From Opitutales bacterium (GTDB taxonomy: Bacteria; Verrucomicrobiota; Verrucomicrobiia; Opitutales; Seribacteraceae), in NCBI GenBank assembly GCA_028101545.1, contig JAOHKZ010000017.1, positions 1 to 46,042 of the forward strand: 46,042 nucleotides of DNA. Direction: 5' to 3'. The notes under the pieces are model-generated. The model saw nothing but the letters and a program-made list of their open reading frames with translations. It did not search any database and was not told the DNA's origin. This document shows, one piece after another, positions 1 through 46,042 of the stretch (position 1 is the stretch's first letter; each line of letters begins with the position of its first letter). The translations under genes and the position numbers were made by a program.

Positions 1-217
1 CAGAAGCAATCACTGCAACAACAGGTCCAATCCATGATAAATGTCCTTTTACATAGGCACCTGAAATAAAAAAGAGGGCAAGTACGGGTGTGAAGTTAAA
101 AAGCTCAGGGTGGGAAAGCGGAAGATATCTGGACCAGCCCGCAGCAATAATTAGGATAACAAACCAAAGTTGAGAAAGATTTTGAGGTTGAGTCTCTTTT
201 TTTGAATTACTTTGCAT
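1..217 (-). CDS. DUF6580-family membrane protein, N-terminal part (runs off the left edge)
   Basis: This is the first 72 codons of a minus-strand gene whose ATG is at 217; the rest lies outside the window. After a polar start (MQSNSKKETQPQN) comes a hydrophobic helix (LWFVILIIAAGWS) and then RYLPLSHPELFNFTPVLA, followed by a second hydrophobic stretch and a Gly-Ala-Tyr. An R-x-LP-HP-x-x-FNFTPV-A-LF-GAY pattern is what I associate with the DUF6580 putative transport family, small multi-helix proteins of unknown substrate. It lies 31 bases downstream of the Nudix gene on the same strand, so it may be the last gene of the TPR-GNAT-Nudix run. The family call is from memory of the motif on a fragment; a membrane protein is secure. 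Confidence 0.6.
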   Translation of the reverse strand, partial: MQSNSKKETQPQNLSQLWFVILIIAAGWSRYLPLSHPELFNFTPVLALFFISGAYVKGHLSWIGPVVAVIAS

Positions 218-248
218 AAATCATTCTTACAGGAAAAACAGGAAATTT

Positions 249-737
249 TCAATGATTGGTTTTTATGTCTTGTTCGGTAAGGTAAGTAAGAAGCCGATCA
301 ATCAAGGGCTTTTGCTCAGCCCTTAACTTTTTCTTAGCCTCCTTCGCATTCATCATAATAGCCTGATCAATCTCTGGAAAAGTCCATAATTTTCCACTTC
401 CCTTGGGGTACTCCAAGGTTATTTCATGACATTTTGGTATCCGTTCGTATTCCCATTCTCCTTCGAATGCCCATGCAAAAACTCGTTTTCCATTTTTTTG
501 AAGAATATTGCCCAAGTCAATATATGGTCCATTGGGTCGCATTCCGGTTTCCTCTTTAAATTCACGAATTGCGGCGTCGAAAACTTCTTCATTTTCTTCA
601 GGTTCTCCCTTTGGGATAGTCCACCAACCCAGATCACGGTTTTTAAAAAAAGGTCCTCCAGGATGGGCGATTAGGAACTTTACCTGATTATATATTTTCC
701 GGTTATATAAAATGAGACCTCCGCTAATCTTTTTCAT
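249..737 (-). CDS. Nudix hydrolase
   Basis: A 162-residue Nudix hydrolase, expected to cleave a nucleoside diphosphate linked to another moiety in the cytoplasm. The Nudix box is complete at residues 44-66: G44, then EPEENE, AAIREF, then KEETGM, matching Gx5Ex7REUxEExGU with the catalytic REF-KEE helix. The opening (SGGLILY, then FLIAHPGGPFF, then DLGWWTIPKGE) resembles the COG4119-type predicted NTP pyrophosphohydrolases. The substrate cannot be told from sequence. It starts 8 bases after the GNAT gene ends and is probably cotranscribed with it. Confidence 0.9.
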   Translation of the reverse strand: MKKISGGLILYNRKIYNQVKFLIAHPGGPFFKNRDLGWWTIPKGEPEENEEVFDAAIREFKEETGMRPNGPYIDLGNILQKNGKRVFAWAFEGEWEYERIPKCHEITLEYPKGSGKLWTFPEIDQAIMMNAKEAKKKLRAEQKPLIDRLLTYLTEQDIKTNH

Positions 738-745
738 TGTTGAGT

Positions 746-1276
746 TTATAAATTTTCAATGGTCTGAACATTTTTTTCCATAACCACTAAGTCTCTCCAT
801 TTATTTTTAACTTTCCGAAAGTTTTTCTTGAATGACACTTCTTTAAAACCAAGTGATTGATAGCATTTGCGAGCAGGATGATTATGACCAAAGGTATTGA
901 GTATAATTTTTTGAAGCGATTTTTTTTTAAATGCCCAGTTTGACAATTCTCTGATGAATTTTTTCCCTATTCCTAGTTTTCGTAAGTCTGGGTTGACGAT
1001 GACTCTACAAAGAATCCCTTTTTCGCCATCTGTAAATACAATTTCTCCATAAGCTATTAGCGAATTTTTTTCTCCAAGATAACAATGTGAATATACATCC
1101 TTTCGTTGCATGTGAATGGAGAAAATATCGGCATTTAATCCATTCTGAAATGTATTCCCCGACCATAATTGCTTATCTTCCTCGCTACAAATCCATGAAA
1201 GCAATTCGAGGATTTTATTATTTGGGAATTCGACGAGTTTCAAAGATGAGGAACAAATTGAAAAAGTAGAAATCAA
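746..1276 (-). CDS. GNAT-family N-acetyltransferase
   Basis: A 176-residue acetyltransferase of the GNAT fold, transferring an acetyl group from acetyl-CoA to an unidentified amine. The acetyl-CoA pyrophosphate loop is R99-KLGIG (Q/RxxGxG/A form), preceded by the beta-strand ILCRVIVNP. The C-terminal motif B region reads NHPARKCYQSLGF (about 132-144), as in RimI-like enzymes. The start is a TTG that overlaps the stop of the upstream TPR gene by 4 bases (TTGA), which suggests translational coupling. No closer assignment can be made. Confidence 0.85.
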   Translation of the reverse strand: MISTFSICSSSLKLVEFPNNKILELLSWICSEEDKQLWSGNTFQNGLNADIFSIHMQRKDVYSHCYLGEKNSLIAYGEIVFTDGEKGILCRVIVNPDLRKLGIGKKFIRELSNWAFKKKSLQKIILNTFGHNHPARKCYQSLGFKEVSFKKNFRKVKNKWRDLVVMEKNVQTIENL

Positions 1277-2055
1277 GGAATTCGTAAATCCTTACTTTTT
1301 GCCCGAAGGAGCTCTGCTGGTTGAGGCCTAAGGGGTGAAACGGTATTTAAATTCGGAGGGTAAGTTCCTTTGGTCTTGGATAAGATATTCCGAGCTTTCA
1401 CATCATATTTATTTGCTTCATCAAATTCTCCTTGGTTTAAATAAATTACTGTCATCGCAGCATAGGTCGCTCCCACATCGGTGTGGTTATCTCCGAGTTT
1501 TTCAGTTCTTATTTTAAGTGCCTTTTTCAATTGCTCCAATGCTTCCTCATGTTTTTCCTGACCCTCCAAAGCTAGGGCCAAGCCCTCCTGGCAATTTGCT
1601 AAGTCAGGATGATTCGTACCTACGAGTGGAAGTTTGAGTTTAAGCAATTCCCTAAAGCTTTTCTCTGCCTGTTTATAGTTATTTTTTGCTTCAGCTATAA
1701 AAGCCAAGTTTGTTTTAACAGTAAGAATATCGGGGTGGTTGGCTCCAACAGCAGGAAGTAAGACTTGAATTGCTTTTTGATATGCATCTTGTGCTTGTTC
1801 ATTTTCACCCATGAAATACAAAGCTACTCCCAAATTATTCCAGGTAACGCCAACATCTCTATGCTGGTTTCCTTGGTAAGGAAGTCGTCCCTTTAGGACT
1901 TTTCTGTAAAGAGTAATAGCTTCTTCATGTTTAGTGTTTCGGGATAAATTATCAGCTTCTCGATGAAAGGTGGCCCAATCCCCAAGGGTTTTACTTTCTC
2001 CATTAATATTTGGAAGTAATATAATAACTAAAGCAAAAGGTAAAAAAATTTTCAT
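1273..2055 (-). CDS. Secreted TPR-repeat protein
   Basis: A 260-residue protein with a short signal peptide (MKIFLPFALVIILLPNINGE) followed by four to five tetratricopeptide repeats of the 42-residue kinesin-light-chain/TPR_12 type between about residues 28 and 225. The repeats share the NHPDI or NHPDL turn and the NLAFIAEA-like helix. The last 35 residues are proline-rich and unstructured-looking. TPR arrays bind partner proteins, and the location is probably periplasmic. The gene is first in a minus-strand run with GNAT and Nudix, with which it overlaps or nearly abuts. No specific partner can be named. Confidence 0.8.
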   Translation of the reverse strand: MKIFLPFALVIILLPNINGESKTLGDWATFHREADNLSRNTKHEEAITLYRKVLKGRLPYQGNQHRDVGVTWNNLGVALYFMGENEQAQDAYQKAIQVLLPAVGANHPDILTVKTNLAFIAEAKNNYKQAEKSFRELLKLKLPLVGTNHPDLANCQEGLALALEGQEKHEEALEQLKKALKIRTEKLGDNHTDVGATYAAMTVIYLNQGEFDEANKYDVKARNILSKTKGTYPPNLNTVSPLRPQPAELLRAKSKDLRIP

Positions 2056-2197
2056 AATTTAAAGAATTCTAAACAGGAAGATATTTATTTGAGCAATGGG
2101 CAAGTAATAATCAATGATTTAAGGAATTCTTTTGCTATTCCTTTAAGAATCTTTTTCATAAGATATAGTGTTTTTTAATTAAGTGAGGAAATATTTT

Positions 2198-2500
2198 ATG
2201 AGTAAAAATAGTAAATTGTTGTTTGGAATTATCGTAATGTTATCTGCTTCCTTGTTTATGGGGGCTTTGATTAACAAATCAGAAGCTTCCTTAAGTGTTA
2301 TTAAAGCGGGTGTTGATGAAAAGGGTCACCCATTGTGCGTTAATAAGAGTCAGGTTTACTTGTTTAAAAAAGATCAGGCACAAAATAAAATTATTTTTTA
2401 CTATCACGATGCAAAAAGTACGGATGCTTCGGTTACTAAGTCTTTTCCAGATTCGGAAAGCTTGGACACTTATTGGGAAGAACTTTTGCGTAAATGGTAG
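2198..2500 (+). CDS. Small secreted protein of unknown function
   Basis: A 100-residue protein I do not recognise. It begins with a lysine-containing N-terminus and a hydrophobic segment (LLFGIIVMLSASLFMGALI) that ends in a plausible signal peptidase site after SEA. The mature part is about 70 residues, polar, with one cysteine (HPLCVN) and a tryptophan-rich end (DTYWEELLRKW). An in-frame GTG lies 15 bases upstream, but I chose the ATG at 2198 because GAGGAA (2185-2190) sits at Shine-Dalgarno distance from it. It is monocistronic, with a weak terminator-like hairpin downstream at 2643. Confidence 0.6.
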   Translation: MSKNSKLLFGIIVMLSASLFMGALINKSEASLSVIKAGVDEKGHPLCVNKSQVYLFKKDQAQNKIIFYYHDAKSTDASVTKSFPDSESLDTYWEELLRKW

Positions 2501-2740
2501 GTAAAATTACTTTTTTTTTTGAAATTTTCATAATCTAACCAGCATTTTATTAAATAATAATTTAGGGATTCGGATTACTTTCTAAAGTTTTGTATTTTGA
2601 TTTTAACTCAAATTACAATCAACAGCAGGGCATAAGGCTTTTAAAAACCCATTCGGTTTTTTTTGGTGAAATTATGAACTTTAAAAGTGCAATTTCAACA
2701 ATCTTTGAGAATTGGCATCAAATATGCAAATTATTTAATT
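2501..2740. other. AT-rich intergenic region with no gene seen
   Basis: Very AT-rich, with stops in all frames. It contains one weak hairpin with a T run (2643-2664) and, at its right end, a promoter-like pair TTGGCA (2712-2717) with an AT-rich -10-like TTATTTAAT about 17 bases downstream, ahead of the candidate small RNA. Confidence 0.4.
2643..2664 (+). terminator. Weak terminator-like hairpin
   Basis: A5-CC (2643-2649) can pair with GG-T5 (2655-2661) around a 5-base loop, and the T run continues to 2664. The stem holds only two G-C pairs, so this is a weak intrinsic terminator at best. It lies about 140 bases past the stop of the small secreted protein gene. Confidence 0.3.
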
Positions 2741-2810
2741 AAGGAAAGGGTTTCATGGTATCGAACCATGTGAGGCACATGTCAGAGGAAGGCATGTGCC
2801 TTTTTCTTTT
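2741..2810 (+). ncRNA. Candidate small structured RNA (two tandem hairpins)
   Basis: There is no reading frame here, but two good hairpins sit in a row: CATGGT (2754-2759) with ACCATG (2765-2770) around a 5-base loop, then a 9-bp terminator stem ending in a T run at 2810. The promoter-like TTGGCA near 2712 could drive a transcript of about 70 nt. The nearest plus-strand gene stops at 2500, so a long 3' UTR is the main alternative. No match to a known RNA family was recognised. Confidence 0.35.
2773..2810 (+). terminator. Strong intrinsic terminator
   Basis: AGGCACATG (2773-2781) pairs perfectly with CATGTGCCT (2793-2801) around an 11-base loop, followed by TTTTCTTTT. The orientation is plus only; on the minus strand no T run follows the stem. 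It abuts the stop codon of the converging gene at 2809. Confidence 0.8.
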
Positions 2811-3243
2811 AATATCTGGGTTCTCCAATATTCTCCCAAAAATCTTTAATTCTAACGCCTCCGTTTTGGTCCATTGGTAAAACATCACATATTTTCAAAT
2901 GTTCAGGTCCTATGGTAAATCTTACGACTTCGCCGGAATTATCTTTTTTTCTTGGCAGACCGTCTCTGCCTTTGATTGCAATACATTCTATAAGGTCTTT
3001 TCCGTTATAACCTTTTTCATTCGACTCAGTGTATAAACCATCTGGATGCACAAAACTTATTATTTTACCATACCTCACCAACCCATGCCTCGAATGTCTA
3101 ATAATATCTCCAATTTGAAATGTCTTTTTTTTAAAGTATTTTAGTTCATTCAATCTTTTACATCTACTTTCTGCTAAGCGAAAAAACTTTAATTCTAAGT
3201 TGCTTTTTCTTAGTGGCGATAAATCATGGGCGTTCAGTTGCAT
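2809..3243 (-). CDS. Hypothetical protein, contiguous frame (probable C-terminal part of a frameshifted gene)
   Basis: A 144-residue frame starting at an ATG (MQLNAHDLSPL). I do not recognise the family. Residues 40-75 (FQIGDIIRHS, GKIISFV, DGLYTE) look like a small beta-rich domain with an IGD-x-I start and a G-KII-FV strand. The frame stays open and protein-like for a further 38 codons upstream, with no ATG, GTG or TTG among them, and that extension carries a similar LEIGDRII...RIGEIIFV unit. This suggests the true product is longer (see 3244-3371). Expression from 3243 alone remains possible, although no clear Shine-Dalgarno is visible. Confidence 0.55.
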   Translation of the reverse strand: MQLNAHDLSPLRKSNLELKFFRLAESRCKRLNELKYFKKKTFQIGDIIRHSRHGLVRYGKIISFVHPDGLYTESNEKGYNGKDLIECIAIKGRDGLPRKKDNSGEVVRFTIGPEHLKICDVLPMDQNGGVRIKDFWENIGEPRY

Positions 3244-3371
3244 AAGTTCGAATTTTCTACTTCTTCCCTCCTGAACAAAAATAATTTCTCCTATTCTTTT
3301 TTTTCTGCCAGTAGAAATCTGTTCAATTATACGATCGCCAATTTCTAATACTTTTTGTTTTTTTTACTCAT
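3244..3371 (-). other. Upstream, frame-shifted N-terminal segment of the 2809-3243 gene
   Basis: An ATG at 3371 opens ATG AGT AAA AAA AAC and would stop after MSKKNKKY. The heptamer A-AAA-AAC (3363-3357) has the X-XXY-YYZ phasing of a -1 ribosomal slippery site. Slipping back one base at 3357 enters a frame that reads QKVLEIGDRIIEQISTG and on through RIGEIIFV straight into the 144-residue protein. Adding one A to the A8 run (transcriptional slippage or a sequencing deletion) gives the same result. The joined product would be about 187 residues with two related IGD-type units. Confidence 0.5.
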
Positions 3372-3515
3372 CTATTTGATCTATAAAGGGTTTTCAGTAA
3401 ATACATAAATAAACTAACACTGATTCTTGGGATGTGCAAAAATAATTATGTTTTATAAGACTCCCTTTCTTTTAATTATTTTATAAAACCATTTTGGATT
3501 ATTAGAATGGGGGAG

Positions 3516-3653
3516 TCATATTTGGTTCATCCATTTACAAGTCACAGATTGGGTGCCTAAGAAATCATAATATGAATCATTCTTTTTTGTATCTTCTGGA
3601 GAGAAAAGAATTTTTATTTCAAGTCTCGAATTGTCTTTACTAATGTATAGCAT
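3516..3653 (-). CDS. Possible 45-residue small protein or gene remnant
   Basis: A short frame from the ATG at 3653 reads MLYISKDNSRLEIKILF, continues through SPEDTKKNDSYYDF and ends CKWMNQI. The composition is protein-like and coherent, and the same frame stays open for about 20 codons before the ATG without another start, so it could also be the tail of a decayed gene. No Shine-Dalgarno and no family were recognised. It occupies an otherwise empty 342-base gap (3372-3713), the rest of which is AT-rich and shows nothing else. Confidence 0.25.
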   Translation of the reverse strand: MLYISKDNSRLEIKILFSPEDTKKNDSYYDFLGTQSVTCKWMNQI

Positions 3654-3713
3654 TATCTTGATCGTAATTCTTTTTTTTAACCGATCTGATAATTTAATTA
3701 AAAATATCCCCTA

Positions 3714-4532
3714 ATGAGAAAAATTAATGAATTTTATTTGCTGAGACTCTTTATTGCAGAGAAAAGACGAACCGCAGATATACTATTTTTATTAGTTCTT
3801 TGTTTATTTGGATTTTGGGGACAGGTTCAGGCTGTTGATTTCAATAATACACAAGTAAGTTCCCAAGTTTATAAAGAATCTTTGAATTGGAATGAAATTC
3901 AAGATCGGAATGGTATATTATACGCTCCGAACAAGGAGCAACCCCATTCAGGTTATTTAAAAAGGATTTATTCCAATGGACAGGTTAAAATGCTTGCTCG
4001 ACTCTCCGCAGGCCTTGTTGATCAAGCGAGCACATGGAAGGAGAATGGTATACCGGTATACTCTATTGAAGTTATTCCTGGCAGTCTGATTCTTAATACG
4101 ATTCCTGATATTAGTGAAGAACTAGATGGAAGTAAATTTCACGGGGTTACCCGGTTTTGGTTCATAACAGGACAAATTATGCTCGAAGCCCGATATTCTT
4201 ATGGAAAAAGAAATGGTATTTCTCGATCTTGGTATGAAAATGGAAATTTAAAGGTCGAGGAAAATTACAAAGACGGATTAAAAGATGGTAATGCACGATC
4301 TTGGTTTGAGAATGGGAAAAAGTGGATGGATTATACCCATTGGAATGACAAGCGAGATGGACCTTTGGTTTGGTGGTATGAGAACGGTGAAAAACGACAG
4401 GAAGGAAATTATAAGGGAGGGGAGCGCTTTGGGGAATGGACTTATTATAAAGATGATGGTTCGGTTTTATACAGGAAGACATTCCGGGATGGGAAATCTA
4501 TTTCCACCAAATATGGAGAAGATAAAAAGTAA
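3714..4532 (+). CDS. Secreted MORN/YwqK-like repeat protein
   Basis: A 272-residue protein with a long N-terminal region, then a hydrophobic signal segment (about 21-40, ending QVQAVD) and a repeat region at about 147-260. The repeats follow the pattern W-YENG-x-x-x-x-E-x-x-Y-KDG-x-x-(D/H)G, which is the MORN_2 or YwqK (toxin-antitoxin antitoxin component) repeat: WYENGNLKVEENYKDGLKDG, then WFENGKK..., then WYENGEKRQEGNYKGG. Such proteins are usually outer-membrane or periplasmic and their function is unknown. It starts at CTAATG with no Shine-Dalgarno. A second protein with MORN-type repeats lies at 33431. Confidence 0.75.
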   Translation: MRKINEFYLLRLFIAEKRRTADILFLLVLCLFGFWGQVQAVDFNNTQVSSQVYKESLNWNEIQDRNGILYAPNKEQPHSGYLKRIYSNGQVKMLARLSAGLVDQASTWKENGIPVYSIEVIPGSLILNTIPDISEELDGSKFHGVTRFWFITGQIMLEARYSYGKRNGISRSWYENGNLKVEENYKDGLKDGNARSWFENGKKWMDYTHWNDKRDGPLVWWYENGEKRQEGNYKGGERFGEWTYYKDDGSVLYRKTFRDGKSISTKYGEDKK

Positions 4533-4556
4533 TAAAAGACCAAATCTTTCCATTTT

Positions 4557-4766
4557 TTACCAAGGCAGCACATCTAAACGCCAAAGTAGACAGCCTAGCC
4601 AAATAACTAAGCACAAATAAGCAAGGCACCAACCGATAGATATGGGAAAAAATTTATTTATTGCAGGAAATTTCTCTCTGTACCAATCAATGAAGAAAAT
4701 GCCTATAATAATTACAATGATACAATCCAACGCTAGGGCATACCATAAAGTCGCTTCTAAATTCAT
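4557..4766 (-). CDS. Small two-helix membrane protein
   Basis: A 69-residue, very hydrophobic protein with two predicted membrane helices (about residues 7-27, LALDCIIVIIIGIFFI, and 41-64, ISIGWCLAYLCLVIWLGCLLW) joined by a short charged loop (DWYREKFPAINKFFP). I recognise no family. It runs convergently against the MORN protein and divergently from the M14 hydrolase, with its own 38-base leader. The regular helix-loop-helix pattern argues for a real gene, but codon evidence is limited at this length. Confidence 0.55.
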   Translation of the reverse strand: MNLEATLWYALALDCIIVIIIGIFFIDWYREKFPAINKFFPISIGWCLAYLCLVIWLGCLLWRLDVLPW

Positions 4767-4804
4767 AAGTTTTATAATTTAAGTAATTTATTTTTAAAAA
4801 ACAA

Positions 4805-5554
4805 ATGCGTTTATCCTCTCAAAAGTATCGTAGTCACGATTATAAATTTTTGGTTCAACGTTGGAAGAAAATTTGTCAAAAATCCGGGCTGAAAATGAGA
4901 AAAATTCTGGTGCTTGATAATTTTCCTTGTTTTGAAGTTTGTTCACCGAAATTAGCAAAGAAAGACATTATTTATTTTTCTGCTGGGATTCATGGTGATG
5001 AATCCGGTTCAACTGAAGGATTGCTTGCTTGGGCACAATCAAATTTGGGTAAATTACAATCTCTTCCGCTATTAATTTATCCATGCCTAAATCCATGGGG
5101 TTTGGTTAATAATTCTCGATTTGATGCAAGCGGAATCGATATGAACCGCATTTGGGCAAATTCGAAAAATATCCTTATTCAACACATTTTGAATCGAACA
5201 AAAGACCTTCATTTTGAAACGGTAATTAATTTGCATGAGGATTTTGATGGTCAAGGAGTCTATCTTTACGAACCGAGCAGAGGAGGGCGCCCAAGTAAAA
5301 AAGCTGAAAGTATTATGAATGCTGCCTCTGCTTTTATCCGTGTTGATCCGCGTCGAACGATTGACTGTCGAAAGGCCACTAACGGAATCATTCGACCTCG
5401 TCCATCGAATCCGCCCAAAGAGGGGATACCAGAAGCTCTCCATTTTTATTTAAAGCATCAATGTCGGACTTTTACCTTTGAAACTCCCTCAGAATTTGAT
5501 CTTGAACTTCGAGTACAAGCTCATGTGGCAATGATTGAAGAGATTTTTAATTAA
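4805..5554 (+). CDS. M14-family zinc hydrolase (succinylglutamate desuccinylase/aspartoacylase-like)
   Basis: A 249-residue metallohydrolase of the carboxypeptidase A clan, likely cleaving an amide or peptide bond in a small molecule. The zinc site is visible as H63-x-x-E66 (AGIHGDES) with the third ligand at H144 (INLHEDFDG). The substrate-binding DxNR motif is D112-M-N-R115 (SGIDMNRIW), and the catalytic glutamate is expected in TFETPSE near residue 222. No signal peptide is seen, so it is probably cytoplasmic. The substrate is not determinable. It has no Shine-Dalgarno and stands alone ahead of a converging tRNA-Gly gene. Confidence 0.8.
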   Translation: MRLSSQKYRSHDYKFLVQRWKKICQKSGLKMRKILVLDNFPCFEVCSPKLAKKDIIYFSAGIHGDESGSTEGLLAWAQSNLGKLQSLPLLIYPCLNPWGLVNNSRFDASGIDMNRIWANSKNILIQHILNRTKDLHFETVINLHEDFDGQGVYLYEPSRGGRPSKKAESIMNAASAFIRVDPRRTIDCRKATNGIIRPRPSNPPKEGIPEALHFYLKHQCRTFTFETPSEFDLELRVQAHVAMIEEIFN

Positions 5555-5663
5555 AACCCTTCATGCGTTTGAAAGTAAAGACGAGAAAATTAGAAAGAAT
5601 AAAATTAATTTAACCACCTTTTGTAAAGGGGCTAAAGATAAGTACATTCTGATCCTTAAAGGA

Positions 5664-5737
5664 TGGTGCGGGCACTCGGGATCGAACCGAGGACACCAGC
5701 TTGGAAGGCTGGGGTTTTACCACTAAACTATGCCCGC
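5664..5737 (-). tRNA. tRNA-Gly (anticodon TCC)
   Basis: Read on the minus strand, the acceptor GCGGGCA pairs with TGCCCGC. The anticodon loop CTTCCAA gives TCC, the T arm GGTTCGATCC is canonical, and A73 followed by an encoded CCA ends the gene at 5664. The length is 71 nt plus CCA. It lies 57 bases downstream of the inositol monophosphatase gene on the same strand. Confidence 0.97.
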
Positions 5738-5794
5738 GTCCAAAGTTATATATAAAACCTTTTGAGTGGTAGTGGTCAAGGCGCAATTACTTTT

Positions 5795-6637
5795 CTAGAT
5801 GGTGATTTTGAGTGCTTTGATAACTTCTTTGTGAAAGATTTCCGATCCGACACGAAATGGACAGGAATCCATACTGGGAGAGAAGGATTGGAGTGGGAAG
5901 ACTGGAGTGTTAAGAAAATGAAAGGAGGCTCCTGCTCCTTCGCAAATGGGGGCTCCTGCTGCACAATCCCATGGTTTAGCACGGTATTCGAGGCAACCGT
6001 CAAGTCGTCCAGTAGCAACATTGGCTAAACCAACAGCAGCGGAACCTGGGCAGCGTATACGCCAAACGCCCAACGCCTGAGTCAGGGCTTTCAAGGATTC
6101 AGTAGGAATCGGGAAGTGCATACAATAGGTAAGTTTTTCATTTACCAGTTGAGTGGCTGCTTTTACGGGAGTAATACCTTCAATTGATCCAAAATCTTTA
6201 CCACCTTGGAGAAGATTATCCCGTCCATAATCATAAATAAATCCATAAACGGGTACGCCATGCCGAAGCAGACCAAGGGAGATACAGCATTCAGGGACAC
6301 CTACAGCATAGTTGTTGGTCCCGTCAACCGGATCGAGAATCCAACAAAATTCAGATTTAGTTGGAATGGGTTCTATAGTTTCAGCTCCTTCTTCAGAGCA
6401 GAAGTCATCCGTTTGAAATTCTTTTTGAAGTATGTGAAAGATTTCTCTAGAAATAGTTTCGTCTACTATGGTTACCCGTGTGCCGTCTTTTTTCCATCGG
6501 CTTTCAGTAGTACCAAAGTTCGAACGAAAGTATTCTACTTGCGCGAGTATGGCGTGGTGCCCGGCTAAAATTCGTTCTTGGAGGGCAGAGTCAGCGTGGG
6601 AGAGATTGGGTGTTTGGTTAGTTAGGGAGCGATCCAT
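5795..6637 (-). CDS. Inositol monophosphatase family protein
   Basis: A 280-residue magnesium-dependent phosphatase of the IMPase/CysQ/FBPase superfamily. Metal ligands are E82-E83 (CSEEGAE) and D102-PVD105-GT (WILDPVDGTNNY), and the C-terminal signature K221-PWD224-CAAG is present. It may hydrolyse inositol phosphates or a nucleotide 3'(2')-phosphate; the sequence does not decide between them. The start overlaps the end of ispG by 16 bases, so it is the last gene of the uppS-cdsA-dxr-rseP-ispG operon. Confidence 0.88.
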   Translation of the reverse strand: MDRSLTNQTPNLSHADSALQERILAGHHAILAQVEYFRSNFGTTESRWKKDGTRVTIVDETISREIFHILQKEFQTDDFCSEEGAETIEPIPTKSEFCWILDPVDGTNNYAVGVPECCISLGLLRHGVPVYGFIYDYGRDNLLQGGKDFGSIEGITPVKAATQLVNEKLTYCMHFPIPTESLKALTQALGVWRIRCPGSAAVGLANVATGRLDGCLEYRAKPWDCAAGAPICEGAGASFHFLNTPVFPLQSFSPSMDSCPFRVGSEIFHKEVIKALKITI

Positions 6638-8646
6638 TTATCTTCTTCTTGAATGAGTTGTACGAGTTGGTCAACCGCATCGTTTTCTGGGATTGCCGAT
6701 TTTACCCGTTTTTTTCCCACATAAAGATCAATTTTACCTGGTCCTGACCCGACATAGCCAAAGTCTGCATCGGCCATTTCTCCGGGCCCATTCACAATAC
6801 AACCCATGACTGCGATGGTAATGCCTTTTAAATGACCAGTTGCTTTTTTGACCCGTTGGGTGGTGCTTTGCAGATCGAAAAGAGTTCGTCCACAACTTGG
6901 GCAGGCAACAAATTCGGTTTTAGAAATACGTGCCCGTGCACCTTGCAATATATTGTATGCAAGTCCGCGATTGCGATCAAGGTTACCGGTATGTTCTACG
7001 GATATAAGATCACCAACGCCATCGCATAAGAGAGAACCTGAGAGAACCGATGCATCGAGCAGCCTGCCTGAAAAAAGATTATCACTCGGGAATAAACGAG
7101 AGTTCTCGTCGTTCCTAATCCAAATGGGGGAGAGTAGACCGAGTTGACCAATATAAACAGCAAGAGCCCGGTATCCGGATACGATATTTGGGTTGCTTTG
7201 CGATTTTAGGGTTACAATTAATTTGATTGATGCATTTGCAAGGATAGTTGAGATTTCTTCATTAGATCCTTCAGGATCTATTGAGAGGACGGCACGCTGT
7301 CCCGCTTCTTCGCAAAGAGTAAGAAAGCGAGCGAGGCTTGCCCCATTGTTTGTTGCGTTTGGACAATGCCAAAGAAGAGGTACTAGGTTAGCCTGGTGAG
7401 GGGGAATGGAGTCGTCAGATGATTCATCGCGATGGTCGTCGATTAAGAAGCAGGGGACAGCCCCCAGGAGAGAAGAGCGAAGCAGGGCTAACTGAGTCAG
7501 TTCAGAAGAATCTTTTAAGGTAATAATGATTCCTTCAACAGGAGCGTCTTTCGCCCTGACTTGAACTTGGGCTAACTCCTTTATGATTTCTGCAGATTTT
7601 GATAGTGATTGAGAGCAATGAGCGAAGACTGCGGGTGGATGCTTTTCTCCAATACTTGGTCCCGATGCCGAGAGCGAAATCTCTGAACATTCTCTACGTT
7701 CGAAGGAAAAGGGATCGATCTCTTCCATGGGGTCGGTAGAAAGTTTTGGATTGAGTCTCCACCAATATTCGGCACGGCGAGCGAGATCTTGAGCAACGGG
7801 AATTTCGGCGACTGGATCTTCGGTCAGGGATACGCGAATGGTGTCGCCCAAACCATCCAATAGGAGAGAGCCGATTCCAATTGCACTCTTGATACGAGCA
7901 TCTTCTCCATCACCTGCCTCAGTGACTCCCAAATGAAGGGGATAGTCCATTTTCTCTTCGTTCATGAGGGCAACTACCAATCTGTAAGCCTCGATCATGA
8001 CTTTGGGGTTGCTTGCTTTCATGGAGAGTACGAGTTCATGAAAGTTGTGGGAACGAGCGATTCGAATAAATTCGAGGGCAGATTCGGCCATTCCCCGGGG
8101 CGAGTCGCCAAATCGATTCATAATTCGGTCTGAAAGGGAACCGTGATTTGTGCCAATTCGCATGGATCTTCCGAGATCCTTGCATCGAAGAACAAGCGGA
8201 GAGAAGGAGTCGTGGAGTCGTTCGAGTTCCTCTTCGTATTGAGAATCGCTGTATTCGCGAACCTGAAATTTTTTCCGGTCAGCATAGTTACCTGGATTAA
8301 CCCGAACTTTTTCGACATGTTTTACTGCTTCCATTGCAGCCTGGGGCAGAAAGTGAATGTCTGCCACTAGAGGGACACCAATTTTAGCTAAGCGTACTTT
8401 TTTTGTAATTTCGGCAAGTGATTCAGCTGCTCGTACATTTGGAGCAGTAATGCGGACAATTTCGCAACCGGCTTCAGCTAATTCGATAGTTTGGCGGACG
8501 GTTGCTTCGACATCTAAGGTATCCGTTGTAGTCATTGATTGGACACGAACCGGATGTGTTCCTCCTGTTGGAACGCCCCCGATGGATACAACCCGAGATA
8601 TTCTTCGGATTGAATGGAAACGCGAGGCGCAGTAAGAAGACGCCAT
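6622..8646 (-). CDS. ispG: 4-hydroxy-3-methylbut-2-enyl-diphosphate synthase, long form
   Basis: IspG (GcpE) carries out the penultimate step of the MEP pathway, converting MEcPP to HMBPP with a 4Fe-4S cluster. At 674 residues it is the long form with a central insert (about 300-560) between the TIM barrel and the iron-sulphur domain, as in plants, chlamydiae and Bacteroidetes; E. coli IspG has about 370 residues. The N-terminal barrel motif GGVPTGGTHPVRVQSMTTTD is seen. Cluster cysteines are C582 and C585 (CPSCGRTLFDLQ) and C616 (GCIVNGPGE), the latter motif also carrying the catalytic glutamate. I chose the ATG at 8646 over an upstream TTG (8655) because AGGAG at 8663-8659 lies only 3 bases from the TTG but 12 from the ATG. 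Downstream of rseP in one operon. Confidence 0.95.
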   Translation of the reverse strand: MASSYCASRFHSIRRISRVVSIGGVPTGGTHPVRVQSMTTTDTLDVEATVRQTIELAEAGCEIVRITAPNVRAAESLAEITKKVRLAKIGVPLVADIHFLPQAAMEAVKHVEKVRVNPGNYADRKKFQVREYSDSQYEEELERLHDSFSPLVLRCKDLGRSMRIGTNHGSLSDRIMNRFGDSPRGMAESALEFIRIARSHNFHELVLSMKASNPKVMIEAYRLVVALMNEEKMDYPLHLGVTEAGDGEDARIKSAIGIGSLLLDGLGDTIRVSLTEDPVAEIPVAQDLARRAEYWWRLNPKLSTDPMEEIDPFSFERRECSEISLSASGPSIGEKHPPAVFAHCSQSLSKSAEIIKELAQVQVRAKDAPVEGIIITLKDSSELTQLALLRSSLLGAVPCFLIDDHRDESSDDSIPPHQANLVPLLWHCPNATNNGASLARFLTLCEEAGQRAVLSIDPEGSNEEISTILANASIKLIVTLKSQSNPNIVSGYRALAVYIGQLGLLSPIWIRNDENSRLFPSDNLFSGRLLDASVLSGSLLCDGVGDLISVEHTGNLDRNRGLAYNILQGARARISKTEFVACPSCGRTLFDLQSTTQRVKKATGHLKGITIAVMGCIVNGPGEMADADFGYVGSGPGKIDLYVGKKRVKSAIPENDAVDQLVQLIQEEDKWIAP

Positions 8647-8657
8647 TTTGTTCAATT

Positions 8658-8663
8658 ACTCCT
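8658..8663 (-). promoter_or_regulatory. Shine-Dalgarno of ispG
   Basis: Minus-strand AGGAGT overlaps the TAG stop of rseP. Its distance favours the ATG at 8646 as the start. It is one of the few strong Shine-Dalgarno sequences in the window. Confidence 0.6.
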
Positions 8664-10137
8664 AAAAGGGAAATAGACGCTGAAAGTCGAAGAAAGTGAC
8701 ATACAGCATGAAGGAGAAGAGAAGAACCACAAAGAGCATCTGTGAGCGTTCAAGAAAAGCTACAGGGAGTGGTTTGCCGCGAAGTTTCTCAATGGTTGCA
8801 AAAACCATATGTCCACCATCTAAAACCGGGATTGGAAGCAGATTAAGAATGGCAAGGTTTACATTGATAAAGACCACAAACCACAGAAGTTTTTTAAACC
8901 CGATGCTGGCAAAAATGCTGAGATTGTTCACTATGCCAACTGGCCCACTCATATTTCGGAGTTTTACATCGGACTGCGGACTCACAAGACCGGTTAGGGT
9001 ATGGTACATATCTTTCACCCGACTGACAATTAGTAGAAGCGGGTTTGGATAGGTTGTGATGGTCTTGAAGCGAGGACTAAATCCAATAAGTTTTCTTTTG
9101 GTTACGATGTTGCCCTCTTGCATGTCTTTTTCAACGGGTAAAAGATTGTATGTTTGCTCCAACCCACTTTCTCCACCCTTACGAACGGTAAGGGCAATTT
9201 CTTTCCCATCCTCCAATTTCATAAGGTAATCAACAAGGTGAGCAAAGGAGAAGATCTTAATGCCATCAACCGAAACCAATTGATCACCTTCTTCCAAACC
9301 TGCTTTTATTGCAGGCATATCTGGTTGGAGTTCCTTAATGAAAAAGGTTTCTTTAGGGCCAATTCCAATAATACGAATTTCTTCAGTACCAAAAACTTCA
9401 GGAAAAACTTCGATATCTTTTTTCTCGTTGTTTCGTAATATGGTTAACCGGGTAAGTCGGCGATCCTGAGCTGTTTTTAACTTCCCGGTGACAATTCTGC
9501 TCTGGACATCCATGAAATCCTCAACCGGTGCACCATCGACGGAGAGAACTTGGTCGCCAGGAAGCAATCCAGCTTTCTTAGCAGGACTCGTAACAGTTTC
9601 TCCCTGTTCAACAATTGGGTTCCATCTTTCAACAGTATCAGCTATATAACCAATCTTCGTTGTCAGTTCTCCGTCTCGACGTTCGTATCCAAAGAACCAA
9701 AGGACACTGGACAGTGTGAAGGCAAGGAGGATATTAAAAACTGCTCCCATAACCGAAACGATCATTTTATCGGCATAGCTTATTTTGGGAGGTTTTTTTT
9801 CTTTTAATTCATCTTCGTTTTCATCTTCATCATCGTCGTAGTCATCCCATGCAGAAAGTTTTTCTCCTTGAGATTCTTCATTTTGCCCTTCCACCCGTCC
9901 CATATCAGCAAGTTGGGGTAGGGCAACATAACCACCAAATGGAAACATTGATATTCTATACTCAACCCCATCTTTTTCCCAACCAAATATCTTTGGTCCA
10001 AAGCCGATAGAGAATCTTTTAATAATTAGGCCACGTTGACGGGCGGCGAGAAAATGACCAAGTTCGTGAATGAATATGGTGAAGCCCAAGGCAAGTAAGG
10101 CAACGAGAAGAAATGCAAAATCGTAGAGAAAAGACAT
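8662..10137 (-). CDS. rseP: Site-2 protease RseP (membrane zinc metalloprotease)
   Basis: A 491-residue inner-membrane intramembrane protease that in the family cleaves anti-sigma factors and signal-peptide remnants. The zinc motif HELGH is at 24-28 in the first helix, and the distal ligand lies in LNLLPIPVLDGG (431-442, D440). Two PDZ domains lie between, one around PAKKAGLLPGDQVLSVDG and one around MPAIKAGLEEGDQLVSVDG. Odd feature: a very acidic, disordered-looking insert at about 83-118 (WDDYDDDEDENEDE) before the second helix. It sits between dxr and ispG, an arrangement common for the cdsA-dxr-rseP cluster. Confidence 0.95.
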   Translation of the reverse strand: MSFLYDFAFLLVALLALGFTIFIHELGHFLAARQRGLIIKRFSIGFGPKIFGWEKDGVEYRISMFPFGGYVALPQLADMGRVEGQNEESQGEKLSAWDDYDDDEDENEDELKEKKPPKISYADKMIVSVMGAVFNILLAFTLSSVLWFFGYERRDGELTTKIGYIADTVERWNPIVEQGETVTSPAKKAGLLPGDQVLSVDGAPVEDFMDVQSRIVTGKLKTAQDRRLTRLTILRNNEKKDIEVFPEVFGTEEIRIIGIGPKETFFIKELQPDMPAIKAGLEEGDQLVSVDGIKIFSFAHLVDYLMKLEDGKEIALTVRKGGESGLEQTYNLLPVEKDMQEGNIVTKRKLIGFSPRFKTITTYPNPLLLIVSRVKDMYHTLTGLVSPQSDVKLRNMSGPVGIVNNLSIFASIGFKKLLWFVVFINVNLAILNLLPIPVLDGGHMVFATIEKLRGKPLPVAFLERSQMLFVVLLFSFMLYVTFFDFQRLFPF

Positions 10138-10151
10138 GTTAAGAATAAGTG

Positions 10152-11306
10152 CTATGCTAGAAGATCGATTTGAGTTGCGGCAATGCGACGCGTCTCTGAG
10201 TCCAAAGTGAGTAAGTCTTCAATAGATTCGGTGGAAATAGATTCGGATAAATTCAAAGTATTTTCAATTATGCGTGGAATATCAAGAAAGCCAATTCGAT
10301 TCCGGAGAAAAGCATCTACCGCAATTTCGTTTGATGCATTGAAAACCAAGGGAGCAGAATAACCTTCATCCATTGATTCCTGTGCTAGACGTAAACATGG
10401 ATATCTATCCATAGAGGGTGGAGAAAAAGATAGATCGAGTGGTTGGGAGAAGTCGATGGATGATTCCACTCCTTGATGCCTTTCCGGAAATAGAATGGCA
10501 TTTTGCATCGCAAAAGTCATTGATGGTGGAGTCATTTGGGCAAGGCAGCATCCATCAATAAAGCGGACTATTGCATGGACAATACTAGGTGGGTGAATGA
10601 CGACTTCCAATTGTTTGGGTTCTAGGTTAAAAAGCCAACGAGCTTCTATGAGTTCAAGTCCTTTATTGGCCATGGTTGCTGAATCAACCGTAATTTTTTT
10701 GCCCATCGACCAGTTCGGGTGACAGAGAGTTTGCTCGATTGTAACCTGCTGTAATTGATCGATTGGGAGGTCTCGAAATGGCCCGCCAGATGCGGTAAGG
10801 ATGATAGATTCAATAGATTGTTGAGGCTGACCCTGAATGCATTGAAAAATCCCATTATGCTCGCTATCTGCGGGGATAATTCTAGCCCCATATTTTTTAG
10901 CAGTCTTGGTTACCATTTCACCTCCTATGACCAAAGACTCTTTATTAGCCAATACCACATCTTTGCCAGATTTGAGAGCAGCAAGAGTTGGGATTAAACC
11001 GGCAGCACCAACTACTGCAATGACTACAATATCTGCATCCACTAGGGAGGCGAGCTCTTGTAGGGACTCTTCTCCCCTTTTTAGCTCTGTGAAACTTGGA
11101 AAGGTTGGACTCGAGCCTTTTTCACTGCTTAAGCAGGCATGAGGGACTTTAAATTCCTCTGCAATGTTCAAAAGTTTATCTACCTGTTGATTTGCTGAAA
11201 TTCCGACGACTTGAATTTTGTCTGGATGTTTGCGAATCACCTTTAAGGTGCTCTCTCCAATGGAACCGGTGGCACCCAGAAGTACAAGCTTCTTAGGATA
11301 ATTCAC
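10152..11306 (-). CDS. dxr: 1-deoxy-D-xylulose 5-phosphate reductoisomerase
   Basis: Dxr (IspC) makes 2-C-methyl-D-erythritol 4-phosphate from DXP with NADPH, the committed step of the MEP pathway. The 384-residue length is standard. The NADPH-binding motif LGATGSIGESTL is at 9-20. Further motifs are ANKESLVIGGE, the metal and substrate region ADSEHNGIFQC, the flexible loop LTASGGPF, and MANKGLELIEARWLF with its metal-binding glutamates. It overlaps cdsA by 4 bases and lies 14 bases before rseP. Together with ispG it gives the operon two MEP-pathway enzymes. Confidence 0.97.
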   Translation of the reverse strand: MNYPKKLVLLGATGSIGESTLKVIRKHPDKIQVVGISANQQVDKLLNIAEEFKVPHACLSSEKGSSPTFPSFTELKRGEESLQELASLVDADIVVIAVVGAAGLIPTLAALKSGKDVVLANKESLVIGGEMVTKTAKKYGARIIPADSEHNGIFQCIQGQPQQSIESIILTASGGPFRDLPIDQLQQVTIEQTLCHPNWSMGKKITVDSATMANKGLELIEARWLFNLEPKQLEVVIHPPSIVHAIVRFIDGCCLAQMTPPSMTFAMQNAILFPERHQGVESSIDFSQPLDLSFSPPSMDRYPCLRLAQESMDEGYSAPLVFNASNEIAVDAFLRNRIGFLDIPRIIENTLNLSESISTESIEDLLTLDSETRRIAATQIDLLA

Positions 11307-12163
11307 TTTTGCAGAAAAAATAAAATGAAGTAACCGGTGGGTGCGGCTAGGATTAAACTGTCTGTCAGGTCAAAGAGTCCACCAATGCCGGGTATTGCAC
11401 CACCAGAATCTTTCATGGAAGCAAGTCGTTTGAGGACAGATGCAATGAGATCACCAATGACTGCACTGAGGGCAAGGAGTAATCCCCAAAGGGCACCCTG
11501 GCTCGGTAAGAATATCCAATCTCCAAAGTAAACAATTTCTGTTAGCTTTTCCTGGAAAACCCAAGGAAGTAATGCTCCCATTCCAGCAGATGCCGCAAAA
11601 CCTCCGATTAAACCTTCTATCGTTTTACCAGGGCTTATCGATGGTGCCATTTTAGTTCTGCCAATTGCTTTACCAATAAGGAGTGCTCCAATGTCACTAA
11701 ATTTTGCAACTATTACAATCCAGAGGGCAAAAAAGAGTCCAAAGCCCATAAAACAATTTCCATTTTCACTTCCACCAATTTGTAAAACACGAACGAAATA
11801 TTGTAGGAGAAAAGAAACAAAGAGCAGACCGAAAAAAGTGGGCATAAGCCTTTTAATATACATACCTCTCTGGGCTTGCGGGAAAAGAACACAGGCTGCT
11901 GATGCAAAGAGAGCACCGATAGCGAGCACATCCACCCCGTAGCCTTCAAAATAATAAGATATTGGTATCAAGCAACCGCCTGTGATAAGACCTGAAAGCC
12001 GATTGGCTGCATACCCCAAGCGGCCTAAAATGGTGTAAACTTCAAATAATGTTAGGGTCGCACAGAGGTTGAGAACCCACATGGCTCCTGTTTCCTTGAG
12101 TGAATAAACCACCAAGGCTACGAGTCCCCATAGGAGAATAGTTGAGAAGGAACGTAAAATCAT
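11303..12163 (-). CDS. cdsA: Phosphatidate cytidylyltransferase
   Basis: CdsA forms CDP-diacylglycerol from phosphatidate and CTP, the branch point of phospholipid synthesis. The 286 residues contain about eight membrane helices. The C-terminal signature is at about 251-270: SVLKRLASMKDSGGAIPGI, then GGLFDLTDS. Compared with the PROSITE-type signature, the usual H before GG is I and the usual DR is DL; the catalytic-type aspartates remain. From memory, similar variants occur in PVC bacteria. Upstream motif SDIGALLIGKAIGRTK and SPGKTIEGLIGG are normal. Overlaps uppS and dxr by 4 bases each. Confidence 0.93.
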   Translation of the reverse strand: MILRSFSTILLWGLVALVVYSLKETGAMWVLNLCATLTLFEVYTILGRLGYAANRLSGLITGGCLIPISYYFEGYGVDVLAIGALFASAACVLFPQAQRGMYIKRLMPTFFGLLFVSFLLQYFVRVLQIGGSENGNCFMGFGLFFALWIVIVAKFSDIGALLIGKAIGRTKMAPSISPGKTIEGLIGGFAASAGMGALLPWVFQEKLTEIVYFGDWIFLPSQGALWGLLLALSAVIGDLIASVLKRLASMKDSGGAIPGIGGLFDLTDSLILAAPTGYFILFFLQK

Positions 12164-12936
12164 AATTTTTTATTTGATATTAAAGTCGGGGAAGAATGAG
12201 AAAGCTGGTCACTAGTTTGTCCAAAACGCCTTTCTCTTCCGATGTAATTTTTTAATGCTTCAATAAAAGCTTCGCGATTAAAGTCGGGCCAGTGAAGGGG
12301 AGATACAAAAATTTCTGCGTATGCAGCTTGTAAAAGCAGAAAATTACTCAAGCGGAATTCACCAGATGTACGAATAATGAGATCGGGGTCGGGTAGATCT
12401 TTGGTTTCGAGGTGATTTGAAAATGTCCTCCAGTCAAGGTTTTCCGGTATTTCGCCTGTAGTTAAAATATTTTTTGCGAAGGAATGAATACCATTGAGTA
12501 CTTCCTGCCTACTGCCATAATTCAATGCGAGCGTCAGATTCCAACTGTTATTGTGTTTTGTTTTTTCGATGGATTCTTCCACTATTTTTTGTGCAAATTG
12601 TGGTAACCCTGATAAATCCCCAATTGCCCGTAAACGAATTCCATCCTTTAGCATGCTAGCTAGTTCTCGCCTAAGGAATTCTTCCAGTAGGCGCATTAAT
12701 CCTGATTTTTCGTCTTCAGGGCGGTTTTGATTTTCAGTGCTGAAAGCGTAGAGTGTTATATAAGGTACATTGAATTCCCGTGCTGCGTTAACTACGCTTC
12801 GAACATTTTTAACACCGTTTCGATGACCGAAGATTCGGGGCTTTCCTCTTGATCGTGCCCACCGACCATTGCCATCCATAATGATGGCAACATGTTTGGG
12901 GAGTTTTTCAGATTCCTGTTCAGAAAAAGTGGTCAT
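12160..12936 (-). CDS. uppS: Undecaprenyl diphosphate synthase (cis-prenyltransferase)
   Basis: UppS extends farnesyl diphosphate with eight isopentenyl units to make the C55 carrier for peptidoglycan and O-antigen. The catalytic motif HVAIIMDGNGRWA carries D21 and R25, and the other family motifs LYAFSTENQNRP, LNYGSRQEVL and DLIIRTSGEFRLSNFLLLQAAYAEI are intact. The length of 258 is normal. It is the first gene of the envelope operon; the 72-base gap to the divergent phhB gene must hold the promoters for both. No Shine-Dalgarno is obvious ahead of the ATG. Confidence 0.97.
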   Translation of the reverse strand: MTTFSEQESEKLPKHVAIIMDGNGRWARSRGKPRIFGHRNGVKNVRSVVNAAREFNVPYITLYAFSTENQNRPEDEKSGLMRLLEEFLRRELASMLKDGIRLRAIGDLSGLPQFAQKIVEESIEKTKHNNSWNLTLALNYGSRQEVLNGIHSFAKNILTTGEIPENLDWRTFSNHLETKDLPDPDLIIRTSGEFRLSNFLLLQAAYAEIFVSPLHWPDFNREAFIEALKNYIGRERRFGQTSDQLSHSSPTLISNKKL

Positions 12937-13008
12937 ACTTGATATTCCAATATCTCAACGAGTTCACGACCAATTGACAACGAGGAAAGCATATTCTAGT
13001 TCCATCTA

Positions 13009-13296
13009 ATGAAAAAAAGTTTAAGTGAGGCCGAAGTTAACAAGCAGATTCCAGAATTGTCGGACTGGTTATTTGAGAATGATTGTTTAAAAAAAACCTA
13101 TATTTTTGATTCATTTCGAGATGCAATGTCATTTATTTTAAGAATTTCCTTCGAGGCTGAGGAATTGGATCATCATCCTGCTCTCTTCAATTGTTACAAT
13201 CGTGTGGAAATATCCTTAAATACTCATGATGTGGGTAATAAAGTAACACAAAAGGATTTTGAATTGGCTAAGGCAATTGATTCTGTTTCCGCATAA
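13009..13296 (+). CDS. phhB: 4a-hydroxytetrahydrobiopterin dehydratase (pterin-4a-carbinolamine dehydratase)
   Basis: A 95-residue protein of the PCD/DCoH family, which dehydrates 4a-hydroxytetrahydropterins formed by aromatic amino acid hydroxylases or acts in molybdopterin-related metabolism. The active-site motif is intact: E51-E-L-D-H55-H56-P57, then NCYNRVEISLNTHDVG with H73, then a KVTQKDFELAKAID tail. No phenylalanine hydroxylase is in the window, so the physiological partner is unknown. It starts at CTAATG without a Shine-Dalgarno, divergent from uppS. Confidence 0.93.
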   Translation: MKKSLSEAEVNKQIPELSDWLFENDCLKKTYIFDSFRDAMSFILRISFEAEELDHHPALFNCYNRVEISLNTHDVGNKVTQKDFELAKAIDSVSA

Positions 13297-13364
13297 GTAA
13301 AAATTTCCTCTTGGCAACTGCCGATTCTTCTATGGGATTGATCAAGTGAAGATAATTTTGATTG

Positions 13365-15869
13365 ATGCCAATGAACGAAGATAAGGATAAGCGACCTTTC
13401 CGGGTTTTGATCCCATTGCTTATTTCTCAAACCATTGGTGCGTTAAATGACAATGGCATGAAGGCGATGCTGCCGATTATGGCAGCTTTTCAATTTGGTA
13501 AGGATAAAATGGACCAAACCAATCAAATTGTTTCTCTCCTGCTTATTATTCCCTTTGTTATGTTTGCTCCATGGGCAGGATGGGTCTCGGATCGATTTTC
13601 CAAAAAAAAGGTTGTGAGTTACACCTTGCTTGGACAAGTGCTTGGATTGAGTGTTCTTTGCTATGCATTATTTATTGAAAATCTGACAATTGGCTTGGTT
13701 GGATTTTTTCTTCTAGCCGTCCAATCCGCATTTTTCTCCCCTGGGAAAAAGGGAATTTTAAAAGAGTTGGTTGGTTCAGACAGGCTGGGAATGGCAGTTG
13801 GATGGATGGAAATGTTGACCATGGTCGGTATTTTAGGAGGTGCCTTCGCTGCTGCCAGTTATTTTGATTTATTAGTCCCCATTCATGGCGGTTGGACTGC
13901 GGGGTTGATTTTGTCTTTGATTGCGATTGGGTTGGCTCTTTTTTCCTGGCTTTTATTTATTCCAACTCCGCAAACTATTGCTCCTAAAGCCGAACCATTT
14001 CGATGGAGGGTTTTATTGAGTCATTGGAGCGATTTAAATTCCTTATGGAAAGACAGGGGCTTAAGAGGTGCGGCGATTGGGGATGCCTGGTTTTGGTCGG
14101 TGGGTAGTTTTTTTTATCTGGTATTGGTTAAGTTATCAGGTGAAGTAGTTGTTGGAAAGGTTGGGATGGGCGGACTTTATGGGTACTGGTTTTTGCTTCT
14201 CGGTCTTGGGATTATGCTAGGAAGTTTATTTGTTGCATATTTAAATCGTGGCCGGGTGGAAGTTGGATTAACCCCGATTGGGGCAATTATAATGCCTTTT
14301 TCATTGATGATTTTATATGCGGTAAATCCACTTGATTCCATCTTTGATATCGGTTGTCTGTTGCTTGGTTTTTCCGGAGCATTATTTGCCGTACCTTTGA
14401 ATGGATATTTACAAGATCAGGCAGGGGAATCGGAAAGAGGTAGAATCCTGGCCGCTTCTAATCTATTGACTCAACTTTCAAGCATCGGGCTTATTCTTTT
14501 TCATGCGTTGCTTTCAAATCTGGGTTTTTCCGCCAAGGAGGAATTATTGATAATGGCTATTCCCGCCTGCTTTGTTACCTATCTTTCTTTTAGGTTTCTG
14601 CTCGAAGATTTTTTTCGAGCTTTATTTCATTTATTGCTTAGAATTTTTTACCGAATCCGGGTTGTGGGAATGGACGGATTTTCGCGTAAGGGGGGAGTTC
14701 TTTTGGTCAGCAATCATTTATCTTATGCCGATCCAGTTTTTATTGGCGCCGCATTTCCGAGAAAAATCAGGTACCTTGCTTATTCAGGATTAGCCCAATC
14801 GAGCATTATGCGATTCGTTTTTCGTCTTACTGATACTGTTACTGTATCTACAAGTCGCTCATTGGACTCTATGAAAACTTGCGTCCGTAGGTTGAAGGAA
14901 GGATTACCCCTGTGTGTTTTTGCTGAAGGAGGTATTTCGAGAACCGGTTCAGTTTTTCCATTTAAACGGGGGGTGCTGCTGTTGGCAAAGCGTGCCAATG
15001 TTCCGATATGCCCAGTTCATATAGATGGTGTTTGGGGATCTGTTTTTAGTATGCAAAGAGGTAGGTTTTTCTTTAAAAAGCCCCTAAGTTTTCCTTATCA
15101 TGTGACAGTTCGAGTCGGAGCAGAGATCAAATCAAACTCGGTAAGTAGTATGGATGTTCAGTTAGCAGTTCTGAATTTAGGTCTAGATTCATTTGCGGAG
15201 CGAATCCCTTCTCCGCAGAAGGTAAGCAAATTAATTGAAAGGAGTTTCCGAATCGATCGGCAGGAAGAGTTTATTTGTTTTGAAAATATGATAAGCTTTA
15301 CGCGTGGAGAGGTAGCTGAATTTTTAACGGGTGGTACTGTAGCGAAAAAATATTTGTCTATCCCCAAAGAAAACATGCATTGGATGAATTCGATGCTGGC
15401 AACCTATCAGGAATTATCTGGTCCTACGAAAATATGGTCTTCCTTTTTACGTGTGAGCGAAACTCATTTGTGGGATCAGCAGGGCTTTATGGTTAACATG
15501 AATGAATACTTGAAGCCCGAATGGATATTATGGATTGCCTACCTGGGGTTATGTAAAGTGGAATATAAAGATGGTTTTTTATCTGTTTGGCATTCTAAAA
15601 AGAAGGAAGCAATTGATTTACAATTAGTTAATGGATTAAGCACTGATCGAAATGGGCTTATTTCTCTAAACTTTAAGTCTGTTGCAGAACAAAATGGCGA
15701 TTTTGATGAAATGGAACAGGGATTTAAAAGAAATTCTCTTGGTAGATTACTGCCTGGTTTAAGCTACATAAAAGAACCTCGATTTGGAATTTTAGGAATC
15801 GATAGAATGCGGGATGAGGTGGATTTTGTGAAGGGATTAGATGAGGATGGATTCCTTGAAGTGAAATGA
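13365..15869 (+). CDS. MFS transporter-acyltransferase (PlsC) fusion with unknown C-terminal domain
   Basis: An 834-residue fusion. Residues 10-415 form a 12-helix MFS domain related to lysophospholipid transporters (LplT-like; opening LLISQTIGALNDNGMKAMLPI). Residues about 425-600 are a PlsC-type acyltransferase with the HX4D motif in VSNHLSYADPVF (H451, D456) and the FAEGGISRTG glycerophosphate-binding motif. The order resembles Aas-type lysophospholipid-recycling fusions (transporter, acyltransferase, acyl-ACP synthetase), but the last roughly 210 residues do not show the AMP-binding synthetase motifs and are unrecognised. The likely role is flipping and re-acylation of lysophospholipids at the inner membrane. 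TTG 13362, ATG 13365 and ATG 13371 are all possible starts; I chose the first ATG. Confidence 0.85.
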   Translation: MPMNEDKDKRPFRVLIPLLISQTIGALNDNGMKAMLPIMAAFQFGKDKMDQTNQIVSLLLIIPFVMFAPWAGWVSDRFSKKKVVSYTLLGQVLGLSVLCYALFIENLTIGLVGFFLLAVQSAFFSPGKKGILKELVGSDRLGMAVGWMEMLTMVGILGGAFAAASYFDLLVPIHGGWTAGLILSLIAIGLALFSWLLFIPTPQTIAPKAEPFRWRVLLSHWSDLNSLWKDRGLRGAAIGDAWFWSVGSFFYLVLVKLSGEVVVGKVGMGGLYGYWFLLLGLGIMLGSLFVAYLNRGRVEVGLTPIGAIIMPFSLMILYAVNPLDSIFDIGCLLLGFSGALFAVPLNGYLQDQAGESERGRILAASNLLTQLSSIGLILFHALLSNLGFSAKEELLIMAIPACFVTYLSFRFLLEDFFRALFHLLLRIFYRIRVVGMDGFSRKGGVLLVSNHLSYADPVFIGAAFPRKIRYLAYSGLAQSSIMRFVFRLTDTVTVSTSRSLDSMKTCVRRLKEGLPLCVFAEGGISRTGSVFPFKRGVLLLAKRANVPICPVHIDGVWGSVFSMQRGRFFFKKPLSFPYHVTVRVGAEIKSNSVSSMDVQLAVLNLGLDSFAERIPSPQKVSKLIERSFRIDRQEEFICFENMISFTRGEVAEFLTGGTVAKKYLSIPKENMHWMNSMLATYQELSGPTKIWSSFLRVSETHLWDQQGFMVNMNEYLKPEWILWIAYLGLCKVEYKDGFLSVWHSKKKEAIDLQLVNGLSTDRNGLISLNFKSVAEQNGDFDEMEQGFKRNSLGRLLPGLSYIKEPRFGILGIDRMRDEVDFVKGLDEDGFLEVK

Positions 15870-15936
15870 ATATTTCAAGGCTTTCCCTGTTGAATGCTTT
15901 CTGATAGTTTCTTCGCTTCGCCAAAGCTTTTTCGTT

Positions 15937-16923
15937 ATGACCTCCTTTCTTAAAGAGTCCAATTTGTTTGCTAATGCCCTAAATGAATTAAAAGGGAAAC
16001 CCGTGCTGGTGCTCGGTCATCGTCGACCAGATGGAGATTGTATTGGTTCGCAGGTTGGGCTTACTCGGGTACTTATTGAACTTGGGGTTGATGCGCGTGC
16101 CGTGAATCAAGACCCCATTCCGCGGACATTGAAAAAATTTGTCGGAAATACTCCTTTCTTCACCCCTGGAGAAATTGAAGGAAATGATTTTACCATCGTG
16201 ACCGTTGATTGTGCGGATAAGCACAGAATAGGTGAGGAGTTGTCAAAACGATTTCCGGAAGTTTTTCTGAATATTGATCATCATGTATCTAATAATAATT
16301 ACGCGAAAACTAATTTTGTTCTTCCCGATGCTTCAGCTACGGGTGAAATTTTAGCCAAGTTTTTCCTGGATTGTGAAATGAAGATAGATCCAATTACAGC
16401 AGATGCGCTTTATGTGGGTATTGCGACTGATACGGGGCAATTTTGTTATTCGGGGACCAATGCCTCTGTATTTGAAGTATGTCGAAAGTTATGCGAATTC
16501 GGGGCAGACCCATCTGCGGTGGCGCATGAATTATATGAAAGAGAAAAGCCTGGGCGTGTTCAATTACTCCAACGTTTTTTGGCAAGTTTTCGAATGGAGC
16601 ATGACGAACGGGTATGTATCGGAACACTACAGGATTCTTACTATAAGGAAACCAATACTGAACCCGAAGATGCAGAGAATTTTGTAGATTATGCCCGATC
16701 TATGGAGGGGGTTGAGATAGGGGCTCTTTTAGAGGAAAGGAATGGTAAGATTAAAGGGAGTTTGCGGGCCAAGGATGCCAGTTTTCGGGTCGATATTCTG
16801 GCAAAGGAATTCAATGGAGGAGGGCATGCCTGTGCTGCAGGATTTAATGTGAATCAAACATGGGATGAATTTTACCCAAAACTTGTTGATGCGATAGGTA
16901 GGCACTTGGCAGAAGCAAGATAG
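15937..16923 (+). CDS. nrnA: DHH-family bifunctional oligoribonuclease/PAP phosphatase NrnA
   Basis: A 328-residue DHH-DHHA1 phosphoesterase that degrades nanoRNA and dephosphorylates pAp in the NrnA family. Metal ligands are H28, D32 and D34 ([13 protein letters not shown]), D91 in TVDCAD and D114-H115-H116 ([11 protein letters not shown]). The substrate-binding [10 protein letters not shown] of the DHHA1 domain is at 294-303. It is followed at 11 bases by truB, the conserved nrnA-truB-ribF order, which supports NrnA rather than RecJ. Confidence 0.94.
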
Positions 16924-16934
16924 AAATAAATTTT

Positions 16935-17663
16935 ATGAATGTACAAGATCCTGTTTTTGAAGGAATTCTACTAGTTGATAAGCCTGTGGGAATTACTTCC
17001 CACGATATTGTTGATCGATTGCGAAGAAAGTTAAAAATGAAAAAGATTGGTCATGCGGGTACGCTTGACCCTTTGGCCACCGGACTCATGATTATGTTGA
17101 TTGGTAAGGCTACAAAAGTCTCTCAATTTCTTATTAGCTTAGATAAAAGTTATGATGGTGAGTTTCTTCTTGGTGTTGAAACAGATAGCCAGGATGCTGA
17201 TGGCGAGGTTGTTTCCGAAAAGCCTGTCACTGACGATGTTGATCAAGAAAAGGTTGAGGAAGAAATGAAGACCTTTCTGGGAGATCAATACCAAACTCCC
17301 CCTATGTTCTCGGCTAAAAAGATTGATGGTGTTCCATTATATAAGATGGCCAGAAAAGGAAAAACCGTTGAGCGAGAACCCCGTTTTATTAGAATTAACG
17401 AGTTGAACTTAACGAAGTGGAATTCCCCAAAAGGAGAATTTAGCATGGCATGCAGCAAGGGGACTTATGTTCGCACTGTATTACACGACCTCGGTCAAAA
17501 ACTAGGATGTGGAGCCCACCTTATCGCATTAAGGAGAACTAAAATTGATCAGTTTGACATCCAAAATGCCAAGCCTTTGGAAGAAATTGAATCGATGCCC
17601 TTGGGCGAGTTTCAATCTCTTTTAATCCCGATACATGTGGCAGTTCCCTCGCATGTTCTGTAA
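16935..17663 (+). CDS. truB: tRNA pseudouridine(55) synthase
   Basis: TruB isomerises U55 in the T loop of nearly all tRNAs. The catalytic aspartate is D45 in [12 protein letters not shown], preceded by the N-terminal [17 protein letters not shown] and followed by Y53-equivalent region KATKVSQF and the KGTYVRT motif. At 242 residues it is at the short end of the family and has no clear C-terminal PUA domain. It sits between nrnA and ribF in an operon. The ATG has no Shine-Dalgarno. Confidence 0.96.
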
Positions 17664-17667
17664 TTAG

Positions 17668-18615
17668 ATGGCCATATTTACCTCAATTGAAGATTTGGGG
17701 CGAAGTACAGATCAGTCCATTTATCTTGCTTTGGGAATGTTTGACGGCGTACATGCTGGTCACCAATCGGTTCTTGCCCGGTCTCAAGAGATAGCCAATA
17801 GAAATAACGGAATTGCGGTTGCCTTTACTTTTCCTAGGCATCCGGCATCTTTTCTGCGGCCAGAAAGTGCTCCAAATTTGCTTATGAATAAAGACGAGAA
17901 AGCAAAATATTTATTAGAAAACGGAATGGATGGTGTAGTTTTAAGAACATTTGACCAAGAATTCGCTAATGTTGAAGGACAGCATTTCCCCTCTTTTTTA
18001 ATTGCACGGATACCCACTCTTGAGGGGTTGTGCGTCGGCGAAAATTTTCGTTTTGGGATGGGTAGAGCAGGGGATTGTAATGGTCTTAAGATGTACGGAG
18101 AAGAGGTTGGTTTAGTAGTTGAAGTGGTTGAGTCGGAATTACATTTATCTTCCCTAGTTAGCAGTTCGAGAATTCGGGAAGCTTTACTGGTTGGCGAAAT
18201 AGAAGAGGTAAATAAGATGTTAGGAAGGAAATATACCGTGTGTTCTGCAGCACAAAGAGGTAAAGGAATGGGCCGTGAATTTGGATTTCCCACCATTAAT
18301 TTACCTTGGTTGCCGGAAGCTAAACCTGCATATGGTGTATATGTAGGGCAATTAAGTAGAGATGGAGAAGAAAGTAAATTTGCTATTGCGAACTATGGAC
18401 TGAGACCCACCGTAGAGGAAGGCTTCACTGAACCAATTCTTGAAGTCCATGTCCTTGAATCAATCGAGGAGGATTATGCTTCAGGAGGCGTGAGTCTATC
18501 AATGACTTTAGATGCTTTTTTAAGGTCTGAGAAAAAATTTGATTCAGCAGACGATTTACGAACTCAAATAAAAAAGGATATTTTAAAAGCGGAAGAATTA
18601 CGCGGGCGTGTTTAA
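17668..18615 (+). CDS. ribF: Bifunctional riboflavin kinase/FAD synthetase
   Basis: RibF phosphorylates riboflavin to FMN and adenylates FMN to FAD. The N-terminal nucleotidyltransferase domain (1-180) has LGMFDGVHAGHQSVL, with the HxGH nucleotide-binding motif as HAGH, then FRFGMGRAGD and SSSRIREALLVGEI. The C-terminal kinase domain (about 185-310) has RGKGMGREFGFPTINLPW and the family's EPILEVHVLE. The length of 315 is normal. It is the last gene of the nrnA-truB-ribF operon, 4 bases after truB, and converges with fpg with one base between the stops. Confidence 0.96.
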   Translation: MAIFTSIEDLGRSTDQSIYLALGMFDGVHAGHQSVLARSQEIANRNNGIAVAFTFPRHPASFLRPESAPNLLMNKDEKAKYLLENGMDGVVLRTFDQEFANVEGQHFPSFLIARIPTLEGLCVGENFRFGMGRAGDCNGLKMYGEEVGLVVEVVESELHLSSLVSSSRIREALLVGEIEEVNKMLGRKYTVCSAAQRGKGMGREFGFPTINLPWLPEAKPAYGVYVGQLSRDGEESKFAIANYGLRPTVEEGFTEPILEVHVLESIEEDYASGGVSLSMTLDAFLRSEKKFDSADDLRTQIKKDILKAEELRGRV

Positions 18616-18616
18616 T

Positions 18617-19411
18617 TTACTTTTGAAGGCTCGGGCACCAGCATGTGGTTCTTCCGCCTATTTGTTCACGAATTAAAGGATTTTTGGTTTTAGGGCATAG
18701 CAGTCCATCTTTCCATCGAGTGTGAAAAAGCCATCCTGTGGGCGGGTCTCCTCCATATTTGCCAACTGATTTTATAGCTCCATTCACAACAAATAAGATT
18801 TGTTTGAAAAGTCGGCCTTCATCAATTTTTGAGATTCCACCACTCAAATTTGATGGTTTCAATTTTGCCCGCCAAAGAACTTCATCCGCCATCCAATTTC
18901 CCATTCCAGGGAAATAGCGTTGATCAAGGAGTAAGGCTTTGATGGGTCGACGGGCATGTCGGGACAGGGCATTACTAAGAATTTCTGAGTGGAAATTTTT
19001 ATCTAACATCGATGTTGGGAGATCATTCCACCACTTTGGTTTGTTTTTTCCTAGATGGAGACGAAGGCGGCCAAATTGTCGTGGGTCGCGAAAAACGAGT
19101 ATTTGTGAGGGTTGTCGAAAAAGTAGAGCGTCATGTTTTTGTGGTTCATATTCTTTTTCTTCGATTGCTAGGCTACCGGTCATGCCCAAATGAATTCCCA
19201 TCCAACAGTTCCCGGTGAATGAAAAAAGCATTTGTTTCCCATGCGTAAAGGATGATGAAAGGGTTTGGCCTTGTAGGTTCTGAATAAATTCCTTTCTGTT
19301 TTCATTCCTGTAAACTCGAGAGGTTGGATTAGTTATTACCTGGTCTATCTGTATGCCTAACCCTTCATTCCATAGGCTACAGGAATAGGCTACTTCAGCA
19401 AGTTCAGGCAT
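18617..19411 (-). CDS. mutM: Formamidopyrimidine-DNA glycosylase family protein (Fpg/Nei)
   Basis: A base-excision repair glycosylase/AP lyase that removes oxidised bases. The catalytic N-terminus is MPELAEV (P2, E3, E6), with K59 (HGKQMLF) corresponding to the beta-elimination lysine. The H2TH region is FPGMGNWMADEVLWRAKLKPS. The C-terminal zinc finger is unusual: instead of CxxC-x16-CxxC it shows only C239, C257 and C259 (LLCPKTK, then GGRTTCWCPSLQK), so zinc may be bound differently or not at all, while the DNA-contacting GGRTT arginine is kept. Whether it is Fpg or Nei-like in specificity is open. It abuts menD exactly. Confidence 0.85.
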   Translation of the reverse strand: MPELAEVAYSCSLWNEGLGIQIDQVITNPTSRVYRNENRKEFIQNLQGQTLSSSFTHGKQMLFSFTGNCWMGIHLGMTGSLAIEEKEYEPQKHDALLFRQPSQILVFRDPRQFGRLRLHLGKNKPKWWNDLPTSMLDKNFHSEILSNALSRHARRPIKALLLDQRYFPGMGNWMADEVLWRAKLKPSNLSGGISKIDEGRLFKQILFVVNGAIKSVGKYGGDPPTGWLFHTRWKDGLLCPKTKNPLIREQIGGRTTCWCPSLQK

Positions 19412-21118
19412 TTATGACTCCCTGCTTAAAGGTTGAGGGGATAAACTAAGAAGAGATTGTCTGGTTTCTCTATCTGCTTTGCGATCAGTTTCAATTTCAA
19501 TCACGCGGATTCCAGAATCAATTGGATTTTTTATGTAATCTATAACCTCACTCCAGTTTGAAGCTCTTATGAAATCAATACCGTGGGCTTTGCAAATGTG
19601 CAAAAAATCGCAGGATTGAGGAGTCACGAAGCATTTCTCAAATTCCGGTTCTCCTGCAATCGGCAGGTTTTCAAATATTCCGCCCCCTTGGTTATTAATT
19701 AAAAAGACGGTTAGGCTTCCTTGAAATTGTTCATTAAAAAGTAAAGCATTTGAATCATGTAGAAATGCTAACTCGCCAGTTACGAGGTAGGTTGGTGTGA
19801 CAGATTTGTGGGCAATTCCTAATGCAGTGCTTATAGTTCCGTCAATTCCGTTGACCCCGCGATTGCCAAAAAGCTTTCGATTATGTTTTCCCGGTTGCCA
19901 AAACCACTCAAGATCCCTGATTGGCATGCTGTTACCAACTTGGAGGATTGCATTGCTGGGCATATGTAGGGAAAGTAAATATATCAATTTACCTTCAAAA
20001 CGGGGGAGTTCCTTTTTAAAGGCGTGGTCGAATTTATTTTCCATATTTCTTTCTGCGTCCTTCCAGGCTTTACACCATTCCTTTTCGGGCGCGGGGAATC
20101 GAAGATTGCAAAGTAATTCATAATCCATTTGGAAGCAGAGGCTTGGGCTAGAAAGTGGATCAACATTAATTCCCCGTGGTTCAATCACGATACGCTTTGC
20201 TTTGCATAGCTCTATCCATTTTCTGAGTGTCTTGGATGTAGGTAATGGACCAAGTACAAAAATTAAATCGGGAACGACAACTTTAGAAAAAATTTCATCC
20301 CTGAGCAGGTTTTCGTATCGAAGAATTCGATTCGAATATTGGCAATCTCGGAGAGGTGAGAGTGAGTCGCAAATAACTGGTATTTGGTATTCCTTAAGCC
20401 AATCGAGCAGAAGTTTAGAGGATACTTTTTCTCCCGCAATAATGAGTGGGCGTTTACTTAAATCTATTTCTTTTTGAATTAACCCTGTTAAATCGGTTTT
20501 CTCGGATTGAACAGCTACTGGAAATTTAAGTTTAGGTAGAGTTAGAGGGGGATGCCATTGCTCAGGAATGAATGGTTCGTGAAATGGAAAATTGAGGTGA
20601 ACTGGTCCGGGGTTTAATCCAAGGCTATTGGTGTAAGCCAGAACTAGTGTTGTTCGTAAATCATTGATTGATTCAGGTTTTATGGAAGGTAAAGGTACTT
20701 CGTGAAAAGATCTGACAAATGATCCAAAAACTTTAATCTGGTTAATCGTTTGTCCAGCCCCACAATCTCTCAATTCTGGAGGGCGATCTGCGGAAAGAAC
20801 AAGGAGCGGTATACTATTTTGGTTGGCTTCAGTTAAAGCTGGCAACCAATGGGTAGGAGCAGAGCCCGAGGTACACAAAAGAACAGATGGTACTTGTTTT
20901 CGTTTTGAATAGCCAAGGGCTATGAAGGCTGCTGATCTTTCATCAAGTACGGGAAAGCATTCAATCTCTGAATGCCTCTCAAATCCAAGGACTAGTGGAG
21001 TGGAGCGAGATCCAGGTGAAAAGAAAACTGTGGAGATTCCAAGTTCGTGCAAGGTCTCGGCAACAATTTGTCCCCAAGCTTGGTTGGATTTTGCAATGCT
21101 TACGGAGTCTTGATTCAT
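19412..21118 (-). CDS. menD: SEPHCHC synthase MenD (menaquinone biosynthesis)
   Basis: MenD condenses isochorismate with 2-oxoglutarate using thiamine diphosphate to give SEPHCHC, the first committed menaquinone step. At 568 residues it has the three ThDP-enzyme domains. Seen are SPGSRSTPLVLG, the ERSAAFIALGYSK helix with the catalytic-type glutamate, LCTSGSAPTHWLPALTEA, SADRPPELRDCGAGQTINQ and NRGVNGIDGTISTALG. The ThDP metal motif reads TGELAFLHDSNAL...INNQGGGIF, so the usual GD is GE, a conservative change. It overlaps menF by 4 bases. MenH, C, E and B are not in the window. Confidence 0.95.
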   Translation of the reverse strand: MNQDSVSIAKSNQAWGQIVAETLHELGISTVFFSPGSRSTPLVLGFERHSEIECFPVLDERSAAFIALGYSKRKQVPSVLLCTSGSAPTHWLPALTEANQNSIPLLVLSADRPPELRDCGAGQTINQIKVFGSFVRSFHEVPLPSIKPESINDLRTTLVLAYTNSLGLNPGPVHLNFPFHEPFIPEQWHPPLTLPKLKFPVAVQSEKTDLTGLIQKEIDLSKRPLIIAGEKVSSKLLLDWLKEYQIPVICDSLSPLRDCQYSNRILRYENLLRDEIFSKVVVPDLIFVLGPLPTSKTLRKWIELCKAKRIVIEPRGINVDPLSSPSLCFQMDYELLCNLRFPAPEKEWCKAWKDAERNMENKFDHAFKKELPRFEGKLIYLLSLHMPSNAILQVGNSMPIRDLEWFWQPGKHNRKLFGNRGVNGIDGTISTALGIAHKSVTPTYLVTGELAFLHDSNALLFNEQFQGSLTVFLINNQGGGIFENLPIAGEPEFEKCFVTPQSCDFLHICKAHGIDFIRASNWSEVIDYIKNPIDSGIRVIEIETDRKADRETRQSLLSLSPQPLSRES

Positions 21119-22554
21119 TCATGGGGCAGGGTAGACTTCCCCGTAATTACTTCAAGCATCGCTTCTAATTTTAAATCTGTTTCCTCTTTTTCATTGGCAG
21201 GAATGGATCCCTCCACAATTCCTGCACCTGCAAAAAGGGTTAGAGATTTTGGCATAATTTTACCACATCGAATAGGAACCATAAATTCACCCCTTCCACG
21301 AGAATCAAACCATCCTGCAACACCAGAGTACCAGCCCCGAGAAAACCCCTCCAATTCATGAATTAGAGGTAATGCAGCTTCACGAGGTGAACCTCCCATA
21401 GCAGGTGTTGGATGAAGTGCTGAGATGGCGTCGAAGGGATGTACGCCTTCAGGAAGAGTTGCTTGTAAGGGAGTTCGGACATGCTGAAGGTTGGAAAGGC
21501 GAAGGAGGCGAGTTCTGCCTTCTTTACATTCTGAAATGCCACAGGATTTAAGCCTTCGTAAAATAGAGTCAATTACAAGGCGGTGTTCACGGACTTCTTT
21601 TTTACGACCAAGTAAAGTTTTACCCAGGTGAGCATCTTTTCCCGCGGATGGTCCACGGGCCGCGGTACCAGCAACTGCTTCAGTTTCAAGTGAATTACCT
21701 GAAACTCGTGAGAGAATTTCTGGAGTCGCTCCGATAAACATTCCATTATCAGGTGTCGACATGCAGAATGTGTAGCAATCCGGAAATTTATTTCGGAGTG
21801 AATGGGCAATGGAAAAATAAGGAAGTTGTTGTTCTGTTTGGTAAATAAGTTTTCGGGCTAAGACAATTTTTGAAATAATTCCTTTTGAAATTAATCTTAA
21901 TGCTTTGCTAACTGCATTCTCATAAAAGTTTTCTTCCAAAGGTCTTCCCAATAGAATTTTTTCCTGATTCTTATCTTGGGGTCGTTGGTCATGTAGACCA
22001 TCAAATCTTTCGAGTGTTTTAGTGACAATAACGCTGAGCTCATCTGCTTCTGTTTCAGGCGATATAACACAATTAATCACAATGAAGTGAGCACCACCTT
22101 TTCGAATTACCTGCCAGTGAGGAAGGAAAACTTGAAGAGCAGGGTATTTTAAATCAGTAGAGGATTCCTCAAAGGTGGCATTGAGGAAAAGAGTAGGACC
22201 AGAGCCTTCAACTTTGTGGTCTCCAGCAACAAGTGTGTTCGATAATAACCTTTGCGACCATCCTTTTGCTCGTTGAAAGCGCTCTGCACCACTAAACTTA
22301 GCATCCGCAATTGGCTCACCGCATGCTATTGAAAATTCATCGGATTGTTTTTCAAAATAACAAATTGATTGATTGGAATTATGAATCTGTTCAATGACTG
22401 CTAAAGGGTCTGAATAGTTCGTTTCGAAAGTGATAGATGAATAAAGGGTGGTGTTTTGTTTTCTAGCTTTGGCAAGGCAGGACTCGAAGAAGGGCTGAAG
22501 GTCTGTATTTTGATCGCAAACCATTGGAGCTATACAAAAATTAGAATTATTCAT
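21115..22554 (-). CDS. menF: Isochorismate synthase MenF
   Basis: A 479-residue chorismate-utilising enzyme converting chorismate to isochorismate with magnesium. The conserved C-terminal catalytic half shows ISKIVLARKLIY (with the general-base lysine), GATPEILSRVSGNSLETEAVAGT, KKEVREHRLVIDSI, HVRTPLQATL and the hallmark DAISALHPTPAMGGSPREAAL. The end ...VPIRCGK...LFAGAGIVEGSIPANE is normal. The direct coupling to menD makes MenF more likely than a siderophore EntC. Chorismate comes from AroC, which is encoded at 35090 in this window. Overlaps yidD by 8 bases. Confidence 0.95.
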   Translation of the reverse strand: MNNSNFCIAPMVCDQNTDLQPFFESCLAKARKQNTTLYSSITFETNYSDPLAVIEQIHNSNQSICYFEKQSDEFSIACGEPIADAKFSGAERFQRAKGWSQRLLSNTLVAGDHKVEGSGPTLFLNATFEESSTDLKYPALQVFLPHWQVIRKGGAHFIVINCVISPETEADELSVIVTKTLERFDGLHDQRPQDKNQEKILLGRPLEENFYENAVSKALRLISKGIISKIVLARKLIYQTEQQLPYFSIAHSLRNKFPDCYTFCMSTPDNGMFIGATPEILSRVSGNSLETEAVAGTAARGPSAGKDAHLGKTLLGRKKEVREHRLVIDSILRRLKSCGISECKEGRTRLLRLSNLQHVRTPLQATLPEGVHPFDAISALHPTPAMGGSPREAALPLIHELEGFSRGWYSGVAGWFDSRGRGEFMVPIRCGKIMPKSLTLFAGAGIVEGSIPANEKEETDLKLEAMLEVITGKSTLPHE

Positions 22555-22876
22555 GATTACAATCGGTTTTTTCTTTTTTTATAACCGGATCATATCCACC
22601 GGGATGCATCGGATTACATCTACAAATACGGCAAATGGTCTTACCAAGTGCTTTGGGGAGGGAAAATAAAGATAGGCACTCCAAGGCGTATTCCGAACAT
22701 GTGGGATGGAAGCGGCAGGCAGCATAGGGGCCTAAAAGCAATTGTTTGAGAGGTGAAAAAAAACGATAAATACGAACGAGTAAAACAATGGGGAAGGCTG
22801 TAATTTGCCAAAATATATTTATGCTTGTGCCATGAACCATATTTTTTTTTCTATCGGGATTTGGCTTCATTCGCAA
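22547..22876 (-). CDS. yidD: Membrane protein insertion efficiency factor YidD
   Basis: A 109-residue member of the YidD (HlyA/UPF0161) family, which is associated with YidC-dependent membrane protein insertion. The signature is present: IYRFFSPLKQLLLGPYAACRFHPTCSEYA (C54, C60) and ICRICRCNPMHPGGYDPV. The N-terminal 25 residues before the amphipathic helix are longer than usual, so an internal Met (3 or 13) may be the true start. Unusually it is not beside rpmH, rnpA and yidC but is placed between thrS and menF on the same strand, overlapping menF by 8 bases. Confidence 0.93.
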   Translation of the reverse strand: MRMKPNPDRKKNMVHGTSINIFWQITAFPIVLLVRIYRFFSPLKQLLLGPYAACRFHPTCSEYALECLSLFSLPKALGKTICRICRCNPMHPGGYDPVIKKEKTDCNHE

Positions 22877-22911
22877 AGCGACGTTAAGAATACTTTATAA
22901 AGGGGAGATAA

Positions 22912-24813
22912 TTAAGAAGAATTCTCCCCCGAAACTTCTCTGGAAACAGGGAGTGCTTTTGTGTTAATTTCTATAGTAAGTTTATCGATAAATTCTTCAA
23001 TTGTTTTGGGCCCGTCTAAACTTGGGTTTGCCCGAGAACGAACGGAAATTTTACCTTGCTCGGCTTCCCTTTTTCCGAGAATGAGCATATGTGGAATTTT
23101 ATCAGTCTCTGCTTTCCGAATTTTTGCACCAAGTTTTCCGGATAGGCTGTCAATACTTGCACGGAATCCTGAATTTTTAAGTGTAACAAGATGTTGATCA
23201 GCTTGTTCGATCAAATCATCGTTCATAGGAAGAATGCGAACTTGTTCAGGTGCGAGCCATGTGGGAAAGTTTCCAGCAAAGTGTTCAATTAGAACTCCAC
23301 AGAACCTCTCCATTGATCCAAACGGAGCTCGGTGTATCATGACTGGTCGATGATCCTTATTATCTGATCCCACATAGGTGAGATCAAATCTTTCGGGGAG
23401 GTTGTAATCTACTTGTACCGTTCCCAACTGCCATTCTCTACCAATCACATCCTTAACAACAAAGTCAATTTTTGGGCCATAAAAGGCGGCTTCCCCCAGC
23501 TCCTCTTCGTATTCAACCCCGAGACTTTGTACAGCATGGCGAAGTGCGGATTCTGCTTTACCCCAAGCATCTGGACTGCCGACATATTTATCAGAGTCGG
23601 GGTCCCGTAAACTTACTCGGACGCGGTAATCTTCCATTCCAAGAATAGAAAAGACTAATTTGACTAGACCGAGGCAGCCTTGGATTTCATCTTGTAATTG
23701 ATCTTCTCGGATGAACAGGTGGGCATCATCTTGCGTGAATCCACGAACCCTGGTCATTCCATTAAGTTCACCCGATTGCTCCCATCTGTATACCGTTCCA
23801 AATTCTGCCATTCGAATAGGTAGGTCTCGATAGGACCTTTGTTCTGAACGAAAAATTCGAATATGCATCGGACAATTCATTGGCTTTAGCAAGTAGCCTT
23901 CAATTTCTCCATCATCTAATTTATTGGAAAGTTCAGAGCAGTTGCACCCTTCTTCTGCAAGTTTTGTCAGGCATTCTCTATGTATAATGGGTGGGTATTG
24001 AGAGTCTTGGTAGTATGGAAAGTGACCGGAAGTTCGAAAGAGATCCAGTTTTCCAACATGGGGAGTGTAAACTTGGGAATATCCCTGTTTGTTGAGTTCC
24101 GCAGAAATGAATTTTTCTAGCTCCTGTCTGATAATAGCCCCCTTGGGTTTCCAAAGAACTAGTCCCTGTCCGACCATATCATCAATATGAAATAGCCCCA
24201 TATCTTTTCCAATATTTCGGTGGTCCCTTTTTTTTGCTTCCTCGATTCTTTCGAGATGTTGTGCTAGTTCATCTTTGGATGGAAATGCAGTTCCGTAAAT
24301 TCTTTGGAGTTGTTTGTTGTCAGAATTCCCCCGATGGTAAGAACCGGCAACTTGTAACAACTTAAAGGCCTTAATTTTTTTTGTATATGACACATGTGTT
24401 CCTGCACAGAGATCATAAAATTCTCCATTTTTGTAAAAGGAAATAGTTTCTCCCTCAGGAATATCGTTTAATCGCCCCATTTTGTAGGTATCCTGACCCA
24501 TTTCGGAGATGATTTTCTTTGCCTCATCACGGGATACTTCCAATCGTTCAAATCGTTGGTTTTCTTTGATGATTTTTTTCATCTCAGCTTCAATCTCTTC
24601 AATAATTTCAGGAGTGAAAGCCAAGTCGGAATCAAAGTCATAGTAAAAGCCATTATCGGTGGGCGGTCCAATATCCAATTGTGTATTTGGGTATAGCCGC
24701 AAAACTGCAGCTGCTAGAACATGAGCGGTTGAGTGACGAATTTCTTCCAGTGGAGACATTTCCTTCATATGGAAAATATTTCTAATTGCACTGGCTATTT
24801 CCTGCAACGCCAA
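22912..24813 (-). CDS. thrS: Threonyl-tRNA synthetase lacking the TGS domain
   Basis: ThrRS charges tRNA-Thr and edits mischarged serine. The editing domain has HSTAH (27-31) and CAGTHV with its Cys/His pair. The catalytic core has the zinc ligands in KPMNCPMH (Cys), TQDDAHLF (His) and MIHRAPFGSMERF (His). The protein starts only about 26 residues before HSTAH, so the N-terminal TGS domain of about 60 residues found in most bacterial ThrRS is absent; the 11-base gap to metH leaves no room for it. An insert (about 280-313, HRECLTKLAEEGCNCSEL onward) before LLKPMNCP keeps total length at 633. Downstream of metH, upstream of yidD. Confidence 0.94.
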   Translation of the reverse strand: MALQEIASAIRNIFHMKEMSPLEEIRHSTAHVLAAAVLRLYPNTQLDIGPPTDNGFYYDFDSDLAFTPEIIEEIEAEMKKIIKENQRFERLEVSRDEAKKIISEMGQDTYKMGRLNDIPEGETISFYKNGEFYDLCAGTHVSYTKKIKAFKLLQVAGSYHRGNSDNKQLQRIYGTAFPSKDELAQHLERIEEAKKRDHRNIGKDMGLFHIDDMVGQGLVLWKPKGAIIRQELEKFISAELNKQGYSQVYTPHVGKLDLFRTSGHFPYYQDSQYPPIIHRECLTKLAEEGCNCSELSNKLDDGEIEGYLLKPMNCPMHIRIFRSEQRSYRDLPIRMAEFGTVYRWEQSGELNGMTRVRGFTQDDAHLFIREDQLQDEIQGCLGLVKLVFSILGMEDYRVRVSLRDPDSDKYVGSPDAWGKAESALRHAVQSLGVEYEEELGEAAFYGPKIDFVVKDVIGREWQLGTVQVDYNLPERFDLTYVGSDNKDHRPVMIHRAPFGSMERFCGVLIEHFAGNFPTWLAPEQVRILPMNDDLIEQADQHLVTLKNSGFRASIDSLSGKLGAKIRKAETDKIPHMLILGKREAEQGKISVRSRANPSLDGPKTIEEFIDKLTIEINTKALPVSREVSGENSS

Positions 24814-24824
24814 AGGAGTAGGAC

Positions 24825-27800
24825 CTAAGAATCGAACCCAAGATTAGGTCTTAACCATTTCATTACATCCTCGATCGGCCAATTTTTTCTTTTGGCATAA
24901 TCTTCAACCTGGTCTTTGTCCAATTTACCCACATTGAAATACTTGGCTTCGGGGTGTGAAAAATAAAGACCGGAAACGGAGCAACCGGGATTCATCGCCC
25001 TAGATTCGGTTAATTCTAAACCGATAGTTTTTTCAACATCGAGGATTTTCCAAATAATATCTTTTTCGGTATGGTCAGGTTGGCATGGGTAACCACTTGC
25101 AGGACGAATGCCGCGATATTTTTCCTTTATTAATTCCTGGTTGCTTAGGTTTTCATTCTTACCGAAACCCCAGAGGTTTCTTATTTTCTTATGCGAAAAT
25201 TCTGCCATTGCCTCTGCAAAACGGTCGCCCAAAGCTTTGGTCATTATGGCGTTGTAGTCGTCGTTTTCGTTTTCGAATTCTTTTGCTAGCGAATCCACAC
25301 CAGATCCAGCACAAACAGCAAAGGCACCGAGATAATCACGACGATTTGAGTCAAGAGGTGCTATATAATCAGATAAACAATATTGGGGTTGGCCAAGAAG
25401 GGTTTGTTGACGCCGTATGAAATGGAATCTAGCAAGTTCTTCTTTATTTTCCCAATCATTGTAAATGATTACATCATCTACATCCGAGTTTGCCGCCCAT
25501 AAGCCGATAACTGCTTCGCAAGTGAAGAGGTTTTCATCAATAATTCTTTTAAGAAGCTTCTGTGCATTATCAAATAGATCTTTTGCTTCGGATCCAGAAT
25601 CAGAGCGTTCGAATATCGATGGATATTGACCTTTTAACTCCCACGACCAGAAAAATGGTGACCAATCAAAAAATTCTAAAACTTCATCAAGTTCGGCTGT
25701 TATTTTTTGTACCCCGAGTCCACTGGTTTGAGGTTCGGCAATTTCTTGAATCTCCCAGTCAAAAGAAAGTTGTTTCTTTCTTGCTTCTTTAATACTGAGG
25801 AGTTTTTGCTTACTTTTTCCAGCGTGCTTTACCCTTTCCTTTTCTTGATCGGTTTTTAATTTTTCAATAAATACCTTCTTTTTTTCTTGGTTAGTTAAGT
25901 CATTGCATACATTGACTACGAGGGATGCATCTGGAACCTGCACGACGGGGTGATCATAAAAGGGTGCAATCTTAATTGCGGTATGAGCACGACTGGTAGT
26001 GGCACCTCCGACAAGTAGAGGAATACTCATGCCACCCTTTGACATTTCTTTGGCGTTATGAATCATTTCATCAAGGGATGGTGTGATTAGCCCGCTCAAT
26101 CCGAGAATATCTGCATTGTGTTCCCGAACGGAATCTAAAATTTTATCGCATGATACCATTACACCAAGATCAATAACATCCCAATTGTTACAGGCCAAAA
26201 CTACTCCTACGATATTTTTCCCTATATCGTGCACATCTCCTTTGACAGTTGCGATGACCATTGTGCCCCTTTTTTTGGAGTCTGTTCCATCTTTTTCCGC
26301 CTCCATAAAAGGTTCTAGGTATGCCACCGCTTTTTTCATAACCCTAGCACTTTTAACAACTTGGGGAAGGAACATTTTACCTTCGCCGAATAATCCGCCC
26401 ACAACTTTCATTCCATCCATTAATGGACCTTCAATTACTTCAAGGGGCCTACCGAGTAATTTCCTGGCTTCTTCTGCATCAGTCTCTGCGTAATCTCCAA
26501 TTCCTTTAACGAGGGAATGGGTAAGTCGTTCCGCGACTGGTTTTTGTCTCCATGATAGATCCGGTCCATCAGATTTCCTCTTGGAGCTTTGATCCTTAAT
26601 CTCCTCAGCATAGGTTAGAAGGCGTTCGCCAGCTTCAGGGTCTTTCGCGAGAACTACATCTTCAACTCGTTTTCGAAGTTCAGGATCAATTTCATCATAC
26701 ACCGCCAACATGCCAGCATTAACAATTCCCATGTCTAACCCAGCCTTGCAACCATGGTAAAGAAAAGCTGCGTGCATAGCCTCACGAACGAGATTGTTTC
26801 CACGGAAAGAAAAGGAAACATTACTAATTCCACCACTCGTTCGTGCATGAGGACAACGTGTTTTGATTTCCCGTACCGCGTCTATAAAATCAATTCCATA
26901 AGAATCGTGTTCGGGCATCCCGGTGGCTAATGTCAGAACATTAGGATCAAAAATAATGTCCTGTGGAGGGAATTTAACATCTTCCACAAGAATTTTGTAG
27001 GCTCTTTCACAAATCCTTACTTTGTCTTTCAAGTTGGCCGCCTGCCCTTTTTCATCAAAAGCCATGACCACCACTGCGGCTCCATACCTAAGTGCAAGTC
27101 CAGCATGTTCTTTAAAAGTTTCCTCTCCCTCTTTTAGGCTGATTGAATTAATGATACATTTGCCCTGAATCACTTTTAAACCAGCTTCAATAACAGACCA
27201 TTTTGAGCTATCTATCATGATGGGCACTTTAGAAATATCCGGTTCGGAAACCACTAAGTTTAGAAACCGGTTCATGCATGCAGCACCGTCTAGCATGGCG
27301 GCGTCAAAATTCACATCGATTACATTAGCACCGTTTTCAACCTGTTGCTTGGCAACTTTTAGAGCACTTTCATAGTCTTCAGCTTCGATCAGTTTTTTAA
27401 AACGGGGGGAGCCAGTAACATTAGTCCTTTCTCCAACCATCAAAAACGATGCCTGTTTATCTTGCATGGTGAATGGTTCTAACCCACTCAATCTTAGAGC
27501 AGGTTCAGGATGTGGTGCCTCTCTTGGAGCATAATTACCTAATTTTTCTGAGATAGCGTGAATATGATCGGGGGTAGTGCCACAACATCCACCAGCCAGA
27601 TTGAGCAGTCCTTCATCGGCAAACACTGAAAGCGACTGTGCCGTATCTTCCGGTTTTTCGTCGTATCCAGTTGCGGATAAGGGATTGGGGAGGCCTGCGT
27701 TCGGGTAGCAATGAACCAAACACTCGGCATGCTTGGAAAGTTCCTGTAAGTAAGGCCGCATGGCATCGGCCCCCAATGCACAATTAAGACCCACGCAAAG

Positions 27801-28538
27801 TGGCTTGGCATGGGCAATCGAATTCCAACACGCCTCCGTTGTTTGCCCCGATAGGGTTCGACCAGAAGCATCTGTTATAGTGACCGAAAGAATGACGGGT
27901 AGCCTTTTTCCATAATCGTCAAAATAATTCTCAATCGCAAAAATAGCTGCTTTTAAGTTAAGTGTATCAAAGGTGGTTTCTGGCAAGAGTAGGTCAACTC
28001 CTCCTTGAACTAAAGATTCGACTTGTTGGTAGTAAGAGGTGACTAATTGATCGAATGTAATGTTTCGAAGTGCAGGATCATTTACATCCGGGGAAAGTGA
28101 TGCGGTACGATTAGTTGGACCGATTGCACCGGCTACAAATCTTGGCCTTGTAGGATCTTTTGCCATTGATTGGTCAGCTGCCTCTCTTGCCAAGCGGGCG
28201 GCACACAGGTTGAGTTCGGGTACAATTTCTTCGAGATTATAATCGGCCATGGAGATGGTCGTTGCACTAAATGTGTTGGTCTCAACAATGTCACTTCCGG
28301 CATCAAAATAGGATTGGTGGATTTTTCGGATAATATCAGGACGAGTCATGCATAATAAATCGTTGTTTCCTTTTAATTCCTTGGCGTGGTTTCGAAAATG
28401 ATCGCCCCGAAAATCTTGCTCTTCTAGTTTTTCTTGTTGAATCATTGTGCCCATGGCACCATCCATGATAACGATTCTTTCCTTTAAAAGGTCTTTAAGG
28501 TCTTGTTCAGAGGGGCGATTAATAGAAAAGTTCTTCAT
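24825..28538 (-). CDS. metH: Cobalamin-dependent methionine synthase
   Basis: MetH methylates homocysteine from 5-methyltetrahydrofolate via methylcobalamin. All four modules are visible in 1237 residues: the homocysteine domain ([13 protein letters not shown], zinc ligands in GLNCALG and AGGCCGTTP), the pterin domain ([16 protein letters not shown]), the cobalamin domain (cap, then [14 protein letters not shown] with the cobalt-binding His, then [11 protein letters not shown] and [16 protein letters not shown]), and the SAM-dependent activation domain ([15 protein letters not shown]). The organism therefore uses cobalamin. No cobalamin riboswitch fits in the 132 bases upstream, but a 26-bp palindrome lies 9 bases before the ATG (28547-28572). 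It heads a six-gene minus-strand chain to fpg. Confidence 0.97.
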
Positions 28539-28546
28539 TTCGTATC

Positions 28547-28572
28547 AACGCATCATGATATCTTGATGCGTT
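28547..28572. promoter_or_regulatory. 26-bp near-perfect palindrome upstream of metH (candidate operator)
   Basis: The half AACGCATCA (28547-28555) is mirrored by TGATGCGTT (28564-28572), and the centre GATATC is itself palindromic; 12 of 13 pairs match. It ends 9 bases before the metH ATG, where the ribosome binding site would be. The ATCA-GATATC-TGAT core resembles, as I recall it, the operators of ArsR-type SahR regulators of methionine metabolism. As RNA it would also form a stable stem next to the start codon. Confidence 0.55.
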
Positions 28573-28670
28573 TTTGCAAACTGAAAGAATTTTTTGTTAA
28601 AAAAAGTATTATTTTAAAACGAGTAAATATCTTTGCTTATTTTCGAAGAATTGTATATCAGTTATCTTTT

Positions 28671-28748
28671 CGGGACGTAGCGTAGTCTGGTTAGCGCGCC
28701 TGCTTTGGGAGCAGGAGGCCGAGAGTTCGAATCTCTCCGTCCCGACCA
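28671..28748 (+). tRNA. tRNA-Pro (anticodon TGG)
   Basis: The acceptor CGGGACG (28671-28677) pairs with CGTCCCG (28738-28744), then A73 and an encoded CCA. The anticodon stem CCTGC/GCAGG encloses TTTGGGA, giving anticodon TGG. D arm and T arm (GAGAGTTCGAATCTCTC) are canonical. A promoter-like TTGCTT (28633) with TATCAG 17 bases on precedes it, divergent from metH. Confidence 0.97.
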
Positions 28749-28852
28749 TTTTACTTTTTAAAAGGATTTTGAATGCAAATTATGTTTGGCCTTTAACCTT
28801 TTTTTGTAGCAGTTGTACCCTTATTAAAAGAGGGATCTAATCTAACTAACTA

Positions 28853-29329
28853 ATGGAAGAAGATCAGAGAATTATACAACATTACAATTTGGAACGACAT
28901 CCAGAAGGCGGATGGTTTCGTAGAACTTACACTAGTTCTGATTGTGTTAGCCTAAAAAGGGGAGATCGGCATTGTGGAAGTTCCATTATATATTTTCTGA
29001 AATTCGGAGAAAAATCTTGTTTGCACTATTTAGATTCGGATGAAATTTGGTATTTTCATTTTGGATCCCCCGTGAAAATCCATCTTTTTTCTCAAACTGA
29101 TTATAGTTCGATTACACTTGGTCATTCTTGGAGCCAAGGTGAATTGGTTCAGTATGCTGTGAAAAAGGGAATTGTTTTTGGTGCAGAGTTACTTGAGGGA
29201 AATAGCACTTTATTAAGTTGTTCCGTCAGTCCGGGATATGTGGATGAAGATTTCCATTGGCCATCTGTTTCGTTACTTCGTTCTAGATTTCCTGAACAAA
29301 AGGAAATTATAAAGCGTCTATCATTTTAA
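28853..29329 (+). CDS. Cupin_5 (DUF985) family protein
   Basis: A 158-residue single-domain cupin of the DUF985/YML079w-like family, whose activity is unknown though a sugar or small-molecule ligand is presumed from the fold. Diagnostic stretches are HPEGGWFRRTYTS near residue 18, GSSIIYFLKFGEKSCLHYLDSDEIWYFHFGSPVKIHLF in the first half of the barrel (LHxL-x-SDE-x-W-x-x-H), and LLSCSVSPGYVDEDFHW near the end. It starts at CTAATG with no Shine-Dalgarno, 105 bases after tRNA-Pro. The gap between them is AT-rich and shows no other feature. It is 17 bases upstream of the oxygenase-like gene. Confidence 0.88.
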   Translation: MEEDQRIIQHYNLERHPEGGWFRRTYTSSDCVSLKRGDRHCGSSIIYFLKFGEKSCLHYLDSDEIWYFHFGSPVKIHLFSQTDYSSITLGHSWSQGELVQYAVKKGIVFGAELLEGNSTLLSCSVSPGYVDEDFHWPSVSLLRSRFPEQKEIIKRLSF

Positions 29330-29346
29330 ATATATGAACTAATGAA

Positions 29347-29925
29347 ATGACTGTAACAAAAGAGTTTTTCTTTGGCGGAGATCAAGTTCTTACCTGCAAG
29401 ATTCCATTGTACGAAGAGTGGGTTGTCTCGGTTCTCAATGAACTTCAAACAGATAGAAAAAACTTTCAGTATTCTCATCAAATCGGTGGACGGTGGGAAA
29501 ACTCTTATCTTTCTGTTGATCTTGTACCTTCTGTTCGAGTGCCCATGCAATTGGCCCGAAATTTAGCAAAAGAAAAATGGGGAGTTTCCACAGTTGTCCT
29601 GTATGAATCATTATCGATCTTTAGTAATCCACATCCCCCATTTTGGTTTAATATTGCCCAAGTCGGTGAAAAAACCGGAATTCACGATCATGCAAAGTAT
29701 GCATCAATTTCTGGAGTTGTATATCTGCAATGTAATTCAGATTGTGGTGATTTATTTTTTATTAAGGAAGGACAAGATGATCTCACTATCACTCCTGAGG
29801 TTGGAAAAATGGTTCTTTTTCCCTCTTTTTTAAGGCACGGCGTTCAAATAAATAAATCCAATCAAAATCGTATTTCTTTGGCTTTTAATCTCTTTCCATT
29901 TCCCCTTCCTAGTGAGGAATGGTAA
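29347..29925 (+). CDS. 2OG-Fe(II) oxygenase-like protein
   Basis: A 192-residue protein resembling the TIGR02466-type putative 2-oxoglutarate/iron oxygenases. The core runs HDHAKYASISGVVYLQ (113-128), a glycine-containing turn (CGDLFF), then KMVLFPSFLRHGVQI (154-168) and NRISLAFNLF (174-183). H113/H115, H164 and R175 are in the places of the iron ligands and 2-oxoglutarate arginine, although the first site reads H-D-H rather than the usual HxD. Substrate unknown. It is probably cotranscribed with the cupin gene. Sequence identity to the family was judged by motif only. Confidence 0.7.
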   Translation: MTVTKEFFFGGDQVLTCKIPLYEEWVVSVLNELQTDRKNFQYSHQIGGRWENSYLSVDLVPSVRVPMQLARNLAKEKWGVSTVVLYESLSIFSNPHPPFWFNIAQVGEKTGIHDHAKYASISGVVYLQCNSDCGDLFFIKEGQDDLTITPEVGKMVLFPSFLRHGVQINKSNQNRISLAFNLFPFPLPSEEW

Positions 29926-29971
29926 CTAATTCTTTTATATATTATATTTTTATAAAAAAAAGCCTGTCCTT

Positions 29972-30011
29972 TTGTGATTTACATTGTGATTATTCAGTGC
30001 AATCACAATGT
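29972..30011. promoter_or_regulatory. Perfect 11-bp inverted repeat plus a third half-site upstream of korA
   Basis: ACATTGTGATT (29981-29991) and AATCACAATGT (30001-30011) are a perfect inverted repeat with a 9-base spacer. A further TTGTGATT lies at 29972-29979, 12 bases before the matching part of the left arm. The set ends 53 bases before the korA ATG. The arms contain TGTGA/TCACA, but their 13-base separation does not fit a CRP or FNR site. No T run follows directly, so an operator is more likely than a terminator. Confidence 0.55.
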
Positions 30012-30064
30012 TAAACAAGTTTTTTTATAAGTTCTATTAATTAAATTCTATAGATTTGCCCGTT

Positions 30065-31906
30065 ATGACTCAGACCACTGACTCCTTTGAAGAAATTGAT
30101 TCTGCCGTAGTTCGATTTGCAGGTGATTCCGGCGATGGCATGCAGACCGTTGGAGAACGTTTTACTGACAGCAGTGCGTTCGCAGGTAATGACATCGCAA
30201 CCCTTCCTGATTTCCCCGCCGAAATCCGGGCCCCTGCTGGTACGCTTGCTGGCGTCTCCGGTTTTCAGCTTCAATTTGGAAATAGTAAAATTTTAACTCC
30301 TGGTGATGCTCCCGATGCACTGGTGGCGATGAATCCGGCAGCTTTAAAAGCCAATATCGATGATCTGCCAGAGGGTGGAATGTTGGTGGTCAATATTGAC
30401 TCTTTTAAATCCATGAATTTGAAAAAAGCGGGTTATGAAAGCAACCCGCTTGAAGACGAGGATTTTCGCAAGAAATATCATTTGGTTGAATTAGATTTAA
30501 CTGGATTGACAAAGGAAGCCCTTAAGGAGAGCCCATTAAAGCCCTCAGACAAGGTTAGGTGTAAAAACTTTTTCGCTTTGGGTTTTATGTATTATGTTTA
30601 TGGGCGTCCTCTTGAACCAACTTTAAAGTTTTTTGAAGATAAATGGGGGAAACGTTTGCCTGATTTGGCACAAGCTAACTCCCAAGTTTTAAAAGCAGGT
30701 CATAATTTGGGTGATACTATGGAGACTGCCAGAAATCGATACCAAGTTGCCAAGGCACCCGTTGAGGCTGGGGTTTATCGAAAAATCTCGGGAAACGAAG
30801 CATTAGTTTATGGATTAGTCGCCGCAGCCAAACTGTCCAAGCGAGAACTTTTATATTCTGGCTATCCAATTACACCTGCATCTCCTGTTTTGGAAGGTCT
30901 TTCCCATCTTAAGAAATTTGGAATAAAATGCGTTCAAGCAGAAGATGAAATTGCAGCGATGGGCGTTGCCTTGGGTGCAAGTTTTGCTGGTGATCTGACA
31001 GTATGTGCAACCAGTGGTCCAGGCATGTGTTTAAAGAGCGAATTTATTGGATTAGCATCGATAACTGAACTGCCCCTGATTATTTGCAATGTTCAACGGG
31101 GGGGACCTAGTACTGGATTACCTACAAAAACTGAACAAAGTGATTTGCTACAGGCACTTTTTTCAAGGCATGGTGATTGCCCTTTACCTGTACTTGCAGC
31201 TCATTCTCCATCCGATTGTTTTGATTGTGCCATTGAAGCCGCTCGTATTGCTTTAACTTACATGACACCAGTGATTCTTCTGAGTGATCTTTATGTGGCA
31301 AATGGGGCCGAGCCTTGGCTCGTTCCTAATGTATCTGATTTACCGGTTATTGAAAATTCGTTCGCAAGTACGGACGAGGAATATGTCATTTATAAGAGGA
31401 ACAAGGAAACTTTAGCTCGTTCTCAAGCAATCCCCGGACAAGTTGGACTTGAGCACCGAATTGGCGGTTTGGAGAAAGGCGAGGATGGAGGTGTAAGTTA
31501 TGATCCTGAAAACCATGAGGAAATGAGTCTATTGCGAGCCCAGAAAGTAGCGGGGATTTCTAAAACATTTGATCCCATTCATATACAGGGTGAAGCGGAA
31601 GGAGATTTATTGGTTATCGGTTGGGGAGGAACCTATGGAGCTATTTCTTCTGCAGCCAGAAATCTAAGAGATGAAGGGTTTTCCATAAGTAATATTCACC
31701 TAAGGCATTTAAATCCATTACCGGATGACTTGGAAGAAATTATGAGTAGATTTAAAAAAGTTATAGTTCCAGAGTTAAACCTCGGACAATTGAATCTTCT
31801 TCTACGTGCTAAATATTTGGTTGATGTAATTTCTTATGGAAAACTTCAAGGCAAACCCTTTAAGGTTTCTGAATTACATGAAAAATTCCTTGAATACCTT
31901 CGCTAA
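30065..31906 (+). CDS. korA: 2-oxoglutarate (2-oxoacid):ferredoxin oxidoreductase, fused gamma-alpha subunit
   Basis: Subunit of a thiamine- and ferredoxin-dependent 2-oxoacid oxidoreductase. The first 190 residues are the gamma domain (VVRFAGDSGDGMQTVGERF, TLPDFPAEIRAPAGTLAGVSGFQLQFG), and the rest is the alpha (pyrimidine and domain II) part: GNEALVYGLVAAAKL, LLYSGYPITPASPVLEGL, QAEDEIAAMGVALGASFAG and ATSGPGMCLKSEF, with NVQRGGPSTGLPTKTEQSDLLQA. This layout is the oxygen-tolerant KGOR/KorAB type of Actinobacteria and others. The ATG at 30065 is chosen; a TTG nine bases upstream is possible. korB follows after 21 bases. Confidence 0.93.
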   Translation: MTQTTDSFEEIDSAVVRFAGDSGDGMQTVGERFTDSSAFAGNDIATLPDFPAEIRAPAGTLAGVSGFQLQFGNSKILTPGDAPDALVAMNPAALKANIDDLPEGGMLVVNIDSFKSMNLKKAGYESNPLEDEDFRKKYHLVELDLTGLTKEALKESPLKPSDKVRCKNFFALGFMYYVYGRPLEPTLKFFEDKWGKRLPDLAQANSQVLKAGHNLGDTMETARNRYQVAKAPVEAGVYRKISGNEALVYGLVAAAKLSKRELLYSGYPITPASPVLEGLSHLKKFGIKCVQAEDEIAAMGVALGASFAGDLTVCATSGPGMCLKSEFIGLASITELPLIICNVQRGGPSTGLPTKTEQSDLLQALFSRHGDCPLPVLAAHSPSDCFDCAIEAARIALTYMTPVILLSDLYVANGAEPWLVPNVSDLPVIENSFASTDEEYVIYKRNKETLARSQAIPGQVGLEHRIGGLEKGEDGGVSYDPENHEEMSLLRAQKVAGISKTFDPIHIQGEAEGDLLVIGWGGTYGAISSAARNLRDEGFSISNIHLRHLNPLPDDLEEIMSRFKKVIVPELNLGQLNLLLRAKYLVDVISYGKLQGKPFKVSELHEKFLEYLR

Positions 31907-31927
31907 GTAAATCAACTAATTGTTCTA

Positions 31928-32956
31928 ATGAGTATAACAACAACCGACGAAAGTAGTTTAACCAAAAAAGATTTTGTAACCCCCAACGATGTTCGTTGGT
32001 GTCCCGGTTGCGGAGATTACGCAATTCTTAACGCGGTTCAACGAACTTTACCCGAATTAGGAATCCCTCGGGAACAATTTGTGGTAGTCAGTGGAATTGG
32101 ATGTAGTAGTCGATTTCCATATTACATGAATACCTACGGTTTTCATACTATACATGGTCGTGCTCCAACCGTTGCAACAGGGGTAAAGGTAGCGAATCCA
32201 GATTTATCTGTATGGATGATAACTGGGGATGGAGATGGACTGTCTATTGGTGCAAATCATCTACTTCATCTGCTAAGACGGAATTTAGATATTAATGTTC
32301 TTCTCTTTAACAATCGAATTTACGGGTTAACCAAAGGACAATACAGTCCAACATCTGAAGTTGGAAAAAAGACCAAAAGTACGCCAGTTGGTTCGGTTGA
32401 TCATCCAATCAACCCTTTGTTATTTGCATTAGGAAGTGAAGCCACTTTTGTAGCCCGTACAACTGATACTGATATGAAACATATGGTGGAGACCTTCAAG
32501 GCCGCACAAGCACACAAAGGCACATCATTTGTTGAAGTTTTTCAAAATTGCGTGATTTTCAATAACAAAACATTTGATACGGTTACTTCCCGTGATGTGA
32601 AGCAAGATCAAGTCCTCGTTCTGGAAGAAGATAAACCACTCATTTTCGGAGCGAATAAGGATAAGGGAATTCGACTTAACGGTTTAGATCCAGAGATTGT
32701 AACTTTAGGCGATGGTGTTGGACAGGATGATCTCTTAATTCATCAACCAAGAAATCCAAATTCAGCATACGCTAATATTTTGGCTCAAATGACTTATCCC
32801 ACTTTTCCTACTCCAGTGGGAATTCTTAGGCAACTGGATGGTCGCGAGACATATGAAGATGCATTGGTACAGCAGATTGAGCATGCTCAATCCGGTGGTT
32901 CCGATAATCTACAAGAACTTTTAACAGGCCAAAACTCTTGGGTTGTTGAAGGATAA
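31928..32956 (+). CDS. korB: 2-oxoglutarate (2-oxoacid):ferredoxin oxidoreductase, beta subunit
   Basis: The thiamine-binding beta subunit, 342 residues. The motif WCPGCGDYAILNAVQRTL carries two cluster cysteines; GIGCSSRFPYYM has another. HTIHGRAPTVATGVKVANPDL and the ThDP/Mg motif GDGDGLSIGANH...NNRIYGLTKGQYSPTS are intact. The GLTKGQYSPTS stretch with the preceding motifs is typical of KorB of KorAB enzymes, which convert 2-oxoglutarate to succinyl-CoA with reduction of ferredoxin. It replaces or complements the dehydrogenase in the TCA cycle. It starts at CTAATG without a Shine-Dalgarno, 21 bases after korA. Confidence 0.94.
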   Translation: MSITTTDESSLTKKDFVTPNDVRWCPGCGDYAILNAVQRTLPELGIPREQFVVVSGIGCSSRFPYYMNTYGFHTIHGRAPTVATGVKVANPDLSVWMITGDGDGLSIGANHLLHLLRRNLDINVLLFNNRIYGLTKGQYSPTSEVGKKTKSTPVGSVDHPINPLLFALGSEATFVARTTDTDMKHMVETFKAAQAHKGTSFVEVFQNCVIFNNKTFDTVTSRDVKQDQVLVLEEDKPLIFGANKDKGIRLNGLDPEIVTLGDGVGQDDLLIHQPRNPNSAYANILAQMTYPTFPTPVGILRQLDGRETYEDALVQQIEHAQSGGSDNLQELLTGQNSWVVEG

Positions 32957-33022
32957 GAAAATATTGGTTTGATTATCTCTTCTTGTTGACCTTACTAACG
33001 AACTTTTCAAAAATATAAAGAT

Positions 33023-33184
33023 ATGGATTTCATTGACGACCCAAAATTTGGACACAGTAAGTTCAGATTACCTGTACTTTTAGTACCTGTTTTAATGTTC
33101 GGAACACTTATTTTAGGAATAATTGCTTCGAAAATTTATGTTAGCAGTGTGTTGGACCAACCACACGCCGAAGAGTCTAATTGA
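33023..33184 (+). CDS. Small single-pass membrane protein
   Basis: A 53-residue protein: a polar start (MDFIDDPKFGHSKFR), one long hydrophobic helix (LPVLLVPVLMFGTLILGIIA) and a short polar tail (YVSSVLDQPHAEESN). I recognise no family. It lies 66 bases after korB and 7 bases before the CDGSH gene, and the tight spacing argues for a real gene cotranscribed with that iron-sulphur protein, possibly a membrane anchor or partner. The topology could be N-in, but this is inference. Confidence 0.6.
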   Translation: MDFIDDPKFGHSKFRLPVLLVPVLMFGTLILGIIASKIYVSSVLDQPHAEESN

Positions 33185-33191
33185 TTATTAT

Positions 33192-33434
33192 ATGAGTGAA
33201 CAACCAGTAGTTGCTTCAAAAAAACCTGCTGTTATGAAAATTGAAGCTGGTGAATATTGGTGGTGTTCCTGCGGGAAGTCCAAGGATCAACCGTTTTGTG
33301 ATGGTTCCCATAAAGGATCCTCCTTTACTCCTCAAAAAGTGGTGGTTGAAGAAACCCGTAATGTAGCTTTTTGTAATTGTAAACATTCAGCCAACGGAGC
33401 GATGTGTGACGGCAGTCACTCCTCTTTGGACTAA
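33192..33434 (+). CDS. CDGSH iron-sulfur domain protein with two CDGSH motifs
   Basis: An 80-residue protein with two mitoNEET-type 2Fe-2S motifs of the form CxC...CDGSH: C25, C27, C36, H40 (WCSCGKSKDQPFCDGSH) and C61, C63, C72, H76 (FCNCKHSANGAMCDGSH). This is the tandem arrangement of CISD3/MiNT-like and bacterial CDGSH proteins, which hold redox-active, pH-sensitive clusters. I chose the ATG at 33192; the frame extends upstream but there it is out of phase with, and overlaps, the membrane peptide gene. Placement after korAB suggests electron transfer or cluster handling, which is inference. Its stop overlaps the converging Sel1 gene by 4 bases. Confidence 0.9.
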   Translation: MSEQPVVASKKPAVMKIEAGEYWWCSCGKSKDQPFCDGSHKGSSFTPQKVVVEETRNVAFCNCKHSANGAMCDGSHSSLD

Positions 33435-34243
33435 TAGTTTGTGATGTCCTTGGTTGTTTCTTTTTTTTGTATAAAAGGAACACCTTTTTTCCACAGGCCT
33501 TGAAATGAGATTTTACCATCTTCACTAAAAGATGTACCATAGCCATTCTCCAATCCCATTATGAATTCTCCCTGGTAAGTTGTAATTTCTTCTAATTTCT
33601 TTTTTCCATAACCGTGTGCTAGACCATTATAAGTTTGTCCCCTATATGAAATTCCATTTCCCAAGACAAGACAATCAACTTTGTTTTTGGGTAAGATAGT
33701 TTCTGTTACTGAGGGCTTTTTATGTTGAACGATTGAGGATCTTAGAGAATTTACTAGGTTTATAAATGACATCTTGTTTTGATTCTTAATTTCAACAGAT
33801 ACGCGATCAAAACTTTTGATAGCATTTGTACAACCAAATTCAAAAGCTAAACTAAACCAAGCAGATGATTGTAACCATTTACCTTTGGATTCAAAATATT
33901 TACCAAGGTCATGCATAGCCAATGAATCTCCCTGATTTGCTGCGGTAAGAAACCAATTTTGTGCAAGATACATATTTTTGCTAGTTCCATGACCAAACAA
34001 ATGTGCACGACCAATATAGCGGATCGCGATATGCGAATTTTGTTTTGCTGCCATCGACATCCAATAATAAGCCTCTTGTAAATCCTTAAAATTTCCCGTT
34101 TTAAAAAAAATTCCTAGTTTTACCTGGGAATTTAAGTCCCCGTTAAGAGCAAGAACTTTCGTTTTTGTAATAATATTTGCATGAAGTAGGGTATTAAATA
34201 ACAAATATATTAAAATAGAGATTATTTTATAGTTCCTGTACAT
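33431..34243 (-). CDS. Secreted Sel1-repeat/MORN-repeat protein
   Basis: A 270-residue protein with a signal peptide (YKIISILIYLLFNTLLHA, cleavage likely near residue 23). Residues about 32-150 hold three to four Sel1-type alpha-alpha repeats (AYYWMSMAAKQNSHIAIRYIG, FLTAANQGDSLAMHDLGKYF, AWFSLAFEFGCTNAI). Residues about 195-260 hold MORN-type strands (ISYRGQTYNGLAHGYGKKK, TYQGEFIMGLENGYGTSF, ISFQGLWKKG). Both repeat types mediate protein or membrane contacts; the combination gives no specific function. Probably periplasmic. It converges on the CDGSH gene and lies just upstream of a tRNA-Leu on the same strand. Confidence 0.75.
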   Translation of the reverse strand: MYRNYKIISILIYLLFNTLLHANIITKTKVLALNGDLNSQVKLGIFFKTGNFKDLQEAYYWMSMAAKQNSHIAIRYIGRAHLFGHGTSKNMYLAQNWFLTAANQGDSLAMHDLGKYFESKGKWLQSSAWFSLAFEFGCTNAIKSFDRVSVEIKNQNKMSFINLVNSLRSSIVQHKKPSVTETILPKNKVDCLVLGNGISYRGQTYNGLAHGYGKKKLEEITTYQGEFIMGLENGYGTSFSEDGKISFQGLWKKGVPFIQKKETTKDITNY

Positions 34244-34264
34244 AAGCCTATTATATTAGTGGAT

Positions 34265-34351
34265 TGGTGCCGAGGGCGAGATTCGAACTCGCACATCCAT
34301 TCGGACACTAGAACCTGAATCTAGCGCGTCTACCAATTCCGCCACCCCGGC
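34265..34351 (-). tRNA. tRNA-Leu (anticodon CAG)
   Basis: On the minus strand GCCGGGG (from 34351) pairs with CCTCGGC with one G-T pair, then A73 and an encoded CCA ending at 34265. The anticodon stem CTAGA/TCTAG holds TTCAGGT, giving CAG. A long variable arm of about 14 bases (class II) is present and the T arm GAGTTCGAATCTC is canonical. Confidence 0.97.
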
Positions 34352-34408
34352 TTAAGGTTAACTAATAGATTACATTTTTATTGAGAGGCGAGAAAAAAGC
34401 GGCGGTTT

Positions 34409-35089
34409 TTAACTTTTATTCCAGTTCGGTAAGTTAGCAATTTTGATTCTTTTGCCGTTAGGATGCTTTTTCAGAAACGGATCATTGTCCAACGAATCTT
34501 CAGATTCGAGAATATCTACTGGGTCAAAAATATGTGTAATACGACGTGGGACGGGACACAAAATACGATCGATAGGAGGAGTTTTCGACTTTGCCAAAAT
34601 AAATGTTTCCATTGGATATCGCATATTTTTGTAGCGTTCAACAAGCGAGCTTAAACCATGAGCGTTCTTATTTGTTCTATTCGAAAAACAAAAAGCATCA
34701 GAAAAATGTGCACAAGTATCTAGCCAATCCTGAAATTGTATTTTTTCATTGTTTAAATAATCAGCATTGATGAAAGTAACGATCCTTCCAATTTCTAATT
34801 CTTCTTTCTGATCAATCAATTTTTTTAAGGATTCAAACTGATCTGCTATATCAATCTTATTGGATAAAAATAAAAACCATTCATCAATATTATCCTTACT
34901 GGATTCTTTAATTCTAAATTCATGGTCAATCCACTCCCAATGGGTTCCGGGTAAATTAATGAAGTCCAATTCAACTGGAAGCAGGAAATTAGAAATTACT
35001 TTGCCCTGTGTATTCTCAATTGCTTGTTCAAGGGTTGATCTGCGAGTCGAATTGGGTGTTCCAATAATGACATGCATTATTCCTTTCAT
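34409..35089 (-). CDS. Unknown protein with a degenerate P-loop-like N-terminus
   Basis: A 226-residue protein I do not recognise. The start MHVIIGTPNSTRRSTLEQAI has the strand-loop-helix shape of CobW/P-loop NTPases, but the GxxxxGK(S/T) loop is replaced by GTPNSTRRST, which lacks the lysine in its usual place. IGRIVTFINADYLNNEKIQFQ and FSDAFCFSNRT (about 99-135) sit where a metal- or guanine-binding region would be. The C-terminus is basic and polar. The ATG at 35089 directly follows the aroC stop; an internal ATG at 35077 (Met5) is preceded by AAAGG and may be the true start. Cotranscription with aroC is likely. Confidence 0.65.
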   Translation of the reverse strand: MKGIMHVIIGTPNSTRRSTLEQAIENTQGKVISNFLLPVELDFINLPGTHWEWIDHEFRIKESSKDNIDEWFLFLSNKIDIADQFESLKKLIDQKEELEIGRIVTFINADYLNNEKIQFQDWLDTCAHFSDAFCFSNRTNKNAHGLSSLVERYKNMRYPMETFILAKSKTPPIDRILCPVPRRITHIFDPVDILESEDSLDNDPFLKKHPNGKRIKIANLPNWNKS

Positions 35090-36184
35090 TTAGATTTGAA
35101 AGGGAAAGGACTCACATTGTGCGTGATGTCTCATTCGATGATCAATTAATACCAAGGCACTCATTGCTTCAACAATAGGCACTGCTCTAGGCAATACGCA
35201 GGGGTCGTGTCTTCCGCGCCCCATCAGTTCGGTTTCTTTTCCCTTTTCGTCTACCGTTTTCTGAATTTGTAAAACAGTGGCAGTAGGTTTAAAAGCAACT
35301 CGAAAGTAAAGTTCTTCTCCGTTAGTAATACCACCCTGTACACCTCCCGAGCGATTTGATTGTGTTCTGACTTTACCATCTTTTATTTCAAAAGGGTCGT
35401 TGTGCGCAGAACCTTTTAAGAAGGTTCCTGCAAATCCACTTCCTATTTCAAATCCTTTTGTTGCAGGAAGAGAAAGCATCGCTTTTCCCAAATCTGCTTC
35501 AATACGGTCGAAAACCGGTGAACCCCAACCCGGGGGCAATCCATTTATTCGACAGATAATTGATCCCCCCACAGAATCCCCATCTTTTTTGGCTTCAAGA
35601 ACACATTGTTCCATTTTCTTGGCGGTTTCTTGATGTGGGCAACGGGTAGGGGAAGATTCAATCTGATCTAAAGATGGAATATCTTTTAAATCGGGTAATT
35701 GAATATCATGAATGCGTTCGACATAAGTTGTTATTTGAACTTGATCGTATGCAAGAATTTTTTGTGCTATTGCACCTGCTGCCACTCTTGCAATTGTCTC
35801 TCTGGCTGATGATCGGCCCCCACCTTCATGATTCCGTATTCCGTATTTTTTCTGATAAGTGAAGTCGGCATGTGATGGGCGAAATTTCACCTTCATTTCA
35901 TCATATGCTTGTGGTCTTGCATCCTTGTTTCGTACAAGCATTGCTATCGGAGTACCAATTGTTTTACCTTCGAACACACCTGAAAGGATTTCTATCTGAT
36001 CTGATTCGTTTCTTGGTGTAGTTAATTTACTCTGGCCAGGTCGCCTGCGGTCAAGGGCAGGTTGAATATCATCAACGGAAAGGGGCAGTCTTGGTGGACA
36101 TCCATCAAGAACTAAGCCAATTCCACCACCATGACTTTCTCCCCAGGACGAGATTTGAAAGAGTGAACCAAAAGAATTTCCCAT
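35090..36184 (-). CDS. aroC: Chorismate synthase
   Basis: AroC removes phosphate from EPSP to give chorismate with reduced FMN. The 364-residue length is normal. Signatures are [23 protein letters not shown] near the N-terminus, [37 protein letters not shown] in the middle, and the C-terminal [25 protein letters not shown] and [18 protein letters not shown]. All substrate-binding arginines and histidines of these motifs are visible. Chorismate feeds aromatic amino acids and MenF (21115). The start lacks a Shine-Dalgarno. It is followed without a gap by the unknown P-loop-like gene. Confidence 0.97.
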
Positions 36185-36274
36185 CTGTACATTTCAAATT
36201 TATCAGAAGGAAAAACGCAAAACTAAAAATGATTGAGGATATCAAATCTAAAAACTTTTGGAGTTTGTTTTAAG

Positions 36275-36306
36275 TTGCATTAATAGGACTTGTTTTTATT
36301 TATAGA
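36275..36306 (+). promoter_or_regulatory. Possible promoter of the SRP RNA gene
   Basis: TTGCAT (36275-36280) and TATAGA (36301-36306) or the overlapping TATTTA (36297-36302) lie at usable spacing, with the RNA 5' end expected at 36312. The spacer is 20 or 16 bases, so neither pair is ideal. Confidence 0.35.
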
Positions 36307-36311
36307 GCTTA

Positions 36312-36413
36312 GGTCGGGTCCCATGCGACAACGATTGGATGAACCCCGTCAGGTCCGGAAGGAAGCAGCGGTAATCGCAATTGGTGTGTGCTGTGGGGTG
36401 CCTGGCCTTTTTT
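36312..36413 (+). ncRNA. ffs: Signal recognition particle RNA, small bacterial (4.5S) type
   Basis: The domain IV hallmark GTCAGGTCCGGAAGGAAGC is followed by AGCGGTAA and gives the Ffh-binding asymmetric loop and GGAA tetraloop. The ends GGTCGGG (36312) and CCTGGCC (about 36401-36407) pair with two wobble pairs and are followed by a T run that would end transcription. The length is about 100 nt, without an Alu domain. dnaX follows 85 bases downstream, a common bacterial order. Confidence 0.95.
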
Positions 36414-36497
36414 GTGTAAAGTAATGAAAAGATTTTCAATACTGGCAAGTTTCGCTTGCCTGATTGATGGATCGGGGCAAGAAAGGAATACTTTTAA

Positions 36498-37982
36498 ATG
36501 ACGAATAATGCATATCAGGTAATTGCGAGAAGATGGCGTCCAAAACAGTTTTCAGAACTTGTTGGACAGGATCATGTCGTGCAGACTTTGGGTAATGCCA
36601 TAAAAATGGGCCGAATTGCTCATGCTTATCTTTTTGTTGGTCCGCGAGGCACGGGCAAGACAACTTCCGCTCGCTTATTTGCAAAGTCTATAAATTGGGA
36701 AGATGGTCCATCTTTACAAGTTCCCGAAGATTCCGATATCGGGAATGCTATTATGGAAGGTAGGTGCTTGGATGTTATTGAGATTGATGGAGCGTCCAAT
36801 AATTCGGTTGATCAGGTGCGCGATCTACGGGACGAATGTCAATATGCACCCGCTCAGTGCAGGTACAAAATCTATGTGATTGATGAGGTTCATATGCTCA
36901 GCCAACAAGCATTTAACGCTTTGCTTAAAACTTTGGAGGAACCCCCCGCGCATGTTAAATTTGTATTTGCCACCACTGAGTCCCACAAGGTTCTCCCAAC
37001 TATAGTTTCCAGGTGTCAGCGTTTTGAGTTCAGGTCTATTCCTGTCCCCTTAATTGTTGAAAAGTTAAAAGAAATCTGTATGGCTGAATCTATTGAGGTC
37101 GAAACGGAGGCAATCGAAGCTGTTGCTAGGATGGCAATGGGTGGAATGCGTGATGCGCAAAGTATTTTGGATCAGATGATTTCTTTTTGTGGAAAAACAA
37201 TTTCACAAAATGATGTTCTTGAAGTATATGGGTTGGCTTCCAAAGGAAGAATATCTGAGTTAGCTGGTTTTATAAATACTGCCGATTATAATTCTATAAT
37301 TGATTACACGGATTCTTTTTCTGCTGAGGGGATAGATTTTTACCGTGCTTTGCTAGATCTATCAGATACATTTAGGCAATTATTGCTTGATGTCTTGCGC
37401 AACAAGGAATCAACTTCAACTTATTCTCCTGAACAGTGCGTTCGAATTCTCGATGCACTGCGACAAGGAGAGGATTTAGTAAGAATGGGACTTTCCGAGA
37501 AGACAAATTTCGAGGTAACTTTGTTTCGTGCTGTTGAAGCAGGTCGAAATCGTTCAATTGACCAAGTAATTCGTAAGATTTCTGGAATGATACCAAACGA
37601 TTTAAAAAAAAAAGTTGAATTAAATAAAACACCAGTTGCACCAATCGAGAATATTCAGAATTCGAGCGAGGAAAAATTTACCGAAATAGAATCTTCTGGG
37701 ACTAACTCCAGCGATAATTTGATTTTGGAAGAACCTGAATCAGTTTTACCAAATAATATTAATGAATTCGAAAATATTTCATCACCTGAGGTTGAAATTG
37801 AGTCCAAGGTAATAAAAAATAAGTCCGAGGGTAAAAACGAAGAACCCAGGCAAGTTTTAGATCGAAAAAAAATTGAGACAAAAATTGCTGAGTTACCAAA
37901 TGGAATTCGGGGAATATTGGAAGAAAAATTTCAAGCTGATTTTGTATCTATAGAGAAGATTGATAAGGAAAAATTAATTTGA
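36498..37982 (+). CDS. dnaX: DNA polymerase III subunits gamma and tau
   Basis: The clamp-loader ATPase and replisome organiser, 494 residues. The AAA+ core has Walker A GPRGTGKT (48-55), Walker B/DEVH (129-132), SRC in [10 protein letters not shown] and the GGMRDAQS sensor 2 motif near 214. The zinc module normally between Walker A and DVIEID, with four cysteines, is missing: residues 64-90 hold only C90. A 10-A run at residues 369-372 (37604-37613) gives a shifted product that stops at once, so a gamma form of about 373 residues is expected beside the 494-residue tau. The tau-specific tail is acidic, Ser/Asn-rich and short. Start chosen by AAAGGAA at Shine-Dalgarno distance. Confidence 0.95.
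37602..37618 (+). promoter_or_regulatory. dnaX slippery A10 run with immediate stops in both shifted frames
   Basis: In frame the run reads TTA AAA AAA AAA GTT. A -1 shift reads AGT TGA (stop at 37616-37618), and a +1 shift reads TTG AAT TAA. Thermus dnaX uses an A9 run for transcriptional slippage and E. coli uses A-AAA-AAG for ribosomal frameshifting to make gamma; the placement after domain III is equivalent here. Confidence 0.6.
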
Positions 37983-38001
37983 AGTTTTTTTAGGTAATAA
38001 A

Positions 38002-38820
38002 TTACGAATTTGGGTCAATTATCCATCCAAATTCATCTTCCCGTATCCATCCTTTCTTTTTTCCATTTGTACTTCTTGCAAGGTACCATGTATTCCCATT
38101 CGCAATTTGGTGTGATTTGTTAGTTCCGTTATTTCCGAGTTGAATGATAAGACTTTCTCCGGGAAGTATATTCGTATTTACAGAATTGGACTCACCGGCA
38201 AATCGTCTTAGGGAAATTGTATTAGAATGATTATTTTCAATGGATGGAAGGTGCGAGATAACTTCTCGACCGAGTTCAGATTTTTGCTTTAGGCATAAAT
38301 TCGTTGCAAAAAAACACATCGAGAATACTAGAATCCAACAAGTTGTAAAATATAAGAATGGTTTCCTAGAAGTCTTAAAAAACAATAGATAAAATAATAT
38401 TAGTAATCCAACCCAAAAAACAATGACACAAATTATAATCCAAAACGAAAGAAAATTTACCGAAAAATAAGTGTTTGTGAAATTTTGGAGCGGTGGAGAT
38501 AAGTTGGCCATTTCGTATGCGAAATTCAAATTTGCTACAAGTTCGGTATCCCGCGGGTTTAAAAGCAGAGCTTTTCGGAAATGTAATATAGAATGGCCGA
38601 ATTGTTCTTTTTTAAAATAAAGGTTAGCTAGGTTTCCATGTAGGTTTGCCGAATGAGAGAGAGCCGAAGCTTTTAAGTAAAGATTAATTGCCTGATCTAA
38701 ATCACCTGCAGCTTCTGAACGGACAGCATCATAAAATAATCGATCAGCCTGACCTAAGCATTGTAATTTTAAAATCATGGAACCAAGAAGAAAATAAAGT
38801 AATGATTGTAGCAATTTCAT
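38002..38820 (-). CDS. batE: BatE-like TPR and SH3-type protein
   Basis: A 272-residue membrane protein and the last gene of the Bat operon. A signal or anchor helix (about 4-20) is followed by two to three TPRs (about 27-110: AVRSEAAGDLDQAINLYLKA, ANLHGNLANLYFKKEQFGHSILHFRKAL, NPRDTELVANLNFAYEMA). Two adjacent membrane helices follow (about 124-150 and 156-176), then a C-terminal bacterial SH3-like domain (about 200-270, GESLIIQLGN...TWYLARSTNGKKKGWI). This TPR-TM-TM-SH3 order is that of BatE aerotolerance proteins. The start overlaps the batD stop by 4 bases. Confidence 0.8.
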   Translation of the reverse strand: MKLLQSLLYFLLGSMILKLQCLGQADRLFYDAVRSEAAGDLDQAINLYLKASALSHSANLHGNLANLYFKKEQFGHSILHFRKALLLNPRDTELVANLNFAYEMANLSPPLQNFTNTYFSVNFLSFWIIICVIVFWVGLLILFYLLFFKTSRKPFLYFTTCWILVFSMCFFATNLCLKQKSELGREVISHLPSIENNHSNTISLRRFAGESNSVNTNILPGESLIIQLGNNGTNKSHQIANGNTWYLARSTNGKKKGWIREDEFGWIIDPNS

Positions 38821-40646
38821 CGAATTTTTTTCAGCAAATTATTTATTTTTCTAAAAAGGCTATCTAGTGATTGACGCTCATTTTCCGTTTCCGCAAACTC
38901 GTAACTATCACTGATGTGAAGAATTTCTTGAATTTGAGAAATAACACTATCTTCATTCAAACCTCTCTTTAGTAATGTAGTTAATTCATTGCTGGAAAGG
39001 GACGAAGGATTTGTGTGCTTATAAAAAGTACCAATTTCCAATCGTAATCTCTCCCGGGTCGCACGATAAAAAAGGGTGGAGTCTTTGTATTCTATAGCCT
39101 CTTTCATTTGTTTTTTTAAAGCAGATTGCTTTTGACGAAAAATGTCTCTTCCCGTTCGCTTTCTCTTTCTACCATAAAAAATTAACCCACAAACGCATAG
39201 AAAAGGAATACACTGAGTTGCCCAAAAGGCAGGAGAATCCAATAGGGTCTTGTTTTGAATTTTTTTAACCCATTCGCCCGGTTCATTTTCAGTTTGAAAG
39301 AGGTCTGTAGTTGGGATTGAAAATGTTTCTTTTTCAACTTGATTGTCCTCGTTGGTTGTGTCGATCCAAGTTTCACCGGGATCCACGCGCAGGGGGTGTT
39401 CCTGAGAATTAGATATGAAGTATTTTTCTTTAACCGGGTCAAAATATGAAAATGATACTGCTGGTATTTTCAATAAACCAGGGGTAAGAGGAGTTAGAAT
39501 ATACTCGAATCTTTGCTTACCCTGATGCTTGGTTAATTCATTTCCTTCAAAGGAGAAGGCAGGAGGACCAATCTTGAAGTTTGAGTTTGATTCGAAATTT
39601 GGAGCAGGCATCGCAGCAAAATTTCCTTGTCCTTCAATTTCAAAAAAAAGCCTAACTGGGTCACCTAAAGAAACTCGATCATTATCTACAATAGAGCGAG
39701 TTGAGAATGCACCGATTGCACCCTGAAATGAGTCTGGTCGACCTGATGTCGGAAGTGATTTTACTTCAATACTTTGTGGTTCCGATGTTACATTCAGGGA
39801 TTCTTCTCTCCCAAATCCGAAAAAAGGATCATTAAAGAAGGGGCTACCAAAAGGAGAATTGCCTCTCGATTTAACTCGAACGCGAACGGCGGTGTTGAAT
39901 ACAACTTGATGCTTTCCCGCAATTGCTGCAGTAAGTCCGATCGGCCAAGAGAAAACTGAATACAATTTGTTGTATTTGGTCTGGTTTCTTTTTTCTTGGG
40001 GTTGTCCAAGTTCAGTAAGAGAAAAAGCATCGCCATCTTTTTGAGGAGCTCTTTCAATCCTGCTTACCGGTAATCGATCCCAAATATATAAACTTATTAA
40101 ACCAGATACAGTCTCCCCTTCAAATAAAAATGATCTGGGATTTGTGAATTCTATAAAGCAGGCCTGTTTCAAATCCGCTTTTTGTTTCTCTTCAGCAACT
40201 TGTCTGATTTTATCCTGTTGATTGGGTGACAGTACTTCTAATGTGCATGCTGGCACTTGGAGGGTCTTTGATCCAATCTTAAGGGGCCAAGATGGGATTG
40301 TGTGCTTGCCCATTTTCTTGGGTTTGACTTGAAAGCTCATTTCAAGGCGTACCGAGGGAACGCCATTGATAAAACTTGCGGACCGGAAGGTTTGAGGAGA
40401 ATTAGAGATGATGAGAGCATCAACTTGTGGTAGTGCTCCCTGAGGGTTTTCTTGGCTTCCGTAAATGATAACTTTGTAAACACTGTTGTTCGAAATTGTA
40501 ATGGAGGGAGGTTGAAAACTTGATTCAATTCGAAGATTCTGTCCTTGTGCATGGCAAACAGAGCAGAGAAAAGTTGAAAAGAAAACAAAGGTTAGAATAA
40601 ATTTCACTTTTTGTAATCCGATATGGAAGAAATATGTATTTTTCAT
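38817..40646 (-). CDS. batD: BatD-like oxygen tolerance protein
   Basis: A 609-residue protein of the BatD family. An N-terminal signal segment (about 14-33) precedes several beta-sandwich domains exported to the periplasm, with typical stretches SVRLEMSFQVKPKKMGKHTIPSW, FLFEGETVSGLISLYIWDRLPVS, GAIGAFSTRSIVDNDRVSLGDPVRLFFEIEGQGNF and YILTPLTPGLLKIPAVSFSYFDP. A single membrane helix near 477-495 (FWATQCIPFLCVCGLIFYG) leads to a basic cytoplasmic tail of about 115 residues. In Bacteroides and Leptospira the Bat genes are linked to stress and oxygen tolerance; the biochemical role is unknown. Four bases after the batB/C gene. Confidence 0.85.
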   Translation of the reverse strand: MKNTYFFHIGLQKVKFILTFVFFSTFLCSVCHAQGQNLRIESSFQPPSITISNNSVYKVIIYGSQENPQGALPQVDALIISNSPQTFRSASFINGVPSVRLEMSFQVKPKKMGKHTIPSWPLKIGSKTLQVPACTLEVLSPNQQDKIRQVAEEKQKADLKQACFIEFTNPRSFLFEGETVSGLISLYIWDRLPVSRIERAPQKDGDAFSLTELGQPQEKRNQTKYNKLYSVFSWPIGLTAAIAGKHQVVFNTAVRVRVKSRGNSPFGSPFFNDPFFGFGREESLNVTSEPQSIEVKSLPTSGRPDSFQGAIGAFSTRSIVDNDRVSLGDPVRLFFEIEGQGNFAAMPAPNFESNSNFKIGPPAFSFEGNELTKHQGKQRFEYILTPLTPGLLKIPAVSFSYFDPVKEKYFISNSQEHPLRVDPGETWIDTTNEDNQVEKETFSIPTTDLFQTENEPGEWVKKIQNKTLLDSPAFWATQCIPFLCVCGLIFYGRKRKRTGRDIFRQKQSALKKQMKEAIEYKDSTLFYRATRERLRLEIGTFYKHTNPSSLSSNELTTLLKRGLNEDSVISQIQEILHISDSYEFAETENERQSLDSLFRKINNLLKKIR

Positions 40647-40650
40647 TTCT

Positions 40651-43053
40651 TCAATAGTCTCTTCCTGAGGTTATTGAATGAATAGCCTCAACTTCTTGTT
40701 CAAGGGGTTCACTTTTAGATTCCATTTCCTGAAGAAGCCTTTCGTAAAGTGCATTAATTTCTTCCGGAAGAGGCTGTGGCTCACTGTTTTTATTTTCTTG
40801 TGGACCCTCAGGAGGGACTGGCTGGGATTGGTTCTGTGGATTTGAGGAATTCTGATCTTGCTGGCTATTGTCCTGAATTCCAAAATCGAGGTTTTCAGAT
40901 TTGGATTCAAAATCAGTCCATGCTAAATAGGCCTTCTTTTCCTCTATTGGAAAAGTGATGTTTGCATCCGGGTTTTGCGGTTGGATGCATACAGAGTATT
41001 GTCCTGGCGGAACGGGTTGTATAAAAGATCCATCTTCTGCAGGCTCAAAAGAAGTTTCATTTTGATCCAATTGAAAGTTACCGTTTTGATCTAGGTATAA
41101 TTTTACAGATGCAAATCCATTATCTTCGGAATCCCTGAAACCATTTCCGTTTTCATCTTTCCAAATTTGACCTTTTAGAATGGGAGCCGAGCGGTAAGGC
41201 ATCCCGATAACTTTTTCTCCCGGATTATTTAAGTTTAGGAAGTAATTTTTAACAAGTGCGGGGTTTTCAGGGGGGGGCGGCGGTGGGAGCATGGGTAAAA
41301 GGAATGAATTTTTTGACTGGTTAGATTCCGTGAGTTTTGTTCCCAGTCGAATCGATGTTGGATACTGGTCGGATATCCATTCAAATGAAAAAATACCATG
41401 CTCATCACTTTGAATAATGGGTTCAGTTGTTTTGTTATGTTCGCCATTTTCGTCTTTGTCCCAATATACATAACCCTGTAGATTGGGTTCAGTTTTTTGC
41501 GGTTTCCCGTCACCATTTATATCACGCCAGATTTTTCCTGTAATTTTACAAATCAGAGCGTTGATTCTCTCTTGAATTTGTTTATTTAAGGATTCTAAAT
41601 TTTGTTTAGCTTTTTCATTTCCATCTATTCGTAATGAAGATTCGTAATGAATTATTGATTGTACCCAAGCTTTTCTAGCCTCGGCTATATTTCTTTGATC
41701 CAAAAATTGATTTGCCCTGAGATAATATATATTACCCAATCCATTTAAGGCTTTTGCCTGAATAATAGGGTCGTCTAAGTTGGCATCTAGTGAGATCTGA
41801 AAAGATTCCTCGGCATCTTGTAAATTACCAGCCTGTAAATCAGCTAATCCCGCGTTTAAGAATAATCGCGGATCCGTTGGATCTCCGGCAGATATGCTAG
41901 CATTAATTTCTGCTTTAAAAAATTCAGCTGCTTTTTCGGGGTTTCCTTTTTCTAAAGCATCCTCTGCTCTTTTGACATTATCCTGTTTGATGCATCCTGA
42001 AAAGAAAAGCAGAAGAATAATGGCGAAAGCATTTCCACGAGTTGAAAAGGCTTTCGATATTTTTGAGGTAAGCATTTCAAGGCATAAAAAAAGAAATCCG
42101 ATAAATACAAATAATTTATATCGATCGATTGGTAATTCAGTAGATAGCTGTTCACGCTTTTTTTGTTGGCCAATTGTTTGAAGGATTCCTAAAACTTTGG
42201 CTAAACCTTCTCCTGTTGGACCAAGTGAAAAGTATTTTCCTTTGCTTGCATCTGCGATAGCACGCAGTGAGTTCTCATCGAGCTTTGTTATGACAGTTTG
42301 ACCTTGAGGATCCCGAAGAAAGTTTCTGGCTGACTGCCCTAGAGGGTCCATCGGAATTCTTGCCCCCCCTTTTGCTCCAATGCCTATGGTATAAATCCTT
42401 ACACCTTCTTTGGCTGCTTCTTTTGCTTGTTTTAATCCTTTTCCTTCAAGATCCTCCCCGTCGGAAAGGAGTATTAGAAAACGGTCAGTATCGTCTTTTG
42501 AGAATGAATGGATAGCCTCTTCGATTGGTCGAGAAAGGTCGGTTCCTGGTCTTTTAATGATTCCAAACTCTAAATCGTTTAATGTTTTAGAAAAAGCTTG
42601 GTGGTCTAAGGTCAAAGGACATTGAAGGAATGCAGAGCCGGAGAAAGCAATCAATCCGAGTCGGTCACCTTCGACACGGTCGAGCAGATTGTTAATACTT
42701 AATTTTACTCGTTCTAAACGGTTGGGACGAACATCTCTCGCCAGCATACTTTTTGATACATCCAATGCTATTAAAATATCTATTCCCGAGGGTTGAGATT
42801 TCCTTTTTTCAGAGCCCCATTGTGGACGTGCCAGGCCAAGAAACAAAAAAAAGATTCCTGTTCCCAGAAGGCTAAATTTGAGGATCTGTTGTTTTGATGA
42901 CCAGTTTGGAGTAAGTTTTGGTAATAGTTGATGTGATGTAAGTAAATAAAGCCTTTTTCGTTTGATTTTTTGACTCCAATAAAAAATTACCACCAACCCA
43001 ATGAGAGAAAATAAGCCAATAAGCAAAATATTTTGGTCGGCAAAAAAGTTCAT
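40651..43053 (-). CDS. batB: BatB-BatC fusion with SdrD/Cna-B-like domains
   Basis: An 800-residue fusion. Residues 1-330 are BatB: two N-terminal membrane helices, a von Willebrand A domain with MIDAS D98-VSKS (LIALDVSKSML) and a closing helix (312-330). Residues 341-353 (NAFAIILLLFFSGC) look like the signal and lipobox of a separate BatC lipoprotein, followed by TPRs at about 360-495. Two SdrD/Cna-B-like units follow, each with a calcium-type D-N-G-D start: GKIWRDINGDGKPQKTE (506-522) and GQIWKDENGNGFRDSED (628-644). A Pro-rich linker lies at about 587-597 and a Gln/Asn/Pro-rich tail ends in a Glu-rich helix. BatB and BatC are normally separate genes. Met327 (42075) could be an internal start for the BatC part. 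Confidence 0.85.
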   Translation of the reverse strand: MNFFADQNILLIGLFSLIGLVVIFYWSQKIKRKRLYLLTSHQLLPKLTPNWSSKQQILKFSLLGTGIFFLFLGLARPQWGSEKRKSQPSGIDILIALDVSKSMLARDVRPNRLERVKLSINNLLDRVEGDRLGLIAFSGSAFLQCPLTLDHQAFSKTLNDLEFGIIKRPGTDLSRPIEEAIHSFSKDDTDRFLILLSDGEDLEGKGLKQAKEAAKEGVRIYTIGIGAKGGARIPMDPLGQSARNFLRDPQGQTVITKLDENSLRAIADASKGKYFSLGPTGEGLAKVLGILQTIGQQKKREQLSTELPIDRYKLFVFIGFLFLCLEMLTSKISKAFSTRGNAFAIILLLFFSGCIKQDNVKRAEDALEKGNPEKAAEFFKAEINASISAGDPTDPRLFLNAGLADLQAGNLQDAEESFQISLDANLDDPIIQAKALNGLGNIYYLRANQFLDQRNIAEARKAWVQSIIHYESSLRIDGNEKAKQNLESLNKQIQERINALICKITGKIWRDINGDGKPQKTEPNLQGYVYWDKDENGEHNKTTEPIIQSDEHGIFSFEWISDQYPTSIRLGTKLTESNQSKNSFLLPMLPPPPPPENPALVKNYFLNLNNPGEKVIGMPYRSAPILKGQIWKDENGNGFRDSEDNGFASVKLYLDQNGNFQLDQNETSFEPAEDGSFIQPVPPGQYSVCIQPQNPDANITFPIEEKKAYLAWTDFESKSENLDFGIQDNSQQDQNSSNPQNQSQPVPPEGPQENKNSEPQPLPEEINALYERLLQEMESKSEPLEQEVEAIHSITSGRDY

Positions 43054-44111
43054 GGAATTCGAAGGAAGATTGTCTTAGCTAGAATGAATTCCAGGAAAAC
43101 AAGCATTAATGCCAGAGCAAGTGGCCATTGGAAAAGTTCTTCAAAAAACATGTTCACATTTAATTCAACTTCGGTTTTTTCAAGCCTGTCGATTTCATCG
43201 TAAATAGATGCAAGTTCTCTTTTATTTCTAGCCTCGTAGAATTGGGCATTGCTTGTCGATGAGATCTTTTGAAGAATTTCTTTGTCAACGGGATAGTCAG
43301 CTACTTGAACAACGGGATTTCCATTTGCATACCTCATAAGATCTCTCGATCTTTGATCAAATAAATAAGTTCTTGTCCTTGTGGCTGTACCAACCGCAAT
43401 AGTGTAAATCTTAATATTATCATTTTTTGCTCCTTCGGCATAGATTAAGGGACTATGGGGTGGGGGAGGTTCGTCCTTTCCATCCGTAAGAAGGATGAGG
43501 ATTTTTGATTTAGATTCTAATGTTCTCAGGCGATTTATACCTTCTGCTAACGCAGAACCAATGTTTGTCCCTGTCTGGTGGGTAAGACCAACTCGTAATC
43601 GATCAATATTTTTTTGTAAGTGCTCCTTATCCAATGTAAGAGCGCTTACTAAGTAAGGATCTACCGAAAAAGCAACGAGTCCGATTCGGTCGTGTTTTCT
43701 CTTTGAGACGAAATCTTTGATTACCCCTTTAACCACATCTAATCGAGTAATTTCAGCCTTTTGGTCATCGCTCATATCAAGTGCAAGCATGGAGGCAGAT
43801 AAATCGATAGCTAATACAATATCTACTCCGCTAGAAACTACGGAGCTAGTACTTCTGTCAAATTGTGGTCTTGCCAGAGTAAGGGTTAAAAAGACCAATG
43901 ATAAAAATCTAAATGCCTTTTGAATTACTTGGGAATAATCATTCCTATTAGTAAGGCTCTTTTTAATTCTCGAAAGAGTGGGGAAAAGGAGTGTGGAATC
44001 CTTCATGTCTCCCCTTTTCTGAATCCATAAAACAATTGGAATAATTAGAAGTAAAAAAAGCCATAATGGTTCCGCTAAACGAATCTTTTGCCATTCTTGC
44101 AAATATTCCAT
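43050..44111 (-). CDS. batA: BatA-like von Willebrand A membrane protein
   Basis: A 353-residue protein with two N-terminal membrane helices (LWLFLLLIIPIVLWI and FRFLSLVFLTLTLA), a von Willebrand A domain with MIDAS motif in VLAIDLSASMLALDMSD (DxSxS) and ILLTDGKDEPPPP, and a C-terminal helix (about 325-345). This is the BatA layout. VWA domains bind protein partners through a metal; here the partners are presumably the other Bat proteins and MoxR. The stop overlaps the start of the batB/C gene by 4 bases. The gene lies 6 bases after the DUF4381-like gene. Confidence 0.88.
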   Translation of the reverse strand: MEYLQEWQKIRLAEPLWLFLLLIIPIVLWIQKRGDMKDSTLLFPTLSRIKKSLTNRNDYSQVIQKAFRFLSLVFLTLTLARPQFDRSTSSVVSSGVDIVLAIDLSASMLALDMSDDQKAEITRLDVVKGVIKDFVSKRKHDRIGLVAFSVDPYLVSALTLDKEHLQKNIDRLRVGLTHQTGTNIGSALAEGINRLRTLESKSKILILLTDGKDEPPPPHSPLIYAEGAKNDNIKIYTIAVGTATRTRTYLFDQRSRDLMRYANGNPVVQVADYPVDKEILQKISSTSNAQFYEARNKRELASIYDEIDRLEKTEVELNVNMFFEELFQWPLALALMLVFLEFILAKTIFLRIP

Positions 44112-44117
44112 CAGAAC

Positions 44118-44711
44118 TTATGATTGTGAATTCGAAGGCACATTCTTGGCTTCTTCAAGTTTTTTGTGTGTGTCTTTAACAAAGTGCAATGCCGTTTCCA
44201 AAAGTAAATTCATTTGACCGTCCTCCGAGTTTTCTTTGGAATATTTTATACGGTCACCTTGATCCACAAACTCCTGGAGTATTTTATCATACCTATTTTT
44301 AAAAAAAGTATGGGATGCTATTTCCCTCATAAATTCTTCACCTGTTAATTCCATTGCGGGCACTTTGAAAACTCTTTCAACATATATTCTTAAGATTTCA
44401 GACAAACGGAAAACAAAAGGTTTAGCGGATAGAACCGGTTTTTGGTCTTGCAGGGATTGTATGTTTGATAATGCGTCTTGATAAGGATCAATTATTTCCG
44501 GCTCTTTTTCTTTCGATTCACCCTTTTTCTTTCTTCTGAGAAAAAGGATAAAAATTAATACTGTTATAATTATTAAAATACTTAAAGATATGATAAATAG
44601 GTTTTCTTCAACTAATTGAGAAAAACTTTTAAAAATTGGGATTGGCAAATCTTCTTCTCTGTTTGAATCCAGTAGATATGCCTTATTTATTGTTAAGAAA
44701 AAGGTCACCAT
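44118..44711 (-). CDS. DUF4381-like membrane protein of the Bat operon
   Basis: A 197-residue protein with one strong membrane helix (about 38-58, LFIISLSILIIITVLIFILFL) followed by a basic run (RRKKK) and a helical cytoplasmic domain. The latter includes FRLSEILRIYVERVFKVPAMELTGEEFMREI and ILQEFVDQGDRIKYSKEN, which resembles DUF4381, a family regularly placed between DUF58 and batA genes. No enzymatic motif is visible. It starts 2 bases after the DUF58 gene. Its function is unknown, and the position suggests an accessory or scaffold role in the complex. Confidence 0.7.
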   Translation of the reverse strand: MVTFFLTINKAYLLDSNREEDLPIPIFKSFSQLVEENLFIISLSILIIITVLIFILFLRRKKKGESKEKEPEIIDPYQDALSNIQSLQDQKPVLSAKPFVFRLSEILRIYVERVFKVPAMELTGEEFMREIASHTFFKNRYDKILQEFVDQGDRIKYSKENSEDGQMNLLLETALHFVKDTHKKLEEAKNVPSNSQS

Positions 44712-44713
44712 GG

Positions 44714-45646
44714 TTATCGCCCTTTTCGATTTTTTCTTAAATGAAAAAATTCCCTGAGTGCCTTGACATAGTCAGAGTCAGTTGAAAATTGAAAATTATC
44801 AATTCCTCTTCTGCGGAGTCTACGAACAAAGGTTTCTTGTATACTTTGGGTGTGTTCCTTGTATTGTCTTCTAAAATCTTTATTTGAGGAATCCAAAATG
44901 ATGGTCTCGCCCGTTTCTGAATCTTCAAAATGAATTCTTCCCACATTGGGGATTTCTGTTTCTATATGATCGTGAATTTGGCAGCAAACTAAGTCATGTC
45001 TTCTGCGAGTGGTAGAAAGTTCCTTTAGAAATATATTTTCAATAGTTTCCTCTTCGGAATCATACTCTGGTATAATAAAATCTGATAAAAGAAAAACAAC
45101 CGCTCTTCTTCTCATTACTCGGTTTAAGAATCTGAGACCTTCATTCAAATCTGTTCCTTTGCTTTCATTTTGGTGGAAAAGAATCTCTCTAAGAATTCTA
45201 AGGACATGCTTTTGTCCTTTTGCAGGAGGTAGGTACTTTTCGACTTGATTGGAAAAAAGTAAAAGTCCCACCTTATCGCCATTTCGGTTTGCAGAGAAAG
45301 ATAAAAGAGCACCCAGTTCAGCTAATCGTTCCCTTTTAGTTCTGTTTCCAGAGCCCCATGTGCCACTGTTACTTATATCAATCGCAAGTAAAATGGTTAA
45401 TTCTCTTTCTTCTCTGTATTGTTTGACGAATGGAAAGCCCATTTTTGCAGTTACATTCCAATCAATGGATCTAACTTCGTCACCTGGTTGATATTCTCGG
45501 ACTTCTTCAAAGTCGATACCTTGTCCCTTAAATGCACTATGGTATGAGCCCGCCAATGCTTCGGACACGAGTCTATTAGAACGTATCTCGATTTGTCTTA
45601 CTTTGCGGAGTATTTCTCTGGTAAACTCCTGATCGGGTTCTTCCAT
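44714..45646 (-). CDS. DUF58 domain protein of the MoxR/Bat operon
   Basis: A 310-residue DUF58 protein with a von Willebrand A-like fold. The family core is seen: SAFKGQGIDFEEVREYQPGDEVRSIDWNVTAKMG, FVKQYREERELTILLAIDISNSG (MIDAS-like DISNSG), and VGLLLFSNQVEKYLPP. The C-terminal part (REILFHQNESKGTDLNEGLRFL, VFLLSDFI) is normal. DUF58 proteins accompany MoxR ATPases and are thought to recruit their substrates. It has no membrane helix, so it is cytosolic, unlike the larger DUF58 forms. Lies 48 bases after moxR. Confidence 0.9.
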   Translation of the reverse strand: MEEPDQEFTREILRKVRQIEIRSNRLVSEALAGSYHSAFKGQGIDFEEVREYQPGDEVRSIDWNVTAKMGFPFVKQYREERELTILLAIDISNSGTWGSGNRTKRERLAELGALLSFSANRNGDKVGLLLFSNQVEKYLPPAKGQKHVLRILREILFHQNESKGTDLNEGLRFLNRVMRRRAVVFLLSDFIIPEYDSEEETIENIFLKELSTTRRRHDLVCCQIHDHIETEIPNVGRIHFEDSETGETIILDSSNKDFRRQYKEHTQSIQETFVRRLRRRGIDNFQFSTDSDYVKALREFFHLRKNRKGR

Positions 45647-45694
45647 AATTTGAGGCTTGTCTAAAATTCAATAAAACAGATTTATTTAATTTTA

Positions 45695-46042
45695 TTAAGG
45701 AACTGGGACAGTCTCAAAAATCTTTTTTATAATGTCATCACTAGAAACATTCTCAGCTTCTGCTTCATAACTTACAATAACTCTGTGCCGGAGTACATCC
45801 AATCCAATGTCTTTTATATCTTGTGGAGTAACAAAGCTACGACCCTGCATGAAGGCTGATGCTTTTGAGGCTAAAGCTAAACTAATGGTTGCTCGTGGGG
45901 ATGCTCCAAACCTAATAAATGCGGAAAGTTCAGATGCTCCGTAACTTTCAGGATTTCTGGTCGCGAGGACTACATCCACTAAGTAGCCCTTCAACTTCTC
46001 GTCTAAGTATATGCTATCAATTAATTTTCGTGATCTGAAAAT
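45695..46042 (-). CDS. MoxR-family AAA ATPase, C-terminal part (runs off the right edge)
   Basis: The last 115 codons of a minus-strand MoxR ATPase. The reading frame is open to the window edge and gives SIYLDEKLKGYLVDVVLATRNPESYGASELSAFIRFGASPRATISLALASKASAFMQ-like sequence, then GRSFVTPQDIKDIGLDVLRHRVI. This is the sensor 2 and lid region (GASPRA carries the sensor 2 arginine) of MoxR. The Walker motifs lie outside the window. As first gene of the Bat operon it would act as a chaperone-like ATPase with the downstream VWA proteins. Confidence 0.93.
   Translation of the reverse strand: MFRSRKLIDSIYLDEKLKGYLVDVVLATRNPESYGASELSAFIRFGASPRATISLALASKASAFMQGRSFVTPQDIKDIGLDVLRHRVIVSYEAEAENVSSDDIIKKIFETVPVP

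Follow-up and report, generated by a model that had tools for sequence, protein, structure and literature searches.

A one-base frame break in a lysine-coding A run of a lineage-restricted gene from an Opitutales bacterium

The stretch of DNA analysed here, referred to as the window, comprises 46,042 nucleotides of contig JAOHKZ010000017.1 from an Opitutales bacterium. Close to one end it contains a small gene on the minus strand whose start codon and main reading frame are out of register (Table 1). The frame of the ATG terminates after 8 codons at a TAG (3347-3345). The long frame, which spans positions 2809-3363, is preceded by a TAA (3366-3364) and contains no ATG, GTG or TTG until position 3243, where an internal ATG opens a clean frame of 144 residues. 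The heptamer A-AAA-AAC overlaps the A run in the X-XXY-YYZ phase relative to the ATG frame, and a -1 change of frame at this motif connects the ATG frame with the long frame. The preliminary description of the locus had reported the 38 upstream codons without a start as well as the -1 junction at the heptamer, and both hold on the minus strand; the distance from the ATG to the heptamer, given there as six bases, is five by count. The six neighbouring genes are open both in the window and in a related contig, JABGWU010000113.1 (L120), where they occur in identical order.

Table 1 Coordinates of the features discussed in the text
Feature	Position	Strand	Remark
Whole gene from start codon to stop codon, with the one-base frame break in the A run	2809..3371	-	Start codon placed by comparison with L003
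144-residue frame from the internal ATG	2809..3243	-	Remaining protein, including the second unit
38 upstream codons, which make up the greater part of the first predicted β-barrel unit	3244..3357	-	Homologue of the N-terminal region in the relatives
A8 run	3358..3365	-	Overlapped by the heptamer A-AAA-AAC at 3363-3357; C at 3357
ATG start codon	3369..3371	-	Same position as in the closest relative L003 (stretch of L120)
Promoter-like TTGCAC-17-TAGTTT	3411..3439	-	39 bases before the ATG
dnaX	36498-37982	+	A10 run at 37604-37613, codon 368

Homologues of the gene are present in 26 of the 27 genomes of the genus, in a search that included this genome. The genus copies form two paralogous groups; this genome has one copy of each, and its other copy is intact. 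Loci from searches of the genus, the order and named genomes were each read back to the upstream stop. With copies that share their last 300 bases counted once, this yielded 64 distinct loci, two of which (the first copy at L141, and L176) are cut by contig ends, leaving 62 assessable loci from both paralogous groups. In 61 of the 62, the N-terminal unit and the start codon lie in one open frame, the sole exception being the window copy. For 55 of the continuous loci this was scored by a pattern, and the six that the pattern missed (L133, L135, L141, L168, L171 and L172) were scored by eye. The break is therefore unique to the window copy among the loci examined, and the relatives are continuous. 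The earlier proposal that both halves belong to one protein with two similar units is right.

The closest relative, L003, is a stretch of L120 and is 88% identical over the 144 residues. It has the same ATG start and an unbroken open reading frame of 187 amino acids, and it lacks the A8 run, the heptamer and any frame change. The 38 upstream codons differ from those of L003 by 15 bases, 12 of which are at codon position 3 (dN 0.058, dS 0.60), a pattern that mirrors the history of both species and not the branch of the window copy alone. Polarised with four outgroups, two of the 15 differences fall on the window branch, three on the L003 branch and ten are assigned to neither. The 144-codon part shows 89 base differences, 66 of them at position 3. 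We take the 38 upstream codons to be a genuine part of the gene, because they are homologous to the N-terminal unit of the 61 other loci and because their differences from L003 are biased towards third positions. Given that most of the differences between the two upstream units are at third positions, the frame change looks recent or unreal.

These comparisons also bear on the reading that the real gene is the 144-residue frame starting at the internal ATG, with fortuitous or non-coding codons upstream. The clean frame opened by that ATG would fit, but the homology and third-position bias of the upstream unit speak against a chance frame, which we reject. With an internal start, the first predicted barrel would moreover lose its initial strands, and a promoter-like element precedes the upstream ATG by 39 bases. 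We reject this reading as scarcely credible.

The A run lies in a region that encodes a lysine-rich N-terminal tail. Among the 57 other loci with a readable tail, the longest A run of the tail ranges from 3 to 9, and all are in frame. Runs of 8 or 9 occur in 12 of the 57, every one of them in frame, and the six nearest orthologues (L003-L008) have longest runs of 5 to 9. The preliminary description had looked to relatives with nine A residues and a plain continuous frame as a sign of a sequencing error. This sign is seen in part: two such relatives exist, L006 and L008, which carry nine A at the matching place and are 74-75% identical to the window copy, but the nearest relative, L003, is not among them. 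Lysine codon usage is the same in the tail (162 AAA to 93 AAG) as in the rest of the protein (752 to 461; P 0.67), so the A run is a by-product of the lysine tail.

Slippery strings are likewise common in this region. Five other loci (L008, L010, L013, L168 and L188), all with continuous frames, contain AAAAAAC in the tail region; its phase to the long frame is that of the window copy only in L013, and in L008 it is located just before the ATG. AAAAAAG is found in the slippery phase of the coding frame in sixteen loci with no change of frame. Such motifs in many in-frame loci thus come with the lysine-rich tail, and the heptamer carries little weight of its own, because any A8-C in the same phase contains it.

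The leading proposal for the locus was that programmed -1 ribosomal frameshifting at A-AAA-AAC, at codons 3-5, controls synthesis of the protein. The window gene resembles programmed -1 systems such as E. coli dnaX and IS elements in its in-phase X-XXY-YYZ heptamer, where a shift unites both parts. It differs from them in that the heptamer is not conserved: all 61 other assessable loci are single-frame and need no shift, and the nearest relative has no slippery run. It also differs in having no detected stimulator. A 101-nt segment beginning with the last base of the heptamer gave no fold signal in a search that covered structures other than pseudoknots (z -0.58, with 58 of 200 shuffles folding as well), and the 30 nt before the heptamer contain no Shine-Dalgarno-like motif (GAGG, GGAG, AGGA, GGNGG or AGGKG). 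According to the sections of the two sources concerned, A_AAA_AAC has a low efficiency in E. coli (PMC4066793) and is much less shift-prone there than A_AAA_AAG (PMC5009743). The former source also regards it as very likely that some genes make use of low-efficiency heptamers, and it describes a proven IS cluster with A_AAA_AAC for which no stimulator has been established (PMC4066793); a missing stimulator alone therefore does not exclude programming. With the relatives single-frame, L003 devoid of the run and neither a fold nor a Shine-Dalgarno-like element found, we reject a programmed shift, which we consider very improbable.

The window contains a second A run in a coding sequence, in dnaX (Table 1). 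We collected 21 copies of dnaX (L198-L217 and L224) from 20 of the 27 genus genomes, this one included; the other genomes gave no long match. An A9-A11 run is present at one place in all 21 copies (19 with A10, one with A9 and one with A11), and the flanks vary. Both other frames run into a stop within 12 codons in 20 of the 21 copies. L216 (genome G024) departs from this, as its A11 puts the short product (374 aa) in the template frame and the remaining protein out of frame. The A10 run is a candidate slippage site for a short gamma product by analogy with Thermus dnaX, whose slippage run is an A9 and to which the run of the genus is close, as far as the relevant parts of the sources describe it (PMC1088944; PMC5009743). 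A kept slippage run would look like the dnaX A9-A11, and the run in the 2809-3371 gene shows none of these properties.

The dnaX run raises a further reading of the window gene, in which the A8 is real and the gene is leaky or switchable, some full-length product arising through RNA polymerase slippage or through run lengths that change reversibly between cells. The kept A10 suggests slip-prone transcription in the genus. In E. coli and Buchnera, single-base transcript insertions are described as more frequent in longer A/T runs (PMC5574713), and a human gene with an eight-A run is described as obtaining about a tenth of full-length product via transcript slippage (PMC1088944). Against this, the run of the window gene varies in length and sequence among relatives, always in frame; the out-of-frame run is seen in one copy only, with no sign of selection for the run; and the pertinent sections of PMC5574713 report no case of a transcription error restoring a frame. 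Transcriptional slippage is marked by an A/T run of about 9 bases or longer that is kept at a fixed position; the family has no such run, with A8 here and 3 to 9 elsewhere. As described in part in the literature, Thermus dnaX (A9; PMC1088944) and Citrobacter tssM (A11; PMC4256274) share with the window gene an A run, an early stop in one frame and the main product in another; the window run differs in being shorter, in its location at codons 3-5 and in not being conserved as a run. We consider a leaky or switchable gene unlikely. That the A8 is genuine and fixed in the species, with RNA polymerase or ribosome slippage or reversible length change setting the amount of the basic tandem-barrel protein, is distinctly unlikely. 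Low-level slippage may nevertheless give some full-length protein alongside the break.

Very probably, the gene is a normal single-frame gene in which homopolymer slippage, as a recent mutation or a technical error, has put the A run one base off, and not one with a selected frameshift signal. It would be an ordinary member of a lineage-restricted family with a lysine-rich N-terminal tail and two small β-barrel units, in which the length of the A run that encodes the lysine tail offsets the start codon by one base from the remaining frame. Either replication slippage would be responsible, resulting in a fresh pseudogene or a polymorphism, or the run would have been altered in error during amplification, sequencing or assembly. 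The preliminary description had rightly listed a fresh pseudogene or an assembly error as the alternative. The break amounts to a one-base change in the length of the A run. Between recent mutation and technical error we judge the odds about equal.

Two scans for frameshifts bear on the state of the assembly. In the first, a 446-kb sample of this genome (20 stretches of 20 kb plus the window) was compared with stretches of three genomes of the same genus. It returned four candidates in this genome and four, three and two in the controls G021, G011 and G009, respectively, counts to which breaks within the first few codons, where the scan is blind, do not contribute. The second, which took in named loci as well and applied a stricter limit on identity (126 kb compared), returned six weak candidates, each backed by one reference ORF. 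Three of them fall within the window, next to good genes or antisense to them, and the others are in L035, L046 and L048; no A/T run of 8 or more is present at the printed junctions of the six. Runs of 8 or more in 137 conserved open spans (128.6 kb) number 30 (20 A, 9 T and 1 C), a count that takes in only open frames by design, and two of these sit in the downstream part of the gene itself. The assembly is not visibly rich in homopolymer frameshift errors. The C8 run, located in an open conserved span of ~2.4 kb (window 40653-43074, minus strand), is an unusual tract at about 40% G+C. The dnaX copy of L216, whose frame ends at its A11, indicates that runs off by one occur in these genomes, whether real or technical.

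Frameshifted genes of Blochmannia and Buchnera carry one-base frame breaks inside an A run of an otherwise conserved gene. The window gene is alike in this respect. It differs in that the break is found in one copy only, with no sign that slippage rescues expression. The relevant part of PMC5009743 names frameshifted genes of both genera with indels in A/T runs.

The family itself has no name in the databases searched: the window protein gave no match at E up to 1 in Pfam, NCBIfam or PHROGs, and one match, at E 1.1, among PDB sequences. The paralogue of this genome gave three below-cut-off matches only (E 0.031 to 0.22) in the Pfam, NCBIfam and PHROGs search. Matches were obtained in 11 of 132 genomes sampled across the order, all from one taxonomic family; 101 genomes without a match are unlisted, which precludes a count of absences within that family. 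Of 141 genomes sampled across the class, one matches, and it is this genome. A titled collection, which may omit records of this genome, contributes 58 loci, all without a species name, from records titled Opitutia, Opitutae, Opitutales, Verrucomicrobia or Verrucomicrobiota bacterium and one "uncultured bacterium". In the samples searched, the gene thus appears confined to one taxonomic family of uncultured Verrucomicrobiota. In a second genus of that family, two members lie side by side in two genomes (G130:C28:54751-56002 and G109:C51:2-1180), and the titled loci L133, L135 and L141 contain two copies each.

The AF2 model of the protein (mean pLDDT 84, pTM 0.56) contains two sets of short strands. 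The best Foldseek match in the PDB is weak: the tandem Agenet domain 7yta, with E 4.5e-4, TM 0.28/0.35, rmsd 16 and 9% identity. Other Agenet and Tudor domains come next in the ranking, and KapB (1y71) and human DSIF KOW domains (5ohq) appear lower down. The likeness to tandem Agenet/Tudor and KOW-type SH3-like barrels (7yta, 5zwz; 5ohq; 1y71) lies in the predicted tandem small β-barrels, whereas the structural match is weak and the window protein has no family match at the sequence level. The two units are probably SH3/Tudor-like small β-barrels, a prediction we offer as a lead only. Together with the basic tail, two SH3-like barrels would suggest an adaptor that binds nucleic acid or protein.

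Seven of 19 orthologues, the window copy included, have a promoter-like TTGC-17-TAGTNT at 25-60 bases upstream of the start, against an average of 0.18 and at most 2 in mononucleotide shuffles; the pattern was shaped on the same sequences, which flatters the comparison, and in one member of the set, L013, the upstream sequence extends for only 38 bases. Several orthologues share a wider TTAGTGTATTTATG-like stretch at a similar distance upstream.

The analysis removes a false lead, in that any A8-C in a lysine-rich tail can produce what looks like a perfect slippery heptamer, and comparison with relatives settles candidates of this kind. As by-products, it brings to light an unnamed, lineage-restricted family of putative tandem-barrel proteins and a strictly kept A9-A11 run in the dnaX of the same genus.
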